Assembly: GCA_003136185.1 (NCBI GenBank)
Contig: PLDN01000081.1
Span: forward strand, 1 to 32,354
Length of the DNA: 32,354 nt
Direction: 5' to 3'
Source of the DNA: Acidimicrobiaceae bacterium
GTDB lineage: Bacteria; Actinomycetota; Acidimicrobiia; Acidimicrobiales; Bog-793
The notes under the pieces were generated by a model. The model searched no databases, was not told the origin of the DNA, and saw only the letters and a program-made list of their open reading frames with translations. Positions 1-32,354 of this stretch are shown here, piece by piece; positions within the stretch are counted from its first letter, which is position 1; every line of letters starts with the position of its first letter. The translations under genes were made by a program, and so were the position numbers.

Positions 1-273
1 CGAATCGGGCGGCGTCACCGAGGACACGACCTCATTCTCGAGCGCGGCGTACGACCAAGCGCGACACGGGTTCGTCTTCGAATGGGTGCTCGAGTCCGCC
101 GAGCGGCAGCGGCACGACTGTGTACACGACGAATGTCGCTCAGCGTGATCACTCCGACGCTCGGATTAGCGCTTGGGCTCGCCGCCGCTTTGCTGATCAT
201 CGATGTTCTCGGATGGCGGGTGGTGGCCGCTATGTTCGACCGGGGACGGCTCGTTACCGGCAAGCGAACTTGA
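1..273 (+). pseudogene. Possible C-terminal remnant of an ABC-2 type transporter permease
   Basis: From the ATG at 133 one frame reads a single hydrophobic helix (residues about 8-28) followed by GWRVVAAMFDRGRLVTG and a stop. A final membrane helix followed by a W-R-V-V-x-x-M-F-D-R-x-R-L-x-T-G tail is what I remember from the C-terminus of actinobacterial ABC-2 permeases; this is recall, not a search. Upstream of 133 the same frame is arginine-rich and does not look like membrane protein, and neither other frame does either. If the identification is right, the gene is broken or only its tail was brought here. Alternatively it is a chance 46-aa hydrophobic reading frame. Confidence 0.3.
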
Positions 274-371
274 CAGCTTCGCCTTGTGACAACGGAAACA
301 GCCCAACGCCCGACAGACAAGGACGGCGAAGATGTCGTCAACTCTCAAAGCTGACGCGAAAAGCACCCGTC

Positions 372-644
372 ATGGAGGTGGTCCACCGTGGCACGTTCGA
401 AGTCTTGGTCGACGGTAAAGGCGTTGGCTCAATTGAATCGGATGGTGACACGATCGAGACGCCAGTCGCACCTGGACGTCACACCCTGCAAGTCCGCGAA
501 GGCCGATACTCGAGCCGAGAACTCTCGTGTCAGGTGACCGATGGCCAAGCCATCAGCTTCCGGTGCCACGGACGCAGGATCACGCCGATCTTTCTCATGT
601 CAGTCGTCGTGCCGAGGTGGGCGCTCAAGCTCCGTCCGGAGTAG
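372..644 (+). CDS. Small beta-rich PEGA-like protein with hydrophobic C-terminus (5' end probably frameshifted)
   Basis: The 90-aa product starts at ATG 372. It reads as short beta strands: a 'FEVLVDGKGVGSIES' strand-turn-strand, then ETPVAPGRHTLQVREGRYSS, then a strand ending in SFRCHGRR, and a C-terminal hydrophobic helix (TPIFLMSVVVPRWAL). The G-R-H-T-L-x-V-R-x-G-R-Y-S-S and F-R-C-H-G signatures resemble a family of short actinobacterial proteins of unknown function with a PEGA-like sandwich and a membrane-leaning tail. Family members, as I recall them, begin with a K-S-T-R-H-G-G segment. Here that segment (MSSTLKADAKSTRHGG) is encoded from ATG 332 in a different frame, with a GGACGGCGAAG ribosome-site-like stretch in front of it. 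I therefore suspect a one-base indel near 380-400. Function unknown. Confidence 0.6.
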   Translation: MEVVHRGTFEVLVDGKGVGSIESDGDTIETPVAPGRHTLQVREGRYSSRELSCQVTDGQAISFRCHGRRITPIFLMSVVVPRWALKLRPE

Positions 645-950
645 CAGGGGCTCCCAGAATCGAAAGGTCCCTAAGCCACTCGAACCTGGAGAGCCGCTGT
701 GGAAACCGACCCTACGCGCACGTGCGAGCTGCTGGTGGGCTTGTCGGCAAGCCGGTGCTTCGGATTTCAGCCCCTATGGCCGGCGGGCCACCCACGATGG
801 ATGAAAGGGACTGTAGGCGAACAGATCCGATGCGCCTTGGCGATCCATTCGATATGCGCCCGTGGAATACTCAGATCGGGAAATTCTGCGCCTGATCCAG
901 GGATCGTTCGCAAGCGAGTCCGATCCGCACGACACATGATGGAGACCGCG
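645..950. other. Non-coding stretch, no gene recognised
   Basis: About 300 bases between the PEGA-like gene and the DUF302 gene. Open frames here are proline/arginine/serine-rich and match nothing I recognise. A GGAG at 941-944 serves the next gene. I see no terminator hairpin with a T-run and no clear promoter. Confidence 0.5.
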
Positions 951-1358
951 ATGAGCGATTTAGGCGCGATGGAAAGTGACGAGACGGTGGTGACGAAAGT
1001 CACGGCAGGCTCGGTAGACGAGACCGTCGCCAGGCTCAGCGATCTCCTCACAGCCCGCTCGCTGACGCTCTTCGCCGTCATCGACCACAGTGGCGAGGCC
1101 CGCCGAGCTGGTCTCGAATTGCGAGACACCAAAGTCGTCATCTTCGGCAGCCCGGAGGCCGGCACGCCGGTGATGCAGTCCGCGCCGCTTGCGGCGCTCG
1201 ATCTCCCGCTCAAAGTGCTGGTATGGGATGACGGCGGCGAGACGAAAGTGAGCTATACGGCTCCTGGCGTCCTCGCGGAACGTCACCATTTGAGCGATGA
1301 GCTCGCGCAGCGTCTGTCTGCGATTGGACCGATCACCAACGCGCTCGTTGCGAGCTGA
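951..1358 (+). CDS. DUF302 domain-containing protein
   Basis: A 135-aa protein that is one DUF302 domain over most of its length. Visible hallmarks are the opening amphipathic helix (SVDETVARLSDLLTARSLTL), then FAVIDHSGEARRAGLELRD, the central strand VVIFGSPEAGTPVMQ, APLAALDLPLKVLVWDD and the C-terminal helix region. DUF302 proteins are small alpha/beta sandwich proteins, often in sulfur-metabolising or stress loci, without a settled biochemical role. I chose ATG 951 because GGAG lies 6 bases upstream; ATGs at 936 and 939 in or near the frame lack a comparable site. It stands alone on this strand and is followed by convergent genes. Confidence 0.85.
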   Translation: MSDLGAMESDETVVTKVTAGSVDETVARLSDLLTARSLTLFAVIDHSGEARRAGLELRDTKVVIFGSPEAGTPVMQSAPLAALDLPLKVLVWDDGGETKVSYTAPGVLAERHHLSDELAQRLSAIGPITNALVAS

Positions 1359-1374
1359 CGATACGCAGAGGCAA

Positions 1375-1980
1375 TTATGCGGGCTCGGCCTCGTGCCTCC
1401 GGAATATCTCGAAGGACTCCCGCGACGCGTAGTACACGAGGACGTAGGCGGCCGCCGGGTCGGCCCACCACCACCCGAGTGCGCTGTTGAGGACGAGGCC
1501 CACCAGCACAGCGACCGCGAGCACCCCGTCGATCGCCGTTACCCGACCCTCGGTCTGGAGCACGGGATTCTCCAGAGCACGACCGGTCCGCGCCTTTCCG
1601 CCCGCGAGTAGGAACATCGCCATCGCGGTGACCGCGGTCCACGCGATGCCGAGCAGACTGTGGCGGGGGTGGTAGCCGTCGGCGAGCACGAGCGAGGACT
1701 GGACCGCGAGGTAGAGGGCGAGCGCAGCAAAAGCGCCCCCGATGAGCCGTAGCGCCCGACGCTGTCGCTCCTCGCCGGTTCCCGAGAGTTCCCAAAGCAC
1801 GACGGTCGACGCGCCGATCTCGATGAGGCTGTCGAGACCGAAGCCGGCGAGCGCGACCGATCGGGCACCGATTGCGGCGATCGCGAGGACGACGATGCCC
1901 ACCACGTTCCAGGACAAGGTGACCGCCTCGAGCACGCGGCCCCGACGGAGCAGATGTGCCGACGCATCCACCTGTCCCAT
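1375..1980 (-). CDS. Cation diffusion facilitator-like membrane protein (transmembrane domain only)
   Basis: A 201-aa integral membrane protein with about five to six hydrophobic segments. The early part (EAVTLSWNVVGIVVLAIAA, then SVALAGFGLDSLIEIGAS) matches the N-terminal transmembrane domain of cation efflux (CDF) proteins, including the aspartate-bearing helix G-F-G-L-D-S-x-I-E. The later part carries EGRVTAIDGVLAVAVLVGL and GWWWADPAAAYVLVYYA, matching the CDF helix with a conserved aspartate. The cytoplasmic C-terminal domain of full-length CDF transporters is absent, so it belongs to the short 'cation transporter' form. ATG 1980 is my start; a TTG at 1992 would overlap the stop of the regulator upstream (TTGA). 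It lies directly downstream of the GntR gene, in the same direction, so the two are probably co-transcribed. Substrate unknown; a divalent metal is inferred from the family. Confidence 0.8.
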   Translation of the reverse strand: MGQVDASAHLLRRGRVLEAVTLSWNVVGIVVLAIAAIGARSVALAGFGLDSLIEIGASTVVLWELSGTGEERQRRALRLIGGAFAALALYLAVQSSLVLADGYHPRHSLLGIAWTAVTAMAMFLLAGGKARTGRALENPVLQTEGRVTAIDGVLAVAVLVGLVLNSALGWWWADPAAAYVLVYYASRESFEIFRRHEAEPA

Positions 1981-1988
1981 GGCGACCG

Positions 1989-2771
1989 TCAAACCGCAGC
2001 GAGCGCGCTGACGTCGAGGCGGTAGCCGATCCCAGCGGAGAACTCGGCGACGACGCTGAACCGGTCACCGCGCACAATCGTGCGTCGCCATTCGACGGGA
2101 CGCTCGCGTACGAAGCCGAGCCGTTCGATCGCGAACGCGGCGACGCCCGGCGGGAGCTCGAGCAGTGATCGCTCCGGTCGGCTGGGCGTCACCGCGCGGA
2201 AGCGTTCTCGACCGCCGGTGAGACGCATTCCGGTTCGGCTCGCGAGCTCGTCGTAGAAGCCGACTCGGGTGAAGTCGACGCCGAGGAGCGGCTCGGCGAT
2301 CTCTGCGGGAAACCACACCCGGTCGATCGCAAGCGGTTCACCGTCCGCGAGCCGCAGGCGTTCGAGATGGACGAGGGCGGCGTCGCCCGGGAGCTCGAGG
2401 CGCTCTGCGACGTCGGGATCGTGGAGAACCGACAGCGATCGGACGATGCTGGTCGGCTCGAGGCCGGCCGCTTCTACCGAGTCGTAGAGGCTGTAGAGCG
2501 CAGCGAGTGGCTGCTCGATCTCGACCTGGTCCCCGAGACGCGGCCGCCGCCCGCGCCCGGCCACGACCGTGCCCTCGGAACGGAGCCGCCGGAGCGCTTC
2601 ACGCACCGTGTTGCGGCTCACGCCGTAGGCGTCGACGAGCGCCATCTCGCTCGGGAAGGCGTCGGCAAACTCGCCGTCGTCGACGCGGCGTCGCAGGTCG
2701 TCGAGGAGCTGAGCCCAGAGCGGGAGTGGGCTCTGTCGGTCGAGAGCGGTCGGAGAATGGATCGTTTTCAT
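1989..2771 (-). CDS. GntR-family (HutC-type) transcriptional regulator
   Basis: A 260-aa regulator. The N-terminal winged helix-turn-helix is clear at about residues 15-75 (PLPLWAQLLDDLRRRV, then FPSEMALVDAYGVSRNTVRE and ALRRLRSEGTVVAGRGR). The rest is a UTRA ligand-binding domain (about 90-255) with VHLERLRLADGEPLAIDR and a closing ERPVEWRRTIVRGDRFS, typical of the HutC subfamily. Such proteins are usually repressors released by a sugar, amino acid or carboxylate ligand. The reading frame is open well upstream, but the helix-turn-helix begins just after ATG 2771; an ATG at 2795 adds eight residues and is the main alternative. It is followed without a gap by the cation-efflux-like gene, which is its most obvious target along with itself. 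Confidence 0.9.
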   Translation of the reverse strand: MKTIHSPTALDRQSPLPLWAQLLDDLRRRVDDGEFADAFPSEMALVDAYGVSRNTVREALRRLRSEGTVVAGRGRRPRLGDQVEIEQPLAALYSLYDSVEAAGLEPTSIVRSLSVLHDPDVAERLELPGDAALVHLERLRLADGEPLAIDRVWFPAEIAEPLLGVDFTRVGFYDELASRTGMRLTGGRERFRAVTPSRPERSLLELPPGVAAFAIERLGFVRERPVEWRRTIVRGDRFSVVAEFSAGIGYRLDVSALAAV

Positions 2772-2795
2772 CACATGCGCACAGCGCGCGCCCAT

Positions 2796-2805
2796 TGTAC
2801 CTACA
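2796..2805. promoter_or_regulatory. Short palindrome upstream of the GntR gene, possible operator
   Basis: TGTACCTACA is a TGTA-CC-TACA inverted repeat directly ahead of the GntR start region and between it and the rightward methyltransferase. HutC-type regulators often bind short GT..AC palindromes in their own promoters. The repeat is only 4+4 bases, so chance is quite possible. Confidence 0.25.
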
Positions 2806-2948
2806 TTGGTATCGTTTGGGTTAATGGAGCCCTTGGGACCAGATTCGGTCAGTAGGGGAGAACGCCTCTCGGTCCGAACCCCGACCCATTCAGTGATGCT
2901 TGTTAGCCAATCGTTCTTGGCGCGAAGAGTGAGGACGAGGAGAGCATT

Positions 2949-3566
2949 GTGATGTCCGAAAATGCCGCTACGTCCGGTCTCGTCGGCTCGGGGGTTATGC
3001 ACCCGCACGGCTTGCACCGCCTCCTGCATCCGGTTTGGTTCGTTCCCGTGCACGCGACGCTCGCGCGCCTGGTTGCCGTCCGAGCCGGGGAGCGGGTAAT
3101 CGATGTCGGTGCGGGCACCGGCGCCTTGTCGAAACGCCTCGTCCGCTCGGGTGCAACGGTGATCTGCCTGGAGCCGGACGCCGGCAGTCTTGCTGCCGCA
3201 CGCCACAGACTTGACGGCGAGCACGGGGAATTCATCCAGGATTCCGTCGAACACATCCCTCTTCCCGATGCATCTGTGGATGCGGTGGTTGCCTCGGTCA
3301 CGGCCCACCATTGGACGGATCAGGATGGCGGCTTCGCTGAATTGTTCCGCGTGATTCGGCCGGGCGGCCGGGTCGTGCTCGCGGAGTTCAAGTCCTCGGG
3401 ACCGTTGATGCGCCGCCTACGCCGGCTTGCCGGCAGCAAACACGCGAACGCCCCGAGCCTTGAGGACTGGCGAGCCCGGCTCGAAAGGGCTGGCTTCGAT
3501 GAAGTGGGAACAGGTCGAGGAGGCTGGGTGAGGGGCTTCGCTCTGTTCATCGTCGCCGTCCGCTGA
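2949..3566 (+). CDS. Class I SAM-dependent methyltransferase
   Basis: A 205-aa protein with a Methyltransf_11-type Rossmann core. Motif I is RVIDVGAGTGALSKRL (about residues 50-65), followed by the acidic strand end VICLEPDAGSL, the motif around DSVEHIPLPDASVDAVVAS, and ELFRVIRPGGRVVLAEF, the post-motif typical of small-molecule methyltransferases. The substrate is not evident; the N-terminal HPHGLHRLLHPVWF region probably forms the lid. An AGGAG at 2938-2942 serves either GTG 2949 or ATG 2952. It is divergent from the GntR regulator and 114 bases ahead of the sulfur operon, so it may be read with either or alone. Confidence 0.88.
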   Translation: MMSENAATSGLVGSGVMHPHGLHRLLHPVWFVPVHATLARLVAVRAGERVIDVGAGTGALSKRLVRSGATVICLEPDAGSLAAARHRLDGEHGEFIQDSVEHIPLPDASVDAVVASVTAHHWTDQDGGFAELFRVIRPGGRVVLAEFKSSGPLMRRLRRLAGSKHANAPSLEDWRARLERAGFDEVGTGRGGWVRGFALFIVAVR

Positions 3567-3591
3567 GCCGAGCCGTGGCCGTCCCGAGGGC

Positions 3592-3638
3592 AACGACCTG
3601 CAAGACCGCGTGCGTAAGACCACAAGAATAAGGTCGTT
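3592..3638. promoter_or_regulatory. Inverted repeat in the leader of the sulfur operon
   Basis: AACGACCT at 3592-3599 pairs with AGGTCGTT at 3631-3638 across a 31-base spacer, inside the 114-base gap before the sulfide:quinone oxidoreductase gene. It could be two half sites for a dimeric regulator or simply chance. No T-run follows, so it is not a standard terminator. Confidence 0.2.
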
Positions 3639-3680
3639 CGCCTCTGACGAATCGCACAGACGTGGCCTTGACTGAAATGG

Positions 3681-4928
3681 ATGACCAAGCGCATCGTAAT
3701 CCTTGGTGGTGGAACAGGTGGCACGCTGTCAGCCAACCGGCTTCGTCGCGTGTTGAGCACTGACGAAGCCGAAGTCACGGTTGTCGACCAAGACAACGAA
3801 CACGTTTACCAACCCGGTCTCCTGTTCGTACCCTTCGGGCTCGCCCACCTTGAGGACATCGTGCGACTCCGGCAACGTCAGCTGCATCAGGGGATCACCT
3901 ACGTATGCAGTGCGGTCGACCATGTGGATCTCGACGCCGCTGAAGTTCACCTTGAGAACAGCTCGACCCTCACTTACGACGTGCTCGTCATCGCGACCGG
4001 CGCCATTCTCGTGCCGGAGGAGACCGAGGGACTGACGGGCCCGGGATGGATGGAGAAGGTCTTCACCTTCTATTCACCCGAGGGAGCCGCAGTCCTCGAG
4101 GCGGCGCTCGCGACTTTCGATGGCGGGCGCATCGTCGTCAATGTTGTCGACATGCCGATCAAGTGCCCGGTCGCGCCACTCGAGTTCTGCTTCCTCGCCG
4201 ACTGGTACTTCACCGAGCGAGGAATACGCGATCGCGTCCAGTTGACCTACGTCACGCCGCTCGACGGTGCGTTCACGAAGCCCGTCGCGTCGAAGCGTCT
4301 CGGGGGCATGCTGGCCGAGAAAGGCATCGAGCTCGTCACCGAGTTCAACACCGGTTCAGTCGACGGCGCAGCTGGGACGCTCACTTCCTACGACGGCCGT
4401 GTGGTCGCGTTCGACCTCGCGGTCGTAGTGCCGCTTCATAGTGGTGCGGCCTACGTCGGGCGCTCCCCGGGGCTTGGCGATGAGCTCAACTTCGTTCCGA
4501 CCGACGAGCACACGCTGCAGTCGAAGGTTCGGCCAAACGTCTTCGTCATCGGCGACGCGGCGAACGTTCCGACGTCGAAGGCGGGTTCCGTCACGCATTT
4601 CGAAGGCGAGGCTCTCGTCGAGAACATCGGTCGGTACCTTGCGGGCGAGGCTCTCGACGCCAGCTTCGACGGCCACACGAACTGCTTCATCGAGAGTGGC
4701 TTTGGCAAGGCGTTGCTCATCGACTTCAACTACGACACCGAGCCGTTGCCGGGCCGCTACCCGAGCGGCGTCGGGCTACCACTCCTCAAGGAGTCACATC
4801 TCAACCACCTCGGCAAGCTCATGTTCCAGTGGCTCTACTGGCACAGCCTTCTTCCCGGCCGCGACATCCCCGGCGTGAGTTCGCAGATGCCTATCCACGG
4901 CAAGAAGCAGGAGCTCTCGCGGTCATGA
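3681..4928 (+). CDS. Sulfide:quinone oxidoreductase-like FAD enzyme (type III-like)
   Basis: A 415-aa pyridine nucleotide-disulfide oxidoreductase family flavoprotein. The FAD-binding loop is GGGTGG at residues 9-14, and the second FAD contact is FVIGDAANVPTSKAGS (about 289-304). Cysteines lie at 76, 162 (in IKCPVAP), 170 and 335 (in TNCFIESGFGKALLIDFNY). The C162/C335 pair occupies the places where SQR enzymes carry their redox-active cysteines, and the C-terminal segment through LLIDFNYDTEPLPG is typical of the SQR-like enzymes found beside sulfur carriers. The expected role is oxidation of sulfide or persulfide to a bound polysulfide with electrons to quinone at the membrane. It heads an operon with TusE/DsrC- and DsrE-like genes, which would take over the sulfane sulfur. 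The start ATG has only a weak ribosome site. Confidence 0.85.
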   Translation: MTKRIVILGGGTGGTLSANRLRRVLSTDEAEVTVVDQDNEHVYQPGLLFVPFGLAHLEDIVRLRQRQLHQGITYVCSAVDHVDLDAAEVHLENSSTLTYDVLVIATGAILVPEETEGLTGPGWMEKVFTFYSPEGAAVLEAALATFDGGRIVVNVVDMPIKCPVAPLEFCFLADWYFTERGIRDRVQLTYVTPLDGAFTKPVASKRLGGMLAEKGIELVTEFNTGSVDGAAGTLTSYDGRVVAFDLAVVVPLHSGAAYVGRSPGLGDELNFVPTDEHTLQSKVRPNVFVIGDAANVPTSKAGSVTHFEGEALVENIGRYLAGEALDASFDGHTNCFIESGFGKALLIDFNYDTEPLPGRYPSGVGLPLLKESHLNHLGKLMFQWLYWHSLLPGRDIPGVSSQMPIHGKKQELSRS

Positions 4929-4971
4929 ACAGTCTCATCGTTTCAACCAGACGCCAAAGGAGGTCCTGACC

Positions 4972-5289
4972 ATGCCCAGCGCCACGTACGCAAGACGGAC
5001 CGTCACGGTCAACGACGAGGGGTTCTTCGAAGAGCCGGACCAATGGACGGAGGAGATGGCCCCCGAGATCGCTCGCACCGCGGGAATCGACGAGCTCAGC
5101 GAGCAGCACTGGCGCATCATCAAGTTCATGCGAGCCGAGTACGCCGAGAAGGGAACCGGCCCGACCGTGCGGGTCCTCGGCAAGACGTCGGGCGTATCGA
5201 TCAAAGAGCTCTACGAGCTCTTCCCGAAAGGTCCCGCCAAGACGGCCGCCAAGATCGCTGGCATCCCGAAGCCTCGCGGCTGCATCTGA
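4972..5289 (+). CDS. tusE: TusE/DsrC-like sulfur carrier protein
   Basis: A 105-aa member of the DsrC/TusE/RspA family. Recognisable parts are EGFFEEPDQWTEEMA near the N-terminus, LSEQHWRIIKFMRAEYAEKG, and the C-terminal arm LFPKGPAKTAAKIAGIPKP ending in R-G-C-I. The penultimate cysteine (CysA) is present. The second redox cysteine of true DsrC (CysB, ten residues earlier, in G-A-C-R/K-I-A-G) is alanine here. By the family's usual rule, a single CysA marks a TusE-type carrier that passes on persulfide sulfur rather than a DsrC that forms a trisulfide with sulfite reductase. A perfect AAGGAGGT at 4957-4964 precedes the start. It is the middle gene of the sulfur operon. Confidence 0.88.
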   Translation: MPSATYARRTVTVNDEGFFEEPDQWTEEMAPEIARTAGIDELSEQHWRIIKFMRAEYAEKGTGPTVRVLGKTSGVSIKELYELFPKGPAKTAAKIAGIPKPRGCI

Positions 5290-5335
5290 TCTCGCATGCC
5301 GGCTGCAGTGGCTGGCCCGACAAGAAGGAGGAGCT

Positions 5336-5803
5336 ATGGCCGACACCATCGAGAAGGTGTCCATCATCGTGTCGAAGGGTTCGCTCGAAGGCATCTACCC
5401 GGCGTTGATCATGGCGAACGGAGCGCGGGCCGAAGGCATCGAGGCAAACCTGTTCTTCACCTTCTTCGGACTCGATGCAGTCCACAAGGCACGCCACGAG
5501 CACATCAAGGTGGCGACAGTCGGCAATCCCGGTCTTCACCTCGCGACCCTTGCCGGAGTCGTACCGGGAATGTCGTCGGTTATGACGCACTATCTCGAGC
5601 ACAAGATGGAGAAGCTCGACATCCCCTCGATCCCCGAGTTCATCGAGATGATCGCTGACACGGGCGCGGGGCTCTACGGCTGCAAGGCCTCGTGCGACCT
5701 CTTTGGCCTCGCCAAGGACGACCTCATCGATCAGGTGAAGGACATCATCACGGTCGGTGAGTTCTACGAGATGGCCGCGGGCGGCGAGATCATCTTTACA
5801 TGA
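5336..5803 (+). CDS. DsrE/DsrF-like family sulfur transfer protein
   Basis: A 155-aa DsrE-superfamily protein. The N-terminal strand-helix is EKVSIIVSKGSLEGIYPALI, followed by the conserved GIEANLFFTFFGL. Toward the C-terminus, GLYGCKASCDLFGL carries Cys116 and Cys120, the position of the persulfide-forming cysteine in DsrE2-type proteins. These proteins hand sulfane sulfur between a sulfur-oxidising enzyme and a TusA/TusE/DsrC carrier. The gap to the carrier gene is 46 bases with a strong AAGGAGGAG ribosome site. The stop codon overlaps the next start (ATGA), so the truncated DsbA-like gene was once translationally coupled to it. Confidence 0.87.
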   Translation: MADTIEKVSIIVSKGSLEGIYPALIMANGARAEGIEANLFFTFFGLDAVHKARHEHIKVATVGNPGLHLATLAGVVPGMSSVMTHYLEHKMEKLDIPSIPEFIEMIADTGAGLYGCKASCDLFGLAKDDLIDQVKDIITVGEFYEMAAGGEIIFT

Positions 5804-6294
5804 CGCGCTCAACGGTCAACTCGGTGGCAACACGAACCCCAACAAACGTCATCGAGGTACATGCCGACGTCTGGTGCCCGTTCGCGCACGTCGGCCTCCG
5901 CTCGGTGCGCGAGCGCAGAGGCGAGCTCGGCCGAGACGAAGTCATTCTCGTCGTCCGAGCGTGGCTGCTCGAACTGGTCAACGGAGCGCGGGGCAGCTCC
6001 ACGCGCCGGCCAGAGGGTCGCGCTCACGACGGGACCGCAGTGTCCTAGATCCGAGACCCGCTGCCTTGCGGGCACGGACTCGGGCTTGGGCGGCTCGCGA
6101 CTGGCTCAGCAGGTGCTCCCGTTTTCGATCAGCGTTTACACCGCCCGCACCGCCGAACCTCGTCGCGCACTACCAGCGAGGTCATCGCGTGAGCGCGTCG
6201 CTACGCAGACGTTGGGCCCGCGGCTTCCGCCGGCCATGAGCTCGCGGCACTGTCGACACCCGAGGCGAGCCTCGCGGGCGGCATCGCGTCGGGT
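5800..6294 (+). pseudogene. Truncated DsbA-family thioredoxin-fold gene
   Basis: The first 57 or so codons (5800-5970) read IEVHADVWCPFAHVGLRSV and DEVILVVRAWLLELVNG, the opening strand, active-site helix and second strand of DsbA/FrnE/HCCA-isomerase-like proteins (W-C-P-F at the redox site, one cysteine). The expected continuation (a P-L-E-L-V-N-G-x-P-L segment and the helical insert) is lost: the frame becomes arginine/serine-rich and stops at 6048 after 82 aa. A normal family member has about 200-220 residues. In the following 250 bases, fragments in other frames (for example RVSASLR near 6187) loosely resemble the R-V-S-x-A-L-R helix of the family, which fits a gene with several indels. 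The ATGA overlap with the DsrE-like gene shows it belonged to the sulfur operon. Confidence 0.6.
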
Positions 6295-8292
6295 TCAGAT
6301 CTTCCGGCCGACGGCGTGACCATCGAAGACACCTGCCTCGATCCCGCGGGGGGCGAAGGCATCGCCCACGAGGTGCAGCTCCGGCACGAGACCGCCGAGT
6401 GCGTGGTAGAGCTCGTCCTCAGCCCGCGGGAGCGTTACCGGAACGATCGCCTCGACGCCGTCCAGTACCACCTCTGCCTTGCCAAAGCCGTGCCGGAGGA
6501 CGACCGCGCTCCCTTCAACGCGCGCGACCTCGGCTACGGAGTGGAAGGTCACGCCAAGCGCCGTCAGGCGCTCGTAGGCGATGCGCCAGTTCGTCAGCTC
6601 GAGCGCGATACCGGGGAAGATTGTTGGCGTCACGAACTCGACCTTGACGCCTCGCGACGCGAGCGCGTGCGCCACGCTAAAGCCCTGCCAGTCGCCGAAC
6701 TCGTCGAGGACGACCACTCGCAACCCGGTCTCCCGGCTTCCCTCGAGCGCCTCCAGGGGCGCGATGACCGGCAGCCCGCCGGGAAGTTCCGCCAGCGGCA
6801 TGCTTGAGCCTGTTGCGACGACGACCACGTCTGGATTGAGCGAGGTCACCTTGTCGGTCGAGCCCACCGCGCCTAGCTCGACCGTGACACCGACGGAGTC
6901 GCATTGACCCGCGAGCCACTCGACTATCTGTGCGAGCTCGCTCCGTCCCGGCGCCCTCGCCGCGGCACGGACCTGGCCGCCGAGTGTCGAGCTTCGCTCC
7001 AGCAGCACGACCTCATGCCCGCGGACCGCGGCAACACGCGCTGCCTCCAGTCCGCTAGGCCCACCACCCACAACGACGACACGGCGCGAGTTCTTGGCCC
7101 GCTGGAGCTCGCCACCCCAGTGGCTCTCGCGGCTGACGATCGGATTGTGGATGCACCGGATGCTTTCGCCGCGGTGGAGGTGATGTATGCAGTTCATCGC
7201 GCCGACACAGGGCCTGATGTCGGAGACTCTGCCCGCTTGCGCCTTCGCCGGGAAGTAGGGGTCCGCGATGAGTGCACGTGCCATGACGATGGCGTCACAG
7301 CTTCCATCGGCGAGGAGTTGCTCGGCCACCCGCGGATGGTTCACACGCCCGACGAGAAAGACGGGAATGTCGACGACGCTCTTCAGACTTTTTCCGAACT
7401 TTGCCCACAGGCCGGGCTCGAAGGTCATGTTGGGGATGTTGCGCGCCGTGTTGATGGCGTCGGAGTAATGGCCCATCGTCACGGACAAGTAGTCGAGAAG
7501 CTTCCAGGAGTCGATGATGCCGGCGATCTCCAGCATGTCGAGCTGGTCGAGCTCGCCAGTGGAGAGACCTGCCCCAGTGATACGTGCACCGACGACGAAC
7601 TCGGGGCCAGCGGCCTCCCTCACGGCCGAAGCGACCTCCTTCGCGAAGCGAAGCCGGTTCTCAAGTGAGCCACCCCACTCGTCCTCGCGCAGGTTCGTCT
7701 GTGGGGACATGAACTGTTCCACGAGGTTCCAGTGCGCGAAGTGGACTTCGGCGCCCGCCACGCCGCCCTGCTGGCATCGGCGTGCTGCATCCCCGAACGC
7801 GCGCACGATCTCCCAAATCTCAGCGGGCTCCAGTGCATGGGGAACCCGATAGTCAACGCCGTAGCTCGCGAACGGGACAGCGGATGGAGCGAGATATATC
7901 TCTGCGTCCGCACCCGTGTAGTGACTCTGTCGGCCCGGGTGCCAGAGCTCGGCAAAGTAGTGGGCACCATACTCGTTGACGGCCTCTGCGACGGCCCGGT
8001 ATTCGTCGACGATGCCGTCATCACGGCTCCACAGGTCGAGGTATCCGGGTACGACGGAAGTAGCCTGGGAGACGATGACCGCCGCGCCGCCGCGAGCGCG
8101 TTCGCGATGATAGGCGATGAGCTGCGCGGTGTACTGGCCATCGCGGGCGAAGCCGGTCTGGTGGGCGGAGTTGACGATCCGGTTCTTCAACGTGATCGAA
8201 CCAACAGTGAGCGGTGAAAAAAGATGTGGAAAGGCCGCTTGCTGTCCGGTCGTGTCCGGTTCGCCCCGCGCCTGCTGGACATCATGTGGCAA
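6295..8292 (-). CDS. FMN/4Fe-4S/FAD oxidoreductase (N-methylproline demethylase / 2,4-dienoyl-CoA reductase superfamily)
   Basis: A 665-aa three-part enzyme. Residues about 20-355 form an Old Yellow Enzyme-like TIM barrel (FSPLTVGSITLKNRIVNS, ELWHPGRQSHYTG, EVHFAHWNLVEQFMSP, DEWGGSLENRLRF). A cluster region follows with C362-x5-C368-x11-C380. The remainder is an FAD/NAD(P) Rossmann part with VVVVGGGPSGLEAARVAA and a late HLVGDAFAPRGIEAGVFDGH. Relatives oxidatively demethylate amines (trimethylamine dehydrogenase, stachydrine and N-methylproline demethylases) or reduce dienoyl-CoA. The spacing with Gly-Ala where a fourth cysteine usually sits resembles the N-methylproline/stachydrine branch as I recall it. 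The TTG start is supported by GGAGGAGGTGCTCA just ahead and no usable ATG. It converges on the sulfur operon and is probably transcribed alone. Confidence 0.88.
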   Translation of the reverse strand: MPHDVQQARGEPDTTGQQAAFPHLFSPLTVGSITLKNRIVNSAHQTGFARDGQYTAQLIAYHRERARGGAAVIVSQATSVVPGYLDLWSRDDGIVDEYRAVAEAVNEYGAHYFAELWHPGRQSHYTGADAEIYLAPSAVPFASYGVDYRVPHALEPAEIWEIVRAFGDAARRCQQGGVAGAEVHFAHWNLVEQFMSPQTNLREDEWGGSLENRLRFAKEVASAVREAAGPEFVVGARITGAGLSTGELDQLDMLEIAGIIDSWKLLDYLSVTMGHYSDAINTARNIPNMTFEPGLWAKFGKSLKSVVDIPVFLVGRVNHPRVAEQLLADGSCDAIVMARALIADPYFPAKAQAGRVSDIRPCVGAMNCIHHLHRGESIRCIHNPIVSRESHWGGELQRAKNSRRVVVVGGGPSGLEAARVAAVRGHEVVLLERSSTLGGQVRAAARAPGRSELAQIVEWLAGQCDSVGVTVELGAVGSTDKVTSLNPDVVVVATGSSMPLAELPGGLPVIAPLEALEGSRETGLRVVVLDEFGDWQGFSVAHALASRGVKVEFVTPTIFPGIALELTNWRIAYERLTALGVTFHSVAEVARVEGSAVVLRHGFGKAEVVLDGVEAIVPVTLPRAEDELYHALGGLVPELHLVGDAFAPRGIEAGVFDGHAVGRKI

Positions 8293-8874
8293 TGAGCACC
8301 TCCTCCAGTCGGCTCGAACAACATGCCGAGCGCACTCAACGGTGGGCTTGTTTGCATGCTAACTGATGACGGCCAGCGGCACCCGATGCCCGCAAGGTCC
8401 GATTGGCCAGGTCGCTGTGGCAGATGTGACAGAAAGGGGTGGATGCCGGGACACTTGTGCGATGGGCAGCCGAGAGGACCGTTCCGAGCGCTCGGCGGGA
8501 ACCTTGGCCGAGTGTTCCGTCGTCGGTCATACCTCCCCGGCGCGACCGTTTCCGCCGCCTGCGTGGAAGCCGGTTGTTGAGCGAGGAACGGCTCGGGGCT
8601 ATGATCAGTACCGCGGGCGAAGGGCAGCTAAGACCCTCGTCGGGGAGTTCAAGCACTCAGCTTAAAGATGGTCGGCTTTACACCATCGGTCTCGGGTAGC
8701 CGACACCTTCGTGGAGGAAGAGATAAAGGTCGCTCTTGCCAGCGTTGGCGAGAGCGACTGGCTCAGATGACGCCCAGCCAACAGGGCACAGGATACTAGG
8801 CGATAACCCGGATAAAGTTGTGCGACTAAAGCTTCATCCAACAGAAATGGACAAGGAGAAGGATTGAGGACTCA
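8293..8874. other. Intergenic region between divergent oxidoreductase and CoA ligase genes
   Basis: About 580 bases. The open frames present (85-106 aa) are arginine- and cysteine-rich and match nothing I know, so I do not call them. It must hold the promoter of the leftward oxidoreductase and that of the rightward ligase. It contains a strong hairpin at 8729-8758. The last 150 bases are clearly more AT-rich than the surroundings, as is the start of the ligase gene. Confidence 0.55.
8729..8758 (+). other. Strong 13-bp hairpin upstream of the CoA ligase gene
   Basis: GTCGCTCTTGCCA and TGGCGAGAGCGAC pair over 13 positions (one G-U when read as RNA) around a GCGT loop. No T-run follows on the plus strand, so it is not a classic intrinsic terminator. 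It lies 116 bases ahead of the ligase start, where it could be a leader structure, an attenuator part or a protein-binding site. Confidence 0.6.
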
Positions 8875-10479
8875 ATGAATAATACGCCTGCTCTCGCGGC
8901 TGAAACTCTTGCAGACCTGGTACGAGGTGCAGCTGATCGGTGGGCAGACCGGCCGGCTCTCATCTTTGATGATCCCAAGACAACTCTAAGCTTTGCAGAT
9001 ATCGAAGCAGGTACGAATGCTATTGCCAATGTCTTGGCTGACATCGGTGTGGCCTATGGGAACAGGGTCGCTGTCATGCTTCGGAACCGGCCAGAGTTTC
9101 CCCTGATATGGCTCGCTCTCGCGAAGTTGGGTGCCGTGATGGTACCTGTAAATGTCTACTACCAAGAGACGGATGCCGCATTTGTCTTATCTCATTCCGG
9201 TGCAACAATGATCATTACCGAAGGAGACTTTGTTCCGCTCGCGACGAAAATGCGGGGGAAGGTTGCAACAGTCCAACTGGTCGTGTCGATTGAGAATGTA
9301 GAGGAGAGTGCCACTATAAAGTCACTGGCGGCACGATTGCCCGGTGCTCCGAAGTCTGTACTATTGCAGCGGCAGATCTACCCCGAGACAATCGCGAACA
9401 TCCAGTACACCTCTGGGACAACTGGCAAACCTAAAGGATGTATGTTATCCCACAAATATTGGTGCCGGCTCGGCCGCATTGTGGCAGATGGACCTCCAGA
9501 GCTCTCAGAGACAGACGTCCTACTCACAGCGCAACCATTCTACTATATGGACCCTCAATGGAATTTGACGGGGGCCTTCCAAGTGGGTGCTACTCTGGTC
9601 GTTCTGGACAGGTTCCACCCGTCGACGTTCTGGAGCAAAGTCCGAGAGTACCATGTCTCATTCTTCTATTGTCTGGGTATGATGCCCGCTGCTATGTACG
9701 CTATGCCACCATCTGGGCTCGACCGAGAACACGAGGTACGAGCCATCTCCTGCTCAGCGATTCCCACGCGCCTCCATGCCGCTCTTGAGCAGCGATGGGG
9801 GGTTCCGTGGTATGAAGCCTTTGGTATGACAGAGACCGGGGGTGACCTGCGCATCCAGCCACGAGATCATGACGACACGATCGGGAAGGCGTGTATTGGG
9901 CGGCCCTACTATGACAGGGAAGTCCGCGTCGTGGATTCAGATAACCAGCAGGTGCCGCGTGGGACTCAAGGAGAGATGGTCCTTCGCGGTGTAGGGATGA
10001 TGGAGGGATACTTCGAAGATGAGGAGGCCACCAATAGAGCATTTGTCGGTGGCTGGTTCCATACGGGCGACCTCGTGCGCGAGGATGAACAGGGGCGGAT
10101 CTTCTATCTCGGACGGACGAAAGATACGATCCGCCGGAGCGGAGAGAACATCTCTGCGGCGGAAGTGGAAGGAGTGCTGATCGAGCATCCCGACGTCTTC
10201 GCGGCGGCTTGTGTTCCCGTTCCCGACGACCTTCGGGGCGAGGAGGTAAAGGCGTATGTCGTGCTGCGAGAGGGCGTTCCAGAAGGGTGGGTGCCTCCCG
10301 AGGCGCTCAGCAAATGGTGCTCGGATCGCCTCGCCTACTTCAAGGTGCCACGCTTTTGGACGTTCGTGGGAGACCTACCTCGTACCCCCTCCGAGCGGGT
10401 TGCCAAGTCCGTCCTGGTCGAAGGGGTCACGGACCTGCGTGCCGGTGCCTTCGACTCGGTAGAGGGCACATGGCGGTGA
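8875..10479 (+). CDS. CaiC-like ATP-dependent acyl-CoA ligase (AMP-forming)
   Basis: A 534-aa class I adenylate-forming enzyme of typical length. It has the P-loop YTSGTTGKPKG at 178-188, the YEAFGMTETG motif, GWFHTGDLVREDEQGRIFYL (hinge aspartate), and GRTKDTIRRSGENISAAEVE. It is expected to activate a carboxylic acid with ATP and CoA; overall wording resembles crotonobetaine/carnitine-CoA ligases and actinobacterial relatives. The C-terminal A10 region reads PRTPSERVAK: the lysine of the usual G-K-V is arginine (R508), with lysine at 511. The start has AAGGAGAAGG upstream. The 5' two thirds is noticeably AT-richer than its neighbours, with codons such as ATA and TTA, while the last 400 bases are GC-rich, which hints at recent transfer or mosaic origin. 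No partner enzyme is adjacent on the same strand. Confidence 0.9.
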   Translation: MNNTPALAAETLADLVRGAADRWADRPALIFDDPKTTLSFADIEAGTNAIANVLADIGVAYGNRVAVMLRNRPEFPLIWLALAKLGAVMVPVNVYYQETDAAFVLSHSGATMIITEGDFVPLATKMRGKVATVQLVVSIENVEESATIKSLAARLPGAPKSVLLQRQIYPETIANIQYTSGTTGKPKGCMLSHKYWCRLGRIVADGPPELSETDVLLTAQPFYYMDPQWNLTGAFQVGATLVVLDRFHPSTFWSKVREYHVSFFYCLGMMPAAMYAMPPSGLDREHEVRAISCSAIPTRLHAALEQRWGVPWYEAFGMTETGGDLRIQPRDHDDTIGKACIGRPYYDREVRVVDSDNQQVPRGTQGEMVLRGVGMMEGYFEDEEATNRAFVGGWFHTGDLVREDEQGRIFYLGRTKDTIRRSGENISAAEVEGVLIEHPDVFAAACVPVPDDLRGEEVKAYVVLREGVPEGWVPPEALSKWCSDRLAYFKVPRFWTFVGDLPRTPSERVAKSVLVEGVTDLRAGAFDSVEGTWR

Positions 10480-10652
10480 TGCGATGGGAGACCCGCAAAG
10501 GTGCTCCAATTCGGCACAGAGAACGTGACGCAGCGATCCACGATTAGAGAGGTTCTCCGTAAGCGCGACTCGATGTCGCTCCCGATCAGGACCGGCACTT
10601 CGCCGACCTCTCGGGGTTCTCTTGTCTCGATGAGCACGTCGGAGCGGAGTCT

Positions 10653-10985
10653 TCAGTTCAGCGGACTGTTTGTGCTGAGGGCAGCCACGTCGTAGTTCTG
10701 TGCTTCGTTGTCGTAGCGCTGGAGGAGTTGGCGGGCCGATTCGGGGAGGACAGCTGTCCGTCCGCTTGGTCCGGCGAAGGCTTTGACCGCGCCCCAGTCG
10801 TCGAACAACATGATGGTGGCGAATTCGACCTCGCCAGTGTCGACGTCACGGCGAAGGAGATCTGGTCCCCGTAGGCCGTTGATGTCCCGGGCTGCTATTG
10901 CCGGCATCACCTCAGTCGTGACCAGCTGCTGATAGGCGTCCGCATTCTCACGAGTGGTCCATCCGTGCCAAGTCCGAACAATCAC
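10653..10985 (-). CDS. Antibiotic biosynthesis monooxygenase (ABM)-like small protein
   Basis: A 110-aa protein starting at GTG 10985, with GGAG in AAAAGGAGACGAGGC just upstream. It opens with IVRTWHGWTTRENADAYQQL, then the helix/strand EVMPAIAARDINGLRG, a turn, and EFATIMLFDDWGAVKAFAG. This is the pattern of dimeric alpha/beta-barrel (ABM/YgiN-like) proteins, in which a W-x-G or R-x-W start strand is common. Such proteins are either cofactor-less monooxygenases or binding/isomerising proteins in catabolic loci. It converges on the CoA ligase with about 170 bases between. The start codon overlaps, by GTGA, the stop of a 67-aa open frame that I could not identify. Confidence 0.7.
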   Translation of the reverse strand: MIVRTWHGWTTRENADAYQQLVTTEVMPAIAARDINGLRGPDLLRRDVDTGEVEFATIMLFDDWGAVKAFAGPSGRTAVLPESARQLLQRYDNEAQNYDVAALSTNSPLN

Positions 10986-11308
10986 GCCTCGTCTCCTTTT
11001 CCTCCACCGATGGTTCCCATCGAGCACCGCCAGCATGCCAGCTGAGCGGCGAGTGCCAGGCGACCATCGCACAAGCCTCCATCCGGCCCGATTTCGAAGG
11101 GGATCGCACATGTGCTGGCCTGTCCGGCGGACACCGGTGCGGAACCCACGAGCTTTTCGATCTGGGACGCTCGCAGCGCGCTCAACCCGCCGAGAGCTTT
11201 AGCGGCTCTTCGGATCTGACCGGACTTCGGCGGGTCATTCGCGTAAGCCCAGCTAGATGGGGGCGAGCAGAGAAGGTGTTCCCACTTCGCGTGACTTGAA
11301 CGCCCTGG
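10986..11308. other. Intergenic stretch upstream of the ABM-like gene
   Basis: A leftward open frame of 67 codons (11185-10982, TTG start, ribosome site GGCGGG) ends with a GTGA overlap at the ABM-like start. It contains an E-I-G-P-D-G-G-L-C-D-G stretch and cysteine-rich tail but matches no family I know, so I leave it uncalled. The rest shows no gene or hairpin of note. Confidence 0.4.
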
Positions 11309-11685
11309 TCAGGCGACTGTGGCCTTGTCCCAGGCTGAGATGTCCACGCCGAAGGTCCGCAAAACCGTGGCCTGTAGCTGAGTAGGCCTCGTGACGAGCT
11401 CGATGGTGCGCTCGCCGGCGTTCACTTGCGCGAGGCGAATCTCGGCCAGCTCGACGAGTGCGCGGCGCGGCGTCAAATGCTGGAAGGAAAGGCTCGGGTC
11501 CATCACCTTGGCCGCGACGAGGTCCTTGGCCATGACGGCTTCGATCGTCGCTGCCAGGATGCAGAGAGCGACGTGGCCCCTCACGCAGTCCTCGGTCCAG
11601 TGGAAGACCGGCCGTAGTGCGAGGAAGTCCTCGTGACTCTCTACCTTCGCTCGACGTTCTGCAGGCTGCGGTAGTAACACAGCAC
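11309..11685 (-). pseudogene. IS1634-like transposase, C-terminal remnant with frameshift
   Basis: The leftward frame contains DFLALRPVFHWTEDCVRGHV followed by ALCILAATIEAVMAKDL. These are the C-terminal transposase (DDE_Tnp_1) features of IS1634-type elements, in which a conserved glutamate-bearing segment is followed by R-P-V-x-H and R-x-R-x-H. The expected upstream part, CYYRSLQNVERR, sits at about 11644-11679 in another frame and runs into a stop. A frameshift therefore separates the two halves, and the whole N-terminal two thirds of the enzyme is gone. It cannot be active. Confidence 0.7.
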
Positions 11686-11723
11686 CGGGCTCGCCGAGGT
11701 CCGAGCTCAGGTGCTCGTGCGCA

Positions 11724-11976
11724 TTAGCTCTGGGTGCGTCTTTCACCGCGCTGACCGGCCACGACGCGCTCGGGGACCTCTTCGAGTTCGTGGATGGGAG
11801 GGTCGTCAGGATCGGTGATCCCCTCTTTCGCCGGCATCGAGGTGATCAGCCTGTTGCCTCGGCGGTGGTCTCGAGCGTTAGTCTCTCCACGCTCCAGTAG
11901 CCGGTGTCGGCGACGAACGAGCCGACACAGTCGGCGTCAGCTGTGGCGAGGTTCTCCTCGGTCGCCTTCACCTTCG
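11724..11976 (-). pseudogene. Second transposase remnant (IS1182/IS5-like DDE domain), frameshifted
   Basis: Reading leftward from about 11975, one frame gives ATEENLATADADCVGSFVAD followed by TGYWSVE, then a stop (TGA). Another frame continues LITSMPAKEGITDPDDPPIH and E-V-P-E-R-V-V-A-G. A-D-x-G-Y-W-S preceding a helix, then P-A-x-x-G-I-T-D-P-x-D-P, is a pattern I associate with transposases of the IS1182/IS5 superfamily. At least one frameshift and both ends are missing. It lies immediately upstream of the IS1634-like remnant, so two elements decayed at one spot. Confidence 0.5.
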
Positions 11977-12112
11977 GGGGCGAGCATGGTCAAGTGGAAT
12001 CCCACCAAGGCATGGGACGATAGCGCCTTGTCGGCTCTCGGATCCACAACGCGAAACGCCGAAGTCCGGTCAAACCGGATCAAGCCCACGCGTCGTCACT
12101 CGTCGACGGCCC

Positions 12113-12141
12113 TTGACGGGCGCGGCTCGTATCCCTATAGT
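12113..12141 (+). promoter_or_regulatory. Sigma70/SigA-like promoter of the TetR gene
   Basis: TTGACG at 12113-12118 and TATAGT at 12136-12141 are separated by exactly 17 bases, the best promoter match I see in the window. Transcription would begin near 12147-12149, giving a very short leader before ATG 12165. Confidence 0.6.
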
Positions 12142-12146
12142 TCTTG

Positions 12147-12162
12147 CCTAACGGCGATTAGG
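12147..12162. promoter_or_regulatory. Possible TetR autoregulatory operator
   Basis: CCTAACGGCGATTAGG has CCTAA and TTAGG arms around six bases. It sits at the expected transcription start, just downstream of the -10 box, where a TetR-type repressor would block its own promoter. Confidence 0.35.
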
Positions 12163-12288
12163 GGATGACGAACGACGACACACCGAGCGACCGAGGACGA
12201 CAATACTCCGCTGGCATCTACCCACGACCAAATCCTTGATGTAGCAGCGCAACTGTTCCTGGAGCGTGGATACGATGCCACAACCCAG

Positions 12289-12843
12289 GTGAGTATCGCG
12301 CGGCGCGTAGGTATTTCGGCCCCATCGCTCTACTGGCATTACAAATCGAAGGAGGATATACTATTCGCCTTTCTCGAGCGGCAGTGGATCGATTTCAGTG
12401 CTCGCATGAAGGAAGCGTCGGGGCAAGGAACGGCGACTCAACGCCTTCGAAATCTTGCGACCTCTCACGTTCGCTACGAAACAGATCGTTTGATAGAAGC
12501 ACGAGCATTCAGTCAGCAGTTCAGCAAGAGCCAACTGCATCGTACGCTACCGCCCGAGCGCAGGAAGATACTGCAGGGTTATCTCGACCGCTACCTGATG
12601 ATGTGCTGCTCTATCATCGAAGAAGGAGTGGCTGACGGCAGGTTTATGGTATCAAATCCACGGGCGGTCGGCTTCGCCATCATCAATATGTGCGAGACTG
12701 TAGCGGGTTGGTTCGATCCGTCTAACGTTCTCACTGCTGAGGCGATGGCAAGCCTTTATGGCGACTTAGCACTTCGGTTAGTTGGGGTTATAGCGGATCA
12801 GTCACCTGGCGAAGATGATGTCAGAGTCCAACCATCTCGATAA
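12289..12843 (+). CDS. TetR/AcrR-family transcriptional regulator (N-terminal start disturbed)
   Basis: The 184-aa frame from GTG 12289 starts in the middle of the DNA-binding domain: IARRVGISAPSLYWHYKSKE is helices 2-3 plus the start of helix 4. Helix 1 is encoded upstream in the same frame (QILDVAAQLFLERGYDATTQ, 12226-12285), but that frame has no ATG, GTG or TTG after the stop at 12166-12168. A plausible N-terminus, MTNDDTPSDRGRQ, begins at ATG 12165 in another frame. Either a one-base indel lies between about 12195 and 12225, or translation starts at a non-standard codon. The C-terminal ligand domain is helical, with a tail such as TetR_C_33-like proteins have. It probably controls the VOC, permease and SDR genes that follow in the same direction. 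Confidence 0.82.
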   Translation: MSIARRVGISAPSLYWHYKSKEDILFAFLERQWIDFSARMKEASGQGTATQRLRNLATSHVRYETDRLIEARAFSQQFSKSQLHRTLPPERRKILQGYLDRYLMMCCSIIEEGVADGRFMVSNPRAVGFAIINMCETVAGWFDPSNVLTAEAMASLYGDLALRLVGVIADQSPGEDDVRVQPSR

Positions 12844-12924
12844 ATCACACAACGTAAATAGCCTTAGGCAGGACCGGTGGGCAAGGGCGACTAGCCGAAC
12901 AGCGAGGGAAGAGGGGGAGTTGAG

Positions 12925-13299
12925 ATGACCTCAGGCTTAAGAATTGGGGCCTTTGTTGCCCCCGTCACGAATCTGGACCGAGCGGCCGCTTTCTACGCAA
13001 AACTGTTCGGATTCATCGAACAGTGGCGGATGGCGGGACTCGTCGTGCTGAGCACGAGTTCTGGGCAGCTCTGGCTTCTCGACTACGGCGGCAGGCTGGA
13101 GCCGGGCGGACGACCGACCCAGCTAGTGCTGTTCGTGAACGAGGGAGTCGACGAGTGGGAGGCGAAGGTAAGAGCCGAGGGATGTGAGATCAGCCAGACG
13201 CTCCATGACGACCCGCTTGGCCGGTTGTTCATCTTCGCTGACTCCGAAGGCAACCTCGTAGAGATCCGGCAACCGAGCGCGACTGTAGGCGGGTTCTGA
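12925..13299 (+). CDS. VOC-family (glyoxalase/dioxygenase fold) protein
   Basis: A 124-aa single-module vicinal oxygen chelate protein. The N-terminal beta-alpha unit is NLDRAAAFYAKLFGF, the middle strand is TQLVLFVNEGVDEWEAKVRA, and the end is GRLFIFADSEGNLVEIRQP, the family signature with its terminal metal-ligand glutamate. No histidine stands at the first ligand position (FVAPVTNLD), so metal binding may be incomplete and the protein may be a binding or accessory member rather than an enzyme. An AGGGGGAG site precedes ATG 12925. It lies between the regulator and the permease genes, in the same direction, and probably starts the catabolic transcript. Confidence 0.85.
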   Translation: MTSGLRIGAFVAPVTNLDRAAAFYAKLFGFIEQWRMAGLVVLSTSSGQLWLLDYGGRLEPGGRPTQLVLFVNEGVDEWEAKVRAEGCEISQTLHDDPLGRLFIFADSEGNLVEIRQPSATVGGF

Positions 13300-13322
13300 C
13301 TGATGTCCTCGCTTCAAGTAGT

Positions 13323-13338
13323 CGACGAGAGCTCGTCG
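13323..13338. promoter_or_regulatory. Inverted repeat ahead of the permease operon
   Basis: CGACGAG-AG-CTCGTCG is a perfect 7+7 inverted repeat in the 62-base gap before the first permease gene. Its place fits an operator for the nearby TetR regulator or a small hairpin in the message. It does not resemble the candidate site at 12147-12162. Confidence 0.3.
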
Positions 13339-13361
13339 CAGAGCTGCATGGGAGTCCGAGA

Positions 13362-14309
13362 GTGTTCAGCTTTATAGTCAGACGACTCGGACAGGCCGTT
13401 GCAGTCGTCCTGCTCGTGACCTTGATCGTCTTTATCCTGCTGAAAGTGCTCCCGGGGGGCACTGCTCGTGCACTGCTCGGGCCGAGGGCCTCCACGTCAG
13501 CTATCAAGACGTTCAACCATGCGAACGGCTTCGATAGGCCAGTGATCATTCAGTATCTCAATTGGATTTGGAAGATTCTCCACTGGAACTTAGGCTATTC
13601 ATATAAATACAACCAACCCGTCTCGACGCTGCTTGGAACCGTTCTTCCGAAGAGCCTTCTTCTGGTCGGCATGGCGATGTTGCTTGCGATCATTATAGCT
13701 GTTCCGGTTGGAATGGTGCAGGGAGCGCGTCGCAATCGAGTGCTTGATCACGTCATTACCGGCCTCGAACTGGTGTTTTATTCCATGCCGGTGTTCTTCC
13801 TCGGGATCCTGTTGATCCTGTATCTATCCGTCGATCACCACGTATTTCCCTCCGAAGCTCCCCAGGGCGCCACGGTCGCACAGGTTATCCAAGACCCACG
13901 CGGTCTGGTGATGCCCATTCTCACGTTGATGCTGATCACGGTAGCTCTCTTTGCTCGGTATATGCGCTCATCAACGCTTGACGTGTTGGTGCAGGATTAT
14001 GTGCGGACGGCAAGGGCGAAGGGAAACGGGCAAACTGGCGTTCTTCGTCACCACGTGTTTCGGAACGCGCTGCTGCCGGTTGTGACGCTCATCGGCCTGA
14101 GCTTCCCGACGTTGGTTTCTGGCGCCATCGTCACTGAGACCATTTTCAACTACCCAGGAATGGGCCTGATGTTCTGGACTGCCGCACAGAACCGTGATTA
14201 CGCCATCCTGCTCGGCTTCACGCTGGTGACAGGCATCGCGACGGTAACCGGCTCCCTGGCGGCGGACATTGCCTACGCCGCGCTCGACCCGCGAGTGAGA
14301 GTCCATTGA
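13362..14309 (+). CDS. Dpp/Opp-type ABC transporter permease (DppB-like)
   Basis: A 315-aa inner-membrane permease of the peptide/nickel importer family. It opens with FIVRRLGQAVAVVLLVTLIV, the typical first helix, then LKVLPGGTARALLG. Five further hydrophobic segments follow. The ATPase-coupling (EAA) loop is DYVRTARAKGNGQTGVLRHH from residue 212, ahead of FRNALLPVVTLIG, and the end is the usual LAADIAYAALDPRVR. The GTG start has GGGAG upstream. With the DppC-like gene and the lipoprotein at 18.2 kb it should form an importer for a peptide, amino-acid-like or other amphipathic solute. No ATPase gene is in the window. Confidence 0.92.
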   Translation: MFSFIVRRLGQAVAVVLLVTLIVFILLKVLPGGTARALLGPRASTSAIKTFNHANGFDRPVIIQYLNWIWKILHWNLGYSYKYNQPVSTLLGTVLPKSLLLVGMAMLLAIIIAVPVGMVQGARRNRVLDHVITGLELVFYSMPVFFLGILLILYLSVDHHVFPSEAPQGATVAQVIQDPRGLVMPILTLMLITVALFARYMRSSTLDVLVQDYVRTARAKGNGQTGVLRHHVFRNALLPVVTLIGLSFPTLVSGAIVTETIFNYPGMGLMFWTAAQNRDYAILLGFTLVTGIATVTGSLAADIAYAALDPRVRVH

Positions 14310-14345
14310 CACCGGTAGTCCCTCATTCCTTGTTTGCGCAGGCGA

Positions 14346-14372
14346 GTCAGCATGGGACATTCCCATGCTGAC
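14346..14372 (+). promoter_or_regulatory. Perfect 12-bp hairpin covering the start codon of the second permease gene
   Basis: GTCAGCATGGGA and TCCCATGCTGAC are exact reverse complements around a CAT loop. The ATG at 14365 of the DppC-like gene lies inside the right arm. As RNA this would be a very stable stem hiding the start codon, so it may set or switch translation of the second permease. No separate ribosome site is visible just ahead of the stem. Confidence 0.7.
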
Positions 14373-15282
14373 CGAGGCCGCTCTTGCTCCGGCCGCGGGT
14401 CTCGGTGACTCCGACTATGGAGGCACGCGCCCGCGGTTCTCGACCCTGAGATCGGCAGGACACACATTCCTCGAGCACCGAATGGCCGTCGTCGGGCTCG
14501 GTTTCCTGCTATTCGTTGTCCTCTTTTGCTTTGTGGGGCCGCTCCTCTACAAGACCAATCAGGTGAGCGCAAACGTGGTCGTGGCTACGTTGCCGCCGAG
14601 CGGCCAACATTGGCTAGGTACGGACGAGAACGGATTCGACGTGCTCGGGCGCCTCATGCTGGGTGGTCAGACGTCGCTTGAGGTCGGTCTCGGGGCTGCG
14701 ATTGTCGGGGCTTCGATGGGAGTCGTCTGGGGATCAGTTGCGGGGTTCTGCGGCGGTGTGATCGACAGCATCATGATGCGTGTCGTTGATGCCGTGCTGG
14801 CGTTACCAGCTCTCCTGCTCCTCCTCGTCTTGGCCGTGATCATCCAGCCATCAGTGCCGATGCTGATCATCATCGTCGGGGTGGTCTCCTGGCTCGTGCC
14901 TGCGAGACTGGTCCGAGGCGAGACGCTCACGCTAAAGACTCGTGAATATGTCGATGCCTCACGTGTGGTCGGAGCGAGTCGCAGAAGAACTGTCGCCCGT
15001 CACATCCTCCCTAACGTGCTCGGGACGATCATCGTCAATGCGACGTTCCAGGTTGCTGACGCCATCATTCTGGTGGCGTATCTGAGCTTTCTAGGCCTCG
15101 GCATTTCGCCACCGGCAACGAACTGGGGAGCGATGCTGTCTGACGGCCTCAACTATGCCCTGAGCGGGTATTGGTGGCTGATCTTTCCGCCTGGCGTGAC
15201 CATTGTTCTCACCGTCGTCGCCGTCAATTATGTCGGGGACGGCTTGCGTGACGCGTTCGAAGTGAGATTGCGAGTTCGGTAA
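14365..15282 (+). CDS. Dpp/Opp-type ABC transporter permease (DppC-like)
   Basis: A 305-aa partner permease. It has the expected N-terminal cytoplasmic piece, a first helix MAVVGLGFLLFVVLFCFVGP and the DppC hallmark HWLGTDENGFDVLGRLMLGG. The coupling loop REYVDASRVVGASRRR is at 193-208, before HILPNVLGTIIV, and FLGLGISPPATNWGAMLSDG is near the end. Together with the DppB-like protein it forms the membrane channel. It starts 55 bases after the first permease ends, and its start codon is buried in the 14346-14372 hairpin. The ATG at 14365 is the first good start in frame. The SDR gene follows 52 bases downstream. Confidence 0.92.
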   Translation: MLTEAALAPAAGLGDSDYGGTRPRFSTLRSAGHTFLEHRMAVVGLGFLLFVVLFCFVGPLLYKTNQVSANVVVATLPPSGQHWLGTDENGFDVLGRLMLGGQTSLEVGLGAAIVGASMGVVWGSVAGFCGGVIDSIMMRVVDAVLALPALLLLLVLAVIIQPSVPMLIIIVGVVSWLVPARLVRGETLTLKTREYVDASRVVGASRRRTVARHILPNVLGTIIVNATFQVADAIILVAYLSFLGLGISPPATNWGAMLSDGLNYALSGYWWLIFPPGVTIVLTVVAVNYVGDGLRDAFEVRLRVR

Positions 15283-15334
15283 CGATAGACAGGTAACAGG
15301 GCCGAGCAAGACGAAAGGGAAGGAAGTAAAAATA

Positions 15335-16162
15335 GTGTTCTCGTATGAAACTAAACGGGTGTTGGTGACGGGAGGTGGTCGTGGCATTGGGCGAGCCATC
15401 GCTCTTGCTATGGCGAAGCAGGGCGCAGATGTCTGCATAGCCTCGAGGACCGAGGATCAGCTGGCGACTGTGGCAGACGAGATCCGAGCCCTCGGCCGCT
15501 CGGCCTGGGTGATGCCAACCGATCTCTCCGGACCGAAGGCTGGACGAGAGGTCGTGAGTGGGGCCATCAAGTTGATGGACGGCCTGGACGTGCTCGTGAA
15601 CAATGCCGGCGGCGGAGGGAGCATCCCTGGAGGCGTGGGTCCGCTCGAAGATGCGACCGAAGCAGCGATGCGGGAGATCTATGGGCTCAATCTTGAAGCC
15701 CCGTTTTTCGCCTGCCTGGAGGCGATAGCCTTCTTCAAAGGCCGAGGGCAGTCTGGTTCGGTTCTCAATATTGCCTCGATCGACGGGTTGATCAGCGCCC
15801 CTGGTGAAGCACTGTACGGCTCGGCCAAAGCCGCGCTCATCAGCTTGACCGAGTCACTGGCGATCGAGGCCGGTCAACACCGGATCCGGGTTAATGCGAT
15901 CGCCCCCTCTCTCATCGACACGCACCTCGTGGCGGGGTCGCTAGAGACCGAGGAGCAGCGCGCAGATCGGGCGTCGTTCTTTCCGGTCAATCGAGTAGGA
16001 AAGGCCGACGACATCGCAGCGGGTGCCGTCTACCTCTGTTCCGACGAAGCGGAATGGGTCTCAGGGGTCACCCTCCTCATCGCTGGCGGCCAACAAACCA
16101 CGTCGGACATCTTCCGGTGGGTGCGGGCGCACAATCCCGTGCCAGAAGGGAGCCGGATGTGA
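15335..16162 (+). CDS. Short-chain dehydrogenase/reductase, paralogue of the SDR at 25.5 kb
   Basis: A 275-aa classical SDR. The cofactor loop is TGGGRGIGRA (about residues 11-20), with an arginine after the second strand (SRTEDQL) that suggests NADP(H). It has LVNNAGGGG, and the catalytic set is S-x12-Y-x3-K in NIASIDGLISAPGEALYGSA followed by K. The C-terminal VSGVTLLIAGGQQTTSDIFR continues into W-V-R-A-H-N-P-V-P, an extension beyond the usual SDR end. The same tail occurs in the SDR at 25487-26308, so the two are close paralogues and probably act on related substrates. GTG start with GAAGGAAG upstream. Its last bases are copied in the ribosome site of the next gene (see the repeat at 16142-16187). 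Confidence 0.92.
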   Translation: MFSYETKRVLVTGGGRGIGRAIALAMAKQGADVCIASRTEDQLATVADEIRALGRSAWVMPTDLSGPKAGREVVSGAIKLMDGLDVLVNNAGGGGSIPGGVGPLEDATEAAMREIYGLNLEAPFFACLEAIAFFKGRGQSGSVLNIASIDGLISAPGEALYGSAKAALISLTESLAIEAGQHRIRVNAIAPSLIDTHLVAGSLETEEQRADRASFFPVNRVGKADDIAAGAVYLCSDEAEWVSGVTLLIAGGQQTTSDIFRWVRAHNPVPEGSRM

Positions 16163-16187
16163 TTACCAGAGGGGAGCCAAATGTAAT
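16142..16187 (+). repeat. Imperfect 22-base direct repeat at an SDR end / amine oxidase start
   Basis: Copies at 16142-16163 and 16166-16187 share 18 of 22 bases (CCAGARGGGAGCC core) and are 24 bases apart, i.e. eight codons. The first copy encodes the end of the SDR including ATG-TGA; the second supplies the AGGGGAG ribosome site and the ATG of the amine oxidase. A local tandem duplication seems to have created the second translation start. Confidence 0.6.
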
Positions 16188-17514
16188 GCCCTTCGTTCCG
16201 TCGCCGCTCGGCGAGAGGGAGGGGAGGGACTCGGCGAGACGCGTCGAAGTGGCGGTCCTCGGTGCCGGCCTGGCAGGGCTTTCCGCTGCCAACTGCTTGT
16301 GCGGCCAGGACGTCGAGGTGCTGGAGGCCGCCAGCCACATCGGCGGCCGGACCAAGTCTGCACGGTTCGGAAACTCTGCGTGGGCCAACTTTGGGGCGCA
16401 GTATTTGACCGACGACAAGGTGAAGGTGGTCGAGCTCGCCAATGAGGTGGGCGCGACGCTGGTGCCTGCGCCCTTTGGCGAGTTCGGAATCACGGACCAC
16501 CTCGACGACGACGTGCGCAAGGAAGTCCAACTCCAGATCGAGCGCGTCGAGGCAGAGCAGGCACGACCGCGCCCCGCGACCGCGTGGGAGCTCGACGATC
16601 AGAGCTTCGCGTCCTGGCTGGGACCATGCTCGGATGCCGCGGCATCCTTCTGGGACCACTGGGCGGGTGGGATGCTGTGCTGCTCCATCACTGAGGTATC
16701 GCTGTACGGGGTGCTGTGGTGGTGGGGGAACCAACGCACCTCGCCCTGGTCGGACCAACCAGTCGAGAGTTCCGGCCGCGGCGCTACGGTTCTCGCGGGC
16801 GGCACGAATGAGCTCACGATCGGACTTGCTCAGCGAAGTGGCGCACGGATCTCACTTCGCACGCAGGTCGTCGCCGTCATCCCGACGGGAGGCGAATACG
16901 TCATCCGTGCCCGCTGTGAAGGCGAGGCGGTGACCCTACGAGCACGCCATGTGATCTGTGCCCTTCCAGCGCCAGTTGCGGCGAGCGTCTGCAAGGAGCT
17001 GCCGGGCTGGAAGCAACAGGCTCTCGGATCTGTGCGCTATGGCGGGTTTCTCGCCACTCCGATGCTCGTGGCGCCTGCCGACCGGCCGGTCGGACCGTGG
17101 CGCTTCAGCGTCTCGCGCCCGAACCAGGTCTACAACGCCAACGACTTCCGGTTGAGGACGCCCGGTGACGCCGAGCAGAGCGGGGTCTGCTACCACTCCT
17201 ACGTCTACGATCGGTACGCACGCCAGATCTGGGACGATCCCGACGACAGCATCACCTCGGGAGCCGTGCGGGCGCTCCTCGCAGAGTTCCCCGAATACAC
17301 CAATCGGGTGGAGTGGGTCGGGATCCAGCGGTGGAAGTACGGCCTGCCGCATTACTCGCTCGGTCACATGAAGCGACTGGACGCCCTGCGCGCCCCGGTC
17401 GGCACCCTCCGGTTCTGCGGCGACTACTGCTCGCCGTCGAACATGGAAGGCGCGGCACGTAACGGTGAGCGGGCCGCAGCAGAGGTCAAGGCCGAGATGG
17501 AGGTGCACTCGTGA
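16186..17514 (+). CDS. Flavin-containing amine oxidase family protein
   Basis: A 442-aa MAO-type flavoprotein. The FAD loop GAGLAGLSAANCL begins at residue 26, followed by the second dinucleotide motif EVLEAASHIGGRTKSA, the amine oxidase signature G-G-R-T. The C-terminal FAD contact is RFCGDYCSPSNMEGAARNGE. Between them is a substrate domain rich in aromatics (WDHWAGGMLCCSITE, LWWWGNQ). Family members oxidise primary or secondary amines to imines/aldehydes with oxygen, forming hydrogen peroxide. I chose ATG 16186, with AGGGGAG 9 bases upstream; the frame is open further up inside the SDR gene. It follows the SDR and precedes a PPOX gene, in one probable operon. Substrate unknown. Confidence 0.88.
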   Translation: MPFVPSPLGEREGRDSARRVEVAVLGAGLAGLSAANCLCGQDVEVLEAASHIGGRTKSARFGNSAWANFGAQYLTDDKVKVVELANEVGATLVPAPFGEFGITDHLDDDVRKEVQLQIERVEAEQARPRPATAWELDDQSFASWLGPCSDAAASFWDHWAGGMLCCSITEVSLYGVLWWWGNQRTSPWSDQPVESSGRGATVLAGGTNELTIGLAQRSGARISLRTQVVAVIPTGGEYVIRARCEGEAVTLRARHVICALPAPVAASVCKELPGWKQQALGSVRYGGFLATPMLVAPADRPVGPWRFSVSRPNQVYNANDFRLRTPGDAEQSGVCYHSYVYDRYARQIWDDPDDSITSGAVRALLAEFPEYTNRVEWVGIQRWKYGLPHYSLGHMKRLDALRAPVGTLRFCGDYCSPSNMEGAARNGERAAAEVKAEMEVHS

Positions 17515-17571
17515 TGACGCCCGGCACCCGCGGCCCTAGCGAAGTCGAGCGCTTTATCGAGAGAGGACGAC

Positions 17572-18009
17572 ATGGGTCGCGCTGAGCCAACTGCAGCGAT
17601 GCAGGCGCACGTGGCCGATGCCAAGCTCGCTGTCCTCGCCACGACTGGACCGAGGGGCCCACACGTAGCCCCGGTTTGGTTCCTCTACCGCGACGGGGAG
17701 TTCCTCCTCTCGACCGGAGTGCACCGACAAAAGGCGAAGAACATTCAGCGCGACGACCGCGTCGGCTTGGCCGTGCTCGCCGAGGCCGGTACTCCGGCCG
17801 TGATGATCGACGGAAGGGCGCGACTCGACCACATCGACTCGTTCGGCCTCGTTGCAGAGCTTGCCGAGCGTTACCTGGGCACTGAGGCCGGGGCGGACTA
17901 CGTCCGACGTCTCAGCACCGAGCTCAAGCCCGCGACGCTCTGGCGCGTCGTCGTACACCCGACATCGTGGAAGAGCTGGGCACTCGAGAAGGACGCGGTG
18001 AGCCCGTGA
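17572..18009 (+). CDS. PPOX-class (pyridoxamine phosphate oxidase-like, F420/FMN) protein
   Basis: A 145-aa split-barrel flavoprotein. It opens with VADAKLAVLATTGPRGPHVA, then PVWFLYRDGEFLLST and QKAKNIQRDDRVGLAVLAE, the classic PPOX barrel with R-D-D-R-V positioned for phosphate contact. Short actinobacterial proteins of this kind usually use F420 or FMN. It probably reduces an intermediate or handles a flavin by-product of the oxidases around it. Start ATG has GAGAGGA upstream. It shares its family with the reverse-strand gene at 23860-24279 but the two sequences are only distantly alike. Confidence 0.85.
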   Translation: MGRAEPTAAMQAHVADAKLAVLATTGPRGPHVAPVWFLYRDGEFLLSTGVHRQKAKNIQRDDRVGLAVLAEAGTPAVMIDGRARLDHIDSFGLVAELAERYLGTEAGADYVRRLSTELKPATLWRVVVHPTSWKSWALEKDAVSP

Positions 18010-18150
18010 CGCGGAAGATGCGGCGATATCCCGGCAGAGTTTGACGGCGACAAGAGGTCCGAGTTGAAGAGTCCATTGAGTCAATTGAGGAGTGACATGC
18101 CAGCTGATCGAGTCTCATCAGGGGTACGCAACTATCGAGGAGGACAACAA

Positions 18151-20034
18151 ATGACAGGACCAACAAGATCCGCCGGAGCTCGACGTTACGTGTCGAGACA
18201 CTTCTCGACGAAAACTGCCATCGTCTGTCTTCTCCTGGCTGGGATCCTGGCCAGCTGCAGCTCGAGCGCCACAGCGCCAAGCACGTCGAAGGCCGTCAAG
18301 CCGGTGCAAGGTGGGACTGTCAGCTTTGCAGAGCCTCCGGCGACCACGCCATCTTGGATCCTTCCCTTCGTGGATACCACGGACTACTCCTACTTCACCG
18401 ACTTTGACTGGGACTGGCAGATGTGGCGTCCCGTGTACTTCGTCGGGACACCCACGAGTCCGGACGTCGACTACTCCGAGAGCCTTGCGAACAAGCCGGT
18501 ATTCTCGAACAACGACACCACGGTATCCGTGACGCTAAAACCTTGGAAGTGGTCTGACGGCACCCCGATCACGGCTCGCAACGTGCTGTTCTTCTTCAAC
18601 ATCTTGAAGGTCGAGAAGCTCAACTGGTGGCTGTACATCCCCGGCTCGTTTCCCGACGACGTCAAGTCGGCGAAGGTGACGAGCGAGCGGACGATCCAGT
18701 TCCAGTTGATTCACGCCTACAACCCAGAGTTGATCTCCCAGAACGACCTCCAGAGTCTCACGCCTCTGCCACTCGCGTGGGACCGGACTTCGCTCTCAGG
18801 CCCGCGTGGCGCTGGGTCCACCCTCCCAGCGGGGACCGGCAACGGGCTCGACATGACACCCGCCGGCGCCCGTCGGGTCTATGCGTTCTTGATCTCTCAG
18901 AACAAGGACCTGGCGGCGTACTCCACTAACTGGCTCTGGAAGATCGTCGATGGCCCGTTCAAGCTCTCGACGTACTCGATCACCGGAATGACCTCGCTCG
19001 TACCCAACCGGGAGTACGGGGGTGTCCAGGCCAAGATCAGCAGACTCACATTCCTTCCCTTCACCTCGGCGTCGAGCGAATTCGCCGCGCTGCGGTCGGG
19101 CCAGAGTATCGACGTCGGGTACACCTCCACCAGCTATCTCAACCAGCAGAGCGCCCTTACGGGATACACACTGGCGGCTTGGCCTGCGTGGGCCTTCAGT
19201 GATTGGTTCATCAACTTCAACAATCCCACGGCCGGGCCGGCCTTCCGTCAGTTGTACATAAGAGAGGCGATGCAGTCCCTTATAGATCAACCGACGATTG
19301 ACAAGTACGTGTACAAGGGGTACGCCGAGCCGAGCCTTGGGAGCGTTCCCCTCTATCCTCCGAACAGCTGGCTTTCTTCCTATGAGAAGTCCTATCCATA
19401 CCCGTACAAGCCCGCGCTGGCCGTCAAGCTGCTGAGCAGTCACGGTTGGGCTGTGCACCCCTCAGGTGTCACCACCTGCACGCGTCCGGGGACCGGATCT
19501 AGCGACTGCGGAGCTGGGATCGCCGCGGGAACAGGCCTCACCTTCCAGTTGAGCTACAGCAACGGCCTGCCCACCAACCAGACGCAGGCCCTCGTGGAGA
19601 AAGGTGACTTCTCTAAGGCCGGAATCGTGATCAACCTCCGACCCGTCACACCGGCCGAGCTGTTCTCGCTCTCACCTACCTGTGCGCCCTCGCAGTCGGC
19701 GTGTTCCTGGCAGCTTATGTCCTACCAGGACTACACGCCGTTCCCGTACCCGTTCGGGGGAATCGACTTTGAAACCGGCGGGGTGTACAACTTCGGCAGC
19801 TACAGCGATCCGACGACGGACAAGCTGCTGGCCGAAGCAAAGGTCGCGTCGACGCCGAGCGGTCTCAGCAAATCGTTCATCGGGAGCGAGAACCGTATAT
19901 TGCAACAGCTTTCGGAACTCTTCCAGCCGACAACGCCGTACCAGCTGACAGAGGTTCTCTCGAACTTGCACGGTGTAACGCCACAAAGCCCGGAGCTGGC
20001 GATCACACCTGAGCTCTGGTATTTCACGAAATAG
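18151..20034 (+). CDS. Family 5 extracellular substrate-binding lipoprotein of an ABC importer
   Basis: A 627-aa lipoprotein. The basic N-terminus and hydrophobic core TAIVCLLLAGILASC end in a lipobox with the lipid-carrying cysteine at residue 36, followed by a serine-rich linker. The mature protein has SBP_bac_5 features: VSVTLKPWKWSDGTPITARN early, AFRQLYIREAMQSLIDQPTI in the middle. It is on the long side for the family. It would capture the solute outside the cell for the permeases at 13.4-15.3 kb. I chose ATG 18151, with GAGGAGG at 18137-18143; an upstream ATG-rich extension from 18064 would put non-signal sequence in front. The tryptophan/tyrosine-rich mature region suggests an aromatic or hydrophobic ligand pocket, which is inference only. 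Confidence 0.9.
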   Translation: MTGPTRSAGARRYVSRHFSTKTAIVCLLLAGILASCSSSATAPSTSKAVKPVQGGTVSFAEPPATTPSWILPFVDTTDYSYFTDFDWDWQMWRPVYFVGTPTSPDVDYSESLANKPVFSNNDTTVSVTLKPWKWSDGTPITARNVLFFFNILKVEKLNWWLYIPGSFPDDVKSAKVTSERTIQFQLIHAYNPELISQNDLQSLTPLPLAWDRTSLSGPRGAGSTLPAGTGNGLDMTPAGARRVYAFLISQNKDLAAYSTNWLWKIVDGPFKLSTYSITGMTSLVPNREYGGVQAKISRLTFLPFTSASSEFAALRSGQSIDVGYTSTSYLNQQSALTGYTLAAWPAWAFSDWFINFNNPTAGPAFRQLYIREAMQSLIDQPTIDKYVYKGYAEPSLGSVPLYPPNSWLSSYEKSYPYPYKPALAVKLLSSHGWAVHPSGVTTCTRPGTGSSDCGAGIAAGTGLTFQLSYSNGLPTNQTQALVEKGDFSKAGIVINLRPVTPAELFSLSPTCAPSQSACSWQLMSYQDYTPFPYPFGGIDFETGGVYNFGSYSDPTTDKLLAEAKVASTPSGLSKSFIGSENRILQQLSELFQPTTPYQLTEVLSNLHGVTPQSPELAITPELWYFTK

Positions 20035-20100
20035 TGCTCATGGTGCCCCTGCGCAGATACATGGGGCCATCGAGTACCCGACGATTCGGAGGGTAGGCCA

Positions 20101-20364
20101 TTGGAGGTTCGATCGGGAGCAGGCAGCTTCCATGTCTCAATGGAACGTGTCGAGATCGATCACGGCAACATCGTCCTCTTTGGAACGGTCGACGAATGGG
20201 ATTCGCGGACGATCGTGTCACCGGACGAGGCCGTATCCGTGTTTCGTCTGGTTCTCCGGTGGCCTGTCGTTCGGCTCTTGGCCCGCGCGGCCATTGATGG
20301 CCTCCCATGGCGAAGGCACGGTGTGAAGAGTCACGACACCAAGACGAAGGGAACAGGGCAATGA
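20101..20364 (+). CDS. Small protein of unknown function, translationally coupled to an FAD oxidase
   Basis: An 87-aa frame with TTG start, GGAGGG seven bases upstream, and a stop that overlaps the next start as ATGA. These three points argue for real translation. The N-terminal half reads as beta strands (FHVSMERVEIDHGNIVLFGT), the middle is EWDSRTIVSPDEAVSVFRLV followed by an amphipathic helix, and the tail is basic (KSHDTKTKGTGQ). I recognise no family. It sits between the binding protein and the PuuB-like oxidase and may be an accessory subunit or a chaperone for it. Confidence 0.5.
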   Translation: MEVRSGAGSFHVSMERVEIDHGNIVLFGTVDEWDSRTIVSPDEAVSVFRLVLRWPVVRLLARAAIDGLPWRRHGVKSHDTKTKGTGQ

Positions 20365-21647
20365 GTGATGTGAGTTATCCAGTTCGGACGAGCTTCTGGG
20401 GAACTACGTCTGCCGACCCGATAAGCGTGCTCGACGGTAGAGAAGGGGCCGACGTCGTCGTGGTAGGAGGTGGGCTCGCCGGTCTCTCGACTGCGTATCA
20501 CACGGCTCGGTTGGCTCCCGACCTGAAGATCGTCCTGCTCGAGAAGGAGTACGCGGGCTACGGCGCGAGCGGTCGGAACTTCTGCAACGTCCCTCAGCTG
20601 GCACGAGCGGATCTGTCCTCTCTCGTGCGCCTGCTCGGGCCGGAGGGCGCCCGTTACATCGTCGACCATCAGGCCCAGATGTTCGAGGACTTCCAGGCGC
20701 TCATCGCAGATGAGAGCATCGACTGCGAGTTCCAGGTCGTGGACTTGTTGCACATCGCCGTCCACGAGGAGATGGTGAGCGGCCTCAGGCGGATGTATGA
20801 GCAGCACCGCGAGTACAGCTTCCCATCGGAGCTCCTCGACGCGGAACAGACTCGGAAATACGTCAACGAGAAGGTGTTCGGCGGCCTTAGTTGCTCGCGG
20901 AACGGCTATGCCCAACCCTTCAAGCTCTCCCGTGGGCTGCGGGAGGCCGCCCTCCGCCGGGGCGTGGTGATCCACGAGGGCTCTCCGCTGTCGAGGCTGT
21001 CGAGGAACGCGGCTTCTTTCGTCGCCGAGACGCCCGGCGGATCGGTCGAGGCGAAGCAGTGCGTCTTCGCGACGAACGCCTATTCGCCGGGAATAGGCGT
21101 CGCCAAGGGCGTGATCAGCCCAAATTACACCTATACCATCGCCACCGAGCCGCTCGACGACGAGAAGTTCGAGCTGATGGGGTGGCACGAGCGACACCGC
21201 CTGATCCTCGACGCGGGAATCAACCACTGGGATTCCCAGATGCGCCCCAACCGGCAGTTCCTCATGGGCGACGCCATGCACTCGAGTGTCTCGAAGGACG
21301 GTGTGTCCCTCGCGCGCCATGACGACCCGGCCGTGTACGAGGGGATCCAGGCGGAGATGCTGAAGCGTTTCCCCTTCCTCGAAGGTACCCCTCTCGACTG
21401 TGCCTGGGGTGGCCCGCTCGGCATGACTGAGTCCCGGTACCCCGTCACCGGCAAGATCGCCGAAGGGCTCTTCCTCAATGGGGGCTACAACGGTCGCGGC
21501 GTCCTCATGGCCTCGCTCTCAGGCCGAGTCCTCGCGCCGGAGCTCGCGGGTGTGGAGGTCGACGACGGCTACAAGCGTTATGCCGACCTGTTGTTGCATC
21601 ACGGCCGAGAGGCTGTCCAGATCTCGACAGATGGAGTGACGGTGTGA
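20361..21647 (+). CDS. PuuB/DadA-like FAD-dependent oxidase (DAO family)
   Basis: A 428-aa DAO-type flavoprotein. The FAD loop is GGGLAG at 36-41, the acidic strand end is KIVLLEKEYAGYGASGRNFC, and the C-terminal contact is LFLNGGYNGRGVLMASLSGR. G-Y-G-A-S-G-R-N matches the gamma-glutamylputrescine oxidase/D-amino acid dehydrogenase group, where the segment is often G-A-S-G-R-N-G-G. These enzymes oxidise the C-N bond of an amine or amino acid. ATG 20361 overlaps the stop of the small gene before it, and its own stop overlaps the GTG of the NDP-forming acyl-CoA synthetase (GTGA). The three are therefore made together. Confidence 0.9.
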   Translation: MSDVSYPVRTSFWGTTSADPISVLDGREGADVVVVGGGLAGLSTAYHTARLAPDLKIVLLEKEYAGYGASGRNFCNVPQLARADLSSLVRLLGPEGARYIVDHQAQMFEDFQALIADESIDCEFQVVDLLHIAVHEEMVSGLRRMYEQHREYSFPSELLDAEQTRKYVNEKVFGGLSCSRNGYAQPFKLSRGLREAALRRGVVIHEGSPLSRLSRNAASFVAETPGGSVEAKQCVFATNAYSPGIGVAKGVISPNYTYTIATEPLDDEKFELMGWHERHRLILDAGINHWDSQMRPNRQFLMGDAMHSSVSKDGVSLARHDDPAVYEGIQAEMLKRFPFLEGTPLDCAWGGPLGMTESRYPVTGKIAEGLFLNGGYNGRGVLMASLSGRVLAPELAGVEVDDGYKRYADLLLHHGREAVQISTDGVTV

Positions 21648-23809
21648 GACAGCCTCACAGCACGGCAGCTCTTCGTCGAGCGCGCCCGGGCGCCTCCGGA
21701 GCGAGCACGGCAGGCGCCTCACCACTCTCGCAGACCTCCATCGACCATCTCGTCAATCCGAGGAGTGTGGCTATCTTCGGAGTGACGGACTCTCGGCAGA
21801 CATGGGGCTCGACGGCCCTGCGCCAGAGCGCGGCGCTTGGGTTTTCCGGAGCCCTCTATGGGGTCAGCCAGCGTTCCTCGCTGCAGGGTTTCGACGAGTT
21901 CCGGATCGTCCAGGACATCGCCGACATCGAGGACTCGGTCGATTGCGCCCTCATCGCCGTCGGCAAGGATCGGACTCTGGCAGCCCTCGAGGCTTGCGCG
22001 AGCAGTGGTGTGCGGAGTGCGGTCGTTGTCGCCGCTGGATTCGGCGAGCTCGGGGCGGAGGGGCGCGCCCTCGAGGCCCAGATGCTCGATGTTGCCCGCT
22101 CGGCAGGAATGCGGATTCTCGGGCCGAACTGCATCGGCCTGTTCCGCTCCGGCGGCGTCTGCACCACGCCATTCGTTCTACCGCCAGGAGCGGTGGGCAT
22201 GGCCACTCAATCGGGCAACGTGGCGATCGCGCTCGGGCTGCGGGCCAAGGGGTACGGCTTCGGTTTCTCCACCTGCGTCGGCGTCGGCAATCAGCTCGAC
22301 GTCGGATTTGGGGAGCTCCTGTCGTGGTTTGCCAATGACCCGGCGACCTCCTCGGTCGCGATCTATCTCGAGGGCATCCCACGAGGCGCAGCAGCGGCCT
22401 TCGCCGACGGCCTAAGCGATTGCCACCGTGCTCAAAAGCCGGTTTTCGTCCTGCGGGGTGGCATAACCGAAGCCGGCTCTTCGGCGGTCGGCACCCATAC
22501 CGGCTCGCTCACGAGCGACGCCAGGGTGTGGTCGGCCCTCCTCGAGGGTGGGGGAGCGGTCAGCGTGAGCTCGGTGGAGGCGCTCGCGGATTCGCTCCTT
22601 GCGACGAGGCTGCCACGGTTCGGACGCGGAGTGGCAGTCATGACCGACGGTGGCGGCGATTCAGTCATGGCAATGGACTCGCTGGCCTTGCGCGGGCTGC
22701 CGCTCGCCAAGCTAAGCGAGCGAACGCGGCTAGCCTTGATCGCGGTCCTCCCGCCGCTCGCACCGAGACACGAGGGCCTCAACCCACTAACGCTCGACAC
22801 CCCCGGTGGGCTCCAAGACAACCCGGAGCTACTTGCGACCTGTGCCGAGATCTGTGCTGACGACCCGGCCGTCGGTGCACTCGTCATCGCCGGGCTGTTC
22901 GGCGGTTACCAGCGGCACAGCTCCGAAGAGATCGCGGCGGCGCAACGCTTGGCCTCCCTCTGCAACTCTGGCATGCCGATCGCGGTTGCCTCGGCCTACG
23001 ACGGCGTGGTCGACGACACTCTTGTTGAGCTCCGTCGTGCAGGGATTCCGGTCTACGGATGCATTGAGCGGCTCGCCGCTGCTGTCGCCCCACGCTACGA
23101 GCGCGTCAAGGTTCACGCGTCGGACCCCCCGAGGGAAGCGGTTCGTGTCGAGCTGCGACCGGAGGTAGGCGGCGGCCGCAAGCTCGCAACGACTGAGGCC
23201 CTTGATCGGTTGAGGCGCGCAGGTCTTCCGTGCCCGCCGGTTCGAATGGTGCGCTCGGCCAAAGAGCTGGTTCTGGCCCAAGAGGAACTGGGTTTCCCGC
23301 TCTGCCTGAAACTCGACGTGCAAGAGATCGTGCACAAGTCAGAGGTGGGTGCGGTGAAGCTCGGGCTGAACTGTGCAGAGGAACTGGAACAGGCCTCCGC
23401 ACAGTTGTGGGAGCAGTTCCCGAGCTCCGAGTTGCTCGTCATGCCGATGTTCGCTCCCGGCTTCGAACTACTCGTAGGCCTGACCTGGGATGCGACGTTC
23501 GGTGCACTGGTCGCTGTCGGCCGCGGCGGGATCTGGACCGAGGTCGAGGACGACTTCGCTGTCGTCCCAGCACTTTCGACCGAGAGCGAGCTTGTCGGCG
23601 CACTCAGCTCTCTTCGTTGCTTCCCGATGATCTCGGGCACCCGAGGTCAGCCGCGACTCGATCTCGAGGCATTAGTCGACCTCATCGGGAGTGTGGGAAA
23701 GCTCGCCGACGAGGGCGAGCCTCTCTCGCTCGACCTGAACCCGGTCATCCTCTATGTCCACGGCTTGGCGATCGCCGACTTCAGAGTCCTCGCCGTCGAT
23801 CCATGGTGA
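21644..23809 (+). CDS. NDP-forming acyl-CoA synthetase (acetate-CoA ligase family, fused alpha-beta)
   Basis: A 721-aa single-chain enzyme. An N-terminal CoA-binding domain (VAIFGVTDSRQTWGSTALRQ) is followed by succinyl-CoA-ligase-like domains with the phospho-acceptor histidine at residue 285 in AVGTHTGSLTSD. The C-terminal ATP-grasp domain begins about residue 510 (ATTEALDRLRRAGLPCPPVR) and has FPLCLKLDVQEIVHKSEVGA. Such enzymes make acyl-CoA with ATP or GTP and release ADP, or run backwards to make ATP. The oxidase next door (GTGA overlap) suggests its acid product is the substrate. GTG start. The order CoA-binding, ligase, ATP-grasp is the usual fused one. Confidence 0.9.
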   Translation: MRQPHSTAALRRARPGASGASTAGASPLSQTSIDHLVNPRSVAIFGVTDSRQTWGSTALRQSAALGFSGALYGVSQRSSLQGFDEFRIVQDIADIEDSVDCALIAVGKDRTLAALEACASSGVRSAVVVAAGFGELGAEGRALEAQMLDVARSAGMRILGPNCIGLFRSGGVCTTPFVLPPGAVGMATQSGNVAIALGLRAKGYGFGFSTCVGVGNQLDVGFGELLSWFANDPATSSVAIYLEGIPRGAAAAFADGLSDCHRAQKPVFVLRGGITEAGSSAVGTHTGSLTSDARVWSALLEGGGAVSVSSVEALADSLLATRLPRFGRGVAVMTDGGGDSVMAMDSLALRGLPLAKLSERTRLALIAVLPPLAPRHEGLNPLTLDTPGGLQDNPELLATCAEICADDPAVGALVIAGLFGGYQRHSSEEIAAAQRLASLCNSGMPIAVASAYDGVVDDTLVELRRAGIPVYGCIERLAAAVAPRYERVKVHASDPPREAVRVELRPEVGGGRKLATTEALDRLRRAGLPCPPVRMVRSAKELVLAQEELGFPLCLKLDVQEIVHKSEVGAVKLGLNCAEELEQASAQLWEQFPSSELLVMPMFAPGFELLVGLTWDATFGALVAVGRGGIWTEVEDDFAVVPALSTESELVGALSSLRCFPMISGTRGQPRLDLEALVDLIGSVGKLADEGEPLSLDLNPVILYVHGLAIADFRVLAVDPW

Positions 23810-23859
23810 GCAGCGTGGATTATCTCCGAGAACCCGACGGCACGATGTCGCGCAATTTC

Positions 23860-24279
23860 TCAGCCTGCTGGATCGAGAGGCGGCTGCACGATCACGTGGT
23901 CGATTCTCGCTGTGACGCGAGAACGCTCCGCGGCGTAGTCATGCTCCGGATAAGATTCCACACCCCAATACCGTCGTGCCATCAAGTCCAGATGCTCATG
24001 TGCCCCAACGGAAGTCATCTCGGTCACCACACCCCGCAGTTCGATGTACCGGTAGGGATTATTGGGATCGAGAAGGCAGAAGGACACGGCTGCATTCGCA
24101 GCGAGGTTTCGTCGCTTGAGTGTCCGCTCGAGGGTAGAGAAGATGACATTGCCATCGCGGTACTCGATCCAGATCGGCGAGACACTGGGAGCACCGGCGC
24201 CATCCACAGAAGCGACCGTGGCCACGACGGCTTTTGTGAGCAGGTCGCCAAACTCGACCGGAACATCCAGACTCGTCAC
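23860..24279 (-). CDS. PPOX-class flavin/F420-binding protein
   Basis: A 139-aa split-barrel protein. It has LTKAVVATVASVDGAGAPSV, then SPIWIEYRDGNVIFSTLERT and KRRNLAANAAVSFCLLDPNN. The PSVSPIW-x-x-x-R-D-G pattern and L-K-R-R-N-L are typical of PPOX-class F420-dependent or FMN enzymes. The late HEHLDLMARRYWGVESYP helix is common in this group. GTG start (24279) with AGGGGTAGGAA ahead. It is the only reverse gene between the acyl-CoA synthetase and the amidohydrolase, so it probably has its own promoter in the 250-base gap to its right. Confidence 0.85.
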   Translation of the reverse strand: MTSLDVPVEFGDLLTKAVVATVASVDGAGAPSVSPIWIEYRDGNVIFSTLERTLKRRNLAANAAVSFCLLDPNNPYRYIELRGVVTEMTSVGAHEHLDLMARRYWGVESYPEHDYAAERSRVTARIDHVIVQPPLDPAG

Positions 24280-24533
24280 TTCCTACCCCTCTCTTCACGC
24301 CGCCGCTCGCTGTGTACCTCGGCCAGCATAACTATCTCTCACGGGATTGCTTCGCTGTCTCTTGATCCCGCGATCCGATCTTGTGCAACAAGCCCGTCGC
24401 TCGTCTGTCCATCCGGCGCTTGCAAAGCGATGGTGATCGCGCCTGCCAACGGGCACGGGTCCGACCCCGTGATTGCCGCCAGGTCGAACGCCGTAGCTAG
24501 CTGTTCCTCTTACCGTCGTGTGGGAGCTTGACC
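24280..24533. other. Divergent intergenic region
   Basis: About 250 bases between the leftward PPOX gene and the rightward amidohydrolase gene. No gene is recognised. It should carry promoters for both; I see no convincing -35/-10 pair. GGGAG at 24522-24526 is the ribosome site of the amidohydrolase. Confidence 0.45.
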
Positions 24534-25493
24534 ATGACCTCTAGAGAAAACGGGGCTCCGCTAGCGGGTCCGCCAGATGTCGTCGTCGACTTCCGAGTTC
24601 GCCTTCCCAACGACCAACGGCCGAGGGTCATCACACCGCCCGAATACACCTCTCAGTACGACGCAGTCTTGAGCGTGAGCGAGCGGAGCGGTGCCACGAT
24701 GGCAGATCTGTTCTCGGAGATGGACGACTGCGAAGTCACCCACGCCGTTATCCACGCCGAATACGAGTTCGGCGATCCCGTCGATGAGCTCAACGACGCC
24801 GTGGAGCGTGCGGTGCTCACCGATTCCGCGCGGCTGCGAGGCTTCGGGACCATCTCGCTCGATCCTCTCCGTGTGAGGCGGGCGATGAGACAGGTCGATC
24901 GCGTCTGCGCCGGAGGGATGGTGGGTCTCAACCTACAACCGTCCTTCTTCGGCCTACCGATGACCGAGCCGAGGCTGTATCCCGTCTACGCCCGAGCCGA
25001 AGAGCTCGGCCTACTCGTCGCACTGCATACAGGCGTCAACTACACGACGCACAGGATCATCGAGAACGACCACCCTCGTCAGCTGGATCAGCTGGCATGC
25101 GACTTTCCGAGCCTCGTCCTGATCGCCTGCCATGCCGGATGGCCCTGGGTCGAAGAGCTCGTGGCGGTGATGCGCAAGCACCCCACTGTCCTCGCCGACT
25201 TCGGCGGGCTGGCTCCGAAGTATGTCGGCGAGACGGATACTGGGTGGAGTGTGATGCGCCGCTTCATGAACTCCCTCCTCAGCGAGCAGGTGCTGTTCGC
25301 CACCGACTGGCCAGTCTTCCCGATGCGCCGAGCTCTCAGCGAGTGGCGGCAGATGGGGCTCAAAGCCGACGTCCTGGCCCGCCTCCTCGGGGGCAACGCC
25401 ATCGAGCTCTTTGAGCGGAGTCTCCCGCCTCGGGGAGGCGACCAGGTCCAACGTGCAAGAGACCGTGCAAGAGACAAGGAGAAGACATGTTGA
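24534..25493 (+). CDS. Amidohydrolase-2 family protein (ACMSD-like fold)
   Basis: A 319-aa TIM-barrel protein. Metal-site positions visible: LLVALHTGVNYTTH (histidine in strand 5), SLVLIACHAGWPWVEELVAV (strand 6 histidine) and VLFATDWPVFPM (strand 8 aspartate). The strand-1 H-x-H of canonical members is missing; the corresponding segment reads DVVVDFRVRLPN. Such D-F-R-V-R members exist and their metal use is uncertain. Relatives decarboxylate or hydrolyse aromatic and cyclic acids. I chose ATG 24534, seven bases after GGGAG, over TTG 24528. The gene overlaps the start of the second SDR by seven bases, so the two are coupled. Confidence 0.85.
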   Translation: MTSRENGAPLAGPPDVVVDFRVRLPNDQRPRVITPPEYTSQYDAVLSVSERSGATMADLFSEMDDCEVTHAVIHAEYEFGDPVDELNDAVERAVLTDSARLRGFGTISLDPLRVRRAMRQVDRVCAGGMVGLNLQPSFFGLPMTEPRLYPVYARAEELGLLVALHTGVNYTTHRIIENDHPRQLDQLACDFPSLVLIACHAGWPWVEELVAVMRKHPTVLADFGGLAPKYVGETDTGWSVMRRFMNSLLSEQVLFATDWPVFPMRRALSEWRQMGLKADVLARLLGGNAIELFERSLPPRGGDQVQRARDRARDKEKTC

Positions 25494-26308
25494 GTTTCGA
25501 AGGCAAGAAGACGATCGTGACGGGCGCAGGCCGTGGCATCGGACGAGCGATTGCTCTCACTTTTGCGCGCCAGGGGGCATCGGTGACTCTCGTCTCGCGG
25601 ACCGAGTCCCAGCTTGAGGAGGTGGCCAAGGAGATCCGTTCACTTGGTAGCCAGGCCTGGGTGCGGGTCTGTGACGTGAGCGACGCAGAGGCGACCATCG
25701 ATCTTGTGAGGAGCAGCGCCGAAGAGATGTCCGGGCTCGACGTGCTAGTCAACAATGCCGGTGGCGGCGACGTGGACCTCTTCCACCCGCTCGAGGAAAC
25801 GACTATCGACGGCTTCGACACGATCTTCCGCCTCAATCTCCGCGGTCCGTTCTTTGCCGGTGTCACGGCGGTGAAGGAGATGGTGAGGAGGGGGACGACC
25901 GGCAACATCTTGAACATCGTCTCGTTGGATGGGATCTTCACGGCACCGGGCGAAGCTGTATATGGCGCCGCCAAGGCCGCGATGGTCAGCTTCACCCAGT
26001 CGCTTGCTGTGGAGGTCGGCCATTATGGAATCCGGGTGAATGCGATCGCCCCGTCGCTCATCGACACACCGCTCGTTGCAAGCTGGGTCGCGTCCGACGA
26101 GGCTCGCGCTGATCGAGCCTCGTACTTTCCCATCAACCGGCTCGGCACGGCCGACGACATCGCGGGGGCAGCGGCCTATCTCTGCTCCGACGAGGCTGGA
26201 TGGGTTTCGGGTGTCACGCTTCCGGTGACGGGCGGTCAGCAGGCGACGAGCGACATCTTCCGTTGGGTCCGCTCGCACAATCCAGTGCCCGCCGATCGGA
26301 GGATCTGA
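25487..26308 (+). CDS. Short-chain dehydrogenase/reductase, paralogue of the SDR at 15.3 kb
   Basis: A 273-aa classical SDR. Cofactor loop TGAGRGIGRA, SRTESQLEEVAKEI (arginine for NADP), LVNNAGGGD, and S-x12-Y-x3-K in NIVSLDGIFTAPGEAVYGAA followed by K. It matches the SDR at 15335-16162 along the whole chain and in the unusual tail GGQQATSDIFRWVRSHNPVP. The ribosome site CAAGGAGAAG lies ahead of ATG 25487. It overlaps the amidohydrolase gene and is followed 24 bases later by an MFS gene. The pair of paralogues within 10 kb fits successive oxidation/reduction of related intermediates, or a duplication within the cluster. Confidence 0.92.
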   Translation: MLSFEGKKTIVTGAGRGIGRAIALTFARQGASVTLVSRTESQLEEVAKEIRSLGSQAWVRVCDVSDAEATIDLVRSSAEEMSGLDVLVNNAGGGDVDLFHPLEETTIDGFDTIFRLNLRGPFFAGVTAVKEMVRRGTTGNILNIVSLDGIFTAPGEAVYGAAKAAMVSFTQSLAVEVGHYGIRVNAIAPSLIDTPLVASWVASDEARADRASYFPINRLGTADDIAGAAAYLCSDEAGWVSGVTLPVTGGQQATSDIFRWVRSHNPVPADRRI

Positions 26309-26332
26309 CGCCCCGCCAAGGGTATTCGGGTC

Positions 26333-27610
26333 GTGACCCTCGTGTCAGCCCGTAGCCCGCGCGAGGCCGCAGACGGGCTAGCGGCGGTCCAAGCCCGGGT
26401 TGCCTTCTGGTTCACCATCGCGCTCGTGACTCTGTTGTTCCTCGCCTCGAGCGCGCCGTCACCGATGTACATCGTCTACCAGGCACGCTGGCACTTCTCC
26501 TCGACCGTGCTCACCGGTCTCTTCTCCATCTACAGCCTCACAGTCATGCTGGCCCTCGTCCTTCTCGGCCACATTTCGGACGGCGTAGGGCGCCGACGGG
26601 TGCTCATCTGCGGACTTCTCATCACCAGCCTCGGCCTCGTTCTGTTCGCCTCGGCGCGCAATGTGGGATGGATCTTCGCGGCACGAGCCGTGCAGGGCCT
26701 TGGTGTCGGCATCTCGTCGACGACCCTCGCGGCCTTGGCGCTCGAAGTGCAGCCCGGGCGCTCCCTTCCATCAGCGGCCATGGCCACGACTATTGCGGGA
26801 GGCGTCGGGATGGCGATCGGCTCGCTCCTCGCGGGCGTGTTCCTCCAATATGTTTTCAATCCGACGGTGTCGCTGTACGTCCTCCTGCTCGGTCTCTTTT
26901 TTGGTGGCCTCGTGGCCTGTCGTTGCCTGCCTCAGACCGTCTCGTACCCGAGAGGCTCGCGAACGTTCTGGCCACCGAGGATCGCTGTTCCGAGGACTGC
27001 CTATCGACCGTTCGCCCTGTACTCGGCAGGCTCGATGGTCACCTGGGCGGTCGGCGGCGTCTACCTTGCACTCGGTCCATCTATCGCTGCCGTTTTGCTT
27101 CACTCCGGGAACCACGTCATCGGAGGGCTTGTCGTCTTCGAGCTCGGCGCCGGTGGCACGCTGGGGGCATTGGTGTCGAGCCGGCGGTCCAGCAGGTCGC
27201 TCATTACGGTCGGGGCGTTGCTCATCGTGCTCGGCATGGGCGTGGTGGTCGCGTCCGTGCTGCATCCCTCGGTCCCGCTCTTCTTCGCTGGTTCTGCCGT
27301 TCTCGCACTTGGCTGGGGGCAGACCAACATCGGGTCGTTCCGAGCCCTGGTGGCTCTGGCGAGGCCGGGGCGCCGCGCTGAGATGTTGGCGGCGATCTAC
27401 CTCGTGTTGTACCTGGCGTTCAGCATCCCGGTCCTGCTCGTAGGCGTCGCCACGGACCACATCGGATTCAAGACGACGACCGTTGTCTTCGGGGCCTGCG
27501 CATGCCTTGTTGCCGCCGCGGTGGGAGTTGGCATGCTCATCTTCGGTCCGGGAGTCGCGAGGCGAGAGGCACTCGCCCAGGTCTCCGAACCCCACGCGAT
27601 GTGTGGCTGA
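26333..27610 (+). CDS. MFS transporter
   Basis: A 425-aa major facilitator with about twelve hydrophobic segments. The loop between helices 2 and 3 carries GHISDGVGRRRVLICGLLI, the MFS signature G-x-x-x-D-x-x-G-R-R. The helix after RAVQGLGVGISSTTLAALAL is motif B/C-like. A long central loop (PRGSRTFWPPRIAVPRTAYR) joins the two halves. It may import the pathway substrate or export an intermediate. GTG 26333 is the start, 24 bases after the SDR, in the same direction as it and the next SDR. Its reverse-strand shadow frame is long but is not a gene. Confidence 0.88.
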   Translation: MTLVSARSPREAADGLAAVQARVAFWFTIALVTLLFLASSAPSPMYIVYQARWHFSSTVLTGLFSIYSLTVMLALVLLGHISDGVGRRRVLICGLLITSLGLVLFASARNVGWIFAARAVQGLGVGISSTTLAALALEVQPGRSLPSAAMATTIAGGVGMAIGSLLAGVFLQYVFNPTVSLYVLLLGLFFGGLVACRCLPQTVSYPRGSRTFWPPRIAVPRTAYRPFALYSAGSMVTWAVGGVYLALGPSIAAVLLHSGNHVIGGLVVFELGAGGTLGALVSSRRSSRSLITVGALLIVLGMGVVVASVLHPSVPLFFAGSAVLALGWGQTNIGSFRALVALARPGRRAEMLAAIYLVLYLAFSIPVLLVGVATDHIGFKTTTVVFGACACLVAAAVGVGMLIFGPGVARREALAQVSEPHAMCG

Positions 27611-27659
27611 CCGTGCGGAGTCGATCGTGTCGTCAGACAGGGAGAGGGAGAGACCGCTA

Positions 27660-28454
27660 GTGACAGCCAACGCGCCGGCTCGCGGAGACGGCTTCGAGGG
27701 CCAGGTGGCGTTTGTCACCGGTGCGGGAGCGGGCATCGGGAGGGCGATCGCCCTTGCTCTCGCCGAGCGCGGGGCGGACGTCGGGCTCCTCACGCGGAGC
27801 CGCGATCGCGGTCGCGCCTGCAAGGAGGCGATCGAGGCCCTCGGCCGGCGGGCCGTGTTCGTGGCGGGCGACGTCGGCAACTGGTCGGCCACGAACGCGG
27901 CCGTCGCCGAGGTGAGGACCTCGCTCGGCGCGCCAAGCCTTGTTGTCGCGAACGCCGGGATCGAGCTACGAGGGACCGTGCTCGAGACCTTGCCGTCGGA
28001 TTGGGAGCGCGTCATCAGTACGAATCTGTCGGGAGTCTTCTACACCTGCAAGGCGGTACTGCCCTCTCTGATCGAGCTCGGCGGCGGGTCGATCGTCATC
28101 GTCGGCTCCGACGCGTCGCTCATCGGTTCGCGTGGGTATGCCGCGTACAACGCGAGCAAGCATGGGCTGATCGGCCTGACCAAGTGCATGGCCCTGGACT
28201 TCGGCCCGGATGGCGTACGAACCAACATCGTGTGCCCGTCCTTCGTGGAAACAGAGATGATGTACAGGATCCTTGAGAAGAGTTCGCCACAGTACGAGCA
28301 GCAGCTGCGGCGAGTGCCGCTCGGACGCTTCGGAAAGACCGAGGACGTGGCACAAGTGGTCCTGCATCTGCTCTCTGCCTCCTCATCGTTCACGAACGGA
28401 GCCGTATATCAGTTGGACGGTGGCTCGACGGCCACTGCTGCCCGTGACAGCTAG
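27660..28454 (+). CDS. Short-chain dehydrogenase/reductase
   Basis: A 264-aa classical SDR. TGAGAGIGRAIALALAERGA is the cofactor loop, TRSRDRGRACKEAIEALGRR the second region with arginines favouring NADP, VVANAGIEL the N-A-G motif. The catalytic S-x12-Y-x3-K is in GSDASLIGSRGYAAYNASKH. The end is FTNGAVYQLDGGST, the standard SDR tail. It is not closely related to the paralogous pair in this cluster. GGAGAGGGAGAG precedes the GTG at 27660; a GTG at 27627 with GCGGAG upstream is a possible longer start. The gene follows the MFS gene by 49 bases and precedes another SDR by 60. Confidence 0.9.
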   Translation: MTANAPARGDGFEGQVAFVTGAGAGIGRAIALALAERGADVGLLTRSRDRGRACKEAIEALGRRAVFVAGDVGNWSATNAAVAEVRTSLGAPSLVVANAGIELRGTVLETLPSDWERVISTNLSGVFYTCKAVLPSLIELGGGSIVIVGSDASLIGSRGYAAYNASKHGLIGLTKCMALDFGPDGVRTNIVCPSFVETEMMYRILEKSSPQYEQQLRRVPLGRFGKTEDVAQVVLHLLSASSSFTNGAVYQLDGGSTATAARDS

Positions 28455-28514
28455 CCGGAGGCGGCCGGGGAGCGCGCATGATGTGAGCGGTCGAGCAAGC
28501 GAAAGGAGCTAAAC

Positions 28515-29342
28515 GTGGAGATCGAGGGACGAGTCGTCGTCGTCACCGGGGCAGCGGGCGGCATCGGTCGCGCGCTCTGCATCGAGTTCGCCAGGCAAGG
28601 TGCGGCCGGGGTCGTGGCGGTCGACCTCAACCGCGGACCGTTGGATGAGGTCGACCGCGCGGTCGCCGATCTAGGGGCGAGCTCGTTCGCGAGGGTGGCC
28701 GACGTGACCCGAGAGAGCGACCTTCTCCGAGTAGTGAGCGAGGTCGCCCAGCAGCTCGGCCCGATCGACATCTTCTGCTCCAATGCCGGCATCACCGGCC
28801 CAGGTGGAGCCGAGACACTCGACAGCGACTGGCAGCGGATGTGGGACGTCAACGTGATGGCACACGTCTATGCGGCAAGGGCGCTCTTGCCCGACATGCT
28901 GCGGCGAGGGGAGGGCTATTTGGTCAACACAGCCTCGGCTGCCGGACTGCTGACGAACCTCGGAGCTGCCGCCTATAGCGTCACCAAGCACGCGGCTGTG
29001 GCCTTCGCCGAGTGGCTGTCGATCACCCACGGAGCCGCCGGGATCCGGGTTTCCTGCCTGTGCCCCCAGGGAGTGAACACGCCGATGCTCACCGGAGCCG
29101 CCCCCGGTGCCGGACTGGCCGAAGGTGAGCTCGCCCAGCGAGCAGTCCAGTTGGCTGGCAGGGTTCTCGAACCGTCCGACGTCGCGCTTGCGGTGGTGGC
29201 AGGGGTCCGTCAGGAGGCCTTCTTCATCCTTCCTCACGAAGAGGTCACGCAGTACATGACGAGGAAGGCGGAGGATCCCGAGCGGTGGCTGTCCTCCATG
29301 CGAAGGGCTCAGGCTGCCCTCGAGGCCCCGGCCGCCCCGTGA
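28515..29342 (+). CDS. Short-chain dehydrogenase/reductase
   Basis: A 275-aa SDR. TGAAGGIGRALCIEFARQGA is the cofactor loop and VVAVDLNRGPLDEV has an aspartate at the end of the second strand, favouring NAD(H) over NADP(H). Then SNAGITGPGG and the catalytic S-x12-Y-x3-K in TASAAGLLTNLGAAAYSVTK. The C-terminal part (EEVTQYMTRKAEDPERWLSS) is longer than in the other SDRs. GTG start with AAAGGAG upstream. It is the fourth SDR in 14 kb and ends seven bases from the convergent enoyl-CoA hydratase gene. Confidence 0.9.
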   Translation: MEIEGRVVVVTGAAGGIGRALCIEFARQGAAGVVAVDLNRGPLDEVDRAVADLGASSFARVADVTRESDLLRVVSEVAQQLGPIDIFCSNAGITGPGGAETLDSDWQRMWDVNVMAHVYAARALLPDMLRRGEGYLVNTASAAGLLTNLGAAAYSVTKHAAVAFAEWLSITHGAAGIRVSCLCPQGVNTPMLTGAAPGAGLAEGELAQRAVQLAGRVLEPSDVALAVVAGVRQEAFFILPHEEVTQYMTRKAEDPERWLSSMRRAQAALEAPAAP

Positions 29343-29349
29343 TCTCGGG

Positions 29350-30123
29350 TCATGTTCCCGTGAAGTTCGGATCGCGCCGCTCGGCGAAGGCTCGCGTACC
29401 CTCCTCGAGGTCGCTCGAGGTTTCGATGACGTCGCTGAAGGACCGGTATAGGCGCAACCCGTCAGCGAGCGATAAGTTGCGGCCCCGCATCACGAGCTCC
29501 TTCGTCATCCGGACCGCGATCGGCCCGTTCTTTGCGATCTGAGCTGCAAGCTTCTCGGCGCGCCCGAAAGCGCCTCCCGTTGGGACGACCTCTTGCACGA
29601 GCCCCATCCTGTAGGCATCTTCCACACCGATGAACGAGCCGGTCAATAGGAGGTAGAGCGCATTCGAAGTTCCGATCAACTCGGGGAGGATTTGCGCTCC
29701 GTAGCCGTGAAGAAGGTTCCATCTCACTTCAGGTGTGCCGAACTGCGATCCTACGCCAGCGACGCGGATGTCACAAAAGAGAGCGAGTTCCAAGCCACCA
29801 GCGAGACAGTATCCCTCTACTGCCGCGATGAGAGGCTTTTGAACCTCCAGGCCGGAATCAAAGCGCTCCGGTCGCCACGCGCTCCAGTGCCGAGCGGCGC
29901 GGCCTGTCGATGAATGTACTCCGATGAGGTCCGCTCCCGCGGAAAATGCCTTTCCGCCTGCGCCCGTGACGATTCCGACCTGGATGTTGTCGTCCTCGTC
30001 GATCGACCGCAAGCAGGTTGAGATCTCATCGTACATTTCGCGGGTCATCGCGTTGAGCTTCTCTGACCGTTCGAGCGTGATGATGCCGACGCCGTTCGCG
30101 CGTTCAAATCGGACAGATGACAT
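29350..30123 (-). CDS. Enoyl-CoA hydratase/isomerase (crotonase) family protein
   Basis: A 257-aa crotonase. The CoA-binding part has SEKLNAMTREMYDEI; the oxyanion segment is FSAGADLIG (60-68) and the second is AVEGYCLAGGLELALFCDIR. Glu112 and Glu132 stand at the two catalytic glutamate positions of enoyl-CoA hydratase, so hydratase activity is likely. TPEVRWNLLHGYGAQILPEL is a normal loop. ATG 30123 has AAGGAG upstream. It is read leftward, convergent with the SDR and divergent from the last FAD oxidase. It would hydrate an unsaturated acyl-CoA made by the two CoA ligases of this window. Confidence 0.92.
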   Translation of the reverse strand: MSSVRFERANGVGIITLERSEKLNAMTREMYDEISTCLRSIDEDDNIQVGIVTGAGGKAFSAGADLIGVHSSTGRAARHWSAWRPERFDSGLEVQKPLIAAVEGYCLAGGLELALFCDIRVAGVGSQFGTPEVRWNLLHGYGAQILPELIGTSNALYLLLTGSFIGVEDAYRMGLVQEVVPTGGAFGRAEKLAAQIAKNGPIAVRMTKELVMRGRNLSLADGLRLYRSFSDVIETSSDLEEGTRAFAERRDPNFTGT

Positions 30124-30519
30124 GCTGGCTCCTTAACAATTCTCAACGAGCTACGGACGACGTTCATGGTATCCCGAATAGCTTCGCGAGTGTTCATTGA
30201 GGTATCCAACCAGCAGTGCCATGGTAAATGCCTCAGACTCTCGCCTGACTTTGGCTGATACGATGGTACTGGCGCTGACCTTTGCCAGCTGCTAGAAGAT
30301 CGGTGATGGAGCCGAGCGATCACAGATCGTCGCGAACACTTGTGGGCAGCCCGATCGCCAACTGCGATGGGGCACGCTTCGACGAGACGCTCGAGGGGTC
30401 GAACGGGTTCGGGTCCGATCTGGTCGGCGCGGGCGTGGTCTATGTCGCGATCGACAACGAACGGTCCCTGATTCGTGCTGAGGGTCCTTGCGAGCGGATA
30501 ACCCCCTAGGGGTCGACTT
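30124..30519. other. Divergent intergenic region between crotonase and FAD oxidase genes
   Basis: About 400 bases with no gene I can support; the 75-codon plus-strand frame at 30282-30509 matches no family. It must carry both promoters. The 10-base palindrome CCCCTAGGGG at 30503-30512 includes the GGGG ribosome site of the oxidase, so it might mask it or be an operator. Confidence 0.45.
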
Positions 30520-31683
30520 ATGGCAGACCATGTTCGAGTCGTAATCGTTGGCGGTGGTGTAATCGGACTTGCCACAGCTTTGCATTTGGTTCAGTCAGGT
30601 GAAGTGCAAGTATCGCTGCTGGAGGCTCAACACGTTGGTGTGGGGTCATCGGGTCGGTCAGTTGGTATCGTTGAGACACAGTATCTTGACCCGTTCGACA
30701 TCGAAATGCGAGTGATCGGGCGACGCTTCGTAGAGGGCCTGGCTCAGGACCATGGGTTGCGCTATACCCGGAACGGCTACCTTCGTCTAGCGCACAATTT
30801 GGACGATTTAGAGCGATATGAGGCTAGCGTCGAGACTCAGAAGTCTTTTGGTATAATGGACGCGAGGGTACTCGACAGGGCCGGCTTGCAACGCCTCATC
30901 CCCGAGATGCGCTGTGAAGACCGGGTCGGTGGTCTCTTCGGCGCAGGTGATGGCTACGTAGACGGGTATCTCTACACGTCGTTGCTGCGGGATATCGCAG
31001 TAGGGAAAGGTGTGACCGTTCATCAGGGAACGAGGCTAATCGGGGCCGAGGAACGGAGAGACGGCTGTTTGCGGATTTCGACAAACCGCGATGACTTTAA
31101 CGCGGATGTAGTGGTGAACGCCGCTGGTCCATGGGCGGCGGCGGTTGGTGACCTGCTCGGAGCGCCACTACCCATCTCCAACCAACGTCATCAGGCTGTT
31201 TTAGTCCACCTGCGATCTGCTCTCGCTTACGTCATGCCATCTGTCATGGACTATGTGCCAGGAGAGGGACGCGACGGCCTCTATTTTCGTCACGAGCGGG
31301 CCGATCAGCTGGTGGCCGGTCTCCATAATGAGCAACCGATCCGTGACCACGAACAGGGGGACGCGGAAGCAGCTGATCTAGAGGTCGATTGGGAATTCCT
31401 GAGCTCGGTCGCCACGCTGCTGTCGGAACGGCTCCCAGGAGTGGGCGACGCCGCCCTTGGCAAAGGTTGGGCGGGACTGTACCCAATGAGCATCGACGGT
31501 CAACCGATTGTCGGGCCGCACCCGTATCGCACCAACGTCGTGTGCGCAGCGGGAGCGGGAGGTAACGGTATCCAACTGTCGGCGGCGATAGGCCGTCTGG
31601 CGGCGGAGTGGATTCTACATGGGACGCCGTCGAACCCTCTGTCGCAGAGCAAGTGGGGGGCGCACCGAGTAGTGGGCTTCTGA
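30520..31683 (+). CDS. FAD-dependent oxidoreductase of the DAO (sarcosine/glycine oxidase) family
   Basis: A 387-aa DAO-type flavoprotein. FAD loop GGGVIGLATALHLVQ at residues 11-25, acidic strand end SLLEAQHVGVGSSGRSVGIV, central VVNAAGPWAAAVGDLLGAPL, and the C-terminal G-L-Y-P-M-S-I-D-G-Q-P-I-V-G-P and CAAGAGGNGIQLSAAIGRLA contacts. These match the sarcosine/glycine oxidase-like monomeric branch. It would oxidise an N-methyl or primary amino acid. It is the third amine-oxidising flavoprotein of the block. Its base composition is more AT-rich than the preceding SDR genes. The start ATG follows the CCCCTAGGGG palindrome by 7 bases. Confidence 0.9.
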   Translation: MADHVRVVIVGGGVIGLATALHLVQSGEVQVSLLEAQHVGVGSSGRSVGIVETQYLDPFDIEMRVIGRRFVEGLAQDHGLRYTRNGYLRLAHNLDDLERYEASVETQKSFGIMDARVLDRAGLQRLIPEMRCEDRVGGLFGAGDGYVDGYLYTSLLRDIAVGKGVTVHQGTRLIGAEERRDGCLRISTNRDDFNADVVVNAAGPWAAAVGDLLGAPLPISNQRHQAVLVHLRSALAYVMPSVMDYVPGEGRDGLYFRHERADQLVAGLHNEQPIRDHEQGDAEAADLEVDWEFLSSVATLLSERLPGVGDAALGKGWAGLYPMSIDGQPIVGPHPYRTNVVCAAGAGGNGIQLSAAIGRLAAEWILHGTPSNPLSQSKWGAHRVVGF

Positions 31684-31697
31684 GTAGGGGGATGACT

Positions 31698-31722
31698 ACA
31701 CCTCCTCTGGCGTAGAAGGTGT
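31698..31722 (+). terminator. Hairpin after the last FAD oxidase gene
   Basis: ACACCTCCT and AGAAGGTGT pair over nine positions with one mismatch around a seven-base loop, 14 bases after the oxidase stop. There is no long T-run, so termination is only likely. It could alternatively be an end of the ISL3-type element that follows. Confidence 0.35.
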
Positions 31723-31816
31723 CTTCTGCCGCTTTCGTGGCACCTGAGCCTTTGGCCCAGCCCAGCCGAGGAGGCGCCTTCTTGTTGGCCCACCGGCTTA
31801 TCGGGCACTCCGGATT

Positions 31817-32026
31817 TCAGCGGGGTGAGATCGTCGCCAGCAGTGCCCAGTTGGGCCGGCCGGCGTAGAGAAGTGACCTGATCCGGTAGTTGCGGAAGCT
31901 CGTCAGCCCGAAAGCGGCTCGCTTCACCCGCTTGATCAAGCCGTTTGCGGCCTCGGTCGGGGCGTTGGTCACGTGGGAGGCGTGCCAGGCCGCGATCTCG
32001 TCCGCCCAGCGAAGAAGTGTCCGTGC
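31817..32026 (-). pseudogene. ISL3-type transposase, C-terminal remnant
   Basis: The leftward frame reads ARTLLRWADEIAAWHASHVT, NAPTEAANGLIKRVKRAAFG, then FRNYRIRSLLYAGRPNWALL and a stop. N-x-P-T-E-A-x-N-x-x-I-K-R-x-K-R and F-x-x-F-R-N-Y-R-I-R are the C-terminal hallmarks of ISL3-family transposases. Only about 69 residues remain of some 400; the catalytic part is missing. It ends abruptly at 32026, where a plus-strand gene of a different kind begins to show. Confidence 0.85.
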
Positions 32027-32354
32027 CCCTCGAAGGAGGGCGCCGTCCTGACGTCGTCGTGCTTGCCGGCGAAGCCGTCTTGGTCATTGAGTTCAAGACG
32101 CACCCGCTGCCGACGACTGCCGACGTCGACCAGGTCCTCGGTTACGCACGCGATCTGACCGACTATCACGCGGCGTGCAGGGACCGGCGAGTCGTTCCGA
32201 TGCTGTTGCTGCAGGAGGCGGCTTCTGGCTTCGCCCGGCAGTATCAGGACGTGTGGCTGTTGAGTCCGGAAGCGCTTGCCCGCTACCTCCACGAGGAGGC
32301 TGGCGAAGGGCGGATCGATCTTGACGGCTGGCTGGACTCGCCGTACTCACCGCT
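32026..32354 (+). CDS. 5'-truncated PD-(D/E)xK nuclease-like protein (runs off window)
   Basis: The plus-strand frame from 32026 reads PLEGGRRPDVVVLAGEAVLV followed by IEFKTHPLPTTADVDQVLGY, ARDLTDYHAACRDRRVVPML and onward to the window end. The strand-turn with R-P-D-V...E-F-K is the D...ExK layout of PD-(D/E)xK nucleases. The A-D-x-D-Q-V-x-x-Y-A-R-D-L-x-x-Y-H segment reminds me of N-terminal domains of DUF2075-like helicase/nuclease proteins in defence or mobile loci. No start codon belongs to it: upstream sequence belongs to the transposase remnant. The gene was cut at the 32026 junction. Identity of the full protein cannot be told here. Confidence 0.55.

Follow-up and report, generated by a model that had tools for sequence, protein, structure and literature searches.

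Introduction

The closest described systems are PfmR (3vpr), AibR (5k7z/5k7h), FadR (3whb/3whc) and KstR2 (4w97), with which the TetR protein studied here shares the whole-chain fold, the helix-turn-helix followed by a TetR_C_24 domain, and an acyl-CoA-linked gene setting. It differs from these structures in being only 21-30% identical to them and in having no standard start codon in frame. Functional starts of other kinds are described for a few genes: in the part of PMC5472188 that was available, sigR of Streptomyces starts at GTC and is held down by IF3, and infC starts at ATT or ATC. Like the tetR gene here, sigR encodes a regulator without ATG, GTG or TTG at its functional start; unlike tetR, it belongs to another protein family and uses another codon, and its start is proven by mutation, whereas a non-standard start in tetR is a possibility (PMC5472188, same part). 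Initiation at CUG is rare, accounting for 0.024% of bacterial initiation codons and being 0.86% as productive as AUG, according to the portion of PMC11497404 at hand.

Here, we analysed a window, meaning the whole stretch of DNA of 32,354 nucleotides, which covers positions 1-32354 of contig C150 (33,050 bases) in a draft genome of 3.81 Mb and 193 contigs. The system is most likely an ordinary TetR regulator, a well-known kind, that probably represses itself. We favour, with moderate confidence, the explanation that an otherwise intact, probably self-repressing TetR gene has had its start codon, ATG 12165, put out of frame by a small indel before helix 1, as a real change or as an assembly or base error.

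An intact TetR protein without a standard start ahead of helix 1

The coding features are as follows.
12169..12843, plus strand: open frame 1, which encodes the TetR protein P0002 (224 residues from stop to stop)
12232..12369, plus strand: TetR_N domain (PF00440), profile 1-46 of 47
12427..12783, plus strand: TetR_C_24 domain (PF17932), profile 2-114 of 114
12165..12239, plus strand: open frame of 24 codons that starts at ATG 12165 (frame 0) and is not in phase with the TetR domains, no Pfam match
12211..12213, plus strand: CTG, candidate non-standard start, residue 15 of P0002
12289..12291, plus strand: GTG at residue 41, within helix 2, the first standard start of the TetR frame

The TetR frame opens after TGA 12166-12168 and stops at 12841-12843; between helix 1 and this stop the protein is uninterrupted and carries both domains. 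We found the TetR helix-turn-helix at 59.2 bits (PF00440, cut-off 24) and the all-helical ligand-binding/dimer domain at 66.2 bits (PF17932, cut-off 26.4). The predicted structure, a model from 17 aligned sequences, has a mean pLDDT of 87.9, with helix 1 at residues 18-33 and helix 2 at residues 40-47; pLDDT falls below 50 at residues 1-10, 12-14 and 211-215. Given that the residues before 15 are predicted to be disordered and lie outside the Pfam domain, a frame shift there leaves no homology trace.

In a Foldseek search the top PDB folds were 3him, DarR, 3dcf and PfmR, then KstR2, AibR and FadR (E 2.6e-9 to 1.5e-7 for 3vpr, 4w97, 5k7z and 3whb), and the best sequence match was 3vpr (PfmR). 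Matches were obtained to 19 NCBIfam families, and none among the matches listed reaches its cut-off; FadR scored 47.3 bits vs 200 and KstR 20.4 vs 280, so that the protein falls into no curated acyl-CoA-type family among these. An acyl-CoA type of ligand is a fair guess from the fold likeness and the neighbouring genes; since 3him and DarR rank equal or higher, the acyl-CoA link is not specific. The gene also differs from its surroundings in composition, with 53.1% G+C at 12232-12843 and 54.9% at third positions. The window as a whole has 62.7%, and 15 window genes average 74% at third positions, a difference that hints at acquisition from elsewhere.

ATG 12165 opens MTNDDTPSDRGRQYSAGIYPRPNP in its own frame, as the sequence-only reading had claimed, and this frame closes after 24 codons at 12237-12239. 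That reading had also placed helix 1 in a different frame lacking a standard start, which is true: from 12169 up to GTG 12289 the TetR frame contains no ATG, GTG or TTG. Upstream of helix 1 or within it the frame has solely non-standard near-start codons, namely ACG 12172, ACG 12175, CTG 12211, ATC 12232, CTG 12253 and CTG 12259, of which the last two lie inside helix 1. The open frame at 11794-12168, which is in frame with tetR and ends at TGA 12166-12168, gave no Pfam or NCBIfam match. In the genome, 26 TetR_N frames were detected at E <= 0.001 (25 of them above the family cut-off), and 25 of the 26 have a standard start in frame ahead of the domain, the sole exception being this tetR. The same holds for 52 of 52 homologous loci (L010-L057 and L084-L087), which are not independent of each other and in which the domain start was placed without gaps. 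Because such a start is present in these genome frames and loci, its lack here is real in the given sequence and is no habit of the TetR family. The absent start bears on expression, not on the identity of the encoded domains.

The leader also contains an imperfect direct repeat, 12167-12180 and 12189-12202, spaced 22 nt. As a frame-shifting duplication it was rejected, its self-alignment being no better than shuffles (259, 303 and 268 of 400 shuffles equalled or exceeded the observed score in three stretches).

A candidate promoter ahead of the gene and two putative operators on either side

The regulatory features and the next gene are as follows.
12113..12141, plus strand: sigma-70-type promoter-like site TTGACG-N17-TATAGT, candidate, 10/12 consensus positions
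12147..12162, no strand assigned: putative operator 1, CCTAA-N6-TTAGG, over the expected transcription start
12853..12868, no strand assigned: putative operator 2, CGTAA-N6-TTAGG, one mismatch, in the gap between tetR and the glyoxalase gene
12925..13299, plus strand: glyoxalase-superfamily gene (PF00903), next downstream of tetR

Both elements noticed from the letters, the TTGACG-N17-TATAGT promoter and the CCTAA/TTAGG inverted repeat at the likely start point, are present. TTGACG lies at 12113-12118 and TATAGT at 12136-12141 with a 17 nt spacer, and a consensus scan of 11900-13000 returned two promoter-like sites vs 0.5 expected, scoring 10/12 (12113-12141) and 9. The inverted repeat, CCTAACGGCGATTAGG at 12147-12162, has its only exact match in the 3.81-Mb genome here. 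With at most one mismatch the pattern occurs at five places in the genome, each listed on both strands, and two of the five, 12147-12162 and 12853-12868, lie on either side of tetR. The reversed pattern has 27 occurrences, and the comparison with five sites indicates a rare motif rather than a genome-wide one. When the window was shuffled, a mean of 0.10 matches with at most one mismatch was obtained and none of 100 shuffles reached two; at two mismatches, however, the window has 3 matches vs 3.06 expected, which counts against the operator pair. With the other four genome sites treated as random, the chance expectation is 8.5e-5 in the 81-bp gap and 0.0016 in the 1.5 kb round tetR, and both figures are generous because this gap was not picked in advance. 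Of the three operator-like sites elsewhere, the one on contig C13 was read, and by eye it lies within an unrelated gene.

The paired putative operators suggest that the TetR protein may repress its own gene and the operon downstream. Ahead of the glyoxalase gene the best promoter-like site scores 8/12, which is not good, so putative operator 2 might act by blocking passing transcription or by looping with operator 1. The operator pair is a testable prediction whichever reading of the start is true.

Elsewhere in the same genome, just upstream of another TetR gene (contig C13, L091 668-693), we observed the palindrome GACTATACCGTC-TG-GACGGTATAGTC. Its 12-base arms match perfectly, and it is a probable operator.

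A small indel behind ATG 12165 is the favoured explanation

Of the standard starts between the promoter and helix 1, ATG 12165 is the sole one with a frame that remains open as far as the domain, and it is out of frame. It stands directly behind the promoter and the putative operator, which argues for an indel. Frames 0 and 1 are both open over 12169-12236, so a change of length is possible anywhere from ATG 12165 to about 12231. A one-base indel near 12195-12225 had been proposed to join the two frames; a length change does fit, and the range proposed was too narrow. As both domains are intact and free of stops, the lesion would be confined to the leader and, if real, would be recent.

We thus favour a TetR regulator gene (TetR_N plus TetR_C_24), otherwise intact and perhaps acyl-CoA-responsive, that would head a row of transport and catabolic genes. 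Transcription would probably run from the promoter at 12113-12141, and the product would repress its own gene by binding an operator that covers the transcription start; a second putative operator precedes the next gene. ATG 12165 would be the original start, and a small insertion or deletion would have occurred between it and helix 1, as a real recent mutation or as an assembly or base error. The data at hand do not separate a change in the organism from one in the assembly. A real shift may have cost the gene row its repressor in this population, although the constitutive pathway put forward in the sequence-only reading is a conjecture. In the case of a data error, gene callers that accept standard starts only would report a TetR protein lacking helix 1. 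Disruption, a wrong base call and an unusual start had been listed beforehand as the options; the set was the right one, with the first two undecided between themselves and an indel favoured over an unusual start.

The main rival takes the sequence as right and the gene as working, with translation from CTG 12211 yielding MASTHDQILDVAAQ... in small amounts, so that the repressor stays scarce; we consider this unlikely. This codon lies three residues before helix 1, and its product retains a complete TetR_N (59.4 bits) with no indel needed. The non-standard starts of sigR and infC (PMC5472188, available part) provide a precedent. Using an assumed 16S tail, we calculated pairing energies of the preceding sequence of -6.0 for ATG 12165, -5.9 for CTG 12211 (22 nt) and -4.3 for GTG 12289, so that CTG resembles ATG; the 13 neighbouring starts listed, which are putative too, span -3.5 to -12.8. 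However, the only GAGG before CTG 12211, at 12193-12196, ends 14 nt upstream, which is far for a ribosome-binding site, some CTG would occur within 21 codons by chance in about 30% of cases, and the 52 homologous loci do without such a start. The indel is preferred to an unusual start owing to this distance and to the rarity of CUG and its low activity relative to AUG (PMC11497404, portion at hand). ATG 12165 is no textbook start either, since its purine stretch AGGGG abuts the codon instead of lying 5-10 nt upstream. Codon usage leaves the frames of the leader unseparated (whole-leader scores -0.3 for frame 0 and -1.9 for frame 1); in the sliding profile frame 0 leads at 12160 and frame 1 from 12190 on, weakly and within noise, and scoring over 14-15 codons is too weak for choosing a frame. 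If CTG were used, tetR would add to the small number of regulator genes with a characterised non-standard start.

A more elaborate form of the CTG start, which we regard as improbable, would make the autorepressor scarce by design, with CTG lying behind a short out-of-frame ATG leader directly after the operator, and with initiation fidelity and leader translation setting the amount of repressor. Fainter still is the prospect that the gene should be redefined by the internal GTG 12289, yielding a protein without helix 1. This GTG is the first standard start in frame, and the shortened product passes the TetR_N cut-off (30.8 bits vs 24), but it covers only profile 22-46 of 47, its first residue falls within helix 2, the codon has no visible purine-rich site upstream and the pairing energy is the weakest of the three. 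Reads confirming the sequence, together with a homologue starting at the internal GTG, had been named as the case that would overturn the broken start; no such homologue was seen, all 52 loci having a start upstream of the domain. Programmed +1 frameshifting from the ATG 12165 leader, for instance at CCT TGA 12234-12239, where frame 0 ends and the +1 frame is the TetR frame, and which we take to resemble a release-factor-2 type shift site, is scarcely credible, as it would put YPRPNP where helix 1 is predicted to begin (residues 18-33), no purine-rich stimulator is visible just upstream and the 52 homologous loci have an in-frame start instead.

Relatives of the TetR protein are distant

An alignment with close TetR homologues had been suggested as a check on the start. 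The closest homologues found are about 37-39% identical, and for this reason no relative settles the start question. Among 60 relatives, 57 match at E <= 1e-3, the best besides the protein itself being 31% identical. By rank, the genus holds one genome, this one; the family gave 2 of 35 genomes at E <= 1e-15, itself included; the class gave 32 of 395 at E <= 1e-18 (best 35%); and the phylum gave 5 of 396 at E <= 1e-25, itself included (best 37%). The class and phylum sets are samples, scored for no more than 7 candidates in each genome, and may therefore have missed a closer relative. The genome_contigs collection yielded one locus (37%), plasmids 318 records, all under 60% and the first-ranked at 38.7%, and phages four records, all under 60%; viral_contigs yielded none. 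A shared neighbourhood was found only in the window's own genome, both when the amine oxidase served as query (E <= 1e-60 in 298 genomes of the order, up to 5 candidates scored in each) and when the glyoxalase protein did (E <= 1e-15 in 396 genomes of the phylum).

Gene neighbourhood and insertion-sequence relics

In the window, tetR is accompanied by genes for an acyl-CoA ligase, a glyoxalase-superfamily protein, two ABC permeases, SDR enzymes and FAD-dependent oxidoreductases, and further for a family-5 solute-binding protein, a CoA-ligase/ATP-grasp protein and an enoyl-CoA hydratase. At L029 4464-5980, the tetR of the top genome_contigs homologue (37%) directly follows an acyl-CoA-ligase-like gene, whose match (31% identity) ends at 5915, just ahead of the tetR ATG at 5980. 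The acyl-CoA ligase gene of the window (8875-10479) also precedes tetR, with an insertion-sequence relic between them.

This relic is of an IS1634-family transposase (11218-11631, minus strand), covering profile 395-482 only at 48.9 bits, under the cut-off of 100. It is decayed, and is thus broken sequence nearby with no bearing on the tetR start itself. A promoter supplied by an upstream insertion sequence was sought by blastn of two full-length relatives and the relics, which gave no match near 12113 at E <= 0.01. Over its 414 bases the relic is 73% identical to another relic on contig C101, and two longer copies are located on contigs C38 and C42.

Follow-up and report, generated by a model that had tools for sequence, protein, structure and literature searches.

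A perfect 12-bp hairpin covers the start codon of a dppC-like permease gene in the window (the whole stretch of DNA that was analysed, 32,354 nt) and is likely, from its predicted folding, to mask this start in the RNA. We somewhat favour the view that the hairpin is private to its lineage and most likely fortuitous, and that it is at most a fixed damper on dppC, not a regulated switch. The sequence-only reading had placed the hairpin at 14346-14372, with the ATG of the dppC-like gene in its right arm. Sequence and coordinates proved exact: the arms are 100% complementary, the loop has 3 nt and the ATG lies at 14365-14367. The repeat thus spans part of the 55-nt gap between the dppB-like and dppC-like genes and the first dppC codons. 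The features of this junction are the following.

13362-14309, plus strand: dppB-like permease gene, BPD_transp_1 with BPD_transp_1_N; GTG start after a GGGAG Shine-Dalgarno (SD) motif; stop TGA at 14307-14309.
14306-14371, plus strand: possible relay open reading frame (ORF) of 21 codons; its TTG shares nucleotides with the dppB stop (TTGA), and the TGA that closes it, at 14369-14371, overlaps the dppC start (ATGCTGA).
14346-14357, plus strand: left arm, GTCAGCATGGGA; contains the CAT that pairs with the start codon and an SD-like GGGA at 14354-14357.
14352-14408, plus strand: 18-codon ORF from a second ATG, in the left arm, preceded by AGGCGAG and out of frame with dppC; its use is only hypothetical.
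14358-14360, plus strand: loop, CAT, 3 nt.
14361-14372, plus strand: right arm, TCCCATGCTGAC; contains the UCCC that pairs with GGGA, and the dppC ATG at 14365-14367.
14365-15282, plus strand: dppC-like permease gene, 305 aa; OppC_N at residues 27-70, BPD_transp_1 at 119-303.

Both permease genes are intact by their Pfam domains and are of the oligopeptide/dipeptide type; they are probably co-transcribed as one RNA. The ATG at 14365 is the sole ATG, GTG or TTG in the dppC frame before codon 40 and the only one that yields a full-length DppC. No ribosome site had been visible in the sequence-only reading. This needs correction, since a weak SD-like GGGA ends 7 nt before the ATG, buried within the left arm. 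Leaderless initiation of dppC was considered and rejected, as there is no TANNNT-type -10 box at the right distance.

Folding of 14290-14400 (111 nt) gives -48.6 kcal/mol (z = -2.87); the hairpin on its own folds at -20.6 kcal/mol, and its base pairs have probabilities of 0.76-1.0. In a 200-nt context the ATG at 14365 has an unpaired probability of at most 0.0008, i.e. it is predicted to be paired more than 99.9% of the time, in line with the earlier suggestion that the stem hides the start codon in RNA. The GGGA is mostly paired as well, and its partner is the UCCC immediately 5' of the AUG. Since GGGA lies in the left arm and the ATG in the right, both initiation signals would be masked. The folding energy of the start region (-30 to +29) is -30.7 kcal/mol. 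Among the roughly called starts of the same genome 1.0-1.5% reach this value or go beyond it, and none of 89 other dppC starts, from relatives, does so (mean -16.7). This strength counts against a fortuitous origin. So does the UCCC before the AUG, whose exact pairing with GGGA looks designed. Masking is thus supported by the folding; the regulatory function that had been proposed, be it the setting of a subunit ratio or a switch, is not supported.

If the stem forms as predicted on a single dppB-dppC RNA, it would bury the weak GGGA/AUG site, and fewer ribosomes would be expected to initiate afresh on dppC. DppC would then come mainly from ribosomes that end dppB and either continue or re-initiate across the 55-nt gap.

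DppC relatives were drawn from 60 nearby genomes, a public genome scan, and 397 order-level and 396 phylum-level genomes. The best of them are 62-63% identical in amino acids and no close orthologue was found; in the DppC tree the window's protein stands alone on a long branch of 0.71 changes per site. None of the 94 other dppB-dppC junctions, all at most 63% identical in DppC, has a matching stem on the dppC start. Relatives with the same gene pair and no stem had been named beforehand as evidence against a role, and this is what we found, within that range of identity: 82 of the 95 distinct junctions lack even a 7-bp perfect stem, and the number of junction stems that reach 8 bp is about what chance would give at the stem density of the window's own genome. 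In 60 of the 95 junctions a dppC start lies on or directly next to the dppB stop, and the same holds for the start in a paralogous pair of the window's genome. Taken together, the absence of the stem from relatives and the frequent overlap of start and stop mean that the stem is private and that most relatives couple the two genes by overlap. Recent selection on the stem is possible, since there is no close orthologue.

The palindrome itself is a single occurrence. No other copy was found in the window, nor elsewhere in its own genome at up to 3 mismatches. A plasmid search was negative. The 34 family genomes that were searched contain no close match to the palindrome; at up to 2 mismatches, family genomes have none in a similar setting, and matches elsewhere are at control levels. 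An ancestral stem or frameshifted start was also considered, from a likeness between the DppC N-terminus and that of a locus of the same group (L093, bog_793; NLPLEEAALAP versus DIPMLTEAALAP) and from an 8-bp stem there. The idea was dropped: L093 is not near in the tree, N-termini are hypervariable and the junctions have about as many stems of 8 bp or longer as chance predicts. The L093 stem (GAGCGGGA/TCCCGCTC) lies about 40-66 nt past the dppB stop, early in the dppC frame; it has a GGGA/TCCC core in common with the dppC stem, which we judge to be chance.

How often do such stems arise by accident? We read 1.55 Mb of the organism's own genome in stretches. We counted 13 perfect stems with 12 bp or more (loop 3-8) in 1.32 Mb, roughly one in every 100 kb. 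Most are within ORFs, and a first-order Markov null predicts about 3. A 12-bp stem is thus mildly unusual for a 32-kb window and not extraordinary. Scaled to 3.81 Mb, with one start per about 1 kb, roughly one start codon per genome should be covered by a stem of at least 12 bp by accident. This expectation, the absence of the stem from the 94 other junctions and the single occurrence of the palindrome all favour the fortuitous reading. In a control with 980 called genes (1.55 Mb), stems of at least 12 bp cover starts twice, against a mean of 0.24 at offsets of 30-360 nt. This speaks against the fortuitous reading, but it is a weak hint, given that one of the two cases is the selected finding itself. 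Shorter stems show no excess on starts relative to neighbouring positions (10 against 7.9 for at least 8 bp, 4 against 2.9 for at least 9 bp). The same 980 genes have 20 stems of at least 8 bp at -30 from the called start, against a mean of 7.9 elsewhere, about 2.5 times as many. The second start-covering case (L165 18293-18323; contig C24, same genome) is a perfect 12-bp stem with a loop of 7, unrelated in sequence to the dppC stem. The GTG/ATG start that it covers lies 42 nt past a TauE/SafE-type gene and belongs to a lipoprotein with a copper type II monooxygenase domain. With about one perfect 12-bp stem on a start expected per such genome, assigning a function to an individual case requires evidence from conservation or reporters. 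Should the dppC stem have a controlling role, it would illustrate in a simple way how a transporter can set the ratio between its two membrane subunits, with one start codon masked.

The sequence-only reading had also made translation of dppC depend on read-through of ribosomes from the first gene, or on a factor that opens the stem. Read-through into the stem does not hold: dppB stops at 14307-14309, 36 nt 5' of the stem, and its frame meets a further stop, TAG, at 14316, which makes direct opening of the stem by dppB ribosomes unlikely. Some dependence on upstream ribosomes may still be inferred. It is established that genes with masked starts depend on coupling (review PMC12548453). Like dppB-dppC (+55 nt), rpmI-rplT (+52 nt) and phage f1 VII/IX are co-directional pairs with a stem over the downstream start (PMC12548453). 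Coupling by RNA unfolding combines a stem that masks the downstream ribosome-binding site or start, which dppC has, with translation of the upstream ORF into that stem, which dppB lacks; only the hypothetical relay ORF crosses. In f1 the upstream gene must reach at least the hairpin, and moving its stop well upstream abolished coupling (PMC12548453). In contrast, dppB ends 36 nt before its stem, which would not be unfolded by its ribosomes unless they re-initiate.

Re-initiation would be permitted by the weak folding of the RNA just 3' of the dppB stop, which is less structured than randomised sequence. It would be the basis of an evolved relay, in which dppB ribosomes would re-initiate at TTG 14306, cross the stem, stop at 14369-14371 and re-initiate at AUG 14365, while the stem bars other entry and so ties DppC to DppB. 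The relay ORF does cross the whole stem, overlaps the dppC start and joins the dppB stop through an NTGA overlap, a common arrangement; low structure past this stop would favour it, and tight coupling is the norm among relatives, as the 60 overlapping or adjoining junctions show. Yet bridging ORFs are common: the same genome has them in 14 of its 68 co-directional pairs with 30-100 nt gaps, and one arises in 68% of shuffles of the dppB-dppC intergenic stretch. Moreover, the relay ORF has a weak TTG start with at best weak SD pairing, and a GC3 of 0.55 against 0.68-0.71 in the permeases. We regard such a relay as unlikely, and its strict form, a three-part relay via the 21-codon connector in which DppC is made solely by ribosomes fresh from DppB, as more doubtful still.

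The junction can also be compared with ribosome termination structures (RTS), whose signal peaks about 5 nt past the stop (PMC7518266). The resemblance lies in a stable intercistronic fold in a gap of more than 25 nt that would hinder re-initiation. The RTS definition asks for a gap of at least 25 nt and at least 5 consecutive 40-nt windows opening from -10 to +20 with negative delta-LFE, one of them at or below -6 kcal/mol. Sampled windows opening at +8 to +20 formally reach these values, whereas windows opening between -10 and +6 have less structure than randomised sequence. Since only windows that include the stem qualify, the signal is the start-codon stem and not a structure at the stop. 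Unlike an RTS, then, the junction has its fold at the dppC start, and the first 6 or so window positions past the dppB stop are less structured than randomised.

Might the true dppC start lie elsewhere, at ATG 14482 or at a non-canonical upstream codon, leaving the stem as untranslated or ordinary coding sequence? DppC N-termini in relatives are highly variable in length and sequence, and the dppC frame is open for 22 codons 5' of 14365. But this upstream stretch has no in-frame ATG, GTG or TTG, and OppC_N runs from residue 27, so that a start at ATG 14482 would truncate this domain; the SD pairing of that ATG is also the poorest among the sites tested. A start elsewhere is improbable on these grounds.

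We find it equally improbable that the palindrome is a DNA operator, e.g. for the TetR-type protein encoded at 12289-12843. A perfect intergenic palindrome of 27 bp would fit a dimer site in size, and a TetR-family gene does lie two genes upstream. However, the site overlaps a start codon within what looks like an operon, and nothing resembling a promoter was matched between the two permease genes; no inverted repeat is found at 12100-12400, upstream of the TetR gene; and, as described above, the rest of the window and of the genome (up to 3 mismatches) has no similar site. The protein site offered earlier as an alternative to an RNA stem hence gained no positive evidence. The TetR-family ORF itself matches its helix-turn-helix (HTH) profile only from position 22, so that the listed GTG probably lies downstream of the true start, unless the gene is truncated. 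Another regulator, a GntR/UTRA protein on the minus strand (1989-3311), has about 200 residues before its GntR domain that match no Pfam family.

At the RNA level, the hairpin might instead set the dppB:dppC ratio through mRNA processing, mRNA stability or pausing. Stable intercistronic hairpins can shield upstream RNA from 3' exonucleases, as in REP-type elements. Unlike REP elements, the dppC hairpin has no second copy; its 3' tail (CGAGGCCGCT) has no run of T, and a terminator scan did not call it. We consider this role very improbable; an intrinsic terminator was rejected on the same tail and scan.

The least credible reading, to which we give hardly any weight, is a regulated RNA switch, a stem that opens in response to temperature or is opened by a ligand, protein or small RNA. 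In its favour, the hairpin sequesters an SD-like site together with an AUG, which RNA thermometers and repressor hairpins also do. Against it, Rfam gave no match in 14100-14600 at E values up to 1, the RNA has no competing fold of similar weight, the stem is not seen in relatives, and 12 GC-rich base pairs at -20.6 kcal/mol are probably too stable for a simple thermometer. The dppC stem also differs from these systems in being perfect and GC-rich, with a 3-nt loop and no graded internal mismatches, and in having no known conservation or dependence on conditions. As for a factor that opens it, neither a switch partner nor an RNA family nor a second copy of the palindrome was found. The fortuitous, lineage-private hairpin, at most a fixed damper, is the reading that we retain.

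The wider setting of the transporter deserves mention. Among the larger window ORFs scanned no ABC ATPase was seen, and the ATPase partner may be elsewhere. The permease pair (13362-15282) and an SBP_bac_5 protein (18064-20034) lie amid genes of the FAD oxidoreductase, SDR and amidohydrolase types.
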